Source: Desulfobulbaceae bacterium S3730MH12 (GTDB lineage Bacteria; Desulfobacterota; Desulfobulbia; Desulfobulbales; Desulfocapsaceae). From it: a stretch of DNA of 48,982 nucleotides. This document shows, piece by piece, positions 1-48,982 of this stretch; the first letter of the stretch is position 1; each line of letters begins with the position of its first letter. Position numbers and translations under genes: made by a program. A model generated the notes under the pieces. The model worked only from the letters and a program-made list of their open reading frames with translations. It searched no databases and was not told the origin of the DNA. The DNA lies in the NCBI GenBank assembly GCA_001750925.1, contig MAXH01000274.1, positions 1 to 48,982 of the forward strand, read 5' to 3'.

Positions 1-62
1 GAGACATCTTTGATGGCAAGAATATTTCCATATCCGGCCTGCACATTTTGTAGTTTAAGCAT
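1..62 (-). CDS. livF: LivF, branched-chain amino acid ABC transporter ATPase (N-terminus only)
   Basis: An ATG at 62-60 on the minus strand opens a frame reading MLKLQNVQAGYGNILAIKDV, the usual first strand of LivF-type ATPases. The frame runs off the left edge, so only about 20 residues are present. Its start overlaps the last 8 bases of livG (ATGCTTAA), which indicates translational coupling as the last gene of the liv operon. LivF is the second cytoplasmic ATPase of the high-affinity leucine/isoleucine/valine importer. The identity rests on a short stretch plus operon position. Confidence 0.88.
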   Translation of the reverse strand, partial: MLKLQNVQAGYGNILAIKDV

Positions 63-846
63 CGACATCTTCCCCCAGATATGCCTTGATAACTGCAGGA
101 TTTTCACGAATTTCCACTGGGGTTCCCTCGGCGATTTTTTTGCCGTAATCCATCACGAAAATCCGATCAGATAAACTCATTACAAGCGTCATATCATGCT
201 CAATAAGCAGGATTGACTGCCCTTCAGAGGAAATCTCTTTAATCAGCTTTTCCAGTTCAATCGTTTCCTGTGGATTCATACCGGCGGCAGGTTCATCAAG
301 CAGCAGAAGAAGAGGTTCGGTGGCCAGGGCTCTTGCAACTTCAAGTCGTCTTTGTGCCCCATAGGGGAGGTTATTTGCAAACTCATTAACATACTGCTCC
401 AGCCCCACTTTCTCAAGAATATCATAACTGGTTTCCAGTATAGACTGTTCTTCATCACGGGTAGTTCTATTTCGAAAGACAGCTCCAAGAACAGTGGCCT
501 TTGTCCTGCAATGTCTGCCGATCATAACATTTTCCAGGACAGTCATTTTGGCAAAGAGCCTGATATTTTGAAATGTCCTTGCAAGCCCTTTTTCTGTAAC
601 CTGATTGGGTTTCAAGCCCTTTAAACTCACCTTTGTATCACTGCCGGGCGAAGCAAGGTAGACCTCTCCTTCAGTAGGAGCATAAATTCCGGTAATACAG
701 TTAAAAAAGGTTGTTTTGCCTGCACCGTTTGGGCCGATCAACGCTACAATCTCTCCCCTGTTGACGTCGAGATCAAGAGAGTTTAAGGCACGAATCCCAC
801 CAAAATCCATAGTGAGACCATTTACTTTTAATATCTGATTGTCCAT
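55..846 (-). CDS. livG: LivG, branched-chain amino acid ABC transporter ATPase
   Basis: This 263-residue ABC ATPase powers the LIV importer together with LivF. Visible motifs: Walker A GPNGAGKTT (38-46), Q-loop TFQNIR (91-96), signature region LPYGAQRRLE (160-169, a variant of LSGGQ typical of LivG), Walker B LLLLLDEP (179-186) and H-loop IEHDM (215-219). Length is normal for the family. It follows livM by 11 bp and overlaps livF. The ribosome binding site is weak, so translation is probably coupled to livM. Order H-M-G-F is the standard operon order. Confidence 0.96.
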   Translation of the reverse strand: MDNQILKVNGLTMDFGGIRALNSLDLDVNRGEIVALIGPNGAGKTTFFNCITGIYAPTEGEVYLASPGSDTKVSLKGLKPNQVTEKGLARTFQNIRLFAKMTVLENVMIGRHCRTKATVLGAVFRNRTTRDEEQSILETSYDILEKVGLEQYVNEFANNLPYGAQRRLEVARALATEPLLLLLDEPAAGMNPQETIELEKLIKEISSEGQSILLIEHDMTLVMSLSDRIFVMDYGKKIAEGTPVEIRENPAVIKAYLGEDVDA

Positions 847-857
847 TTCAAAAAGAA

Positions 858-2063
858 CTATTCCTGTTTTTCAAATTTATATGTTCTGCGTATATTTGCA
901 ATCATCCCCTGTGGGCGAAATACCATCATAGCGACCATGACTCCACCAAAAGCAAGCATTCTAAATTCAGACAATGCTCGCAGATATTCGGGCATCAAAA
1001 TAAGAATAAATGCACCAAGTATAACCCCGATAATTGAGCCCATGCCGCCAAGAACGACTATAGATAAGATAATTGCAGATTCAAGAAAGGTAAAACTTGC
1101 CGGATTGATAAATGTTGTTTTAGCTGCAAAAACAACACCAATAAGTCCCGCCCAGAATGCACCCAGAGAAAAAGCGGCCAGCTTTGTTTTCCGTTTATCT
1201 ATGCCCATTGCCTGACATGCGATCTCATCCTCTCTCAGGGCAATCCAGGCACGCCCAAGTCGCGAATCCTGTAATCTGTTGACGATAAAAATTGTTACAA
1301 TTACACCAATCACCATGATGTAATACATGTACATAATGGATGTTTCCAGTGAAAAATCCATGCCGAAAAAACCGGGTCTGGAGATATTGGAGATACCGCT
1401 TGGCCCCTGTGAAAACTCACCCCAGTTTTCCAGAATCAACCGGATAATTTCACCAAATCCCAGAGTAACAATAGCCAGATAATCACCACGCAGACGCAGT
1501 ACAGGGAACCCCAGAATAATACCAAATATTGCGGCAAGGGCTCCACCAATAGGTAGAACCACCCAGAAACCGAGGCCAAAATGGTAGTTGAGAAGGGCGT
1601 AAGAGTATGCCCCCACTGCATAGAATGCAACAAAGCCCAGATCAAGTAACCCTGCCATTCCAACAACAATATTTAATCCCAGCCCGAGAACAACGTACAT
1701 AAGGGCCGTTGTCATAACATTTGTCTGGTATACAGAAAAAAAATGTGGGAAAATAATAGCAATTGCCAGTATGGCAAAACTGAGTACAGTCAGCTGTTTT
1801 TTGTTGTTAAGAATGGAATAGATGACATTTTGAGATTTTTTCACCTCTTTTTTATCTGCAGTAACCCGTAGTTTCCTCATCTTAAAAAAGCTCATGACAA
1901 GATAAGCCGTGAAAGCTACAATCGCTACATAGGCGGCGTTCTCCCATCGATAGCGAATAATTCTCTCAATCGGGTCAACCTTGATAACCATTATGGGGAA
2001 TGTCAGAAAAATAAACCAGAGAGCTACGCCAAGTGCTTTTTTTAATTCTTTTATCAATAACAT
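858..2063 (-). CDS. livM: LivM, branched-chain amino acid ABC transporter permease
   Basis: A 401-residue inner-membrane permease that pairs with LivH to form the transport channel. The N-terminal third carries two hydrophobic segments and a basic linker, the extension usual for long LivM proteins. The core has the LivM permease region with several membrane helices (about 110-390), including GLNIVVGMAGLLDLG and an ABC-ATPase coupling loop near ALREDEIACQAMGI. The start ATG at 2063-2061 has a GGAGTAA ribosome binding site that lies inside a fragment of a dispersed repeat. The 208 bp between livH and livM is filled mostly with repeats. Confidence 0.96.
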   Translation of the reverse strand: MLLIKELKKALGVALWFIFLTFPIMVIKVDPIERIIRYRWENAAYVAIVAFTAYLVMSFFKMRKLRVTADKKEVKKSQNVIYSILNNKKQLTVLSFAILAIAIIFPHFFSVYQTNVMTTALMYVVLGLGLNIVVGMAGLLDLGFVAFYAVGAYSYALLNYHFGLGFWVVLPIGGALAAIFGIILGFPVLRLRGDYLAIVTLGFGEIIRLILENWGEFSQGPSGISNISRPGFFGMDFSLETSIMYMYYIMVIGVIVTIFIVNRLQDSRLGRAWIALREDEIACQAMGIDKRKTKLAAFSLGAFWAGLIGVVFAAKTTFINPASFTFLESAIILSIVVLGGMGSIIGVILGAFILILMPEYLRALSEFRMLAFGGVMVAMMVFRPQGMIANIRRTYKFEKQE

Positions 2064-2100
2064 CAGTGCGTTACTCCAGAAAAACTATAATAAAAAACAA
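2064..2100 (+). repeat. Fragment of composite repeat (left end)
   Basis: The segment AGTGCGTTACTCC followed by a CTATAATAAAAAAC-like stretch matches the left ends of the full composite elements at 4569 and 47099 with a few changes. Read on the minus strand, it contains the GGAGTAA that serves as the livM ribosome binding site. Only the left third of the element is present. Confidence 0.6.
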
Positions 2101-2116
2101 GAAAAAATCTATTTTT

Positions 2117-2249
2117 GATGAACTCGCAAAAAGTCTCCCGCACCGTCATTCCCGCGCAGGCGGGAATCCAGAAGGTATTGAAATAACTAGATCCCCGCCT
2201 GCGCGGGAATGACGGGATAACGAAGAATAGGACTTTTTAAGAACTTGTC
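2117..2249. repeat. Nested inverted-repeat element with REP-like palindrome
   Basis: Outer imperfect inverted repeats are GATGAACTCGCAAAAAGTC (2117-2135) and GACTTTTTAAGAACTTGTC (2231-2249). Inside them are two near-perfect inverted arms (2143-2169 and 2190-2216) built on CGTCATTCCCGCG/GGCGGGAAT, a palindrome widespread in bacterial intergenic regions. The arms pair over about 25 bp with two mismatches around a 20 bp loop. The element sits between livH and livM in the liv transcript and could form a large RNA hairpin that affects livMGF expression. Confidence 0.85.
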
Positions 2250-2271
2250 ATTTTTTAGTATCTTAGATATT

Positions 2272-3174
2272 TTATACTTTCTTTGTTTCAGCTTTGCCCA
2301 GCAATCCCGAAGGTTTAAAAATCAGAATAAGAACGAGAAGGGAAAATGCGAAGACATCCTCATAATCGCTAGACACATAACCGGTGGCAAAACTTTCTGT
2401 CAGTCCAAGAACAAGACTTCCTAAAACTGCTCCGGGAATAGAACCGATTCCTCCTAGAACTGCCGCAGTGAATGCCTTGATACCGGCAATAAAACCGATA
2501 TAAAAATTTATCTGACCTATATGGGAAGCAATAAGAAGTCCACCGATGGCAGCAAGAGCAGATCCAATAATAAAAGTAGCGGAAATAATCTGATTAACGT
2601 TGATCCCCACAAGCATTGCCATTGTTCTGTCCTGGGCTGTTGCCCGCATTGCTTTTCCTACCCGTGTAAACTTAATGATATAGGTCAGAATCAGCATAAC
2701 AACAGTTGTGGTTATAAGAATAACCAGGTCACTGGAGCCTACGATATGGGCCACAGGCTCCATAAATTCAAAGTCAGGTATGAGTTCGGGAAATGGCAGA
2801 AAGTCAGAGGTTTGCGCCAGCAGCACGTAGTTTTGCAGGAAAATAGACATGCCTATCGCACTGATCAGAGGTGAAAGGCGCGGTGCATGCCGAAGTGGTT
2901 TATACGCTATTTTTTCAATAGTATAACCATAAGCACTTGACCATACGGCAGCGGCTACGCCGGCAATAACAATGATAGCAAGGAGTGGGAATCCATAAAT
3001 TGACAGCACCGTTGCTACTATAAAAGCAGTAAAGGCACCTATCATATATATTTCACCATGGGCGAAGTTAATCAATCCAATGATACCGTATACCATTGTG
3101 TACCCGAGAGCAATCAATGCATAGATAGAACCACGAGTAAGACCGCTGAACAGGAGTTCAATAAAATAATCCAT
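2272..3174 (-). CDS. livH: LivH, branched-chain amino acid ABC transporter permease
   Basis: A 300-residue polytopic permease of the LIV importer. It begins MDYFIELLFSGLTRGSIYAL, the usual LivH start, followed by about eight membrane segments and the signatures GYTMVYGIIGLINFAHGE and GGIGSIPGAVLG. A longer frame with a start at 3225 exists, but that start lies inside the hairpin at 3193-3236 and adds 17 residues not typical of LivH, so the ATG at 3174 is preferred. Its own ribosome binding site is poor. It is separated from livK by the hairpin, which fits lower expression of membrane components than of the binding protein. Confidence 0.94.
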   Translation of the reverse strand: MDYFIELLFSGLTRGSIYALIALGYTMVYGIIGLINFAHGEIYMIGAFTAFIVATVLSIYGFPLLAIIVIAGVAAAVWSSAYGYTIEKIAYKPLRHAPRLSPLISAIGMSIFLQNYVLLAQTSDFLPFPELIPDFEFMEPVAHIVGSSDLVILITTTVVMLILTYIIKFTRVGKAMRATAQDRTMAMLVGINVNQIISATFIIGSALAAIGGLLIASHIGQINFYIGFIAGIKAFTAAVLGGIGSIPGAVLGSLVLGLTESFATGYVSSDYEDVFAFSLLVLILIFKPSGLLGKAETKKV

Positions 3175-3192
3175 AAAAACCACAAAAAATAA

Positions 3193-3236
3193 CCTGAAAC
3201 GGAGTGCATCCCATAAAATCCGCACCCCATTTCAGG
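3193..3236 (-). promoter_or_regulatory. Hairpin between livK and livH
   Basis: CCTGAAA...GTGC pairs with GCAC...TTTCAGG around a loop of about 14 bases. There is no long U tract after it, so it looks like an mRNA-stabilising or partial attenuation hairpin downstream of livK rather than a full terminator. Such hairpins commonly set a high ratio of binding protein to permease in ABC operons. Confidence 0.6.
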
Positions 3237-3273
3237 TAGATTAACAAGCTAACCCCGAGAAACGGGATATTTA

Positions 3274-4404
3274 CTATTTCATTTCTACAAATTTTCCATC
3301 CTGTACTTGATATACTGAGAAGCCAACTCCGACCGCATCACCCATTTCATTGAAATAGATATTGCCGACTGGAGTATCAACTTTGTCAGTCTGGAGTACT
3401 TTCTTCAAAGCGGCTAGATCTGTAGACCCCGCCTTCTTAATAGCATTGACCATTGCCAGCATTGCCGAGTATGCGTTCTCGTAGAAAGCGCCATGATCGG
3501 AATTAAAAGTAGCCTTATGGGCTTCAATAGCAACCTTTGACAGAGGATTGCTGGCATTATCTTGAGGTCCTGAAGCATAAGCGCCTTCAGCATTTTTACC
3601 GGCAACCTTAATAAAAGTCATATCCTTCACGCCATCGTCGGAGATGAAAGTAGTTTTTAAGCGCTTCTTCTTCATCTGGCCGACAATTTTGGATGCTTCC
3701 GGGTGATACCCGCCAAAGATAACAGCCTCGGCACCTGACTTTCTGATTTTCAAAACAATTGCAGAATAATCTACGGCACCTGGAGTCACACCTTCATAAA
3801 GTACAACTTCTGCCTTTCCGGATTCCTCAAGGAACTTCTTGGCAAATTCAGCAAATCCTTTACCATAGTCACCTTTATCATGAACAACTGCGATTTTTGT
3901 ATAACCAAGCTTTTCAAGAACAAAATTCACATCAACTTCAGCCTGAGCATCATCAGGTGCAATAGTTCTAAAGAAGTTGGGATAATCACCACTCTGGGTC
4001 AGAGCAGGATTGGTAGCCGATGGCGACATAACCAGAATACCTTTATCTTTATAGATCGGCAGAGCTGCTTTGGTAGCACCGGAACAGATATGACCGAGAA
4101 CAACTTCAGCGCCTTCAGAGGCCAGTTTGGTTGCAGTATTGGTTGCAATCTCAGGCTTGCAGACATCATCTTCAATAAGCAGTTCAATCATTTTTCCATT
4201 GATACCACCTGCATCATTAACCTGCTTTGCAACAATTTTAGCCGCATTTACAGAAGGTAATCCATATGATGCGAGATCACCACTGTGAGGTCCTGCAACA
4301 CCAAATTTGATCGTATCTCCTGCAACTCCCATTGCCGGCACTGATAAAGCCATCATAACGCAGGCGGCAGTTGAAACAAATTTACCACTTAGAGCTAACT
4401 TCAT
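3274..4404 (-). CDS. livK: LivK-type periplasmic branched-chain amino acid binding protein
   Basis: A 376-residue periplasmic ligand-binding protein (Leu/Ile/Val-binding family). A signal peptide occupies about residues 1-29 (basic start, hydrophobic core, cleavage near MGVAG). The mature protein starts with KFGVAGPHSGDLASYG and has the IEDDVCKP and HICSGATKAA elements of the type I fold. It is the first gene of the operon and has a strong ribosome binding site (GGGAGGATAA before ATG). A likely promoter lies in the 310 bp upstream, but no clear -35/-10 pair could be assigned. Confidence 0.95.
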   Translation of the reverse strand: MKLALSGKFVSTAACVMMALSVPAMGVAGDTIKFGVAGPHSGDLASYGLPSVNAAKIVAKQVNDAGGINGKMIELLIEDDVCKPEIATNTATKLASEGAEVVLGHICSGATKAALPIYKDKGILVMSPSATNPALTQSGDYPNFFRTIAPDDAQAEVDVNFVLEKLGYTKIAVVHDKGDYGKGFAEFAKKFLEESGKAEVVLYEGVTPGAVDYSAIVLKIRKSGAEAVIFGGYHPEASKIVGQMKKKRLKTTFISDDGVKDMTFIKVAGKNAEGAYASGPQDNASNPLSKVAIEAHKATFNSDHGAFYENAYSAMLAMVNAIKKAGSTDLAALKKVLQTDKVDTPVGNIYFNEMGDAVGVGFSVYQVQDGKFVEMK

Positions 4405-4568
4405 TTTATCCTCCCTCTATATGTATTGATTAAGTAAACTTACCCAGTCCCGATCCAACCCTTCTAGTTGAGAAAAGAGCAAGCATATACGACGAAGTCA
4501 TGATATTAGTCTTTTACTGTTGATTTTGCAAAATCAAAAATGAAAATTTCCTTTTATTTTGTCTGAAG

Positions 4569-4696
4569 TTTAGTGCTTTACTCCATAAAAGCTGTAATAA
4601 AAACCAATAAAATCAAAAATTGATTTAATTCAAATGGTTAATACCAGCATCAAGGCACTTATCCAGCGTAACTAAAAAGTTTTCCGATTTGTCGGG
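4569..4696 (+). repeat. Composite dispersed repeat, full copy 1
   Basis: A 128 bp element with a conserved left end (TTTAGTGCTTTACTCC then AGCTGTAATAAAAA) and right end (GGCACTTATCCAG then TTTTCCGATTTGTCGGG). The middle differs between copies. It lies in the 312 bp gap between the divergent livK and lpxK genes, ending about 20 bp before the lpxK start. Other full copies are at 34361-34487 (inverted) and 47099-47251. The rest of the gap (4405-4568) is AT-rich and should hold both promoters, but no other feature is recognisable. Confidence 0.8.
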
Positions 4697-4716
4697 AGAA
4701 ATACTTAGGAGCTGTA

Positions 4717-5766
4717 TTGAACAAGATAGACTTTTTTTTTGCTTTGGGGCGACCATTGAGTCCATTATATAGTGGATTGATGAGTACCAGAGCTGCCTTC
4801 TATAAAAAAAGCATTTTCAAGCGTCATACACTGCCGGTTCCTGTCATTTCCATTGGTAATCTCACGATGGGTGGATCAGGAAAAACACCGATGGTTCTCA
4901 GTCTCGCCCGGATGCTGAAGCAGGCAGGTTACTATCCTGCAATCATCAGTAGAGGATACGGCGGTAAAGCAAATAAAAAGAGTAATACTGTTTCCACTGG
5001 AAAGAAGATCCTTCTATCCCAGAAAGAGGCTGGTGATGAACCTTTTATGCTTGCCAAAATACTGGAGGGAGTGCCGGTTATTACAGGTAAGTCACGCATT
5101 CACCCCTGTAAACAGGCTATAGAATCACACGATGCAGATATCCTCCTGCTTGATGACGGATTTCAGCACCTGGCCATCAATCGAGATATTGACATTGTAC
5201 TGTTTAATGCAACAACACTTGCCGGCAACAGCAGAGTCTTTCCAGGCGGTGTACTGAGGGAGCCTGTGAGTGCTTTAAAGAGGTGCCATGCTTTTATGTT
5301 GACGGGAGTTACTGGCAGCAACCGAGAACGAGCAGATCAGTTTTCAATCCTGCTGAAAAAAAAGTTCCCGGAAAAACCGCTTTTCTTTTCAAAAATTTTC
5401 GGCTATGAAGTCTGGGCTGCCGATGAAAAGGAGAGTGTTGGAGGTTTTTCTGACCTTGGTCGAACCTCTGGTTTTTGTGCGATTGCAAATCCAATCCGAT
5501 TTCAAGATTCAATGGAAATGAATGGAATTGACCTTGTGCAATTCTCACCCTTTGAAGATCACAGGAAATACGACCAGAGATTGATGGACAGATTATGTAA
5601 TGAAGCAAAAGGGGCTGGTGCTCAAAGCCTCCTGACTACTGAGAAAGATTTTGTGAAAATTGACCATTTAAAACGAACCCTGCCCCTCTATGTGCTCAAA
5701 GTGAAGCAAAAAGAGGATAAAGAGTTTGCAGAGTATATTTTGAAAACAATACAGAAATACCAATAG
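4717..5766 (+). CDS. lpxK: LpxK, tetraacyldisaccharide 4'-kinase
   Basis: LpxK phosphorylates the 4' position of the lipid A disaccharide precursor at the cytoplasmic face of the inner membrane. The 349-residue length is typical. Visible features: an N-terminal hydrophobic segment with LSPLYSGLMSTR, a P-loop GNLTMGGSGKTPM (47-59), the LLDDGFQHLAINRDID motif in the middle and TTEKDFVKI near the C-terminus. The start is a TTG at 4717 with AGGAG five bases upstream. Codons 6-8 lie in a run of nine T residues, a possible slippage site. It shows the organism makes lipopolysaccharide. Confidence 0.95.
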   Translation: MNKIDFFFALGRPLSPLYSGLMSTRAAFYKKSIFKRHTLPVPVISIGNLTMGGSGKTPMVLSLARMLKQAGYYPAIISRGYGGKANKKSNTVSTGKKILLSQKEAGDEPFMLAKILEGVPVITGKSRIHPCKQAIESHDADILLLDDGFQHLAINRDIDIVLFNATTLAGNSRVFPGGVLREPVSALKRCHAFMLTGVTGSNRERADQFSILLKKKFPEKPLFFSKIFGYEVWAADEKESVGGFSDLGRTSGFCAIANPIRFQDSMEMNGIDLVQFSPFEDHRKYDQRLMDRLCNEAKGAGAQSLLTTEKDFVKIDHLKRTLPLYVLKVKQKEDKEFAEYILKTIQKYQ

Positions 5767-5998
5767 ATTTTGCTTAGTTCGGATAAATATTTTCTGGCCT
5801 GCAAAACCCGTTAGTGTGTGTTTTTTTACCTCTATGAGTGTCTTTTAACCCACACTATGATTTTTATTGAAACAAATTCACTTTTCTTCGCATCTAGCTA
5901 TAAATACGCTATTTAAATGTATTCATGTTTTTAAACAAATTAATGGCATAAATTTTGCTTTATTACAGTAAATTCATATTAATAACTCAGGATTTTAT

Positions 5999-6985
5999 AT
6001 GCCATTACCAATAGATCCATATCAATATACATTACGGAAATCGGTGAGCTGCTGCGGAGTTGGACTTCACTCCGGCAGAACTGTTAATCTTTCTATTAAA
6101 CCAGCCCCTAAAAATAACGGAATCCGATTTTTCAGAACTGATGTTTTGCCTAATGAACATATTAAAGCACATATGAATATGGTCGTAAATACCAGGCTTG
6201 CTACAACTATTGGCAATGACAATTTCCATATTTCGACGACTGAGCATCTTATGGCAGCCCTGCATGGGTTTGGTATCGATAATGCAGACATTGAACTCGA
6301 TTCGGCAGAAGTACCGATTATGGATGGAAGTGCCGAGCCTTTTTTCCAAATGATGAAGTCATCCGGGAAAAAGAAACAGAATGGCATGAGAAAAGCTCTT
6401 CGGATAACCAGACCGATCCACTATACCGATGGTGATAAATCTATTACAATCAAACCGTACAATGGCTTTAAGATAACCGGTGAAATATGCTTTGACGATA
6501 CTGTAATAGATAACCAAAAATTTTCTTTTAATCTTTCTACAGAAAAATTCGGCAAAGAAATTTCCCGGGCCAGAACTTTTGGATATGTTGAACAGGTCGA
6601 AGAATTATGGGCTAACGGACTGGCGCTTGGCAGCTCCCTTGAAAATGTAATTGCTATTCACTGGAATCGAAAGTCAGTTCTCAATGAAGATGGCTTAAGG
6701 TTTGACGACGAATTTATCAGACATAAAGTACTTGACCTGGTGGGTGATCTTGCACTTTTAGGATGTCCTGTTCTTGGACATGTCAGTTCCTATAAAACCG
6801 GCCACACCGAACACCTCGGTTTTATGAAGGCTATTGCCGCATCCCCTCATTGCTGGGAGCTTGTAGAAATGCGAAAAAATGGTCCCCACGCTGTTATGAA
6901 TCGAGTCGCCTCAAAATCGAAGGCTGCCAGCGATATGATCATGCCGCTTTTTAATCGTGACAGCCAATTGGTTGCTGCAGTCTGA
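5999..6985 (+). CDS. lpxC: LpxC, UDP-3-O-acyl-N-acetylglucosamine deacetylase
   Basis: LpxC is the zinc deacetylase of the committed lipid A step. The 328-residue protein begins with SVSCCGVGLHSG. It carries the zinc ligand in TTEHLMAAL (H83), the EVPIMDGSA motif (104-112), RHKVLDLVGDL with H242 and D246 as the other ligands, and the catalytic region KTGHTEHLGF (H269). The ATG at 5999 has AGGA eight bases upstream. It is in the same direction as lpxK but 232 bp away, so it probably has its own promoter in the AT-rich gap, which also holds a weak TAGTGTG/CACACTA inverted repeat (about 5810-5860). Confidence 0.96.
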   Translation: MPLPIDPYQYTLRKSVSCCGVGLHSGRTVNLSIKPAPKNNGIRFFRTDVLPNEHIKAHMNMVVNTRLATTIGNDNFHISTTEHLMAALHGFGIDNADIELDSAEVPIMDGSAEPFFQMMKSSGKKKQNGMRKALRITRPIHYTDGDKSITIKPYNGFKITGEICFDDTVIDNQKFSFNLSTEKFGKEISRARTFGYVEQVEELWANGLALGSSLENVIAIHWNRKSVLNEDGLRFDDEFIRHKVLDLVGDLALLGCPVLGHVSSYKTGHTEHLGFMKAIAASPHCWELVEMRKNGPHAVMNRVASKSKAASDMIMPLFNRDSQLVAAV

Positions 6986-7099
6986 TTTGCCCTTCTGCTT
7001 GCTCCTCTAATTCTCAATGAACTATTATTTACATGCATACACAGGACATTGCTTTCGTCAGGTGTTATTGAGAATTAATTACACAAATTAGCCCTCACA

Positions 7100-7127
7100 T
7101 TGACGATTATTCGAAATGTAGTATAAT
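7100..7127 (+). promoter_or_regulatory. Sigma-70-type promoter for the SleB-like gene
   Basis: TTGACG (7100-7105) and TATAAT (7122-7127) are separated by 16 bp, close to the consensus. The predicted transcript would start about 50 bp before the GTG at 7180. The imperfect inverted repeat with AATTCTCAAT arms at about 7007-7075 lies just upstream and may be a terminator-like or operator structure after lpxC. Confidence 0.6.
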
Positions 7128-7179
7128 AAACTGTACGACTGTATAGTCAGGTATTTTCTTTTCAGGCAGGAGAAGGAAC

Positions 7180-7542
7180 GTGACACTCTTAGAAGGTCTC
7201 TTGTGGTTAACCCTTAACGTGTATCATGAAGCACGCTCTGAGCCACTGATTGGACAGATGGCTGTAGCACTGGTAACCTTAAACCGTGCCAACGAAAAAC
7301 ACCTGCCGATTAAAGACATCGTGAAAGAGCCTTATCAGTTCAGCTGGACTTTTCAGAAGGACTCTTATTTCCCGGATGACCCAAAAGCTTTTTTTGAATG
7401 TCTGAAATCAGTATACACGGCCTTGCAGACTCAGGACTTCACCAATGGTGCAACGCACTACCATCATAACACTATAGAACCTTACTGGGCAGAACATTTT
7501 ATCTATCTTGATGAATTCGGATCCCACAAATTTTACAAATAA
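7180..7542 (+). CDS. Cell wall hydrolase, SleB/CwlJ family
   Basis: A 120-residue protein matching the Hydrolase_2 (SleB/CwlJ) fold. The catalytic Glu motif is in LTLNVYHEARSEPLIGQMAV, followed by LVTLNRAN, a YQFSW segment and the C-terminal ATHYHHNTIEPYWAE typical of this family. There is no signal peptide, so its route to peptidoglycan is unclear; homologues of this size also occur in phages and Gram-negative chromosomes. The start is GTG with GGAGAAGG upstream. It has its own promoter and is convergent with the DegT-family gene, ending 6 bp from that gene's stop. Confidence 0.85.
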   Translation: MTLLEGLLWLTLNVYHEARSEPLIGQMAVALVTLNRANEKHLPIKDIVKEPYQFSWTFQKDSYFPDDPKAFFECLKSVYTALQTQDFTNGATHYHHNTIEPYWAEHFIYLDEFGSHKFYK

Positions 7543-7548
7543 AAGGTT

Positions 7549-8751
7549 TTACGCGCTGCCGGCTTTCTCAAGCGCCCGGCACATATTATCAAGTAATTCA
7601 GATCCCATATTTATTGAAACAGGATATATCAGCGTTTTTCCTAGAATCTCAGCCGACTGCGGCAACAATTCAGGATCATAAACAACACGCCGTTTTCCTC
7701 CCGATTCCATGAATGGATACCCTGAACGGGTTATAGTTTTTCCTTCGAGAAGATGCTCCCATTTGGGATAGAAATGCCAGCTGTTCTCGGCAAAATTGAT
7801 CGCACCAAAACTATCGGACTTGAGTGAGTCATTTACCTTTGTACAGTGGTCACGATCCAGCAGAGAAAAGGCAAAGAAGGTTGCTGAATCTCCTTTTTCA
7901 TCCATAAGATGCCTGAAGGTAACTCCAGGAATTTGCCCTGCAGCATCTTTAAGTTTGGCTTTATTTTTTTGCTGGGCGGCAATCATTGAGTCCAACTTTG
8001 CAAGCTGGGCTATGCCGATTGCTCCCTGAATTTCCATCATTCTGTAATTAAATCCGACAAAACGTCTTCCCTCTCCCCCTCTTCCTCCGGGATTGACCTC
8101 ATGATCATGACCGTGATCCTGATATTCAGACATTGCTCTCCACAGTTCCAGATCATCTGTTATTACCATGCCACCTTCTCCGGTGGTCATCGTTTTCACT
8201 GAATCAAAGGAGAAAGTTCCGCATTTGCCAAAGCTGCCAAGATGTTTTCCTTCTATTTTCCCTCCGGCCGCCTGGGCAGTATCTTCAAGTACTGGAATAC
8301 CATGTTCAGTTGCAATAGCAAGAATTTCTTTAATTCTAGCCTGGGCACCAAGCATGTGAACAGGAATTATGCATTTCGTTTTGGATGTTATTTTCTTTTT
8401 TAGATCTACAGGATCCATATTAAGCGTCGTATCTACCTCAGTAAACACGGGAATGGCACCAACTTCAAAAATAGCTTCCCAGGTTGCGACAAAGGTAAAC
8501 CCCTGAGTGATAACTTCATCACCCGGGCCAATTCCAAGGGCGTTAAGAGCAACTTTCAGAGCGGCCGTTCCTGACGTTACGGCCTGACCATAAGATGTTC
8601 CGCAGTAATGAGCAAATTTCTCCTCAAATTCCTTTACCTTAAAGACCCCATTTCGCTGGTCATTGAACTCATACCGAAAAAGAACACCGGTGTCGAGAAC
8701 GTCCATGATTTCTTTTTTTTCTTCTTCACCAAATATTTCAAATCCAGGCAT
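7549..8751 (-). CDS. DegT/DnrJ/EryC1/StrS-family PLP aminotransferase
   Basis: A 400-residue PLP enzyme of the sugar-aminotransferase (AHBA synthase-like) family. Visible: substrate loop GTSYGQAVTSGTAALKVAL, the EDTAQAAGG motif, and the internal aldimine lysine in SFDSVKTMTTGEGGMV. These enzymes usually transaminate nucleotide-linked keto sugars. Here the gene is 21 bp downstream of panC with a good ribosome binding site (CAGGAG) rather than in a polysaccharide cluster, so the substrate cannot be named. The long C-terminal part (YPKWEHLLEG... RRVVYDPELLPQS) resembles a cluster of homologues found outside glycan loci. Confidence 0.88.
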   Translation of the reverse strand: MPGFEIFGEEEKKEIMDVLDTGVLFRYEFNDQRNGVFKVKEFEEKFAHYCGTSYGQAVTSGTAALKVALNALGIGPGDEVITQGFTFVATWEAIFEVGAIPVFTEVDTTLNMDPVDLKKKITSKTKCIIPVHMLGAQARIKEILAIATEHGIPVLEDTAQAAGGKIEGKHLGSFGKCGTFSFDSVKTMTTGEGGMVITDDLELWRAMSEYQDHGHDHEVNPGGRGGEGRRFVGFNYRMMEIQGAIGIAQLAKLDSMIAAQQKNKAKLKDAAGQIPGVTFRHLMDEKGDSATFFAFSLLDRDHCTKVNDSLKSDSFGAINFAENSWHFYPKWEHLLEGKTITRSGYPFMESGGKRRVVYDPELLPQSAEILGKTLIYPVSINMGSELLDNMCRALEKAGSA

Positions 8752-8766
8752 AGCAGGCTCCTGTTA

Positions 8767-8786
8767 TTTTTTTTACGACGCCATCA
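8767..8786 (-). repeat. GATGGCGTCG-family repeat at the end of panC
   Basis: On the minus strand this reads TGATGGCGTCGTAAAAAAA. It supplies the last codons (Met-Ala-Ser) and the TAA stop of panC, so the repeat has become part of the coding sequence. Confidence 0.75.
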
Positions 8787-9627
8787 TTAATTTACTGTTG
8801 TCTATCAGCCTGATCGAATCTCCAATTTTAACCGCCAAAGCCAGTACACTGTGTTTATTAACAAATTTATCGGGGATAAGGTTGAATTCATTTACAACAA
8901 CAGCATAATCCAGTTTTCCACCGGCGTTATCTACAATCTCTTTTGTTTTTTCTATTACAGTATTCGCCGCTACGTCCTGCCGACCCTTCACCAGTTCCTT
9001 GGCAGCATGAATTGCCTGGGAAAGGCAGAGTGCGGTTCTGCGACCTGCATCGTCAAGATAGCGATTTCTAGAACTCATTGCCAACCCATCTTTTTCCCTG
9101 AAGATAGGAGCGCCGATAATTTCAATATTGTAATTGAGATCCTTCGTTAACTGCCTGACTAGTACCAGCTGTTGAAAATCTTTTTTGCCAAACACTGCAA
9201 CATCGGGAATAGTTATATTGAAGAGTTTTGTTACCACAGTTGCGACCCCGCCAAAGTGCACAGGCCTGTCCTTTCCACACATCCCCTGGGAGAGCAGTGT
9301 TACATTAATGCTGGTCTGAAAATTTTCCGGGTATATCTCTTCCGGTTCAGGGCAAAAAAGCGCATCCACCCCTTCTCCCTCGGCCAAACTGCAATCGGCC
9401 TGAAATTGCCTGGGATATGAGTCTAAATCCTCATTAGGGCCAAACTGTTTCGAGTTTACAAAAAGAGATACAATGGTTTTGTCCGTCACACTTTTTGCTT
9501 TACGCATGAGTGACAGATGACCTTCGTGCAGGCATCCCATCGTCGGCACAAGAGAAACTTTATACCCTTTCTTTTTCCACTTCTTCGAAAGGGAGTTGAT
9601 CTCTCTTACAGAGTGTACAATTTTCAC
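8773..9627 (-). CDS. panC: PanC, pantothenate synthetase
   Basis: Pantoate-beta-alanine ligase, the last step of pantothenate synthesis. The 284-residue protein shows the adenylation motif PTMGCLHEGHL (28-38), the KDFQQLVLVRQ segment and SSRNRYL. The start ATG overlaps the stop of the upstream YfgM-like gene by 4 bases (ATGA). The last three residues and the stop come from a copy of the dispersed GATGGCGTCG repeat. panB and panD are not in the window. Confidence 0.96.
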   Translation of the reverse strand: MKIVHSVREINSLSKKWKKKGYKVSLVPTMGCLHEGHLSLMRKAKSVTDKTIVSLFVNSKQFGPNEDLDSYPRQFQADCSLAEGEGVDALFCPEPEEIYPENFQTSINVTLLSQGMCGKDRPVHFGGVATVVTKLFNITIPDVAVFGKKDFQQLVLVRQLTKDLNYNIEIIGAPIFREKDGLAMSSRNRYLDDAGRRTALCLSQAIHAAKELVKGRQDVAANTVIEKTKEIVDNAGGKLDYAVVVNEFNLIPDKFVNKHSVLALAVKIGDSIRLIDNSKLMMAS

Positions 9628-10319
9628 ATTCTTGTTTTCAGTTGTGCGATTCTTGCTTCAATTTCAGATCTGGCCTGAGCTGCCGAGGGGTCATCGCCTA
9701 CATTAAGCAGAAAATTATTATAAATCGTATGTGCCTTTTCGAAATTACCCTGGGTCTCTTCAATGCGGGCCAGCCCTGTATAACCGATATGATCGTAACC
9801 CTTGATTTCCTTCAAAAGATCATACTGCATCGCAGCCTCAGCGAATTTTTTATCCGCCTCCAGAGCCTGTCCAGCCCCAAAGAGTAACAGGCTATAGAGT
9901 GGACTTGCCTTGTCGACACTTTTAAGCTCGTCGAGATATCTTCCAGCTGCTGCTGCATATTCACCGTTTTTCATATCAAGATGAGCAAGTTCAATTCTAG
10001 CCCATTGCGCTGAAGTTGTATTTCCATACTTATCTATTACTCCGGCTAAAGAAGCAGCTTTTTTGCCATTGTCAGCCTGTAATGCTGTCGACAAAGCAGA
10101 AGCGGCATCCTCCACAACACCTTTACGGTAAGACGAGTAGAGAGACAGAGATATCACTGTAACAGCAATCACAACAAGAAGGATAATGATTAGACGCTGG
10201 TACTTCCGTATAAAATCTATCACTTTTGGCGGCAGGTTGAAGTGCTCTAGCAACCCTTCGACCTTCTCCATTTTTGTCTCCTCAGTAAGCCGTTTATTAA
10301 ACGCACTCTCACTGGACAT
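9624..10319 (-). CDS. YfgM/TPR_21-like membrane-anchored tetratricopeptide protein
   Basis: A roughly 230-residue protein: a cytoplasmic N-terminus, one membrane segment (LIIILLVVIAVTVISLSLY), then a periplasmic helical-repeat domain of TPR type. The layout matches YfgM, an accessory of the SecYEG translocon that works with periplasmic chaperones. Two starts are credible. The ATG at 10319 has GGAGGG six or seven bases upstream; the ATG at 10271 has GAGGAG five bases upstream and starts MEKVEGLLEHFNLPP, closer to the core. The earlier one is given here. It is translationally coupled to panC by ATGA overlap. Confidence 0.8.
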   Translation of the reverse strand: MSSESAFNKRLTEETKMEKVEGLLEHFNLPPKVIDFIRKYQRLIIILLVVIAVTVISLSLYSSYRKGVVEDAASALSTALQADNGKKAASLAGVIDKYGNTTSAQWARIELAHLDMKNGEYAAAAGRYLDELKSVDKASPLYSLLLFGAGQALEADKKFAEAAMQYDLLKEIKGYDHIGYTGLARIEETQGNFEKAHTIYNNFLLNVGDDPSAAQARSEIEARIAQLKTRM

Positions 10320-10459
10320 TTGCATCCCTCCAATTAATTATTATATGAATTTTCTTAGAGACTTTCGTCAGCTGGGTCAATATAATATAAAGCTCAATAT
10401 CTGTCTATGTGTAAACCAAGATTTATGAAACCATAACCTGACACTCTATTAAGATTTCT

Positions 10460-11815
10460 ATGATTCATAATACTCAATCTGAACCCATACTCACGGTAAC
10501 TCAACTTACCAGGTCAATAAAAACTCTTCTCGAAGGAGAGTACAGATTTATTAGAATAAGCGGTGAGATTTCGAACTTAAAAACCCCTTATTCTGGGCAC
10601 TCCTACTTTTCATTAAAAGATTCTCACTCACAAATTCGAGCTATACTTTTTAAAAATCAGAAAAAATACCTGAGCCATACCTTATCGGACGGGCAGCAGG
10701 TTATCTGTTTTGGCAGGATATCTGTATATGAGCCAAGGGGAGAATATCAGATCATAGTTGATACTGTCGAGCAGTATGGCAAGGGTAACCTGCAAATTGA
10801 GTTTGAAAAGCTGAAAAGGAAATTATCTGACGAGGGAATTTTTTCAGAAGCATATAAAAAACAGATCCCGCCCTACCCTGCAAAAATTGTGATTATCTCT
10901 TCACCGACCGGTGCGGCACTTCGGGATTTTCTGAAAATTGCTGCAACAATGGAATCCCATGTCCATATTCAGATACTGCCGGTTCGAGTACAGGGAAATG
11001 AGTCTGGCCCTGAGATTGTCAAAGCGATCCAACAGGCAAACAGGCTGGATAACGTTGATATTATCGTACTCTGTCGGGGGGGAGGTTCTATAGAAGATCT
11101 CTGGGCTTTTAATGAAGAATCGGTAGCCCGTGCAATTTTCGACTCTATAATTCCGGTTGTCACAGGAATAGGGCATGAGGTTGATTTTACAATAGCCGAT
11201 TTTTGTGCTGATTTCCGTTGCCCTACTCCTACCGGAGTTGCTACACAAATATTGCCGGACGTTTCTGCAGTAAAGGCACATCTGGAACTATTAGAGAGGA
11301 GGATAACACGTCACTTGCAGCACAAGGTCAACTATTTAGAAAATATACTTAGAAATAACATAAGGATGCTGAGTGATCTGGACAGAATATTCGAGAATCT
11401 GGAGCTGCGTCTTAATCTCGGTAAGACATATCTGTTCCAGGCAATAGGGAATACCCTCTCCGGCAGGGAAATGCGCTTTCATCATCAGGAACAAAAGCTG
11501 GAATCCAATGCGCCCCTGGCAAAACTGGAACTACAGGATCAACAACTCAAACTGCTTTTCACTCAGCTGGTTAACCGAATACAAACGCTGCTCAAAGATA
11601 AAGAGTCAAGTCTAGGCAATGTGGCAATCGCTTTGAACAGTGTCAGTCCCCTTGCAACTCTTGCCAGGGGGTATTCAATAGTTACTCGGCTCACTTCATC
11701 CGGTAAACCTGAAAAAGTGGTCACACGGGCTGCAGATACAGTACAGGGAGACAATCTCGGGATCCTCCTTCATAGAGGATCCCTCGAATGTACGGTGACC
11801 AAGGTCAAACCATGA
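10460..11815 (+). CDS. xseA: XseA, exodeoxyribonuclease VII large subunit
   Basis: The 451-residue large subunit of ExoVII, a single-strand DNA nuclease acting in repair. It has an N-terminal OB-fold (about 10-105, VTQLTRSIKTLLEG... ISGEISNLK), the catalytic domain with IISSPTGAALRDFL, VLCRGGGSIEDLWAFN and GIGHEVDFTIADFCADFR, and then a long coiled-coil region (about 270-400). The small subunit xseB is not adjacent. The ribosome binding site is weak. The stop lies just before a GATGGCGTCG-family repeat shared with the convergent ndk gene. Confidence 0.96.
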   Translation: MIHNTQSEPILTVTQLTRSIKTLLEGEYRFIRISGEISNLKTPYSGHSYFSLKDSHSQIRAILFKNQKKYLSHTLSDGQQVICFGRISVYEPRGEYQIIVDTVEQYGKGNLQIEFEKLKRKLSDEGIFSEAYKKQIPPYPAKIVIISSPTGAALRDFLKIAATMESHVHIQILPVRVQGNESGPEIVKAIQQANRLDNVDIIVLCRGGGSIEDLWAFNEESVARAIFDSIIPVVTGIGHEVDFTIADFCADFRCPTPTGVATQILPDVSAVKAHLELLERRITRHLQHKVNYLENILRNNIRMLSDLDRIFENLELRLNLGKTYLFQAIGNTLSGREMRFHHQEQKLESNAPLAKLELQDQQLKLLFTQLVNRIQTLLKDKESSLGNVAIALNSVSPLATLARGYSIVTRLTSSGKPEKVVTRAADTVQGDNLGILLHRGSLECTVTKVKP

Positions 11816-11840
11816 CGGCGTCGTAAAAACTCTATTACAG
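11814..11840 (+). repeat. GATGGCGTCG-family repeat between xseA and ndk
   Basis: GACGGCGTCGTAAAAACTC followed by ATTACAG fits the family consensus. It fills the 19 bp gap between the two convergent genes and contributes the TAA stop of ndk on the minus strand. Confidence 0.65.
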
Positions 11841-12248
11841 CAACTCAAGACCGGAGAAAAAATATCCAATCTCAAAGGCTGCTGTCTCAGGGGCATCGGA
11901 ACCATGGGTAGCATTCTCTCCAAGGGATGCGCCGAATTCACAGCGTAATGTTCCTTCTGCTGCCTCTGCAGGATTGGTCGCCCCCATAAGATCTCTCCAT
12001 TTGAGGATAGCATTCTCCGCCTCAAGTACCATTACAATGCAGGGACCACTTGACATAAATTCAGTCAGTTCACCAAAGAACGGGCGTTCTTTATGTACGT
12101 AATAGAAGCCTTCCGCCTCGACCAGGCTCAAGTAGAGTTTTTTCAAGCCAACCACGGTAAATCCTTCCTCATAGATACGGCTGAGTATTTTACCACTGTT
12201 GCCATCGGCAAAGGCGTTAGGTTTAATAATTCCGAAAGTTCTTTCCAT
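11835..12248 (-). CDS. ndk: Ndk, nucleoside diphosphate kinase
   Basis: Nucleoside diphosphate kinase, which balances NTP pools. The 137-residue length is standard. It starts [11 protein letters not shown], has [15 protein letters not shown] in the middle and the phosphohistidine motif [12 protein letters not shown] near the C-terminus. The start ATG has GGAG upstream. The gene stands alone, convergent with xseA. Confidence 0.97.
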
Positions 12249-12308
12249 TTTTTTTCTCCACTCGTTGATTAATATTTATAAAAAAGTCCTGTACTATCCG
12301 GAAAGAAA

Positions 12309-12403
12309 GGGATTCGGAGGGGTGTTGCCACAGCAGGTAAGCGAGCATGCGAGACTCCGATCCACAGATTGCGAGGACGTTTGGCAATACCCTTCCGAAT
12401 CCC
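12309..12403. repeat. Long imperfect inverted repeat (hairpin of about 95 bases)
   Basis: Two 22-base arms (12309-12330 and 12382-12403) pair with two mismatches; the left arm begins GGGATTCGGAGGGG and the right arm ends CCCTTCCGAATCCC. The loop is about 50 bases. It lies in the 236 bp gap between the start of ndk and the end of cbiB, next to another repeat. It could be a MITE-like unit or a transcription-terminating structure; no U tract is evident. Confidence 0.75.
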
Positions 12404-12413
12404 GGCTATATCA

Positions 12414-12449
12414 CTTTCATAACAGTGAGGCAGTGTCATCATTGTGAAA
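12414..12449 (+). repeat. CTTTCATAACAG-family dispersed repeat, copy 1
   Basis: CTTTCATAACAGTGAGGCAG followed by TGTCATCATTGTGAAA. Related copies are at 16283-16308 (shortened) and 23923-23958 (inverted). All are in gaps at the end or start of genes. Confidence 0.65.
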
Positions 12450-12484
12450 ACGTCTAGTTTATATCAGCCAATTATATTTTAATG

Positions 12485-13480
12485 TCAGGTCACTCTTGCC
12501 ACACCTCGCAACAGAAGAAAAGTTGTAATAAATAAGAATGAACCTAAAAGAATCAGTTTGTTGCTCGTTTTAATATCATCAGCCTTTATCTCGTGAATAT
12601 CATCGCCGATAAAGGGTTTATCCACTATTGTACCGGAATAGAGCAACGGCCCGCCCAGGCGTATTCCCAGAGCTCCGGCAACAGCAGCTTCAGTATGACC
12701 GGCATTTGGACTGGAATGATTCAGTCTGTCGCGAAAAAATATTTTCGCTGCTCCTCTGTAATCCAGTTTTAAAATAAAAGCAGCAATTATAAGCAGAAGA
12801 CTGCTAATTCTAGCCGGTATAAAATTCACAAAATCGTCAACTCTGGCGGCCATTCTGCCAAAATACATATATTTGTCATTTTTATAACCGATCATCGAAT
12901 CCATTGTATTGACACCCTTATAAACAAAAGCCCCCACGGCTGACCAGCCGATTGCAGTCATTCCCAGATATGGTGAAAAGAGACTGAAGAACACTGCAAA
13001 AAAGAAAGGTGCTGTAATCCCGTCAACCATATTTTCCGCCACTGTCTCAACACATGCCTTACTTATCTCAGATTCACTCAAAGTCTGTGTATCCCTTCCA
13101 ACAATACGCCCCACCGCCACTCTAGCGCTGTCAAGATCAGAGTCATGAACCAGGCAGTTGTACACAGCCATACTGTGTCGCATCAGGTCTTTAGCAGCAA
13201 AGGTGGTATACAGTAATAGTATGGCAGCAATATCACCAAATATAGATGAAACAGCATAACTGGCGGTTAGCAACAGGAATACCAGACAGCCGGTTACAAA
13301 CAATACAATTGCCACGGTAAAAGAACCGGCAAGGATTAGGTTTTTCGTCAATCTTCTGGTTATTTTTTCACTTATCCTGCATAAAAGTCCAATACCTTTA
13401 ACGGGGTGCGGATACCACCGGGGATCCCCAAACAGAAAGTCGAGAAACAGTGCCGAGAAAATCTGAAGAGTATATATCAT
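12485..13480 (-). CDS. cbiB: CbiB/CobD, adenosylcobinamide-phosphate synthase
   Basis: A 331-residue inner-membrane protein that attaches the aminopropanol arm to adenosylcobyric acid. It has several hydrophobic segments and the family signatures FGDPRWYPHPVKGIG (about 19-33), ENMVDGITAPFFFAV and HSSPNAGHTEAAVAGALG. It follows the CobD-CobQ fusion, but a 150 bp repeat element sits in the 205 bp gap, so it may be transcribed through the repeat or from a new promoter. Its own ribosome binding site is poor. The first residues are hydrophobic, as is usual. Confidence 0.95.
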   Translation of the reverse strand: MIYTLQIFSALFLDFLFGDPRWYPHPVKGIGLLCRISEKITRRLTKNLILAGSFTVAIVLFVTGCLVFLLLTASYAVSSIFGDIAAILLLYTTFAAKDLMRHSMAVYNCLVHDSDLDSARVAVGRIVGRDTQTLSESEISKACVETVAENMVDGITAPFFFAVFFSLFSPYLGMTAIGWSAVGAFVYKGVNTMDSMIGYKNDKYMYFGRMAARVDDFVNFIPARISSLLLIIAAFILKLDYRGAAKIFFRDRLNHSSPNAGHTEAAVAGALGIRLGGPLLYSGTIVDKPFIGDDIHEIKADDIKTSNKLILLGSFLFITTFLLLRGVARVT

Positions 13481-13500
13481 CAGGAATTTATATTTTTACC

Positions 13501-13652
13501 CAGTAATGTCCGGTTAGAAAATTGCAGCACGTATCGTACAGATTTGTGAGTTGATCTACGGAGTCTCACAAGCTCGTTTACATTTCCGCTTTTTGCTCCA
13601 GAAAACAACTCACAGCGAAGCATGAGCGAGGAAGTTTGACTGGACGTTCCTG
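13501..13652. repeat. MITE-like element in the cobalamin operon
   Basis: The left end CAGTAATGTCCGGTTAG matches the left end of the 120 bp MITE at 32291. The right end, read in reverse complement, is CAGGAACGTCCAGTCAA, a diverged version of the same terminal repeat. No target duplication is visible, so the right boundary is less sure. A 68-codon open frame across it on the minus strand is judged an artefact of the repeat. Confidence 0.6.
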
Positions 13653-13685
13653 AAACACGCGGCACCAAAACATAAAATCGATCCA

Positions 13686-16247
13686 CTACAAACCCAGCAG
13701 ACGGTAGATTGTGTCAATGTCGCTATTTTCACGGACGCAATCCGCAAGACGGTCGAAGGCAGCCTCAAGATCGTAAGGGGCAATTATTTCACCTACAGGC
13801 TGCAAGCCAATTCTGCTTCGCAGTCTGTCTATAAACCACCGACGAAATTCGTCTGAATCAAAGACACCATGAAGATAGCATCCCCATACACGGCCACTAT
13901 GATCCACGGTACCGCAACTGGAGTTATCATCAAAGACAAAGAGCGGGTCTTTGGAGTCGGTTGAAATACCGTGATGGATTTCATAACCGAAAATGTTGGA
14001 CCCAGAAACTTTATGCACTCCTTTTACACGAATAAGCTGCTTGGCTTTTCTGATCACAGTTGTCATTTTGAGGAGATTTAAGCCTGCTATCTGACCGGCA
14101 GCTGATTCAATTTCATGGGGATCTTCAATTGTCTCGCCGAGCATCATATATCCTCCGCAAATACCGACAATTTCACAACCGGCTTTAAAATTCTTCATGA
14201 TCGTTGCAATAAAACCCTCCGATTGTAAATAGAGAAGATCATGTATCACATTTTTTGATCCTGGAATAAGTATAGCCTGGGGAGTACCTACTTCTGAGAC
14301 CTTGGTTACAATACGAACATGAACATCGGGTTCATCAAGAAATGGCTCGATATCAGTGAAGTTTGAAATATGGGGAAGATTCAGCACCACAATATCGACA
14401 CTATCCTCTCTCTCCTTTTCCCTGTTGAAAAGTCCTTTTTTAAAGGAAACAGAGTCTTCTTCCGGCAGACCAAGATTGGCAAGATGAGGAATGACCCCCA
14501 AAACATCGCGACCAGTATGGTTTTTAATGTAGAGATGGGCTGAATCAAGCAAGGAGGCCTGTCCCCTGAATTTGTTCACCATGAAACCTGCAATCAGCTG
14601 CCTCTCCCACTCTGCCAAAACCTCCATGGTGCCGACAAAAGAGGCATAAACTCCTCCCCTGTCGATATCCCCTACAAGTATGACGGGAGACTCTGCATAC
14701 TGTGCCATTTTCATGTTCACAATATCATTTGCTTTCAAATTAACTTCACCGGGAGAACCGGCCCCTTCCAGAACCAGTACATCATATTCATCTGCCAGTG
14801 AATCAAAACTCTGGCGCACAGCCTGCCAGGCCTTCGGTTTATAGCTGTCATATTCCAGCACAGACATATTGCCAACCGGTCTGCCCTGTACAATAATCTG
14901 GCTACCCGTATCTGAATTGGGTTTTAAAAGGATTGGGTTCATGCGGCATTCAGGGTCAAGTCTTGCTGCCTGGGCCTGAACCACCTGGGCCCTGCCCATT
15001 TCATCACCCTGCAAAGTTACAAAAGAATTCAGCGACATATTCTGAGCTTTGAACGGCGCTACATTAACGCCATCCTGGTAAAGAATACGACAAAGCGCTG
15101 CAGTCAGGATTGATTTTCCTGCATCGGAGCAGGTGCCCTGAAACATGATTGACCGTGCCCTTTTCCTGCTGGCCGTTTTTACACTTTTTCGGCCAAAAAA
15201 CTTTGAAAAGAGTGACAATAACTGCTCATTCTCCTTTCTGGTGCGCACAGCTATCCGGATAAATGATGAGTCAAGCCCTTTATAGTTATCACATTTTCTG
15301 ATCATTACCTTATGATCGAGACAAAAATCGGCTAGTTCAGAATTTTTTAAACCATTTGTAATTTTGATAAAAAGATAATTAGCAGAGGCCGGATATAATT
15401 TAAGCTCGGGAAAAGAACTCAATTCAGTTTCCAGTTCTAGACGCAGCTCCCTGCAGAGTTTTCTTGAATTTACCTGATATTCCTCATCCTTTAAAGCTTC
15501 TACTCCAACAGCCTGAGCCAGACTGTTCACTGTCCATGGAGGTAAATTTTCTCGCACAAGTGCGGCCATTTCCGGAGCAAGTATACCGTATCCAACTCGC
15601 AAACCAGGTATAGCATAGAACTTGGTCATTGAATTAATGGTTATAATATTTGATCGTTCCCCGGCAAGTGAGATCCCTCCACCTATAAAATCGAGAAAGG
15701 CTTCATCAAAGATAAATATCGTTTCAGGAAATTCGACTGCTAGAGACAACAGTTCCTCCCTGTTACAGCTAGTTCCAGTAGGATTATTCGGGGTCCCTAT
15801 AATAACCAGATCACTCGACTGGATTTTACTCTTTATTCTGTCAACCCTGAATGTAAAATCCTCACTTTCTCGAAGCTCAACTGTTGTAACCGGCAATCCG
15901 CCAAGTTTTGATGCCTTAACGTAATCAACGTAAGAAGGTACAGGGATAAGAGCTCTTTTCACGGGAAGAATACGGGTTAGCAGATAAAGAAGCTCTGTAG
16001 TGCCATTGGCAGCAACGATGCTTTCCTTACTTACTCCAGTATGCTCAGAAATTGCCTGAATAAATTCGTTATTCTCAGGATCAGGATAATGAATGATCTT
16101 TTCAAGGGTAGCACTTACCAGACTGCGAAACCACTCGGGAGGTCCAAGAGGATTTATATTTGCGCTAAAATCAAGGATATGACCATTGTCCAGATTGTTT
16201 TCACGACCTACCTTATGAATATTGCCACCATGCTCAAATTGTTTCAT
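13686..16247 (-). CDS. Threonine-phosphate decarboxylase (CobD) / cobyric acid synthase (CobQ) fusion
   Basis: An 853-residue two-domain protein. Residues 1-355 are a PLP class I/II aminotransferase-like domain of CobD type (GTPNNPTGTS at 151-160, PLP lysine K209 in NSMTKFYAIPGLRVGYG) that makes aminopropanol phosphate. Residues 366-853 are CobQ/CbiP: P-loop GTCSDAGKS (371-379), VLEGAGSPGEVNL, DIDRGG, and a glutamine amidotransferase domain with Cys697 in GICGGYMMLG and His793 in YLHG. A basic linker joins them. CobQ amidates adenosylcobyrinate and CbiB then adds the arm made by CobD, so the fusion links substrate makers of one step. Both catalytic sets look intact. Confidence 0.93.
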   Translation of the reverse strand: MKQFEHGGNIHKVGRENNLDNGHILDFSANINPLGPPEWFRSLVSATLEKIIHYPDPENNEFIQAISEHTGVSKESIVAANGTTELLYLLTRILPVKRALIPVPSYVDYVKASKLGGLPVTTVELRESEDFTFRVDRIKSKIQSSDLVIIGTPNNPTGTSCNREELLSLAVEFPETIFIFDEAFLDFIGGGISLAGERSNIITINSMTKFYAIPGLRVGYGILAPEMAALVRENLPPWTVNSLAQAVGVEALKDEEYQVNSRKLCRELRLELETELSSFPELKLYPASANYLFIKITNGLKNSELADFCLDHKVMIRKCDNYKGLDSSFIRIAVRTRKENEQLLSLFSKFFGRKSVKTASRKRARSIMFQGTCSDAGKSILTAALCRILYQDGVNVAPFKAQNMSLNSFVTLQGDEMGRAQVVQAQAARLDPECRMNPILLKPNSDTGSQIIVQGRPVGNMSVLEYDSYKPKAWQAVRQSFDSLADEYDVLVLEGAGSPGEVNLKANDIVNMKMAQYAESPVILVGDIDRGGVYASFVGTMEVLAEWERQLIAGFMVNKFRGQASLLDSAHLYIKNHTGRDVLGVIPHLANLGLPEEDSVSFKKGLFNREKEREDSVDIVVLNLPHISNFTDIEPFLDEPDVHVRIVTKVSEVGTPQAILIPGSKNVIHDLLYLQSEGFIATIMKNFKAGCEIVGICGGYMMLGETIEDPHEIESAAGQIAGLNLLKMTTVIRKAKQLIRVKGVHKVSGSNIFGYEIHHGISTDSKDPLFVFDDNSSCGTVDHSGRVWGCYLHGVFDSDEFRRWFIDRLRSRIGLQPVGEIIAPYDLEAAFDRLADCVRENSDIDTIYRLLGL

Positions 16248-16282
16248 ATGCTTTAGAAATTATTTTAGGGTTTAGCTTTTCT

Positions 16283-16308
16283 GAAAGTCAGTGTCATCGT
16301 TGTGAAAT
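16283..16308 (+). repeat. CTTTCATAACAG-family repeat, shortened copy
   Basis: GAAAGTCAGTGTCATCGTTG followed by TGAAA matches the second half of the family seen at 12414 and 23923. It lies in the 104 bp gap between cobS and the CobD-CobQ gene. Confidence 0.5.
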
Positions 16309-16351
16309 GGATTTTCATGGGTGTTAGAACAAACCGCGATAAATACCAAAT

Positions 16352-17101
16352 TCATACAAGAGTTACAAAAGCTATAGCAGTAACCATTTCTGCAATTTCA
16401 CAAGCAGCCCCCAATGTATCTCCCGTTGCCCCACCGAGCTTCGTATTACACCACCTGGTAAAAAGGAATAGAGTGCAAAATAATGTTATAAAAACAACAG
16501 CAATAGCAGAGGGAGCGAGAACAGCGAGCAGAAACATAATTATCAACAATGACAAAATAGCAGCCTTTTTACTCTTTTCAGAATAGAAGAGCTGGCCCAG
16601 ACCACCTTCTTTCCGTGCATAGTTCTGCATAGCCATCACAAATACAAGTGAACATCGACCAGCCAGAGGCATAAAAAAAATGGTCAGGCAAAACATTTTT
16701 ATATCCATTGAACTAAGCGCTGCATACTTGCCAAGCAGGAGAAAAATAATGGCAACAACACCCATTGCTCCGGTTCGGCTGTCCTTCATGATTTCCAATG
16801 CTCTTTCCCGCGGCCTGGAACTGAGTAAACCGTCAGCACTATCAGCGAGGCCATCGAGATGTAAACAGCCCGAGATAAATGCGAGAAAGCCGAGCATGCA
16901 GACGGCAGCAACCTTGATCGGTAAAAAGACACAGAGGAGAGCCGCAAGAACATACCCCAGAGATCCAATCATAGCCCCAACCAGAGGGAAAAAATAGAGG
17001 CTAACGCTGAAACTGCTGCTGTCATCTCCGGCTCGCCAAGAGAGTGGCAGTATGGTAAGAAATCTGATCGCAGCACTTAATGGAACAAAAAAGGATTTCA
17101 A
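16352..17101 (-). CDS. cobS: CobS, adenosylcobinamide-GDP ribazoletransferase
   Basis: CobS (cobalamin synthase) joins alpha-ribazole to adenosylcobinamide-GDP in the inner membrane. The 249-residue length is normal. The signature CLHLDGLADSADGLLSS with the metal-binding Asp residues is followed by RALEIMKDSRTGAMGV and several membrane helices. The likely start is a TTG at 17101 with TGGGG upstream; no nearby in-frame ATG gives a better N-terminus. It lies 42 bp downstream of cobT. Confidence 0.94.
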   Translation of the reverse strand: MKSFFVPLSAAIRFLTILPLSWRAGDDSSSFSVSLYFFPLVGAMIGSLGYVLAALLCVFLPIKVAAVCMLGFLAFISGCLHLDGLADSADGLLSSRPRERALEIMKDSRTGAMGVVAIIFLLLGKYAALSSMDIKMFCLTIFFMPLAGRCSLVFVMAMQNYARKEGGLGQLFYSEKSKKAAILSLLIIMFLLAVLAPSAIAVVFITLFCTLFLFTRWCNTKLGGATGDTLGAACEIAEMVTAIAFVTLV

Positions 17102-17143
17102 CTGTTTACCCCACAGCTCATTTTTATCTTGAGTCAGAAGAAA

Positions 17144-18211
17144 CTATTTATCTGCTCCTGCAACAGCAGCTTCCTCAAAGGTGGCAACCTCTGTCAGAAT
17201 TGCCACCGCACCTTCGACAAGATTCATAGCCATTGCAGCTCCTGTACCTTCACCAAGGCGGAATTTAAGATCAAGCAGCGGTTTCCTGCACCCTAGAAGT
17301 TCCTGCATTGGTTTGTGTCCAGGCTCAACCGAGCGATGTGAAAAAACAAGATAATCGCGAATAAAAGGTTCAATTTTATAAGCTATCAAAGCCCCCGCCG
17401 TGGAAATAAAACCATCTATTAACACAGGTTTGTGATGTGCTGCAGCACCAAGTATTACCCCGGCAATACCGCCAATCTCAAAACCGCCAACCTTGGCGAG
17501 AATATCAAGACCATCACTCTTATCGATAGTGTTAACCTCTAACGCTTTTTTAATTACGCCAACCTTATGAGCAAGCTGTTGATCATCAAGTCCGGTTCCT
17601 CTTCCGGTCAACTCATCAACTGATTTTCCGGTACACACTGCTGCGATGGCCGTTGATGGAGTAGTATTACCGATACCCATATCCCCGGTACCGAACAGGT
17701 CAATCCTTGAAGCCAGTTCATTGGCAATATCAATACCGGATTCAACAGCCCTTTTAGCCATTGCCTTGCTCATTGCCGGACCAACAGCAATATTATCAGT
17801 TCCCAGACCGACTTTTTTATTTATTATCTTTCCGGCTGAAACCAGATCACCCAGGTCGGCAGCCACGCCCATATCCACAACATGCACCTCAGCTCCAACC
17901 TGTCGGGCTAAAGCATTAATACCGGCACCGCCGTTAACAAAGTTATACACCATCTGCGGAGTGACCTCACTTGGATATTTTGACACATTTTCTGCAACCA
18001 CCCCATGGTCACCAGCCATTGTAATAATAGCTTTTCTCTTAATATCAGGACTCATGCTCCCAGTGATTCCTGCAATATCAATTGCAAGATCCATTAGATC
18101 CCCAAGAGCCCAGTGTGGCATTGCGAGATTGTTAAGACGGTTTTCAGCCGACTCTCTCACCTCTGATTTCTGCGGATATATTTTTTCGACTGTTCTTTCC
18201 AGTAAGCTCAC
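17144..18211 (-). CDS. cobT: CobT, nicotinate-nucleotide-dimethylbenzimidazole phosphoribosyltransferase
   Basis: A 355-residue enzyme that activates the lower ligand base to alpha-ribazole phosphate. Visible motifs include MAGDHGVVAENVS, FVNGGAGINALARQ, GDMGIGNTTPSTA and the C-terminal catalytic Glu in RLGEGTGAAMAM. The start is GTG at 18211 with AAAGGA upstream. The CobT-CobS-CobC set encodes nucleotide-loop assembly; CobU, which makes the GDP-activated cobinamide, is not seen in the window. Confidence 0.96.
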   Translation of the reverse strand: MSLLERTVEKIYPQKSEVRESAENRLNNLAMPHWALGDLMDLAIDIAGITGSMSPDIKRKAIITMAGDHGVVAENVSKYPSEVTPQMVYNFVNGGAGINALARQVGAEVHVVDMGVAADLGDLVSAGKIINKKVGLGTDNIAVGPAMSKAMAKRAVESGIDIANELASRIDLFGTGDMGIGNTTPSTAIAAVCTGKSVDELTGRGTGLDDQQLAHKVGVIKKALEVNTIDKSDGLDILAKVGGFEIGGIAGVILGAAAHHKPVLIDGFISTAGALIAYKIEPFIRDYLVFSHRSVEPGHKPMQELLGCRKPLLDLKFRLGEGTGAAMAMNLVEGAVAILTEVATFEEAAVAGADK

Positions 18212-18265
18212 AGTAAATTCCTTTGTTTAATGTTTGATGTTTTCAGCGACACCTGATACTTAAGA

Positions 18266-18283
18266 GCTTTTTACGACGCCATT
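18266..18283 (-). repeat. GATGGCGTCG-family repeat at the end of cobC
   Basis: On the minus strand the repeat ATGGCGTCGTAAAAAGC starts inside the TAA stop codon of cobC. It continues into the 70 bp gap before cobT. Confidence 0.7.
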
Positions 18284-18866
18284 ATCCTTTGATGTTCAGA
18301 CCTGTCAATACCCCGAGATCACCGTAAAGTGCAACGGTGGAGAAACACCCCGGTTGTATATCGAAAATCATTTTCTTCTCAGGAGAAAGTCCAAGAAAGG
18401 TGCAGAGTAAATGCCGAATTGTTCCGCCATGAGCGATGATAAGAATTCGGTCATCTATCGAGGCCACCACTCTCCGGGAAAATAATTCAACCCTCTTGTT
18501 AAAATTCTTGACACATTCCCCATCAGGAAAACAGAAAGTTTCGCTACTTATCCGCCAATTCTCAATCAACTCCTGGTCCGTAGTAGTGATTTCTGCAAAA
18601 CTGTGCCCTTCCCATCTGCCAAAATCAATTTCTCTCAAATTGTCTATAATTTCCATAGATGTATCGAGAGAGAGAAGTTCCATTGTTTCTCTGCACCGTT
18701 TCATAGGACTGCAGAAAATTTGTTCTATATGCATCGAAGATAGTATTCTACTGGTTCGCTGCACCTGCTCTTTTCCCACTTCAGCCAGGGAAATATCTGT
18801 TGAACCAACATACAAACCGTTTAAGGGTGTGGCTCCATGACGTAATAGATACAACTCTTTATTCAT
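18282..18866 (-). CDS. cobC: CobC-type alpha-ribazole phosphatase (histidine phosphatase family)
   Basis: A 194-residue histidine phosphatase. It opens with LYLLRHGATPLNG, the phosphohistidine motif, and has a second catalytic His in IAHGGTIRHLL and the conserved Glu in LREIDFGRWEGHSF. The family also includes phosphoglycerate mutases, but position at the head of the cobT-cobS group supports alpha-ribazole-5'-phosphate (or cobalamin phosphate) as substrate. No cobalamin riboswitch was recognised in the 158 bp upstream, though this is only a visual search. Confidence 0.88.
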   Translation of the reverse strand: MNKELYLLRHGATPLNGLYVGSTDISLAEVGKEQVQRTSRILSSMHIEQIFCSPMKRCRETMELLSLDTSMEIIDNLREIDFGRWEGHSFAEITTTDQELIENWRISSETFCFPDGECVKNFNKRVELFSRRVVASIDDRILIIAHGGTIRHLLCTFLGLSPEKKMIFDIQPGCFSTVALYGDLGVLTGLNIKG

Positions 18867-19002
18867 CGATTACACTTGTCCCATAAATTTTCAATCCTCG
18901 GAAATTGCGCTCACAATAACCTGTATGAGTTAACTTTGAGCCAAGGAAATCTACACTGAATGTTAGAAAAATTGCAACAACGAAGCAGAAAGAGATGTTT
19001 TC

Positions 19003-19020
19003 AACACCAATAATGGTGTT
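19003..19020 (-). terminator. Small palindrome after the PAQR gene
   Basis: AACACCA and TGGTGTT form an inverted repeat with a 4-base loop just past the stop of the hemolysin III-like gene. There is no strong U run, so a terminator role is tentative. Confidence 0.35.
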
Positions 19021-19024
19021 TAAA

Positions 19025-19687
19025 CTAAAAAAGCGTCGGCAGAAAATATCCTTTAAACCCGGAGATGATTGTCAGAAGGTGCAATATTGCTCCTCCAGTT
19101 ACGAAGATATGGAAAATCTCATGGAATCCGAAAAAACCGGGAAGAGGGTCAGGTTTCTTTAATGCATAAATTACCGCTCCGATGGTATAAGAAATTCCAC
19201 CAGCCACAAGGAGAGTGAGGGAGGTTGGTTCCATTGTTTTGAACAGGGTCGCTATGGGAATAAGTACAATCCAACCCATAAGAAGATAAATAAGCGTTCC
19301 GATAAGTCGTGGCGCATTGATAAAAATAAGTTTGAATACAGTTCCGAAAAGCACAAGCGCCCATTGAGCAAACAGTATCCCCCACTTCATTTTCCCGTCA
19401 AGATATATATAACAGATAGGAGTATAAGTTCCTGCGATAAGAAAAAAAATGGCAGAGTGATCCAGCTTTCTCCAGACTGAGTTATCATTTTCTTTCTGCT
19501 TATTCGAATGATACAGAAAACTCGCACTAAAAAGAAAGATTGCCGATAGGCCATAAACTAAAGAGACGATCTGAGCTGCAGTATTGCCGGATGAAATAAC
19601 CAGCAATATGACAGTTCCGATTACCATTATTGGCACTGTCGCTGCGTGGCTATAGGCAGATATTTTTTCTGAATCAGGAATATTCAT
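19025..19687 (-). CDS. PAQR/hemolysin III family membrane protein
   Basis: A 220-residue protein with about seven membrane segments and the PAQR family features: an early SAYSHAATVP segment, SASFLYHSNKQ, WRKLDHSAIFFLIAGTYTP and the C-terminal GFHEIFHIFVTGGAILH with clustered metal-binding His residues. Members are called hemolysin III, but a metal-dependent hydrolase or receptor-like role is thought more likely. It lies 15 bp after the YcaO-TPR gene and probably shares its transcript. Confidence 0.9.
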   Translation of the reverse strand: MNIPDSEKISAYSHAATVPIMVIGTVILLVISSGNTAAQIVSLVYGLSAIFLFSASFLYHSNKQKENDNSVWRKLDHSAIFFLIAGTYTPICYIYLDGKMKWGILFAQWALVLFGTVFKLIFINAPRLIGTLIYLLMGWIVLIPIATLFKTMEPTSLTLLVAGGISYTIGAVIYALKKPDPLPGFFGFHEIFHIFVTGGAILHLLTIISGFKGYFLPTLF

Positions 19688-19702
19688 CAGGTGACAATTA
19701 AA

Positions 19703-21454
19703 CTATTCGCCTTTTTCCACAAGCTGATCCAGCAGATCACGTGCAAAATCGAGATTTGAATCGAGGGTTAAGGCCAAAGTCAGAAATTCGACAGCCAGTT
19801 CATTTTTCCCGGTTTTATGATAATTCACTCCTAGGTTGGCATAGTCAATTCCTGAGGCCGGATTAAGATCGACAGCTCTTTTGAAATGGTTTATAGCGTT
19901 TTCATATTCCTGCTTTTTAAAAAAACAGACACCTAATGTATTGTGCAAATCCGGTCTTTCTTCATCTTCCTGCAGGCCACGTATTAATGTTTCAATTGCC
20001 TCATCAACTCTTTCTAGATCCTTTAAACAGCTGCCCTTATAGGAATAGATATAGGGAAGATCCTCCTTTTCAGGTTTAAGCGCAAGTGCGTTATCAAAAT
20101 GCTCAATAGCTGATTCAGGAAATCCCATATTAAAAAAATTACGGCCTCTGTAAAATTCAAGGTAATATGCCTGGGGCAGGAGTTCTTCCATTTCCCGAAA
20201 TTTCTTTTCAAGCAATTCAGAATCCGTCACAAGATCCATCAATAATTTTGCAGCAAAAAGACCGGCATCATTAATCCTCGACCTCTCCCTGAAATGTGCC
20301 CCGGGAATAATTGTGTAAAGTGCCGGAATTTTTAATCCGTCATGGGTGACATCTATCATAAATATTTCCATGTCGATCGACCTTAACGCATCAATGCAAT
20401 TGTCAATTTCAACTCTCATATTGTTATTCGAGAGATTTTTTATATCCTGGATGGCAACACTGGTTTGTGTTTCGGTCAGATATTCCACCTCCTCCATTGA
20501 CAGTGGTTTAGGCAGGCCCGAAGCAACATAATTGGAGTCGGTATTAAAATCCCCGGCCAGCTGTGCAACCTCGGTAACTGCTCTTATAAGAGCCTTTTCA
20601 GGATCCGGAGTTGTACCGGCAGTATAGACTATCTCACTTCTGCCGGGAAATGTTGACCGATCGATTGCAAGTGCCCCTACGGTACAGAGTCCTGTATCAA
20701 GTGTGAAATCATTGAGGTAGAGTTCAATATTATTATCTTCAAACTTTTTTATTAACCTCTGACCGATCTTATCTTTGACCGAGTCTTTTTCAATTTTAGG
20801 GGTCTCAAGTTTTTGATTATTGATAAGCGAACAGACATGCCTTTCAACTATTTCACATATTCCCTGCAGAGCTGCTTCTTCACGGGTGTTGCCGGCGGAT
20901 GGTCCGTTAAATTCATTTATTGCATAAAACCAGGAGAAAGGGATGAGAATATCTTCTTTTAAACTTATATTGGTGGCCCATGTCCACTGCATTGGAATGT
21001 CTTCCAGCAGTTGCCGTAACAGTTCAATTTCCGTATTGACATCATGAACTGAATCAAGAAGATACTGCATGTCAAGGACAGGATATCCAGCCTGGGTCAT
21101 TGTTCTGTAATCTCCTGTGAGAAAATTTCCCACATTGCTTTTGAACGAAAAAAATGAAAATCTCTCAGCAAGTTCCATACAGGCCGAGGCCTCAGCCTGT
21201 ATGGGGGATGCCCCTTTTCCCATCTGCTTTTTTGTTCCTGTCAGGGATAGTGCATCTTCACCGCACACACTGAAATAAACGGGTATATCCAGGCGACCAC
21301 TATCGATACGTTTCACTTCACTGAGGATTTTCAAATCGAGGTTTTCAACTTTTTTGTAAAAAGAATCTAACGTCTCTTCCGGGGTAATTGCCTTATCCTG
21401 ATCTGTAGTATATGCCTTGAAACAATCTTCGAATTGAATTGATTTTTTTTTCAT
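19703..21454 (-). CDS. YcaO-domain protein with C-terminal TPR repeats
   Basis: A 583-residue protein. Residues about 60-410 form a YcaO domain, an ATP-dependent backbone-modifying fold: GKGASPIQAEASACMELAER (79-98) and SAGNTREEAALQGICEIVER (186-205) carry the ATP/Mg-binding Glu residues. Residues about 430-580 are four TPR-like repeats. The end lacks the Pro-rich PxPxP tail of azoline-forming cyclodehydratases. No precursor peptide, E1-like partner, TfuA or dehydrogenase is nearby, so it is not a typical RiPP cluster; thioamidation of a protein such as a ribosomal component is one possibility. The frame starts with nine A residues after the ATG. Confidence 0.9.
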   Translation of the reverse strand: MKKKSIQFEDCFKAYTTDQDKAITPEETLDSFYKKVENLDLKILSEVKRIDSGRLDIPVYFSVCGEDALSLTGTKKQMGKGASPIQAEASACMELAERFSFFSFKSNVGNFLTGDYRTMTQAGYPVLDMQYLLDSVHDVNTEIELLRQLLEDIPMQWTWATNISLKEDILIPFSWFYAINEFNGPSAGNTREEAALQGICEIVERHVCSLINNQKLETPKIEKDSVKDKIGQRLIKKFEDNNIELYLNDFTLDTGLCTVGALAIDRSTFPGRSEIVYTAGTTPDPEKALIRAVTEVAQLAGDFNTDSNYVASGLPKPLSMEEVEYLTETQTSVAIQDIKNLSNNNMRVEIDNCIDALRSIDMEIFMIDVTHDGLKIPALYTIIPGAHFRERSRINDAGLFAAKLLMDLVTDSELLEKKFREMEELLPQAYYLEFYRGRNFFNMGFPESAIEHFDNALALKPEKEDLPYIYSYKGSCLKDLERVDEAIETLIRGLQEDEERPDLHNTLGVCFFKKQEYENAINHFKRAVDLNPASGIDYANLGVNYHKTGKNELAVEFLTLALTLDSNLDFARDLLDQLVEKGE

Positions 21455-21554
21455 TATCTTTAATTATCACTTATTTTGGCTTAAATTTTAATATGTTTCT
21501 TCCTCTGGATATTTCCGGGGATGCCCAGGAAGTGCTGACCATCAATCAATGTAG

Positions 21555-22049
21555 TTATGCTTTGGATATTTTCAATAATGCAGCCAGCATCTTTTTGTAA
21601 CGGCTGGCCAAAATATCATTTGAGGTAAAAATTCGTGCTATCCTTTCCTGATCTTTATTCAGGCTGATAGCAATCGTCACTCGATCCTTGGGAAGGATAT
21701 CCTCTGCCCTTTCACTCCATTCGATGATTGTTAACCCATCAAGGTAGAAATACTCTTCAAAACCAAGGTCAATAACATCGCCAGAACCATTCAATCGATA
21801 AAAATCCATATGGTATAAAGGAATTACTCCTTTGTACTCATGCATAATTGTATAGGAAGGGCTTGTAACATAACAGTTGGAAGGCACACCCAATCCACGT
21901 GCTATTGCCTGGGTCATGGTCGTTTTTCCGGCGCCGAGACAACCATTGAGGCAGATCACATCTCCCGACTGCGCAATATTGCCAATGATAAGGCCTAACC
22001 TTTCTGTGTCTTGAATACTGTTAAGATTGAATAGGAAATTTTCTAACAT
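21555..22049 (-). CDS. tsaE: TsaE, tRNA threonylcarbamoyladenosine biosynthesis ATPase
   Basis: TsaE is the ATPase that works with TsaB and TsaD in t6A37 synthesis on tRNA. The 164-residue protein has Walker A GCLGAGKTT (36-44), SPSYTIMHEYKG, YHMDFYRL and IIEWSERAED, all typical. It lies 100 bp upstream of the YcaO gene. A GATGGCGTCG repeat lies 10 bp upstream of its start. Confidence 0.96.
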   Translation of the reverse strand: MLENFLFNLNSIQDTERLGLIIGNIAQSGDVICLNGCLGAGKTTMTQAIARGLGVPSNCYVTSPSYTIMHEYKGVIPLYHMDFYRLNGSGDVIDLGFEEYFYLDGLTIIEWSERAEDILPKDRVTIAISLNKDQERIARIFTSNDILASRYKKMLAALLKISKA

Positions 22050-22059
22050 AATAATTCTT

Positions 22060-22128
22060 GATGGCGTCGTAAAAACGCGAATTGTCCATTATTCTGATAA
22101 ATACGATTATTGCCACAACGTCATAAGA
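22060..22128 (+). repeat. GATGGCGTCG-family repeat, long form
   Basis: GATGGCGTCGTAAAAA (22060-22075) is followed by a stretch ending CCACAACGTCATAAG that resembles the one after the copy at 24897. It fills the gap between the solute-binding protein gene and tsaE and reaches the 3' end of the former. Confidence 0.65.
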
Positions 22129-23897
22129 AGCTGAAATGGATTATAGTAAAGGGGCAATTGATCAGGAAAATGAAATTCATTATAGTAACTCACTCTGTGG
22201 GTGTCCAGATACCAGTTAGGAATCAGGTAGTAGCCATACCAAAGTACACGATCAAGAGCTTTACATGCGGCAACTAACTGGTCTCTGTTTTCAGCATAAA
22301 TAATTTTGTCTATCAGGCTATCCACCACAACAGATTGTATCCCGCCATAATTTTTCGAGCCATTAATTGCAGCAGCTGTCGAATGCCAGAAGTTTCGCTG
22401 TTCATTTCCCGGGGAGAGTGATTGCCCATAAGTTGTAACAATCATATCAAAATCAAACGTCTTTAATCTTTCCGTATAGAGTGTGGGATCAATAGTTCTG
22501 TAACGGACTTTTATTCCAAGTTTTTTTAAATTTCTGACATAGGAAGCCATCACTCTTTCAAACGACGGGGATACAAGCAGGATATCAAACTCAAATTTTT
22601 TTCCCTGCTGATTGGTTAAGACTCCTTCCCTGATTGACCAGCCGGATTCACTGAGAAGTTTTTTCGCCATTTTCAGATGAGTTCTGATTCCATGTTTGCC
22701 AATAGTTGTTGGTGCTGACAGAGGTTGAATAAAAATTTCTTCAGGCAATGTACCACGAAACCGGTTCAGATATTCAAGCTCAAGGCCTTCGGGCAGTCCG
22801 GTTGCAGCAAGATAGGAGTTGCTGAAGAAAGAATTAGTCCTGGTATATTGATCGTGAAAGAGCGATTTATTGATCCATTCAAAATCAAGGGCCAGCCCTA
22901 AAGCCTGCCGTACCTTCGGGTCTTTAAAGAGATCCCGTCTGGTATTCATCAAGAACCCCTGCATTCCCGCATTATTAAAATGGACAAGGTTCTTTTTTAT
23001 GACTTTCCCGGAAGAAAACTTCGGCCCTTTCATATCCCTTGCCCACTGTTTGGCTATATTAATTGAGATAAAGTCGAACTCCCCGGCTTTGAAGGCCTCA
23101 AGGGCCACTATCTGGTCTTTATAGTATTTAACTACGATTTCATCGAAGTTGAACATACCTTTTCTGGTTGGAGAGTCCTGCGCCCAGTACTGTTTATTTC
23201 TCTTATATGTTATTGTTTTACCAGGCTTGACATGAGAGACAACATAAGGGCCTGACGCAACAGGAGGGGTAAGACCACCATTCTTTTGATTTGTGCCGAA
23301 GCCAGTTTTCTCATAGAACTTTTTTGATAAAATACGCATCTGGCTTGCTATAAGATGGAGTTCCCTGTTCTTTCTGGCAAAATTAAATTTGATTTTCCGT
23401 TCACCCATTTTTTCAGTCCCTGCAATATCTTTGTAATAATAGGGATAGGCGGGATGTACCTTATCACTTTTAAACATATCAAGCGTATAGGCAACATCAT
23501 CCACTGTGACAGGGCTGCCATCGGAAAATTGTGCTTTTTTATTTATTGTATAGGTAACCGACATCTTGTCGGCGGCAAGCACTATATCTTCAGCTATCAA
23601 CCCATAGGCTGCAAAAGGTTCATCTAAACTTGTCACCGCAAGGGGCTCAAAAACAAGCATTTCAAGACCTAAAGGTGCCTCACCTTTGCGGGTGAAAGGA
23701 TTCATTTTGTCAAAACTGCCGATGTCGTGGAGGACGAGTCTGCCTCCCTTTACAGAATCAGGGGAAGTGTAATCAAATTGAATGAAGTCAGGCGGATATT
23801 TCAGTGAATCGTCAATCGAAATCCCATGAGCAGCAAAAAGAAGCGTTGGTATACAGAGAATAATTAAAGCTGAGAAAACTGTCCGTTTTATTTTCAT
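22107..23897 (-). CDS. Extracellular solute-binding protein family 5 (YejA-like)
   Basis: A 596-residue periplasmic binding protein of the peptide/nickel ABC family. A signal peptide spans about 1-22. The mature start HGISIDDSLKYPPDFIQFDY and GGRLVLHDIGSFDKMNPFT resemble YejA, the binding protein of an oligopeptide importer that in enterobacteria also takes up microcin C. No permease (yejBE) or ATPase (yejF) genes are adjacent, so it is an orphan here and the partner complex must lie elsewhere. Confidence 0.88.
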   Translation of the reverse strand: MKIKRTVFSALIILCIPTLLFAAHGISIDDSLKYPPDFIQFDYTSPDSVKGGRLVLHDIGSFDKMNPFTRKGEAPLGLEMLVFEPLAVTSLDEPFAAYGLIAEDIVLAADKMSVTYTINKKAQFSDGSPVTVDDVAYTLDMFKSDKVHPAYPYYYKDIAGTEKMGERKIKFNFARKNRELHLIASQMRILSKKFYEKTGFGTNQKNGGLTPPVASGPYVVSHVKPGKTITYKRNKQYWAQDSPTRKGMFNFDEIVVKYYKDQIVALEAFKAGEFDFISINIAKQWARDMKGPKFSSGKVIKKNLVHFNNAGMQGFLMNTRRDLFKDPKVRQALGLALDFEWINKSLFHDQYTRTNSFFSNSYLAATGLPEGLELEYLNRFRGTLPEEIFIQPLSAPTTIGKHGIRTHLKMAKKLLSESGWSIREGVLTNQQGKKFEFDILLVSPSFERVMASYVRNLKKLGIKVRYRTIDPTLYTERLKTFDFDMIVTTYGQSLSPGNEQRNFWHSTAAAINGSKNYGGIQSVVVDSLIDKIIYAENRDQLVAACKALDRVLWYGYYLIPNWYLDTHRVSYYNEFHFPDQLPLYYNPFQLLMTLWQ

Positions 23898-23922
23898 TTG
23901 TAACTAAGTCCTATGAAATGAA

Positions 23923-23958
23923 TTTCACAACAATGACACCGCTTCGCTGTTATGAAAG
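23923..23958 (-). repeat. CTTTCATAACAG-family repeat, inverted copy
   Basis: On the minus strand CTTTCATAACAGCGAAGCGG followed by TGTCATTGTTGTGAAA matches the copy at 12414 at nearly every position. It lies in the 108 bp gap between the YrbL-like gene and the solute-binding protein gene. Confidence 0.7.
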
Positions 23959-24005
23959 TCGGGGTTGGGAGGACCCTGAAAGCATCCTTTTATCAGTCTA
24001 CTACC

Positions 24006-24614
24006 TCATCTTTTGTAGCCGGTTATGGCAAATATATGTTTAAGGCTGGCGTTTTCTTCGATGTAATATCGCCACTTATCTTTAATTATTTTGTGTGCAT
24101 AATGTGTCGAAAAATCAGCTAGCTTAATGAACTGGGGATTGCCAATACCGTCAATAAGCACAAGTTTTTTCTTATTTTCTGATGTGTAATGGACGAGTAG
24201 ATTGTGGGGAGCCGGATCGCTGATGATAATATTGTGCTGGAGCAGATGTTCAAATAGGTCACTCAAAAGATAGACAATTTCCGCAGGTTGCAAGCAGGGC
24301 TCAGCCTTGCCGGCCACATGGTCAGAAAGCATCACTGATTTCTTGCCGTCAAAATCTCGAATAAGGTCAAAAACCATTCCTTTTCCCTTTGTTGTCAAAC
24401 AGTATCCATGGAATCGTGTTATTCGCTCGAAGGGTTTTTTTCTTAGATGGTAGAGCCGTAAACTGTTTATTTCTCTTTTAACCGAACGTTGTTTCTTTTG
24501 GTTGAAAGTTATTTTTATGCACTTCAATGGATCATCCGGGTGCTGGTAGACTTCTCGCACACCACCTTTACCGATGAGTAACGTTTCGTCTAACCTCAGG
24601 ATCTTATTTTTCAT
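24006..24614 (-). CDS. YrbL-family protein (kinase-like fold)
   Basis: A 202-residue protein resembling YrbL, named in enterobacteria as a PhoP-network protein. It has a kinase-like architecture: a glycine-containing loop with LIGKGGVREVYQHPDDP, a lysine strand CIKITF, and a catalytic-loop-like segment IISDPAPHNLLVHY. The DFG-like position reads LIDGIG. Biochemical function is not established for the family; some members lie near polysaccharide genes. No such genes are adjacent here. Confidence 0.85.
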   Translation of the reverse strand: MKNKILRLDETLLIGKGGVREVYQHPDDPLKCIKITFNQKKQRSVKREINSLRLYHLRKKPFERITRFHGYCLTTKGKGMVFDLIRDFDGKKSVMLSDHVAGKAEPCLQPAEIVYLLSDLFEHLLQHNIIISDPAPHNLLVHYTSENKKKLVLIDGIGNPQFIKLADFSTHYAHKIIKDKWRYYIEENASLKHIFAITGYKR

Positions 24615-25012
24615 ATATAACCACTGTATTAATTATCAATAGGTAATTACTTCCTTACTGGTTGTTTAGTTTTTGTGCTCAAAACCGTAAGATACTATGT
24701 CCCGGGAGGGAAAATGGTAAAAATGGGTGCACTTTGCATCAAACAAAAAGGTTTAAAAGAATGTTACACCAAACAACCTCAGTTGGCTTTATGGCCGATA
24801 TAAAATGGGTGATGTCCTGGTCATAATACTATAGTAAAGTTACCTGTTATCTTGTATCGTGTGCAGTCTATTTAACTTGAGAGCAAACTGATCTTTGATG
24901 GCGTCGTAAAAAGCACCATATTCGAGGCGCATAATTTTTATCATTACGGCAACGAAGCAGGTGAAGAGTTCTGACAACACCATCATCTCTTTATACACCG
25001 GAGTTTATACAA
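24615..25012 (+). other. 400 bp gap upstream of leuC: small ORFs and a repeat
   Basis: The gap holds a 29-codon ORF (24714-24803) with GGGAGG upstream, a 9-codon ORF (24805-24834) reading MGDVLVIIL, and a GATGGCGTCG-family repeat from 24897. The 9-codon frame is rich in Val, Ile and Leu and lies 180 bp before leuC, which would suit a leader peptide, but it has no ribosome binding site of note and no clear attenuator hairpin follows. A promoter for leuCD and one for the divergent YrbL-like gene should also be here; none could be assigned. Confidence 0.4.
24897..24962 (+). repeat. GATGGCGTCG-family repeat, long form, before leuC
   Basis: GATGGCGTCGTAAAAAGC (24897-24914) is followed by a diverged copy of the same long tail as at 22060, ending ATTACGGCAACGAAGCAGG. 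It is 50 bp upstream of leuC. Confidence 0.65.
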
Positions 25013-26299
25013 ATGGGAAAAACAATTGCTGAAAAAATCTTCCAAGCACACTTGCGGGATAAACCGTCCCCTGAAAATATGGTTCTTAATCTCGATGTCG
25101 TTATGTGTCATGAGATTACCACCCCGATAGCTATCATTGATCTGATGGAAAAAGGCATGGATCAGGTTTTCGACAAAACAAAAATAAAGGCTGTTATAGA
25201 TCATGTCACTCCTGCAAAAGACTCCAAAACTGCCACCCAGGGGAAAATCATGCGGGAGTGGGCCAAACGACACGATATCAAGGATTTTTTTGATATAGGT
25301 GCGAATGGTGTCTGCCATGCACTTTTCCCTGAAAAGGGTTTTGTGCGCCCTGGTTATACCGTTATTATGGGGGATTCCCATACCTGTACTCATGGTGCCT
25401 TCGGCGCCTTTGCAGCCGGTGTCGGCACTACTGATCTTGAAGTGGGTATCTACAAAGGAGTCTGTTCCTTCAGGGCGCCCACGACTTTGAAAATCAATAT
25501 CTCAGGAGATCTTCGTCCTGGTGTCGTTGCAAAAGATGTTATTCTTGCCATCATAAAGAAATTATCTGTCAATGGTGCTACGGACAAAGTGATTGAATTC
25601 ACTGGAACTGTAGTCGATTCTTTTAGTATGTCGTCCCGTATGACAGTCTGTAATATGGCCGTGGAAGCCGGAGCGACCTGCGGCATTTGCCTTCCTGATC
25701 GTGTGACTGCAGAATATCTCTGGCCTTTTATTCAATCAGACTATCCGACAATAGATGCAGCTGTCGAAGATTATAAAAAATACCATTCAGACCCGGATGC
25801 ATCCTATAGCGACATTATCGAATTTGATATAAGCAGGCTGACACCCCAGGTAACATATGGCTATAAACCTGACTTGGTTAAAGATGTTAAGGAAATGGAC
25901 GGCACACCTGTCGACCAGGTATATATTGGCTCCTGCACAAATGGTCGAATAGAGGACCTGAGAGATGCAGCAACAATTCTTCAAGGCAGAAAATTAGCTG
26001 AAAATGTCCGGGGAGTAGTGACCCCGGCAACTCCGTTAATCTATACAATGGCCCTTGAAGAAGGGATTATCAAAACATTCATGGATGCCGGTTTCTGCGT
26101 TCTAAACCCGACCTGTGGAGCCTGCCTGGGTATGAGTGCGGGGGTGTTGGCCGAGGGGGAAGTCTGTGCGTCAACCACAAATCGTAACTTTAATGGAAGA
26201 ATGGGTAAAGGCGGCATGGTTCATCTGATGAGTCCTTTTTCTGCTGCTGCAGCAGCGGTTACCGGAGTTATAACTGATCCGGCAAAATTTCTCAGTTAG
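25013..26299 (+). CDS. leuC: LeuC, 3-isopropylmalate dehydratase large subunit
   Basis: The 428-residue large subunit of isopropylmalate isomerase, which binds a [4Fe-4S] cluster. Cluster ligands are Cys308 (GSCTNGRIEDL) and Cys368/Cys371 (NPTCGACLGMSAG). Active-site segments GDSHTCTHGAFGAFAAGVG and ATCGICLPDR are present. The size and spacing fit the shorter two-subunit (LeuC2/homoaconitase-like) form rather than the longer E. coli type. GGAG lies nine bases before the ATG. It is followed 28 bp later by leuD. Confidence 0.95.
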   Translation: MGKTIAEKIFQAHLRDKPSPENMVLNLDVVMCHEITTPIAIIDLMEKGMDQVFDKTKIKAVIDHVTPAKDSKTATQGKIMREWAKRHDIKDFFDIGANGVCHALFPEKGFVRPGYTVIMGDSHTCTHGAFGAFAAGVGTTDLEVGIYKGVCSFRAPTTLKINISGDLRPGVVAKDVILAIIKKLSVNGATDKVIEFTGTVVDSFSMSSRMTVCNMAVEAGATCGICLPDRVTAEYLWPFIQSDYPTIDAAVEDYKKYHSDPDASYSDIIEFDISRLTPQVTYGYKPDLVKDVKEMDGTPVDQVYIGSCTNGRIEDLRDAATILQGRKLAENVRGVVTPATPLIYTMALEEGIIKTFMDAGFCVLNPTCGACLGMSAGVLAEGEVCASTTNRNFNGRMGKGGMVHLMSPFSAAAAAVTGVITDPAKFLS

Positions 26300-26327
26300 A
26301 CGTAAACTCAAAGCACAAGGAAATAAA

Positions 26328-26864
26328 ATGAAACAATTTGGCGGCCCGGCAATTTTTCTGGACAGAGACGATATTAACACCGACGAGATAATACCTGCGA
26401 AATATCTGACGGAGATTTCAAAAACGGCCCTGAAGCCTCATTTACTTGAAGATCTGCTGCTGGACGGTATTCCGTATGATCGTCAATCCGAAAAATCACA
26501 GGCTGCACAAGCTGTTGTCACACGGGCAAATTTTGGCTGCGGATCATCCAGAGAACATGCTGTATGGGCCTTTGAGGTAAACGATATTAACATTGTTATA
26601 GCAGAGAGTTTTGCCAGGATTTTCAGGCAAAACATGTTTAACTGCGGAATACTGGCTATCGAACTTCGAAAAGATCAGCTTGATCAGCTTTTTGGTATGG
26701 AGGGTGATATTTTTATCTCTGTAGATCTGGAAAAATGTGAGCTCACCGGTTCCTCAAATCTGGATAGCCAAGACTCCCTGATCTTTCAGTTTGAACTAAA
26801 TCAATTTGACCAGAAACTGGTTTCTACCGGAGGCTGGTTGGCTTATGCCGACACAAACTATTAA
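26328..26864 (+). CDS. leuD: LeuD, 3-isopropylmalate dehydratase small subunit
   Basis: The 178-residue small (swivel) subunit that completes the isomerase with LeuC. It shows FLDRDDINTDEIIPAKYL near the start and the substrate-binding NFGCGSSREHAVWAF. AAGGA precedes the ATG. The gene ends 27 bp from the stop of the convergent J-protein gene. leuA and leuB are not in the window. Confidence 0.95.
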   Translation: MKQFGGPAIFLDRDDINTDEIIPAKYLTEISKTALKPHLLEDLLLDGIPYDRQSEKSQAAQAVVTRANFGCGSSREHAVWAFEVNDINIVIAESFARIFRQNMFNCGILAIELRKDQLDQLFGMEGDIFISVDLEKCELTGSSNLDSQDSLIFQFELNQFDQKLVSTGGWLAYADTNY

Positions 26865-26890
26865 CCACCATGAAATACATTTCATTGGTG

Positions 26891-27829
26891 CTAAAGATCA
26901 CATTCCTTCAACTGCTCAATAATTTTTCTCTGTACATCGGTTAAGGTATCCGGGACTTTAACTCCCAGTTTGACATACAGATTCCCACGATCCCCCATGG
27001 GACCTGCAGGCAGCCCGTACCCCTTAATTCTGAGACGTGAGTCGTGCACTGTCCCAGGGGCAACTTTCACCATAAATTTTTTCCCTTCAAGGGTTTCAAT
27101 TTCCATTTTTGTACCAAGACATGCCTCGCTGAAAGATATCAATTTTTCAACCGTGAGATCATCTGAATTTCGGGAGAACCTATCGTCCGAATCAATCCCA
27201 ACCTTCAGGTAAAGATCTCCCGGCTGACCACCATTTGAGGACTCCCCGCCTTTCCCCTGAAGACGAAGTTTTTTCCCTTCCTCTATGCCTCTTGGTATTT
27301 TTACAGATACGTTTTGACTCTTCCCATTTTTTCGCAGGCTGATGGTACGTTCCGCTCCATTGAGAACTTCATCAAGTGTAACTGAAATCTGATAAGTCAT
27401 ATCCTGGCCTTTTCCCGCCCCGGAGTGACAACCACCGCCCCCGCAACCAGTCGAATGCCCCTGATTGAAAAAAGAACCGAAAGGATGACCACCACCATCC
27501 CCCCCCATTCCTGATCTAAAAGATGTGGATCCTCCACTGGAGCCAAAGCCGAACTGCTTGAAGATGTCATTCAAATCAAAATTCCTGAATATATCTTCCT
27601 GGGAATATCGCTGATGAAACTGAGTCGAACCAAATTGATCGTACTGCTGTTTTTTATCAACATCGGACAGCACTGCATACGCTTCACTGATTTCCTTGAA
27701 TTTTGCTTCAGACGCCTTGTCCCCTTTGTTTTTGTCGGGATGATATTTGAGCGCAAGTTTCCTGTACGTCTTTTTTATCTCTGTTGGAGTCGCATTTTTA
27801 TCAACCCCTAATACTTTGTAGTAATCCAT
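26891..27829 (-). CDS. CbpA-type DnaJ family co-chaperone
   Basis: A 312-residue J-domain protein. The J domain (1-70) has the HPD motif at 30-32. A Gly/Phe/Ser-rich linker (about 90-140) follows, then two beta-barrel C-terminal domains (about 145-300) with GEERTISL-like and [15 protein letters not shown] segments. The four-repeat zinc finger of DnaJ is missing, so it is a class B (CbpA-like) partner of DnaK. The linker has one short [12 protein letters not shown] stretch, not a zinc centre. Start ATG has a poor ribosome binding site. Confidence 0.93.
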
Positions 27830-27973
27830 GATGAAAAGCTATATATAGTCATTTTTTTTGTTCTGAAGCAGCGGAAAACAGACGGTTTTTTACTGACGTT
27901 TTTATTTGTACCAACAATATGAACGCTTGCTGGCCACGTCAACTGCCTGGTGTAATGAAAGTTGGATTAAAAC

Positions 27974-28015
27974 AAAAAAAGAGCCACCTCGCATCGAAGC
28001 GAGGTGGCTCTTTTT
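27974..28015 (-). terminator. Rho-independent terminator of ssb
   Basis: A perfect 15-base-pair stem (GAGCCACCTCGC...GCGAGGTGGCTC core) with a six-base loop, flanked by A runs and T runs. It follows ssb on the minus strand and could also act on the plus strand. Confidence 0.95.
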
Positions 28016-28037
28016 GAAACCTGCATAAGGATTTTTT

Positions 28038-28466
28038 CTAAAAAGGGACATCCTCCCCTGTACTGTCGCCACCTGGCATGCCTCCCGATGGCTCATCAGG
28101 CATAGGGGGTTCTTCAAATCCTCCGCCACCAAATTCACTGCCTTTGGGAGTGAGGTTTTGAATAGTTTGAGCTATAATTTCAGTGGTATAACGGTCATTG
28201 CCACTCTGGTCCTGCCATTTATTGGTATGGAGCCGGCCTTCCACATAAATTTTCATCCCTTTTGAAAGATAATTGCCGCAAAATTCCGCAGTCTGTGCCC
28301 AGACGATTACCCGATGCCATTCTGTTTCATCCTGCTGGTTACCGTCTCTGTCCTTCCATCTTCTGTTCGTTGCAACTCTTAAGGTTGCAACCGCAGTTCC
28401 GCTTTGAGTATAACGAAGTTCAGGATCTGCACCTAAATTGCCAACGAGTATTACCTTATTAATCAT
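28038..28466 (-). CDS. ssb: Ssb, single-strand DNA-binding protein
   Basis: A 142-residue SSB. The OB-fold occupies about residues 1-105 ([42 protein letters not shown]). A short Gly/Pro linker and the acidic tip GEDVPF, the usual partner-binding tail, follow. AGGAG precedes the ATG. It has its own terminator and probably its own promoter in the 138 bp upstream gap. Confidence 0.96.
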
Positions 28467-28604
28467 CCGCCAATCTCCTAAGTAATTGAGTAATTGAGAA
28501 AACAGTCATTCTTCCCATGTATGTTGTAAATATACGTTAGATCAATTAAAGAACAACCTTTAAAATCCAGCTACACCAAAAATCCTCACAGCTTCCGCTC
28601 GGCA

Positions 28605-29726
28605 TTATCTGCTTATAACAGTTTGATCCAGCATAAGTGGTATGCCGCCTTTTTCAGCGGGAATAAAGCCCATGACCTCCCGCCATATTTCATCGCTCTC
28701 CATGCAAAAATAGATGCACGTCTCTTCGGCAGCTTTTTCTTTCAGGCAGTTATAAATGAACTGATACATTTTTACTCTGTTCGGCCTGAAATACCGTGAT
28801 TTATTGTCCAGTCCTTCAATAAACTCCTGATAGTAGATATTTGAGTGTGGGAATCTCTGTATCCCTATTTCCTTTAAACTTGGAATAAATCGTAATGCTC
28901 CCAGGGATATCCAGACGATCGATTCAGCAGGCACCTCTTCGTAGAGTCGTCGAATAGTCTCTGCATATCCCTCCATCCAACCGGGATGATCAATTATCGG
29001 GTCAAAATGGAATGCCAGTTTGTATCCCCACTCGGCACAACATCTTGCGGCAGCAAGCCTTTCATCCAGAGAGGCTGAACGAATCTCTTCCCTTTTCATT
29101 ATGATCGGACTATTCAATGACCAAGCAATTATCGTTCTGCCATGGTGTTTAATTCCCTTCAGGTTCTCTATAACACCACTCTTGGTTTTCAGCTCAAGAA
29201 CCGCATTTTTCTGTTGAGCGAAATAGTTCACCAGCAATCTGCTCAACCCTGTCAACCTGTCAATTGCCAGAGAATCGGTAAATTCCCCGGTTCCTATGCG
29301 AAAAAATCGATCCGGATTGGTAAGCAGAGCCTCATCAAGTTCCAGAAACAGCTTTTCTGTATTGACATAGAATGTCAGCCAAGGTGCATTGAGATATGCC
29401 TGTAAAATGCAGTAAACACAGTCTATTGGGCAATTCATCCCAGTATTTAGTACCTGATAATCACAGCATTGATATTCGCGGGTGCCTGGACACGGTTTAA
29501 AAAATATTCCACGATTCTTACAAAGAAACAGTTGTCGTTTACCGGCGGTAAGGTTATCCACATAATTTTTATCAAGATCGTTGGGTTTCCCCCTATCCGG
29601 AACAATGGTGCAGGGCAATTGGGTTCTGTGGAGAATTTCCTTTGTATATGGCAGTTCCAGGCAGGATTCTTCAACAAAAATCTGTTCGATAAAAGATGAT
29701 GGATCTCTCCAGGAGTTTTCAGACAC
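28605..29726 (-). CDS. Spore photoproduct lyase-like radical SAM protein
   Basis: A 373-residue radical SAM enzyme. The cluster motif CPIDCVYC uses Cys99, Cys103 and Cys106 (CX3CX2C), and the surrounding CCDYQVLNTGMNCPIDCVY and ILQAYLNAP are typical of the SplB family. SplB repairs the spore thymine photoproduct, but homologues in non-sporulating Gram-negatives are common and their substrate is unknown. The frame starts with GTG at 29726. It is in the same direction as the GT2 gene upstream (33 bp away). Confidence 0.88.
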   Translation of the reverse strand: MSENSWRDPSSFIEQIFVEESCLELPYTKEILHRTQLPCTIVPDRGKPNDLDKNYVDNLTAGKRQLFLCKNRGIFFKPCPGTREYQCCDYQVLNTGMNCPIDCVYCILQAYLNAPWLTFYVNTEKLFLELDEALLTNPDRFFRIGTGEFTDSLAIDRLTGLSRLLVNYFAQQKNAVLELKTKSGVIENLKGIKHHGRTIIAWSLNSPIIMKREEIRSASLDERLAAARCCAEWGYKLAFHFDPIIDHPGWMEGYAETIRRLYEEVPAESIVWISLGALRFIPSLKEIGIQRFPHSNIYYQEFIEGLDNKSRYFRPNRVKMYQFIYNCLKEKAAEETCIYFCMESDEIWREVMGFIPAEKGGIPLMLDQTVISR

Positions 29727-29759
29727 TGCTTTTCGCTCTCGTTTGGTAAAAATATAGTT

Positions 29760-30626
29760 TTATGTTCTTACAATTTTATCATTATTCAGATAATCTTTTA
29801 CTAGATTCAGATAATATTCTCCGGTCTCCACTTTGCCATGTTTGATGCAGCCATTACCAAAAACAGAACATTTCCTGTTAAATTCATCCAGTGCAAGAAT
29901 GGTTTGTTCTTTGGTGAGAATCCCAGAATCGAGCATTTTTTTAATACTGTAAATACGCATACGATCCATTCCCGTTCTATATATATATGACACCTGGTCT
30001 GCACGCCCACCCTCCTTGACAGTTAGAGGACTATCAATCAGGTTAAAGGAGAACCTGCAGCTTACACGCAACCAGAGGTCATAATCTTCACAACAGCGAA
30101 GAGTTTCGTCAAATATCCCAACCAGTGAAAACAACTCTTTTCTAACCATCACTGTTGACATACCTACAGCACAGAGCTGCAAACTGTGTTGAAAAATATT
30201 ACCGTGCTGCGGGGTATGTTTTCTTTTCTGGTTGAGATGAATTCCCCGTCTCAACCATTTTTCCCTGGTATGACTTATCAAATAATCCGGGTTTTCTTTT
30301 AACGCCTTGAATTGCATTTCAATTTTTCTCTTATGCCAGTGATCGTCTGAATCGAGAAAAACAATATATTCATGTGCTGCCCTAACTATTCCACGATTAC
30401 GTGCCGACGCGACTCCTTTGTTATTTTGTTTCAATACAGTCAGCGGTACTTTCTCAGTGCGGGAAAATGCTTCAAGAATAGCGGGAGTATTGTCGGTTGA
30501 TCCGTCATCGACCACTATAATCTCAGCACATCTTAATGTCTGCCGTGTTATGGACAGAAGTGCCCGATTAAGGAATTCGGCACGATTATACGTTGGAATA
30601 ATAACTGATACAGGACAGGCATCCAT
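29760..30626 (-). CDS. Family 2 glycosyltransferase
   Basis: A 288-residue GT-A fold enzyme. VSVIIPTYNRAEFLNRAL opens the nucleotide-binding domain, VVDDGSTDN (38-46) and the DXD-like FLDSDDHW (90-97) bind the sugar nucleotide and metal, and GIFDETLRCCEDYDLWLRV gives the acceptor-side ED motif. No membrane segment is seen, and no other glycan genes are adjacent, so the acceptor is unknown. The C-terminal 60 residues are helical with two Cys. Confidence 0.9.
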   Translation of the reverse strand: MDACPVSVIIPTYNRAEFLNRALLSITRQTLRCAEIIVVDDGSTDNTPAILEAFSRTEKVPLTVLKQNNKGVASARNRGIVRAAHEYIVFLDSDDHWHKRKIEMQFKALKENPDYLISHTREKWLRRGIHLNQKRKHTPQHGNIFQHSLQLCAVGMSTVMVRKELFSLVGIFDETLRCCEDYDLWLRVSCRFSFNLIDSPLTVKEGGRADQVSYIYRTGMDRMRIYSIKKMLDSGILTKEQTILALDEFNRKCSVFGNGCIKHGKVETGEYYLNLVKDYLNNDKIVRT

Positions 30627-30766
30627 GACTCAATTTAACTGTCTTTAATCATATAAAAACATTATTACTATGGCATTTTAGTATGGCAATACTGTACAAT
30701 ACAATGTTCAGACAACATACTCCTTCCCGGTCGGGAAGTCTAAATATTAGATTTTACGGTTATACA

Positions 30767-32266
30767 ATGTCCACAGGTATACTTATTAACTCTACAAGCT
30801 ATGAGGTGCGTCTTGCGCTTGTAGAGGATGGGACTCTGAGTGAATTTCACATGCAGAAACACACTCAAAAAGGTCTCATCGGTAACATTTACAAGGGCAA
30901 GGTGGTACGTGTGCTCCCCGGTATGCAGGCCGCATTTGTTGATATAGGTATGGAGCGCACCGGTTTTCTGTATGTCGCTGATGTCTTTATTCCATGCAGT
31001 TCGTCCCGGGAAAATTCCTGCATTACAGATCGTTCCAACAGTCATATACGAGCTCAAGGGCTCCGTATTGAAGATCTTTTAAAAGAAGGACAGGATTTAA
31101 TTGTCCAGGTTAATAAAGACCCTATTGGCACTAAGGGCGCCAGGTTGACCTGTCATATAACACTTCCATGCCGCAACCTTGTCTTTATTCCATTCACAGA
31201 TCACATTGGAATTTCCAGAAAGATAGAAGACGAACAGATCAGAGAACAGCTGAAAGGGCAGATTGAAAAAATTCGTCCCGGGGATACCGGATTTATTGTC
31301 AGAACAGTCGCCGAGTATGCAACCCAGGAAGAACTTGAAGCAGACATGGAATTTCTTTTGTTGCTCTGGGAGGATATCAGTGACAAAGCAGAAAACATGT
31401 CGGCACCCGTCCTGGTGTACGAAGATCTGGATATTATTTTAAAATCTATCAGGGATTTTTTCACACGAGATGTGGATACTCTTATCATTGATGATCCTGT
31501 GGGCCATAAAAAGCTTCTTGAATTTGTTAAAACATTCGCACCCCAACTGCAAAATAAAATCTCACTTTATCACGAAAAAGAGTTACCTCTCTTTGAGGCA
31601 CACAATATAGAAGCGGATATTGCCCGAGCTACTGAAAAAAAAGTCTGGTTAAGGTCGGGGGGATATATCATCATAGAGTCGACTGAGGCCCTTTCAGTAA
31701 TCGACGTAAACACGGGTCGTTTTGTTGGAAAAAGTAACCTGAATGACACTATTTTCAAAACAAATATCGAAGCGGCTGTTGAAATTGCTTATCAACTGAG
31801 GCTTCGTAATATCGGTGGAATTATTATCATCGATTTTATTGATATGGAAGATGAAAATCACCGGGAGGAGCTCTATAACACCTTCAGCGAAGCTGTGAAA
31901 AAAGACAAAAGCAGAAACAATATTCTTAAACTTTCCGAATTCGGCCTTGTGCAAATGACCAGAAAGAGAAATACCGAAAACCTTTACCAGCTCATGTGCG
32001 AACCCTGTCACTACTGTTCCGGAGAGGGCGTAATTAGATCCAGACGAACCATCTGCTATGATATTTTTCGGAAGATCAGCAGAAATGCTGACAAGGCCAA
32101 AGGTTCAACGGTTACTCTGAGAGTGCACGACAGGATTGCCGATATGCTGAATATTGACGAAGAGTTCACCATGGCACTCCTTGAAAAAGATACAGGGAAA
32201 CGTATCATCATCTCTCCCTCCAAAGATCTTCATATTGAAAAATATGAGATATTATGGCAGAGATAA
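30767..32266 (+). CDS. rng: Ribonuclease G/E family protein
   Basis: A 499-residue RNase G. The S1 domain (about 35-125) carries GNIYKGKVVRVLPGMQAAFVD and GMERTGFLYVADV. The RNase H-like/DNase I-like catalytic part has SVIDVNTGRFVGK, and the zinc-link Cys motif is in CEPCHYCSGEG. The frame extends 28 codons further upstream, but the ATG at 30767 gives the standard MSTGILINS start; the ribosome binding site is weak. RNase G processes the 16S rRNA 5' end and turns over mRNAs. Confidence 0.94.
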   Translation: MSTGILINSTSYEVRLALVEDGTLSEFHMQKHTQKGLIGNIYKGKVVRVLPGMQAAFVDIGMERTGFLYVADVFIPCSSSRENSCITDRSNSHIRAQGLRIEDLLKEGQDLIVQVNKDPIGTKGARLTCHITLPCRNLVFIPFTDHIGISRKIEDEQIREQLKGQIEKIRPGDTGFIVRTVAEYATQEELEADMEFLLLLWEDISDKAENMSAPVLVYEDLDIILKSIRDFFTRDVDTLIIDDPVGHKKLLEFVKTFAPQLQNKISLYHEKELPLFEAHNIEADIARATEKKVWLRSGGYIIIESTEALSVIDVNTGRFVGKSNLNDTIFKTNIEAAVEIAYQLRLRNIGGIIIIDFIDMEDENHREELYNTFSEAVKKDKSRNNILKLSEFGLVQMTRKRNTENLYQLMCEPCHYCSGEGVIRSRRTICYDIFRKISRNADKAKGSTVTLRVHDRIADMLNIDEEFTMALLEKDTGKRIIISPSKDLHIEKYEILWQR

Positions 32267-32290
32267 AATCTGAAATTTACTATAAATACT

Positions 32291-32410
32291 CAGTAATGTC
32301 CGGTTTAGATCCTGCAGGAGGATTCATGGGTAATCTACTGCCAAAAGCGGACAAAAGTTTCCCATGAATCCGTTTTACAGGCTTTGCAATTTTCTAACCG
32401 GACACTGCTG
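32291..32410. mobile_element. 120 bp MITE with 9 bp target duplication
   Basis: Terminal inverted repeats CAGTAATGTCCGGTTTAG (left) and CAGCAGTGTCCGGTTAG (right, reverse complement) bound the element. A perfect 9 bp direct repeat ATAAATACT flanks it (32282-32290 and 32411-32419). Inside is a second inverted repeat with GGATTCATGGG arms. There is no coding capacity. A 9 bp duplication fits mobilisation by a transposase of the IS4 type, but the parent element is not in the window. It sits between rng and the M23 peptidase gene. Confidence 0.88.
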
Positions 32411-32444
32411 ATAAATACTGTACTTTAAAAAAATTATATACGTT

Positions 32445-33821
32445 ATGGGATCAAAATATAGAAATAGACCAACACGACCGGGGAGATTTCTCTTAATTAT
32501 TTTACTGATACTTACCCTCGTCACTATCGCCGGAGGATATATATTCTTTTTCGAAAATGAAAAACCTGTCGCCAGCTTTGAATCTACAGGGGAATATATC
32601 GGCCAGGACAGTATTGTTCAATATCTTGTATCTGATCAAAAAAGTGGCATCAGGTCGATCTCGCTCAATGCTACCCAGGGGGAAATAAAGAAGGTTTTAC
32701 ACAGTGTTACCTTTCCCAGAAGTTCGTATAAGGGACATGTGGGTCCTTTAGAAGACAATAAATCTCTTCCTTTCGATGCTCACAAGCATGGGTTTAAGGA
32801 CGGATCATTGACTCTCACACTTGAAGTAACTGATTTCTCTTTTAACGGATGGCTCAAGGGAAATAAAACCGTTGTCCAGAAACATGTTACAATAGATACG
32901 AAACCTCCTCGTATTCAAATCCTGCACAGTGAAAAATATATCATTCCCGGAGGCTCAGGAATTGCAATTTATCGTCTCTCCGAGAACAATTGTCGCCATG
33001 GTATAGCTGTTAATGGTCACTTTAATCCAGGTTTTCTTATCGGTGACGGAAGAGATGACACCTATATCTCTTTTTTTGCCCTTCCCTTTGATGCAGAAAA
33101 AATTGATTCTCTGGCAATTACTGCTGTTGATATTGCTGGAAACAGTGCCGATGTTCCATTCTCAACAGTTTATAAAGCAGATAAGAAGAAAAAGGATAAA
33201 ATTAATGTCAGTGATGGGTTTCTTTCAAAGAAAATTCCCGAATTCCAGCAATACTATCCAGCTATGTCCGGCAGTTCTCTGGATAAATATCTCTATATAA
33301 ACAACACTATACGAAAACAGAATAACAAGGAAATCAGCAATTTATGTAAAAACCCTTTGGATGAACGGTTGTGGGAAGGGAAGTTCTTGAGGATGGCAGG
33401 CAGTTCCCGGGCCGGGTTCGCTGATTATCGAACGTACTTTTATAAGAGTAAAGCGATAGACAATCAGGTTCATCTCGGAATGGATATCGCCTCAACACGC
33501 AGGGCGGAAGTAAAAGCCGCTAATCGGGGAGAAGTTATCTTTGCCGATTATCTAGGGATCTATGGTAACATGGTAATGCTCGATCATGGTCAGGGTGTTT
33601 TCAGTCTCTACTCCCACCTGAGCGAGATAAATGTTGCCCCTGGGGATAAAGTTAAGCAGAAGGCAGTGCTGGGATTGACGGGTACAACCGGGATGGCTGG
33701 TGGGGATCATTTGCATTTTTCAATGCTGGTAAACGGGATATTTGTTATGCCTAAAGAGTGGTGGGATCAGCACTGGATAGACGTTACAATAGCGGAACCG
33801 ATAACTGACTCCAAATTCTAA
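32445..33821 (+). CDS. Membrane-anchored M23 (LytM-type) peptidase
   Basis: A 458-residue protein with a short basic cytoplasmic start, one membrane anchor (about 14-36), a long periplasmic region (40-330) of beta-rich character, and a C-terminal M23 domain (about 340-445). Zinc-ligand motifs HLGMDIAS and HLHFSM, plus YSHLSEINVAPGDKV, are present, so it should be a catalytically competent peptidoglycan endopeptidase or an activator. The middle domain is not recognised. The ribosome binding site is poor. Confidence 0.92.
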   Translation: MGSKYRNRPTRPGRFLLIILLILTLVTIAGGYIFFFENEKPVASFESTGEYIGQDSIVQYLVSDQKSGIRSISLNATQGEIKKVLHSVTFPRSSYKGHVGPLEDNKSLPFDAHKHGFKDGSLTLTLEVTDFSFNGWLKGNKTVVQKHVTIDTKPPRIQILHSEKYIIPGGSGIAIYRLSENNCRHGIAVNGHFNPGFLIGDGRDDTYISFFALPFDAEKIDSLAITAVDIAGNSADVPFSTVYKADKKKKDKINVSDGFLSKKIPEFQQYYPAMSGSSLDKYLYINNTIRKQNNKEISNLCKNPLDERLWEGKFLRMAGSSRAGFADYRTYFYKSKAIDNQVHLGMDIASTRRAEVKAANRGEVIFADYLGIYGNMVMLDHGQGVFSLYSHLSEINVAPGDKVKQKAVLGLTGTTGMAGGDHLHFSMLVNGIFVMPKEWWDQHWIDVTIAEPITDSKF

Positions 33822-33859
33822 CTTCGATAAACGATATAGGTGGTTTTGCCTGTTTTCTA

Positions 33860-33913
33860 GGAGCTTGTCCGAGAATAAGCATTTTGTTCAAAATGCATCC
33901 TCGAACAAGCTCC
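33860..33913. terminator. Long hairpin after the M23 gene
   Basis: GGAGCTTGTCCGAG pairs with CTCGAACAAGCTCC, with a second inner stem GCATTTTG/CAAAATGC. It has no clear U tract but lies between two convergent genes and may end both transcripts. The GAGCTTGTTCGA core recurs at about 47004, so it is also a dispersed sequence. Confidence 0.6.
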
Positions 33914-33924
33914 TTGCAATACCT

Positions 33925-34143
33925 TCAATCTTCAAAATCATAGTCAGGTCCCCCACACAACGAGCAGCGCAAGGTCTGATCATTCTTGTCAAAAATCCAT
34001 TCCCACTTCTTCTCTTCTATCATTGGTGCTTCTTCAACTCCACAGGTAATACATACCCATCTATCACCCTCTTCAGTTTCAAATAAATGCACTGTTGTCG
34101 TCTCCTTATGCGTAAACCGAATAGATCGGGATTTCCTTATCAT
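33925..34143 (-). CDS. Small zinc-ribbon-like protein
   Basis: A 72-residue protein not recognised by name. It has two CxxC pairs (CITC and CSLC) about 30 residues apart, with acidic and Trp-rich residues between, as in small zinc ribbons. A zinc-binding role is inferred from the Cys spacing only. The ATG at 34143 has only a weak AAGAG upstream. Coding is supported by the Cys pattern and by the absence of an opposing gene. Confidence 0.6.
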   Translation of the reverse strand: MIRKSRSIRFTHKETTTVHLFETEEGDRWVCITCGVEEAPMIEEKKWEWIFDKNDQTLRCSLCGGPDYDFED

Positions 34144-34511
34144 CTCTTATATAGGCTTTCTTTCAAAATTGCCTATTCACCCAACCTCTGTGTTATGCCA
34201 AAAATTTTATCCTCAGAATATCACGTATATGCCTGTGGTAAAATTTTTCGCAAGACTATATTTTGAATGAAAATCCTATTTTTGCAAGGAAGCCTATAGA
34301 CTTGATACTTGTTTCAAGAAAGATTTTTCAGTATTGTTGTCTAATTACGAACGTCGCAACTCGAACAAATCGGAACTTTTAGAATGCTTGGATAAGTACC
34401 TTGGTGGTATATGTAACCACAAAATTTTAAAATACACTCCTCAGTTTCTCGTTTTTTATTGCAGAAGTTCTGAAGTAAGGCACTAAATTTTAAATCCCGT
34501 TAACACCACTT
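34144..34511 (+). other. 368 bp gap: AT-rich sequence and inverted composite repeat
   Basis: The second half (34361-34487) is a reverse copy of the composite repeat. The first half is AT-rich with no ORF of note. Promoters for the divergent zinc-ribbon and LptF-type genes should be here but none could be assigned with confidence. Confidence 0.6.
34361..34487 (-). repeat. Composite dispersed repeat, full copy 2 (inverted)
   Basis: On the minus strand it begins TTTAGTGCCTTACTTC and ends with AAAAGTTCCGATTTGTTCGA, the two conserved ends of the element seen at 4569 and 47099. Length is 127 bp. It ends 24 bp before the LptF-type start. Confidence 0.75.
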
Positions 34512-35939
34512 ATGAAAACAGCTTCCAAACTTCCCCTACTTTTATACAGTTATCTTGCAACTGAAATGCTCGCACCCTTTTTTGCAAGTTTTATTATAAT
34601 GAACTGTGTTTTTTTTCTGGTCAAACTTATCCCCTTTCTCAATTTCATTCTTGATTTGAGTATTGGACTGGCTGATTTCGTACGCCTTTTTGCATTTCTT
34701 TTTCCCACTATTTTTCTTTATTCAATTCCCATGGCGGCGATGATGGGAATTACCATAGCTTTCGCACGCCTCTCAAGTGATTCGGAAATTCTTGCCCTGA
34801 AAGCCAGTGGAATAAGCATTTTTCAAATTCTGCCGCCGGTTATCATAGTAGCAACCCTTATTGCGCTGCTCAGCGGTTACTTTTCAATCAAGCTCATTCC
34901 TTTGAGTGAAATTTCGATGAAACAGCTTGTCTTTCAGTTGCTGAATGAAAAAATCAATAAAGGTATCAAAGAACACACCTTCACAGAAGCTCTCGGAGAT
35001 GTTGTTGTTTATGTAAATAAAATAGATAAAGCCACTGGTCAATGGAAAGATGTCTGGGTTTCCGATATGCGCGGAGTGGACAATCCTATTATTACTATGG
35101 CATCTGCGGGGGGTATGAGCAGCAACATGGAGAACATGGTGGTATCCATAGAGTTGCGAAACGGCAGCCTTCATCGTCCCAGTCTGGATAATGCCCAGAT
35201 CGTTCAATTTGAACGATATCTGATCAACATCCCTTTGCAACCTCAAAATAGAAAAGCAACTCGTTTGAAAAAAAGTTCGCTTACAATGGGTCAACTCCTT
35301 GAACGTGCCTCTCAAGAAAAGGGAAATACGGAATCCAGACGAAAGCTGCTTATAGAGTACCACAAACGGCTGGTACTTCCCTTTGGCTGTTTAATGATAA
35401 GCCTTATCGGACTGCCCCTTGGATTACAGGCCAGACCTGGGAAAAAAGCAATTGGCCTACAGGTTGGTCTTGCTATCTTTATTCTCTACTATATTCTCTT
35501 TACAGTTGGCAAAACGTTTGCTGAGGAAGATCTGCTGCCAACAGCACTCGCAATGTGGGCACCAAACAGTCTTTTCTTCTTACTGACTGTTTTCTGGATT
35601 TTCCGGGTCGCAAATGAAAAACCCCTGCTCCCTGAAGTTATAACTTTGTTCTTTAGAGAAAAAACAGGCGGCATAATCCTGGGATTTTCAAAGCTATATA
35701 ACAATATCATTTATAAAATAAAAGGAACAGAGCCGGTGACGGAACCTGTAGATGACAGCCTGCATTCCACGGCTGCTGCAACAGCTATCAGGGGCAATGT
35801 TATCAGCAGGGTGTTTCACTTACCGGAGTGTGAATATTATGACTGTAAAAACTGTACAATTGAATTTAAAAATGTTCAAATTGCATTTGATGTCGGGTTT
35901 GAACCATGCCATTTCTGTAAAAACCTCATTAATAAATAA
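34512..35939 (+). CDS. LptF/LptG-type lipopolysaccharide export permease with Cys-rich C-terminal domain
   Basis: A 475-residue YjgP/YjgQ-family protein. Three membrane segments lie in the N-terminal 125 residues, a periplasmic beta-jellyroll-like part in the middle (about 130-270), and three membrane segments in 285-385, as in LptF/LptG, which pull LPS from the inner membrane to the Lpt bridge. Typical LptF is about 365 residues. The extra tail holds HLPECEYYDCKNC and EPCHFC (Cys440, 445, 448, 466, 469), like the zinc-binding domain of Ada. No partner LptG lies beside it. Confidence 0.9.
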   Translation: MKTASKLPLLLYSYLATEMLAPFFASFIIMNCVFFLVKLIPFLNFILDLSIGLADFVRLFAFLFPTIFLYSIPMAAMMGITIAFARLSSDSEILALKASGISIFQILPPVIIVATLIALLSGYFSIKLIPLSEISMKQLVFQLLNEKINKGIKEHTFTEALGDVVVYVNKIDKATGQWKDVWVSDMRGVDNPIITMASAGGMSSNMENMVVSIELRNGSLHRPSLDNAQIVQFERYLINIPLQPQNRKATRLKKSSLTMGQLLERASQEKGNTESRRKLLIEYHKRLVLPFGCLMISLIGLPLGLQARPGKKAIGLQVGLAIFILYYILFTVGKTFAEEDLLPTALAMWAPNSLFFLLTVFWIFRVANEKPLLPEVITLFFREKTGGIILGFSKLYNNIIYKIKGTEPVTEPVDDSLHSTAAATAIRGNVISRVFHLPECEYYDCKNCTIEFKNVQIAFDVGFEPCHFCKNLINK

Positions 35940-35977
35940 GATGGCGTCGTAAAAAGTCCGATCTACGGCGTTACAGG
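35940..35977 (+). repeat. GATGGCGTCG-family repeat, consensus copy
   Basis: GATGGCGTCGTAAAAAGTCC followed by GATCTACGGCGTTACAGG. It begins right after the LptF-type stop. Its sequence matches the copy at 40944-40981 (opposite strand) at all but three positions. Confidence 0.85.
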
Positions 35978-36020
35978 TTTTTATCAGTAACCACTGTTCT
36001 TCTATAGGATACCTGCGCAA

Positions 36021-37625
36021 ATGAAACTGCCTACTTCCCAGGAGATGCGAGCCCTTGATACGTCGGCAATAAACGATTTCTGTATCCCAGGCATCGTACT
36101 GATGGAAAATGCCGGACTTGGTACCGTAAAAATGATCGAGCACCAGTGCGGATCCTGTAAAGACACCTTTACCCTTATTTTTGTCGGTCCCGGAAATAAT
36201 GGGGGAGATGGGCTGGTTATCGGAAGACACCTTCACCAGCGTGGTTGCCAACCGATTTTCTTCTTCCTTGTAAACCCTGATACACTTACAGGCGATGCTG
36301 CAGTTAATTTCAGGATTGTACAGAAGCTCAAGTTATCCTGTCATGTCATAGACACTCAGAATCGAATCGAAACTATCCCAATTCTGTTAAAGGAATTAGA
36401 ATCAGGCGGGCAACCCTGTTACGCAATTATTGATGCTATTTTCGGCATAGGTTTAACGAGAAAGGTGGAATCCCATTTTGCTGATACTATCGAGCTTATA
36501 AACAGCAAAGATTTTTGCCACAAATCCCCTGTCATCTCGGTTGATATCCCTTCCGGTCTGGACTCTAATACTGGTAGAATGCTTGGCACCTGTGTCAGAG
36601 CAAATTTCACCGCTACATATTGCTGTGCAAAACCTGGCCATTTTATCCATGCCAGTGAGTCGTCAGTCGGTAAACTTGAGATTATCGACATTGGTATTCC
36701 ACCGGAGACTCTACAGCGAACAGATGTTCAAACTGAACTGTCCACAAAGGATGGTTTTAGAAAAATGGCAGGCGGACTCAGCCGTAAAAAAGGGTCTCAT
36801 AAGGGAGACCATGGACATTTGCTTATTCTTGCAGGGTCTTCCGGCAAAACAGGCGCTGCCATTTTAGCGGCTAGAGGGGGGATGAGAACCGGGGCCGGGC
36901 TTGTAAGCCTTCTAGCCCCTGATAACCTCAATTCAATATATGAAATCTCACTGATCGAGGCAATGACCATCCCTCTTCCGGTGAGCAGTGATTTTTTTCA
37001 ATATGATGATATTGATATAATTTTGCAAAATTTGTCCGGTAAAGATGCACTGGTGATCGGACCTGGTCTTGGCACCGAGGAAAGCACCAAACGACTGGTA
37101 CTGCAGTTATACCATGATGCAAACTGTCCGCTGATACTTGATGCCGATGGTTTAAATATACTCGCCTTATGCTCCGACCAAATAGGAACGCCGGCTGCAT
37201 CCCGAATATTCACACCCCACCCGGGTGAACTCAGCAGACTTATCGATAAATCTACTGCTGAAGTTCAAAATAATCGTTTGGAAGCTGCAAATGCAGTTTG
37301 CCAGCTTTTTAAAAATCCAGTTCATGATATAATAGTAGTACTCAAGGGAGCAGGAACCTTGATTACCACTGGTGATGGTTCCACCGTTATCAATACAACT
37401 GGTAACCCCGGGATGGCTACAGGAGGCATGGGGGATGTTCTCAGTGGAATTATAGGCGCGCTAATCTGCCAGGGGCTGTCAGTTCACAGTGCCTCTGTTG
37501 CTGGCGTTTACCTGCATGGAAAGACAGGAGATGATCTCTTTAAATTATATGGTGCCGGATATACAGCAGGGGAACTTGCTGACAGGATACCAGTTGCCCT
37601 TAAAGAACTTTTAGCCGGGAGATAA
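36021..37625 (+). CDS. nnr: Nnr, bifunctional NAD(P)H-hydrate epimerase/dehydratase
   Basis: A 534-residue repair enzyme for damaged NADH and NADPH. The N-terminal YjeF_N epimerase domain (about 1-215) has GPGNNGGDG (56-64). The C-terminal ADP-dependent dehydratase domain (about 235-534) has LGTEES, HPGELSRL and the nucleotide-binding NTTGNPGMATGGMGDVLSG. It follows the LptF-type gene by 81 bp and the next gene (CBS) starts 3 bp after its stop. Confidence 0.95.
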   Translation: MKLPTSQEMRALDTSAINDFCIPGIVLMENAGLGTVKMIEHQCGSCKDTFTLIFVGPGNNGGDGLVIGRHLHQRGCQPIFFFLVNPDTLTGDAAVNFRIVQKLKLSCHVIDTQNRIETIPILLKELESGGQPCYAIIDAIFGIGLTRKVESHFADTIELINSKDFCHKSPVISVDIPSGLDSNTGRMLGTCVRANFTATYCCAKPGHFIHASESSVGKLEIIDIGIPPETLQRTDVQTELSTKDGFRKMAGGLSRKKGSHKGDHGHLLILAGSSGKTGAAILAARGGMRTGAGLVSLLAPDNLNSIYEISLIEAMTIPLPVSSDFFQYDDIDIILQNLSGKDALVIGPGLGTEESTKRLVLQLYHDANCPLILDADGLNILALCSDQIGTPAASRIFTPHPGELSRLIDKSTAEVQNNRLEAANAVCQLFKNPVHDIIVVLKGAGTLITTGDGSTVINTTGNPGMATGGMGDVLSGIIGALICQGLSVHSASVAGVYLHGKTGDDLFKLYGAGYTAGELADRIPVALKELLAGR

Positions 37626-37628
37626 ACT

Positions 37629-38102
37629 ATGCTTAATGGTTCAGACATCATGACACGCTCTGTTATAACGGTTACTAAAGAAACCTCGGTCAAAGAGCTG
37701 GCTACTATTCTAACCAGTCATAACATAAGCGGGGCAGTGGTTGTCGACAATGAAAATAAGGTGATTGGTGTGGTTACCGGGAGTGATCTGATTTTTCAGA
37801 ATAAAAAACTGCACATTCCGTCAGTTGTGGCTATTCTCGATTCCTATTTTTTCCTGGAAAGCCCTGAAAAAATGGGGCTGGAAATGCAAAAAATGGCCGG
37901 TGCCACTGTTGGCGACATTTTTTCAAAGGACACAATAACTGTACAGGAAGACTCAACAATTGCTGAAATAGCAACAATAATGTCAGAGAAGCATATACAC
38001 ACCCTGCCAGTGTTAAAGGATGACACTCTCGTAGGAGTAATCGGTAAAAAAGACATCATAAAGACCATTGCCACAGGGGCCGATACCGGGCCTACCACTT
38101 AA
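37629..38102 (+). CDS. CBS-domain pair protein
   Basis: A 157-residue protein made of two CBS motifs (about 7-60 and 94-150), with MTRSVITVTKETSVKELA and KDTITVQEDSTIAEIATIM. Such stand-alone pairs bind adenine nucleotides and act as energy sensors or regulators. It is coupled to nnr (3 bp gap, GGGAG inside the nnr end). Its 3' end overlaps the ung 3' end by 11 bp on the opposite strand. The partner is unknown. Confidence 0.88.
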   Translation: MLNGSDIMTRSVITVTKETSVKELATILTSHNISGAVVVDNENKVIGVVTGSDLIFQNKKLHIPSVVAILDSYFFLESPEKMGLEMQKMAGATVGDIFSKDTITVQEDSTIAEIATIMSEKHIHTLPVLKDDTLVGVIGKKDIIKTIATGADTGPTT

Positions 38103-38784
38103 TTGGTTCCTGTCCGGTCTTTTCAAGATAGTTGTTGCATTTAACAAATACCCCGGATCCAAGAAACCCCCTGTGGGCTGATAGTGGGGAGGGGTGACTT
38201 GTCGCCAGGATCAGATGTTTTCTCTGATCAATAAGGGACATTTTCTTTTGCGCAAATGCTCCCCATAACATGAAAACCACATGGTTTTTTTTCAAAGAGA
38301 TAGTTTCAATTATGCTGTCGGTCAGCTTGTTCCAGCCAAGAGCAGCATGGGAATTCGGACGTTTGGCTATCACTGTTAAACTGGCATTGATCATAAGCAC
38401 ACCCTGTACAGCCCATCGGGTCAAGTCACTGTCCGTGCTGACATTCTCACCACTATAAAGAGACTGATTTACTTCCTGCAGTATGTTTCTGAGTGATGGC
38501 GGTATTGGTATCCCCTTTCTGACTGAAAAACACAAGCCATGGGCCTCGGGCCCCTTCCCCGGATGTTCGTTAAAATAAGGATCCTGTCCAATTATAACAA
38601 CTTTGGTACCTGCAAGACTTGTCTGCCTCATTGAAGCAAAAACATTTTCCCTGGCAGGAAAGACCTTTGCGTTCCCGGGAACCAACTCATACGCCTTTCG
38701 TACAAGGTCCTTATGATACCCCTGCTGCATCGCCGGTACATTTTCTTCCCAGAGCTGCGTTCGTGTTTCTTTATCCTCCGGCAC
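38092..38784 (-). CDS. ung: Ung, uracil-DNA glycosylase
   Basis: A 230-residue family 1 uracil-DNA glycosylase. The catalytic GQDPY is at 66-70, followed by AHGLCFSVRKGIPIPPSL, LTVIAKRPNSHAALGW and the C-terminal His motif HPSPLSAHRGFLG. The start is GTG at 38784 with GGGGAT upstream. It has a 190 bp gap to nadD, the next gene upstream on the same strand. Confidence 0.96.
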   Translation of the reverse strand: MPEDKETRTQLWEENVPAMQQGYHKDLVRKAYELVPGNAKVFPARENVFASMRQTSLAGTKVVIIGQDPYFNEHPGKGPEAHGLCFSVRKGIPIPPSLRNILQEVNQSLYSGENVSTDSDLTRWAVQGVLMINASLTVIAKRPNSHAALGWNKLTDSIIETISLKKNHVVFMLWGAFAQKKMSLIDQRKHLILATSHPSPLSAHRGFLGSGVFVKCNNYLEKTGQEPIKW

Positions 38785-38901
38785 GTTATCCCCGCTATCC
38801 AGAACTTTGAATGACCTTTTTGTCAGTTTATCAGTGCATTATTGTTCAATTTTCTGCACTGTGTGTAATTCCCTAAGTTTCTCTTCAAGTGGCTCGGTAC
38901 T

Positions 38902-38960
38902 AACCTTCCATCAGGGGGCATCTCCATGCCGAGGAGAATGACATCAGGGCTTGTTGTAAG
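38902..38960 (-). pseudogene. Possible response-regulator receiver fragment
   Basis: On the minus strand, downstream of nadD, a short frame reads TSPDVILLGMEMPPDG, which resembles the phosphorylation-site loop of receiver domains (PDVILLDIxMPxxDG). The Asp is replaced by Gly and no start or flanking domain is present. It is either a decayed fragment or chance similarity. Confidence 0.25.
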
Positions 38961-38966
38961 GAGAAG

Positions 38967-38981
38967 AGTAAGGCACTAAAG
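38967..38981 (-). repeat. Fragment of composite repeat at the nadD stop
   Basis: TTTAGTGCCTTACTC on the minus strand matches the left end of the composite element and includes the nadD TAG stop. The rest of the element is missing. Confidence 0.5.
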
Positions 38982-39629
38982 AGCCTGAGTGGCATAAAGA
39001 TTATGGGTCTTTATATATTCAATCACTTTTTCCGGTATTGTTCCTAATGCTATTTGGTTGTCACTTATATTTTTTCTTATACTTGTTGAAGAGAGATCTG
39101 CGGGAGTCTTCTTCAGAAAACAGATATCCTTGTTGCCCTCTGACCCAACCCAGACGGATCCATTTGTATGTTTATAGCCGAGACTATATGCAAGATCAGC
39201 CAATTCTTTCTCATCAATTCCTTCTCTTTTGGAAACAATAAGGGAAACAAGCTGTACTATTTTTCTATAGGATTTCCAGGTGAGTATATCAAGAAAGGCA
39301 TCGACCCCTATTATGAAATAGAGTGTATACTCCTTCGCTTTTCCACACTGCAAGGCCTTAATAGTGTCTACAGTATAAGATGGTCTAGGCAGTTCACCTT
39401 CTATTGGACTACATTCGAAGAAGGCAGATGCTTCACAGGCAATTTCAAGCATCCGGAGACGATGTTTAAATGAGGTTATCTCTGTTTCCCTTTTGTGTGG
39501 GGGAACGGCTGCAGGGATAAAGAGTATTTTGGTCAGACCATATTCCCCTCGAGCAGCTTCGGCTAACTCAAGGTGACTGGTGTGCACAGGATCAAATGTT
39601 CCCCCCAGTATGCCGATTTTTTGTTTCAA
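38976..39629 (-). CDS. nadD: NadD, nicotinate-nucleotide adenylyltransferase
   Basis: A 217-residue enzyme of NAD synthesis. GGTFDPVHTSHL (9-20) gives the nucleotide-binding T/HxxH motif, followed by FIPAAVPPHKRE and the C-terminal SSTSIRKNI. Its start overlaps the end of proA by 4 bp (ATGA), so the two are translationally coupled. The stop codon lies in a repeat fragment. Confidence 0.95.
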   Translation of the reverse strand: MKQKIGILGGTFDPVHTSHLELAEAARGEYGLTKILFIPAAVPPHKRETEITSFKHRLRMLEIACEASAFFECSPIEGELPRPSYTVDTIKALQCGKAKEYTLYFIIGVDAFLDILTWKSYRKIVQLVSLIVSKREGIDEKELADLAYSLGYKHTNGSVWVGSEGNKDICFLKKTPADLSSTSIRKNISDNQIALGTIPEKVIEYIKTHNLYATQAL

Positions 39630-40882
39630 TTCCGAACCTGGCCCTGCCCATAAACAACAAATTTGCGAGTGGTCAGTTCCTCCAACCCCATTGGCCCATA
39701 AGCGTGTAGCTTAGTGGTGCTGATCCCTATCTCAGCGCCAAGTCCTAATTGACCTCCATCATTGAATCTTGTAGATGCATTAACCATTACAGCTGAGGCA
39801 TCAATTTCAGCCACAAATTTCTGGGCCGTGGTGTAGTTTTCAGTGAGAATCGATTCAGTATGTTGAGAGCTGTTTTGTTGAATATATGCCTTTGCTCCCT
39901 CAAAATTATCAACTACTTTAACGCATAGAATCAGATCAAGAAATTCGGTTCCCCAGTCATCTTCACTGGCAGTCTTCACCAGAGAAGAAAGGGCAACACT
40001 CTTTCTACAGCCAAGCATTGTAACATGTTTTCTATTGAGTTCTTCTGTAATTATCGGCAAGAATTTCCCGGCAATGTCCTTGTGGATGAGGAGTCCCTCC
40101 AGGGCATTGCATACTCCGGGGCGATCCGTTTTTGAATTAATGATTACCGGCACTGCCTTTTCAAGATCTGCATCTTTATCTACGTAGATATGGCAGACAC
40201 CTTTATAATGTTTTAATACGGGAATATTGGAGTTTTTCGTTACAAATCGTATCAACCCTTCGCCGCCTCGTGGAATAACGAGATCGATCTGATCCTCCAG
40301 GGTAAGTAGATGGTTTACTGCCTGGCGATCCGTCACCGGAATAACCTGAACAACATTCGTATCAAATTGCTGGTTGTGCAGGGCTGTTTGTAGAATGGAG
40401 GCAAGTGCAATATTAGAATGAATCGCCTCGGAACCTCCCCGTAGAATCACAGCGTTACCTGCTTTTAAGCAGAGAGCTGCCGCATCAATTGTGACGTTGG
40501 GTCTGGATTCATAGATCATCGCGATAACACCCAGCGGTACAGACATCCTTCCAACCATTAATCCATTGGGTCGCTTGACCAGGCTGTCTATTTTACCGAC
40601 TGGATCAGGTAAGGTACAGATCTCCCTTAAACCTGATATCATTGAGTCAATAACATCATCGGTAAGAGTCAATCTGTCGAGCATTGCTGCTGAGAGTCCG
40701 GTTTCTTTGCCCAAACCAATATCTTTTTTGTTTTCCCTCTGAAGATATTCCTTTTTTTCAAGCAGCAGCCTCGCCACATCCAGTAATACACCATTTTTTT
40801 TCTCCGTGGAAACCGACATAAGAGAGAAAGAACCTCTTTTAGCCTTTGCTGCCAGATCAGTTATAGTATCTTCAAGTGCCAT
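39626..40882 (-). CDS. proA: ProA, gamma-glutamyl phosphate reductase
   Basis: A 418-residue aldehyde-dehydrogenase-like enzyme, the second step of proline synthesis. Visible: YESRPNVTIDAAALCLKAG, IPRGGEGLIRFV, the catalytic Cys in RPGVCNALEGLLIH and LGLGAEIGISTTKLHA. The frame continues 11 codons upstream, but the ATG at 40882 has AAGGAG six bases before it and gives the usual MALEDTI start. It lies where proB-proA would normally be joined, but proB is reduced to a remnant. Confidence 0.96.
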   Translation of the reverse strand: MALEDTITDLAAKAKRGSFSLMSVSTEKKNGVLLDVARLLLEKKEYLQRENKKDIGLGKETGLSAAMLDRLTLTDDVIDSMISGLREICTLPDPVGKIDSLVKRPNGLMVGRMSVPLGVIAMIYESRPNVTIDAAALCLKAGNAVILRGGSEAIHSNIALASILQTALHNQQFDTNVVQVIPVTDRQAVNHLLTLEDQIDLVIPRGGEGLIRFVTKNSNIPVLKHYKGVCHIYVDKDADLEKAVPVIINSKTDRPGVCNALEGLLIHKDIAGKFLPIITEELNRKHVTMLGCRKSVALSSLVKTASEDDWGTEFLDLILCVKVVDNFEGAKAYIQQNSSQHTESILTENYTTAQKFVAEIDASAVMVNASTRFNDGGQLGLGAEIGISTTKLHAYGPMGLEELTTRKFVVYGQGQVRN

Positions 40883-40943
40883 TGCTCTCCTTGATATTAC
40901 ATATTTTTTTATCATTCATGAATGATTATAAACTCGTTAATAG

Positions 40944-40981
40944 CCTGTAACGCAGGAGATCGGACTTTTTACGATGCCATC
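40944..40981 (-). repeat. GATGGCGTCG-family repeat at the proB breakpoint
   Basis: On the minus strand GATGGCATCGTAAAAAGTCC followed by GATCTCCTGCGTTACAGG. It starts 2 bases after the TGA that ends the proB remnant and leads toward proA. Confidence 0.85.
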
Positions 40982-40983
40982 AA

Positions 40984-41118
40984 TCATAGCACAACCAGAT
41001 TCATCCCATCCTCTGCAGTAAGAATGGCACTGCCGACTTTTTTGACAACCCGCTTAGCTTTGTCGAAAAGGGTCTGCCGGTAATACAGTCCTTTCTCAAT
41101 CTCAATTTGCTCATTCAT
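40984..41118 (-). pseudogene. proB: ProB (glutamate 5-kinase) N-terminal remnant
   Basis: The minus-strand ATG at 41118-41116 opens a 44-codon frame. Residues 11-30 (LYYRQTLFDKAKRVVKKVGS) and the following AILTAEDGMNL match the N-terminus of glutamate 5-kinases, including the first glycine loop and lysine. It ends in TGA at 40984, directly followed by a dispersed repeat. Full ProB is about 370 residues, so the kinase core and any PUA domain are gone. It lies 9 bp after obgE and before proA, the place of proB in related genomes. It cannot be an active kinase. Confidence 0.85.
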
Positions 41119-41127
41119 AGGGGTATG

Positions 41128-42189
<1,062 letters not shown>

Positions 42190-42244
42190 AAATCTGGAAG
42201 CTGGATTGCTCATCACAATCCAGCTGAAAATATAAAAGTACTAA

Positions 42245-42502
42245 TCAGGCAGCAGGATAGACGCTGACTCTCTTCCTGTCTTTACCAAAATCTTCAAAAG
42301 TAACAACACCGTCTACCTTTGCAAACAACGTATAATCACGACCACAACCAACATTTGTGCCGGGATGGATTTTAGTACCAAGCTGTCTTACGAGTATATT
42401 CCCCGCCTTTACGATCTGTCCGCCAAAACGTTTTACACCCCGTCTCTGACCTCCACTGTCGCGACCATTCCTCGAACTACCACCCGCTTTCTTATGAGCC
42501 AT
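42245..42502 (-). CDS. rpmA: RpmA, 50S ribosomal protein L27
   Basis: An 85-residue L27. It begins [18 protein letters not shown], the conserved N-terminal tail that reaches the peptidyl transferase centre, followed by [20 protein letters not shown] and [16 protein letters not shown] precedes the ATG. It follows rplU by 67 bp. Confidence 0.98.
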
Positions 42503-42569
42503 CTTCTACTCCTTTAAGGACGATACCGGTTCTTACCCTATCATTTTTTTATTCAATATTTTTTCTAAA

Positions 42570-42881
42570 CTATACGCTGATCTGTTCAATTTTTAGAGCA
42601 GTAAATGATTGTCTGTGGCCTTTTTTAAGACGATACCCTTTGCGCCTTTTCATTTTAAAGACAATAACTTTTTTCCCTTTTCCCTGTTCAGCGATGGTTG
42701 CTGTCACCTTGGCATTATCCAAAACAGGTTGTCCGATTTTAACTTCTTCTCCATCAACAACCATAAGCACATCATTTAAATCGATACTGTCTCCAACATT
42801 TCCTTCAAGCTTTTCAACACGAACCTGGTCACCATTGGCGACCTGATACTGTTTTCCACCTGTGCGTACTATTGCATACAT
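42570..42881 (-). CDS. rplU: RplU, 50S ribosomal protein L21
   Basis: A 103-residue L21 with MYAIVRTGGKQYQV at the start and FKMKRRKGYRLKKGHRQ near the C-terminus. AGAGG lies upstream of the ATG. It begins the rplU-rpmA operon. A TTGACA at 42975-42970 on the minus strand is a candidate -35 but its -10 is poor. Confidence 0.98.
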   Translation of the reverse strand: MYAIVRTGGKQYQVANGDQVRVEKLEGNVGDSIDLNDVLMVVDGEEVKIGQPVLDNAKVTATIAEQGKGKKVIVFKMKRRKGYRLKKGHRQSFTALKIEQISV

Positions 42882-43086
42882 TATATAAACCTCTTAGAAT
42901 ATTTTCTTCAAAAGCAAAAACAAAAAAACCAATACAAGAACACAGCAATCGAATCTTTTTCTTAACGATTGTCAATATAATTCGAACAATATCCTTATTT
43001 CAGCCTATATAACTGACAACAAAAAACCTTAATCGTCACTCAATTATAGAAAACCAGATAAACAGAACAATAAAAAAGAGTAGCTA

Positions 43087-43533
43087 TTAACCGGGATACT
43101 CAAGCCGTGCTTTTTCTTTTTCCTGACGAATGGCACAAGCTCTTGTAAATGCAGGCTTTTTCCCATGCTTTGCAATGGAAACGGATGTTTTTCCCTGTTT
43201 CCCCTGATGAGTAACCCAACTCACCTCATATCTATTGAGCTTTTCATTCAGTCGCACCCCTACCACCCCGGTTCCGGAATTACTTACGGTCACCATATGT
43301 TTATTAGTGCGCACCTTCCCCAATTTTTTCTCAATCTTATCACGCCAGGAAATTGCTGATAACAGACTGGAATACCGCCCACCGCATTTTTTATCCGAGA
43401 AAAATTTGGAATGAGTTTTTCCTAAAAATCTAACCCTCACATACCAGCCATGGGTTCTTTTTGACTCCTGGTCGATTCTTGCGATATCTTTATGCTTTTC
43501 CAGAAGAAGTTTTTGTTTCTTTTCGTCTTCCAT
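43087..43533 (-). CDS. AP2/ERF-like DNA-binding domain protein
   Basis: A 148-residue basic protein with two AP2-like modules: about 28-75 (GWYVRVRFLGKTHSKFF, then a helix) and about 88-140 (GVVGVRLNEKLNRYEVSW, TSVSIAKHGKKPAFTRACAI). AP2 domains bind DNA and in bacteria often occur in homing endonucleases, but small stand-alone versions such as this are present in many Desulfobacterota and their role is not known. The ATG at 43533 (GAGG upstream) is preferred over a TTG two codons earlier. It may regulate or bind DNA; no nuclease domain is seen. Confidence 0.82.
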   Translation of the reverse strand: MEDEKKQKLLLEKHKDIARIDQESKRTHGWYVRVRFLGKTHSKFFSDKKCGGRYSSLLSAISWRDKIEKKLGKVRTNKHMVTVSNSGTGVVGVRLNEKLNRYEVSWVTHQGKQGKTSVSIAKHGKKPAFTRACAIRQEKEKARLEYPG

Positions 43534-43994
43534 AACCAATCCTCAATTATGTTTTGATTTTTATTGAAATCAGGCTTACTTAGTAAGCTTACTCCTGAAT
43601 CACTTGTTCTTCATAAATTTATTTTTTATGTCAAATTGCTGGAAACTACTATCAAGGTAATTGTCCCGACGTGTTTTCCCCTTTTACCGGGGGCTACGCC
43701 TGATAAGGAATATAATATCCCGATGTCTTTGATTACACCTTTCGAATTAACCACTTAGAGCAAAGAATCGTTAGGATAAATAATTCAAATGACAACCGCG
43801 TACCAACACTGGTAAGCACTTTTAATAGAAAGACAAAACCTGACAATAGTTTTCCGCAGGACTTTGTAGTTATTCAATAATACAAAGTCAACTATTTTTC
43901 AATGTAACTAACAAGAAAGTTGTTTAATTTTCAGTAGCCCCAGACATTTTCTTTCCAATTCTAATGATTTATTCAATTTCTATCAAATTTTCAA
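43534..43994 (+). other. 460 bp gap before mazG
   Basis: AT-rich sequence with one perfect palindrome GCTTACT-T-AGTAAGC (43574-43588), 41 bp before the AP2 gene start, which could be an operator. A 64-codon plus-strand frame (43564-43758) lacks a ribosome binding site and any recognisable motif. No RNA gene was recognised. Confidence 0.5.
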
Positions 43995-44405
43995 ATGACC
44001 GGAAATAACTCAAACTTACTCGATCTGATTGAAACAATTCGAACATTGCGTTCTGAAAAAGGGTGTCCATGGGACAAAAGACAGACAACCGAATCCCTTG
44101 TGAAATATTTCAATGAAGAATTCACCGAACTGATGGATGCAATCCAAAATCGGGACTATTCGAATATCTGCGAAGAGTCAGGGGATCTTCTCTATCTTAT
44201 AGTAATGCTTTCCGAGATCTGTAAAGAAAATGGACAATTTCAATTTTCAGATGTGATACATCATGTTAATCAAAAACTGATCCGTCGCCACCCTCATGTC
44301 TTTAATGGTCAACCCTGTAAAAGTGAAGAGGAGTTGGCAAAACAGTGGCAGGAAATAAAAGCGGATGAGAAGAAAAAAAATCTGTTTGACACAGACCTTT
44401 CATAA
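43995..44405 (+). CDS. mazG: MazG-type nucleotide pyrophosphohydrolase
   Basis: A 136-residue single-domain MazG. The metal-binding EEFTE (41-45) and EESGDLLYL (60-68) motifs are present, with GCPWDKRQT near the start. MazG hydrolyses NTPs, including ones in the stringent response or damaged nucleotides. E. coli MazG has two domains and is twice as long; this is the single-domain form. The ribosome binding site is weak. Confidence 0.9.
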   Translation: MTGNNSNLLDLIETIRTLRSEKGCPWDKRQTTESLVKYFNEEFTELMDAIQNRDYSNICEESGDLLYLIVMLSEICKENGQFQFSDVIHHVNQKLIRRHPHVFNGQPCKSEEELAKQWQEIKADEKKKNLFDTDLS

Positions 44406-44454
44406 TTGTATTATGAACAGTTTTTTATTGTCGGGTGATATGTTTTTCACTCTT

Positions 44455-44476
44455 TGTCCAGATTTTGTATTGGACA
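44455..44476 (+). promoter_or_regulatory. Palindrome TGTCCA/TGGACA upstream of rpsF
   Basis: Arms TGTCCA (44455-44460) and TGGACA (44471-44476) with a 10-base spacer. TTGTCC and a TAAAGT 17 bp on could serve as -35 and -10, so the palindrome would cover the promoter of the rpsF operon. Both readings are tentative. Confidence 0.35.
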
Positions 44477-44517
44477 TAAAGTAAAGCAGGGTAAAAGTTC
44501 TATCCCTTCTTGCTCTT

Positions 44518-44579
44518 GGAAACTCATTATGTTTGCAAGGGCCGAGAACTGCGGAAGCGCTCCGCATTAAAATGAGTCC
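44518..44579 (+). promoter_or_regulatory. rpsF leader structure, candidate S6:S18-binding element
   Basis: An outer stem pairs AACTCATT (44521-44528) with AATGAGT (44571-44577). Inside is GGGCCGAGAAC followed by a hairpin TGCGGA/TCCGCA (44550-44566). An outer helix, an unpaired CCG and an inner hairpin just before the ribosome binding site (AAGGAGG) are the layout known for bacterial rpsF leaders that bind S6:S18 and repress the operon. The gene order rpsF-rpsR downstream fits. Confidence 0.6.
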
Positions 44580-44593
44580 ATAAGGAGGAACAC

Positions 44594-45091
44594 ATGCGCA
44601 GATACGAAACTATCTATATTCTTCGCCCCACTCTTAGTGAAGATGAGATAACCAAGGTGGTTGAAAACACCAGCCAGATCATCCTGGATGAGAAAGGCAC
44701 CATTATTGAATTGAATAAATGGGGCATGAAAAAACTTGCCTATCTTATCAAAAAAGAGAGCCAGGGGTATTACGTTTATTGTGAATATGCAGGTAGTCCT
44801 GTAGCAGTCGCTGAAATTGAACGTAAATTCAGGATAGATGACTCTGTTTTGAGATACTTAACCATCAAAACAGCTGCGGCAATTTCAGAAGAGCAGATCC
44901 AGCAAGCTGTCGGCGAAGTGACAGCACGTGAGACAGCGGCACAAGAGCAAGAGGAAGAGGCAACCGAAAAAGAAGAAGCTGTAGTAGAACAAACTTCAGT
45001 TGAACAGAAAACTTCAACTGAAGAGCCTCCAGTTGAGGCAAAAAATGAAGAAGTGGCAGAAGTAGAAAATGAAAGCAAAACAGAAAAATAA
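44594..45091 (+). CDS. rpsF: RpsF, 30S ribosomal protein S6 with Glu-rich tail
   Basis: A 165-residue S6. Residues 1-95 are the ribosomal fold (MRRYETIYILRPTLSE, NKWGMKKLAYLIKKESQGYY). Residues about 110-165 are a low-complexity tail of Glu, Ala, Thr and Val with about half acidic residues. S6 of E. coli receives Glu residues after translation through RimK; here an acidic tail is encoded. A strong AAGGAGG ribosome binding site precedes the ATG. rpsR follows 40 bp later. Confidence 0.96.
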   Translation: MRRYETIYILRPTLSEDEITKVVENTSQIILDEKGTIIELNKWGMKKLAYLIKKESQGYYVYCEYAGSPVAVAEIERKFRIDDSVLRYLTIKTAAAISEEQIQQAVGEVTARETAAQEQEEEATEKEEAVVEQTSVEQKTSTEEPPVEAKNEEVAEVENESKTEK

Positions 45092-45131
45092 ATCGGTTCC
45101 TCTGTAGCAAACATCCCGGGAGGGTTAAATA

Positions 45132-45377
45132 ATGGCACCAAGACCACAAAAAAAATTATTCTCACGTAGAAAAGTCTGCCGCTTTTGTGCAGATAAAGAA
45201 CTCGTTATTAATTACAAAGATGTAAAAACTCTTCGTAATTTTGTCTCTGAGAGGGGGAAAATCATCCCCAGACGAATCGTAGGGACATGTGCTACTCATC
45301 AACGCCAGTTGTGTGAAGCAGTTAAGCAGGCAAGACAGATAGCTTTTCTGCCATATTCAGGCTCAACACAGGGTTAA
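45132..45377 (+). CDS. rpsR: RpsR, 30S ribosomal protein S18
   Basis: An 81-residue S18 with CRFCADKE near the start, [21 protein letters not shown] in the middle and RQIAFLPYS at the end. The GGGAGGG ribosome binding site is strong. S18 pairs with S6 on the platform of the 30S subunit. Confidence 0.98.
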
Positions 45378-45394
45378 AACGGCAGGAACACACC

Positions 45395-46366
45395 GTGACA
45401 GACAGCGAAGTCCACAAACCGGAGATACGTAGTATTATCAGTATAATACTACTCGTATTTCTGACACTTGTGCTCCCTGGAGTCCACTGGACTCTCTTTG
45501 GCTGGCTGCATATATTACTACCCCTGCTCTCTTTTTTCCTGCTGAGCAGGTACGGTATGCATACGGGTAACAGGTTGTTGCTCTCTGCTGTAGGGCTTGC
45601 TTTTGTACTGTTTTTGATGCTGCAAAGAATTGATTTCTTCTTTTTAGCTCTTTCTTTGCTGCCTGTAGGTTATGTACTGGTTCATGCCGCAAATAATCAT
45701 GAATCACCCGCCTTGAGCGGCATGAAGGCAGCTCTGACATTAACTGGATGCAGCTTTGTAGTCTTTACAGGACTGTCTATAGGATCTGATGTTTCATTCT
45801 ACTCACAGCTGTTAGCCTCAATTGATGAAGGAATTAGTGAAGCTTTGGAGTACTATAGGGCAAGCGGCTCAATAACCGGAGATACTCTTGTACTCCTGGA
45901 GAATACACTTCTGCAGATGAGGGTGATTGTGCCGATAATAATGCCGGCCATCCTTGGAAGTTTTGTCCTGCTTATCACCTGGTTTACTATGGTCATTGGC
46001 AACAGACTGGTTTTTAAAATATCCGGCCTTGCCCCATGGGAACAGTACCGCTACTGGCAACTTCCGGAAAAGCTCATCTGGGTTGTTATTTTAATGGGGG
46101 CTTTTACACTCACCCCCCTCCATCCTGTCAGGGAGATTGGTATAAATGGTCTGATTTTATTGAGCTTAGTGTACTGTTTTCAAGGAATGGCAATTGCTGT
46201 TTTTTTCATGGCTAAATGGAATATTCCCATTCTCTTCAGATCATTTTTTTATGTGATGATCATTTTCCAGTCCTTTGGTACAGTACTTCTGCTGTTTTTA
46301 GGTATTGCCGATATATGGTTCGATGTTCGCAAACTTCGTGAAATAGCTGAAGACACGACTGATTAA
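45395..46366 (+). CDS. DUF2232 (YybS-like) membrane protein
   Basis: A 323-residue integral membrane protein with about seven or eight hydrophobic segments. Position between rpsR and rplI is characteristic of DUF2232/YybS-like proteins in several phyla, including Desulfobacterota. The function is unknown. The frame starts at GTG 45395 with AGGA upstream, 17 bp after rpsR. Confidence 0.85.
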   Translation: MTDSEVHKPEIRSIISIILLVFLTLVLPGVHWTLFGWLHILLPLLSFFLLSRYGMHTGNRLLLSAVGLAFVLFLMLQRIDFFFLALSLLPVGYVLVHAANNHESPALSGMKAALTLTGCSFVVFTGLSIGSDVSFYSQLLASIDEGISEALEYYRASGSITGDTLVLLENTLLQMRVIVPIIMPAILGSFVLLITWFTMVIGNRLVFKISGLAPWEQYRYWQLPEKLIWVVILMGAFTLTPLHPVREIGINGLILLSLVYCFQGMAIAVFFMAKWNIPILFRSFFYVMIIFQSFGTVLLLFLGIADIWFDVRKLREIAEDTTD

Positions 46367-46407
46367 TATTTTTCAAATTAAGCCAATGGTACTAACCCCG
46401 GTGAGCC

Positions 46408-46455
46408 GGATAAGTACCTTGTTAAAAGATTTCTAAAAGTTCCGATCTATTCGGG
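46408..46455 (-). repeat. Fragment of composite repeat (right end, inner part variable)
   Basis: GGATAAGTACC followed at some distance by CTAAAAGTTCCGATC and TATTCGGG resembles the right-end block of the composite element, in the leader of rplI. Order of the blocks relative to the full copies is partly scrambled, so the match is approximate. Confidence 0.4.
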
Positions 46456-46470
46456 TTAGAGGTATAAAAA

Positions 46471-46926
46471 ATGAAACTTGTTTTAAAAGAAACAATGAGT
46501 TCTCTCGGACGAGAAGGTGATGTTGTAACGGTTAAAGACGGTTATGGAAGAAATTACCTGCTTCCCCAGGGAAAAGCTCTTCTTGCCAACGCAGAGAATC
46601 TGGCAATCGTCGAAAAGAACACGGCCGCCATAGCATCCAGATTAGAAAAAGAGCAGAAAATTGCAGAAAAAATTGCTAAAAAGATTTCCGGACTTGATAT
46701 TGTTATTGAGCAACTCGCCGGGGAAGACGATCGTCTTTTTGGTTCTGTTACTAATGCTGATATATGCGACAAACTTGCGGAACTCAATATCACATTAGAC
46801 AAAAAACAGATAGTTCTTCCTGATCCTATTAAAACTCTTGGTGAAACCAAAGTCCCGGTCAAAGTTGGTTTTCAGGTCGCAACAGAGATCACAGTGACGG
46901 TCAAACCACTTGAGACAAAAGAATAG
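46471..46926 (+). CDS. rplI: RplI, 50S ribosomal protein L9
   Basis: A 151-residue L9. The N-terminal domain MKLVLKETMSSLGREGDVV and GYGRNYLLPQGKA is standard, then a long helix (about 45-75) and the C-terminal domain with DDRLFGSVTNADI. AGAGG lies upstream of the ATG. Confidence 0.98.
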   Translation: MKLVLKETMSSLGREGDVVTVKDGYGRNYLLPQGKALLANAENLAIVEKNTAAIASRLEKEQKIAEKIAKKISGLDIVIEQLAGEDDRLFGSVTNADICDKLAELNITLDKKQIVLPDPIKTLGETKVPVKVGFQVATEITVTVKPLETKE

Positions 46927-47020
46927 GAACTTTTTAAGGCTGGTCTACCAAGACTGACTGCCGGAAGGCGATACAGTTAAACTGAGCCATACATATCAGT
47001 TCCTGAGCTTGTTCGAAAGC

Positions 47021-47064
47021 AAAACACACCAAAAGGTTCTACCTTCCTGGTGTGTTTTTGTTTC
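47021..47064 (+). terminator. Rho-independent terminator after rplI
   Basis: AAAACACACCA pairs with TGGTGTGTTTT, with an inner AAGGT/ACCTT pair, followed by TGTTT and more T. It ends the rpsF-rpsR-DUF2232-rplI transcript. Confidence 0.9.
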
Positions 47065-47098
47065 TTCAATTTGCTTTTCAGGGTACTATCTTATCCTC

Positions 47099-47251
47099 TT
47101 TAGTGCCTTACTCCATAAAAGCTGTAATAAAAAACAAGCAAACATGAACTGCTATTAAAGTCGCTGGTTAAGGCCAGCAACAGATAGCGAACGTAGAGAG
47201 ATCTTCGAGGCACTTATCCAGTGACTCTAAAAATTTTTCCGACTTGTCGGG
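47099..47251 (+). repeat. Composite dispersed repeat, full copy 3
   Basis: A 153 bp element. The left end TTTAGTGCCTTACTCC and AAAAGCTGTAATAAAAAAC is nearly identical to the copy at 4569 over about 38 bases. The right end has GGCACTTATCCAG and TTTTTCCGACTTGTCGGG. The middle is longer and unrelated. It occupies the likely dnaB promoter region. Confidence 0.85.
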
Positions 47252-47290
47252 TCAGATGATTGTCACTATTCACCTCTATCAACACAGACT

Positions 47291-48682
47291 ATGAATGAAT
47301 TTCCCCATATAAATATGGCGCCCACACCTGTAGTCGCAGGTAAAGTCCCTCCCCAGAATATTGAAGCTGAGCAGGCAGTACTCGGTTCAATTCTTCTAAA
47401 AGATGACATATTCGGATCTGTGTTGGAAATATTAAAATCGCAAGATTTTTACAAGAACAGTCATAAACTGATCTTTGAAACAATGGTTGATCTGTTTGAA
47501 AACAATGAACCTCAGGATGTCCTGACTGTATCAAATCTTTTGCGTGATACAAACAGATTGGATGAGTCCGGAGGACCAATTTATCTCGCCACATTAACTT
47601 CTATTGTTCCGGTAACTGCCAATATCGTCAGTTATGCAAAAATTATCCGCGAAAAATCAGTCCTTCGTCAATTGATCGGTGTAAACACTGATATTGCTGC
47701 TAGATGTTATGAAGAGCAAAATGATATCGATATACTGGTTGATCAAGCTGAGCAGGCAATTTTTAATATTGCAGGGAAAAAAGGTGGTCAAAATTTCACT
47801 CCAATCAAATCCATTGTTCCGGATGCATTTAAAACAGTCGAACAACTCTATAAAAGAAAAGAACTCATTACCGGGGTGCCCACAGGTTATACCGAAATAG
47901 ACAGAAAGACAGCAGGGTTACAACCTTCTGATCTTATTATAATTGCTTCCCGTCCCTCAATGGGAAAAACATCTCTGGCTATGAACATAGCTCAGCATGC
48001 ATCTCTTATCGAAAAAACCGGTGTGGCAGTATTCAGCCTGGAAATGTCAAAGGAACAACTGGTAATGAGGCTTTTGAGCTCAGCCGGCAGGATTGACTCC
48101 CAGCGAATACGCACCGGCAAACTTCACAACGAAGACTGGCCCAAGCTCACAAGGGCTGTCGGCATGCTTTCAGAAGCACCGATTTATATAGATGACAGCC
48201 CAGCTATATCTGTACTTGAAATGAGAGCCAAGGTACGCAGACTCGCTTCGCAATATGACATAGGTCTTATTATCGTTGACTATCTTCAGCTCATGAGAGG
48301 GAGAGGTCATATTGAAAACAGAACCCAGGAGATCAGTGAGATCTCTCGATCTTTAAAAGCCCTGGCAAAAGAACATAACGTCCCGGTAATTGCCCTGTCC
48401 CAATTGAATCGAGGCTTGGAAAGTCGAACCGATAAGCGTCCTATGATGTCTGACCTTCGAGAATCTGGAGCTATTGAACAGGATGCAGATGTAATCTGTT
48501 TTATTTATCGCGACGAGGTCTACAATAAATCTGAGGATAATCCCGAGAGAGGATCGGCAGAAATCATTATCGCAAAACAGAGAAATGGCCCCACAGGTAG
48601 TCTGAAATTAACCTTTATCAAAGAATTTACCATGTTTGAAAATATGAGCAGTTATGAGGAACAAGCAGAATACATGCAATAA
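47291..48682 (+). CDS. dnaB: DnaB, replicative DNA helicase
   Basis: A 463-residue replicative helicase. The N-terminal DnaB domain (about 20-125) has PPQNIEAEQAVLGSILL; the RecA-like domain has Walker A SRPSMGKTSL (220-229), VFSLEMSKEQLVMRL, Walker B IIVDYLQLM and SDLRESGAIEQDAD. Length is standard with no intein. The ribosome binding site is weak. Confidence 0.97.
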   Translation: MNEFPHINMAPTPVVAGKVPPQNIEAEQAVLGSILLKDDIFGSVLEILKSQDFYKNSHKLIFETMVDLFENNEPQDVLTVSNLLRDTNRLDESGGPIYLATLTSIVPVTANIVSYAKIIREKSVLRQLIGVNTDIAARCYEEQNDIDILVDQAEQAIFNIAGKKGGQNFTPIKSIVPDAFKTVEQLYKRKELITGVPTGYTEIDRKTAGLQPSDLIIIASRPSMGKTSLAMNIAQHASLIEKTGVAVFSLEMSKEQLVMRLLSSAGRIDSQRIRTGKLHNEDWPKLTRAVGMLSEAPIYIDDSPAISVLEMRAKVRRLASQYDIGLIIVDYLQLMRGRGHIENRTQEISEISRSLKALAKEHNVPVIALSQLNRGLESRTDKRPMMSDLRESGAIEQDADVICFIYRDEVYNKSEDNPERGSAEIIIAKQRNGPTGSLKLTFIKEFTMFENMSSYEEQAEYMQ

Positions 48683-48740
48683 CCCCTTAACGTTCCAAAT
48701 TACTCTCAACTCCCTTCTACAGATTTTTTGAGGCTCTAAA

Positions 48741-48982
48741 ATGACAAGCAGTCACATCGATAGCAGTAAATATGATTTCAAAACCATCGAGAAAAAATGG
48801 CAAAGTTCCTGGGAAAACAAAAAAACTTATAAAGTCGACGAGGATGAATCTAAGGAAAAGTACTATGTGCTTGAAATGTTCCCTTATCCTTCCGGTCGGA
48901 TTCATATGGGTCATGTGCGGAACTACTCTATCGGTGATGTAATCGCACGCTACAAGCGACTTCGAGGATTTAACGTACTTCA
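48741..48982 (+). CDS. leuS: LeuS, leucyl-tRNA synthetase (N-terminus only)
   Basis: The ATG at 48741 (GAGG eight bases upstream) opens a frame that continues to the window edge. It reads [17 protein letters not shown], then [17 protein letters not shown], the HIGH-type signature of leucyl-tRNA synthetases, and [15 protein letters not shown]. About 80 of roughly 850 residues are present. It lies 58 bp after dnaB. Confidence 0.93.

Follow-up and report, generated by a model that had tools for sequence, protein, structure and literature searches.

A proB remnant beside a MITE-like repeat in a Desulfobulbaceae genome: probable recent in-frame deletion with proA retained

In Bacillus subtilis, glutamate semialdehyde (GSA) formed by RocD bypasses proA or proBA lesions (PMC9245794), and in Staphylococcus aureus arginine is converted to proline via RocD and ProC (PMC3510247). 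Prokaryotic MITEs are elements of 50-200 nt with terminal inverted repeats and mostly 6-7 bp target duplications, present as short dispersed copies (PMC10969869).

In Desulfobulbaceae bacterium S3730MH12 (genome G000), a 44-codon frame derived from proB was found between obgE and an intact proA on the 48,982-nt stretch of DNA analysed here (the window; Table 1). As in the B. subtilis suppressors (PMC9245794), glutamate-to-GSA steps are lost, and ornithine aminotransferase together with P5C reductase can give proline; yet those strains were laboratory mutants in which the bypass was demonstrated, whereas G000 carries a natural, lineage-specific deletion with proA kept, and its bypass is predicted from gene content only. 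The ornithine-proline link by RocD and ProC is also what the proposed route has in common with S. aureus, where the work dealt with regulation and the choice between routes, in a species that is in culture, and is not the source for any proB deletion (PMC3510247). Very probably, proB of G000 underwent a recent in-frame deletion of about 1 kb that was not caused by the neighbouring repeat, and its loss would be tolerated via RocD and ProC or via PutP.

Table 1. Features of the obgE-nadD interval (window coordinates)
Feature	Position	Strand	Remark
obgE	41128..42150	(-)	upstream neighbour, synteny anchor
proB remnant ORF, 44 codons	40984..41118	(-)	proB codons 1-39 + in-frame NLVVL + stop
Deletion junction	40996..41001	(-)	codons 40-41, N-L; AA.CT microhomology of two proB ends
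Internally deleted MITE-like copy, ~55 nt	40927..40981	(-)	starts 2 nt past proB stop
proA, gamma-glutamyl phosphate reductase, intact	39626..40882	(-)	longest ORF starts 40915
nadD	38976..39629	(-)	downstream neighbour, selection control

Anatomy of the proB remnant and its junction

The 44-residue translation (MNEQIEIEKGLYYRQTLFDKAKRVVKKVGSAILTAEDGMNLVVL) is 93% identical to residues 1-44 of the ProB of G002 (tblastn against the window, E 4.7e-19) and lies between obgE and proA in the order seen in G001, G002 and G004; thus both homology and synteny identify it as proB, in agreement with the sequence-only reading, which had taken it for an N-terminal ProB frame. Codons 1-39 end in EDGM and run directly into NLVVL and a stop, the last five codons of proB: the intact G002 gene, with 384 codons between obgE and proA, ends in HRDNLVVL*, and this C-terminus is conserved in the proB of G001, G002 and G004. 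By sequence, NLVVL is the C-terminus of ProB and not a read-through into foreign sequence. Compared with the G002 gene, 1020 nt (1155-135), or 340 codons, are missing in frame, which bears out the proposal that the kinase core went by deletion. The 44-aa frame had no match to the ProB model TIGR01027 and no complete amino-acid-kinase domain above the cut-off, and a search of the PDB returned chance matches only, mostly designed proteins. The frame is a non-functional stump of proB.

The two deletion ends, ATGAACCTC and GATAATCTG, have AA.CT alone in common. As both lie in proB coding sequence, the junction falls within proB and does not reach the repeat, from which it is separated by ~20 nt made up of the 3′ end of proB plus spacer. 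After the TGA stop come TT and GATGGCATCGTAAAAAGTC, so that the repeat does begin two bases past the stop, as had been read. Illegitimate recombination would have joined the look-alikes AAcCT and AAtCT within proB, removing 340 of the 384 codons. The sequence-only reading had the repeat take part in this deletion, and recombination between repeat copies is suggested by the repeat near the junction and by the deletion in the sister species G005, which ends in the repeat. This origin is nevertheless most improbable for G000, where the 3′ end of proB, its stop and TT precede the repeat (a separate insertion in the spacer) and no repeat copy is left on the 5′ side of the junction. The idea thus fails in G000, with its junction inside proB, and stands in G005, where the deletion ends inside the element.

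It is also hardly credible that the junction is an assembly artefact hiding an intact proB between obgE and proA: the assembly is a draft with a dispersed repeat close by, but the junction contains no repeat of a length that could collapse, and proB is likewise missing from the independently assembled G005.

The dispersed MITE-like repeat

The copy in the proB-proA spacer (left part GATGGCATCGTAAAAAGTCCGATCTCCTGCGTTACAGG, right part TATTAACGAGTTTATA) belongs to a family that was correctly recognized as dispersed, since GATGGCRTCGTAAAAA has seven matches in the window versus 0.09 expected. Allowing at most one mismatch, GATGGCRTCGTAAAAAGTC was found 42 times in G000, 154 times in G002, 89 in G005, 86 in G006, 28 in G003, 26 in G004 and not at all in G001 (reversed-pattern control, 0 copies). 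Full copies span GATGGCGTCGTAAAAAGTC to about TTTTTACGAGTTTATC, many of them with an internal palindrome; GATGGCGTCGTAAAAA at one end and TTTTTACGAGTTTATC at the other form terminal inverted repeats, as in MITEs, though imperfect ones, and exact target duplications were found in 18 copies (12 of 6 nt, 5 of 7 nt and 1 of 5 nt). Copy lengths range from 49 to 196 nt. The likeness to prokaryotic MITEs (PMC10969869) thus lies in size, terminal inverted repeats, target duplications and the dispersal of short copies, and on these features the GATGGC repeat is a MITE-like element that inserted separately in the proB-proA spacer. Unlike full prokaryotic MITEs, the spacer copy is internally deleted, and its target duplication is approximate only (ATGATT/ATCATT). 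At the corresponding position G002 has an empty site. The insertion of the element into this spacer would predate the deletion in G000. A literature search found no report on the GATGGC repeat.

Within the window, GATGGCGTCGTAAAAA copies of the element are located at 8770-8785, 11814-11829, 18268-18283, 22060-22075, 24897-24912, 35940-35955 and 40966-40981. Several lie immediately upstream of gene starts, in the direction of transcription, a placement that may be due to chance or may have an effect on expression. A second dispersed repeat (TTACTCCA.AAAAGCTGTAATAAAAAACAAG) is present at 2065-2127, 4572-4634 and 47102-47164 of the window and at L053:8730-8870, and in G003 a copy related to it is positioned between obgE and proB.

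Loss of proB in two sister species and the state of proA

A full proB is located between obgE and proA in G001, G002 and G004, in line with the gene order given in the sequence-only reading, so the short frame is not common to all relatives; moreover, the proB model matched in 54 of 54 family genomes that are at least 90% complete. The G001 gene (L055:3995-5239) is ~31 codons longer than those of its congeners, with the family match split around residues 58-63. The TIGR01027 search of the G000 assembly detected no proB while all 14 controls matched, and the second glutamate 5-kinase that had been considered was not found there. Because this assembly is 81.7% complete, absence of proB from the genome is likely rather than certain. 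A diverged or relocated glutamate kinase in the ~18% of the genome unseen might replace ProB, but this is quite improbable: the two amino-acid-kinase family loci found encode a 256-aa frame (UMP-kinase size) and a 479-aa frame (aspartokinase size), and a hidden copy would have to have been missed in G005 too, where TIGR01027 matched nothing above threshold save weakly at an argB-like locus (amino-acid-kinase model).

G005 is the closest congener of G000 (obgE 95% identical). Its obgE-proA spacing is ~101 bp, with no proB in between or elsewhere in the assembly (86% complete). Of proB, just ATGAATGAGCAA is retained, and the right half of the proB-proA element comes next, so that the deletion extends from codon 4 into the element. 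Aligned with MITE copies, the G005 spacer scored 67 over their right half (shuffle maximum 37) and the G000 spacer 70 over their left half (shuffle maximum 35). In the G000 copy the left part is preserved and the inner right part is gone. Since opposite halves are kept, neither allele is derivable from the other at the element, and the simplest reading is that the full element was already present in the common ancestor of the two.

Whether the two species lost proB once or twice was weighed on the remnant. A single loss in their common ancestor, with the alleles later eroded differently, would account for the absence of proB at the same place in both and for the shared element insertion, and an earlier proB deletion could be common to both alleles. 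However, the 38-codon remnant of G000 has kept its protein sequence, with one nonsynonymous (I26K) and six synonymous nucleotide changes relative to G002. Had it been neutral along the whole G000 branch, 10.7, 6.3 or 16.7 nonsynonymous changes would be expected, and the probability of at most one would be 0.0003, 0.014 or 1e-6, with the branch dS derived by hand from pairwise values of proA, obgE or nadD, respectively. Neutrality since the split thus has P ≤0.014, and a single loss seems unlikely. So few nonsynonymous changes point to a recent loss in G000, probably independent of that in G005, a separation that is based on 38 codons and single-gene branch lengths. In G005, proB would have been lost separately, by the deletion that begins at codon 4.

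The proA gene downstream was confirmed as intact, with a full-length model match of 588.5 bits (cut-off 289). Its most likely start, at 40882, is behind AAGGAGAGCA. The product matches 1o20 over 411 residues, has the conserved GVCN cysteine region and is unchanged at each of the 63 positions that do not vary among 43 other ProAs; G005 departs at one of them (D309N). In a three-taxon codon model, the two proB-less branches (G000 and G005) had a proA omega of 0.192 versus 0.071 for G002 (LRT P=0.0032, a nominal value as the test was picked after the pairwise values had been seen), whereas the control genes showed no shift (obgE, P=0.55; nadD, P=0.25; rplU, P=0.55). An omega of 1 on the proB-less branches was rejected (P=2e-15). 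From these rates, proA looks functional, with constraint starting to relax in the proB-less species; it would have been orphaned recently and be at an early stage of relaxation.

Possible sources of proline

G000 carries a full-length proC, while of rocD only the C-terminal part is seen, at the edge of a contig; its 167 aa share 91.6% identity with the rocD product of G005. The gene is full in G002, G003, G004 and G005, and in the last it is flanked by ornithine and aspartate carbamoyltransferase family genes. RocD would convert ornithine to glutamate semialdehyde/P5C, which ProC would then reduce. An argD (cut by a contig end) and argG-like and argH-like genes are also present in G000; loss of argB was considered and set aside, contig C172 beginning inside argD, the neighbour of argB in relatives. 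Furthermore, G000 is the only genome of the genus with a PutP-type symporter above the curated cut-off, encoded next to proline dehydrogenase, with both genes intact. The other genes on that contig are syntenic with G005 and a near-match to the GATGGC repeat is on the same contig, so it very likely is part of the G000 genome. This importer would help make the loss of proB tolerable. Judging by gene content, the ornithine route (RocD, ProC) or uptake by PutP plausibly supplies proline. Searching the literature for proline auxotrophy in the group to which G000 belongs gave no report.

Ornithine cyclodeaminase was rejected as a bypass: a family member is present, but with none of the specific NCBIfam models did it reach the cut-off. 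Its neighbours are a serine dehydratase gene and a hydroxyproline-dehydratase/proline-racemase-like gene; given this neighbourhood and the sub-cut-off scores, a pyrroline-2-carboxylate reductase is an equally likely identity. The cluster (L219:257-3238, contig C44), consisting of the hydroxyproline-dehydratase/proline-racemase-like gene, L-serine dehydratase and the ornithine-cyclodeaminase-family reductase, is also found in G005 and is possibly a hydroxyproline-to-proline route.

In G005 and G002, a P5C-dehydrogenase-like gene (so named from its position beside proline dehydrogenase and its sequence, with no model search) accompanies proline dehydrogenase. It is missing from the proline dehydrogenase locus of G000 (L232:1195-1600, contig C98), where apparently its last few codons are left, and no close P5C dehydrogenase was found in 0.91 Mb of G000 stretches; nor was the gene found in the adjacent stretches of G001, G003 and G004. 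If there is no P5C dehydrogenase, ProA is the sole obvious GSA enzyme besides RocD and ProC, which leads to the reading that proB and P5C dehydrogenase were both lost, severing both connections of glutamate with GSA, and that ProA was kept to run in reverse, as a GSA-oxidising enzyme of proline catabolism; we regard this as very improbable. On the same contig (L232:2545-8261), proline dehydrogenase is separated from a GntR gene by putP and the genes for an NADP-glutamate dehydrogenase and a PrdR-like sigma-54 regulator; in G005, G002, G003 and G001 the two outer genes are close to each other, without these three.

The locus carries a warning that a repeat beside a gene remnant need not be the cause of the remnant. 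The proB loss in this uncultured relative of sulfate reducers is a gene loss of an ordinary kind, specific to its lineage, for which a bypass is known. It provides a natural, base-resolved case of losing the first enzyme of proline synthesis in a lineage with genes for ornithine aminotransferase and P5C reductase. The sister species probably underwent a second, independent loss, and in proA, the partner left behind, an early relaxation can be measured.
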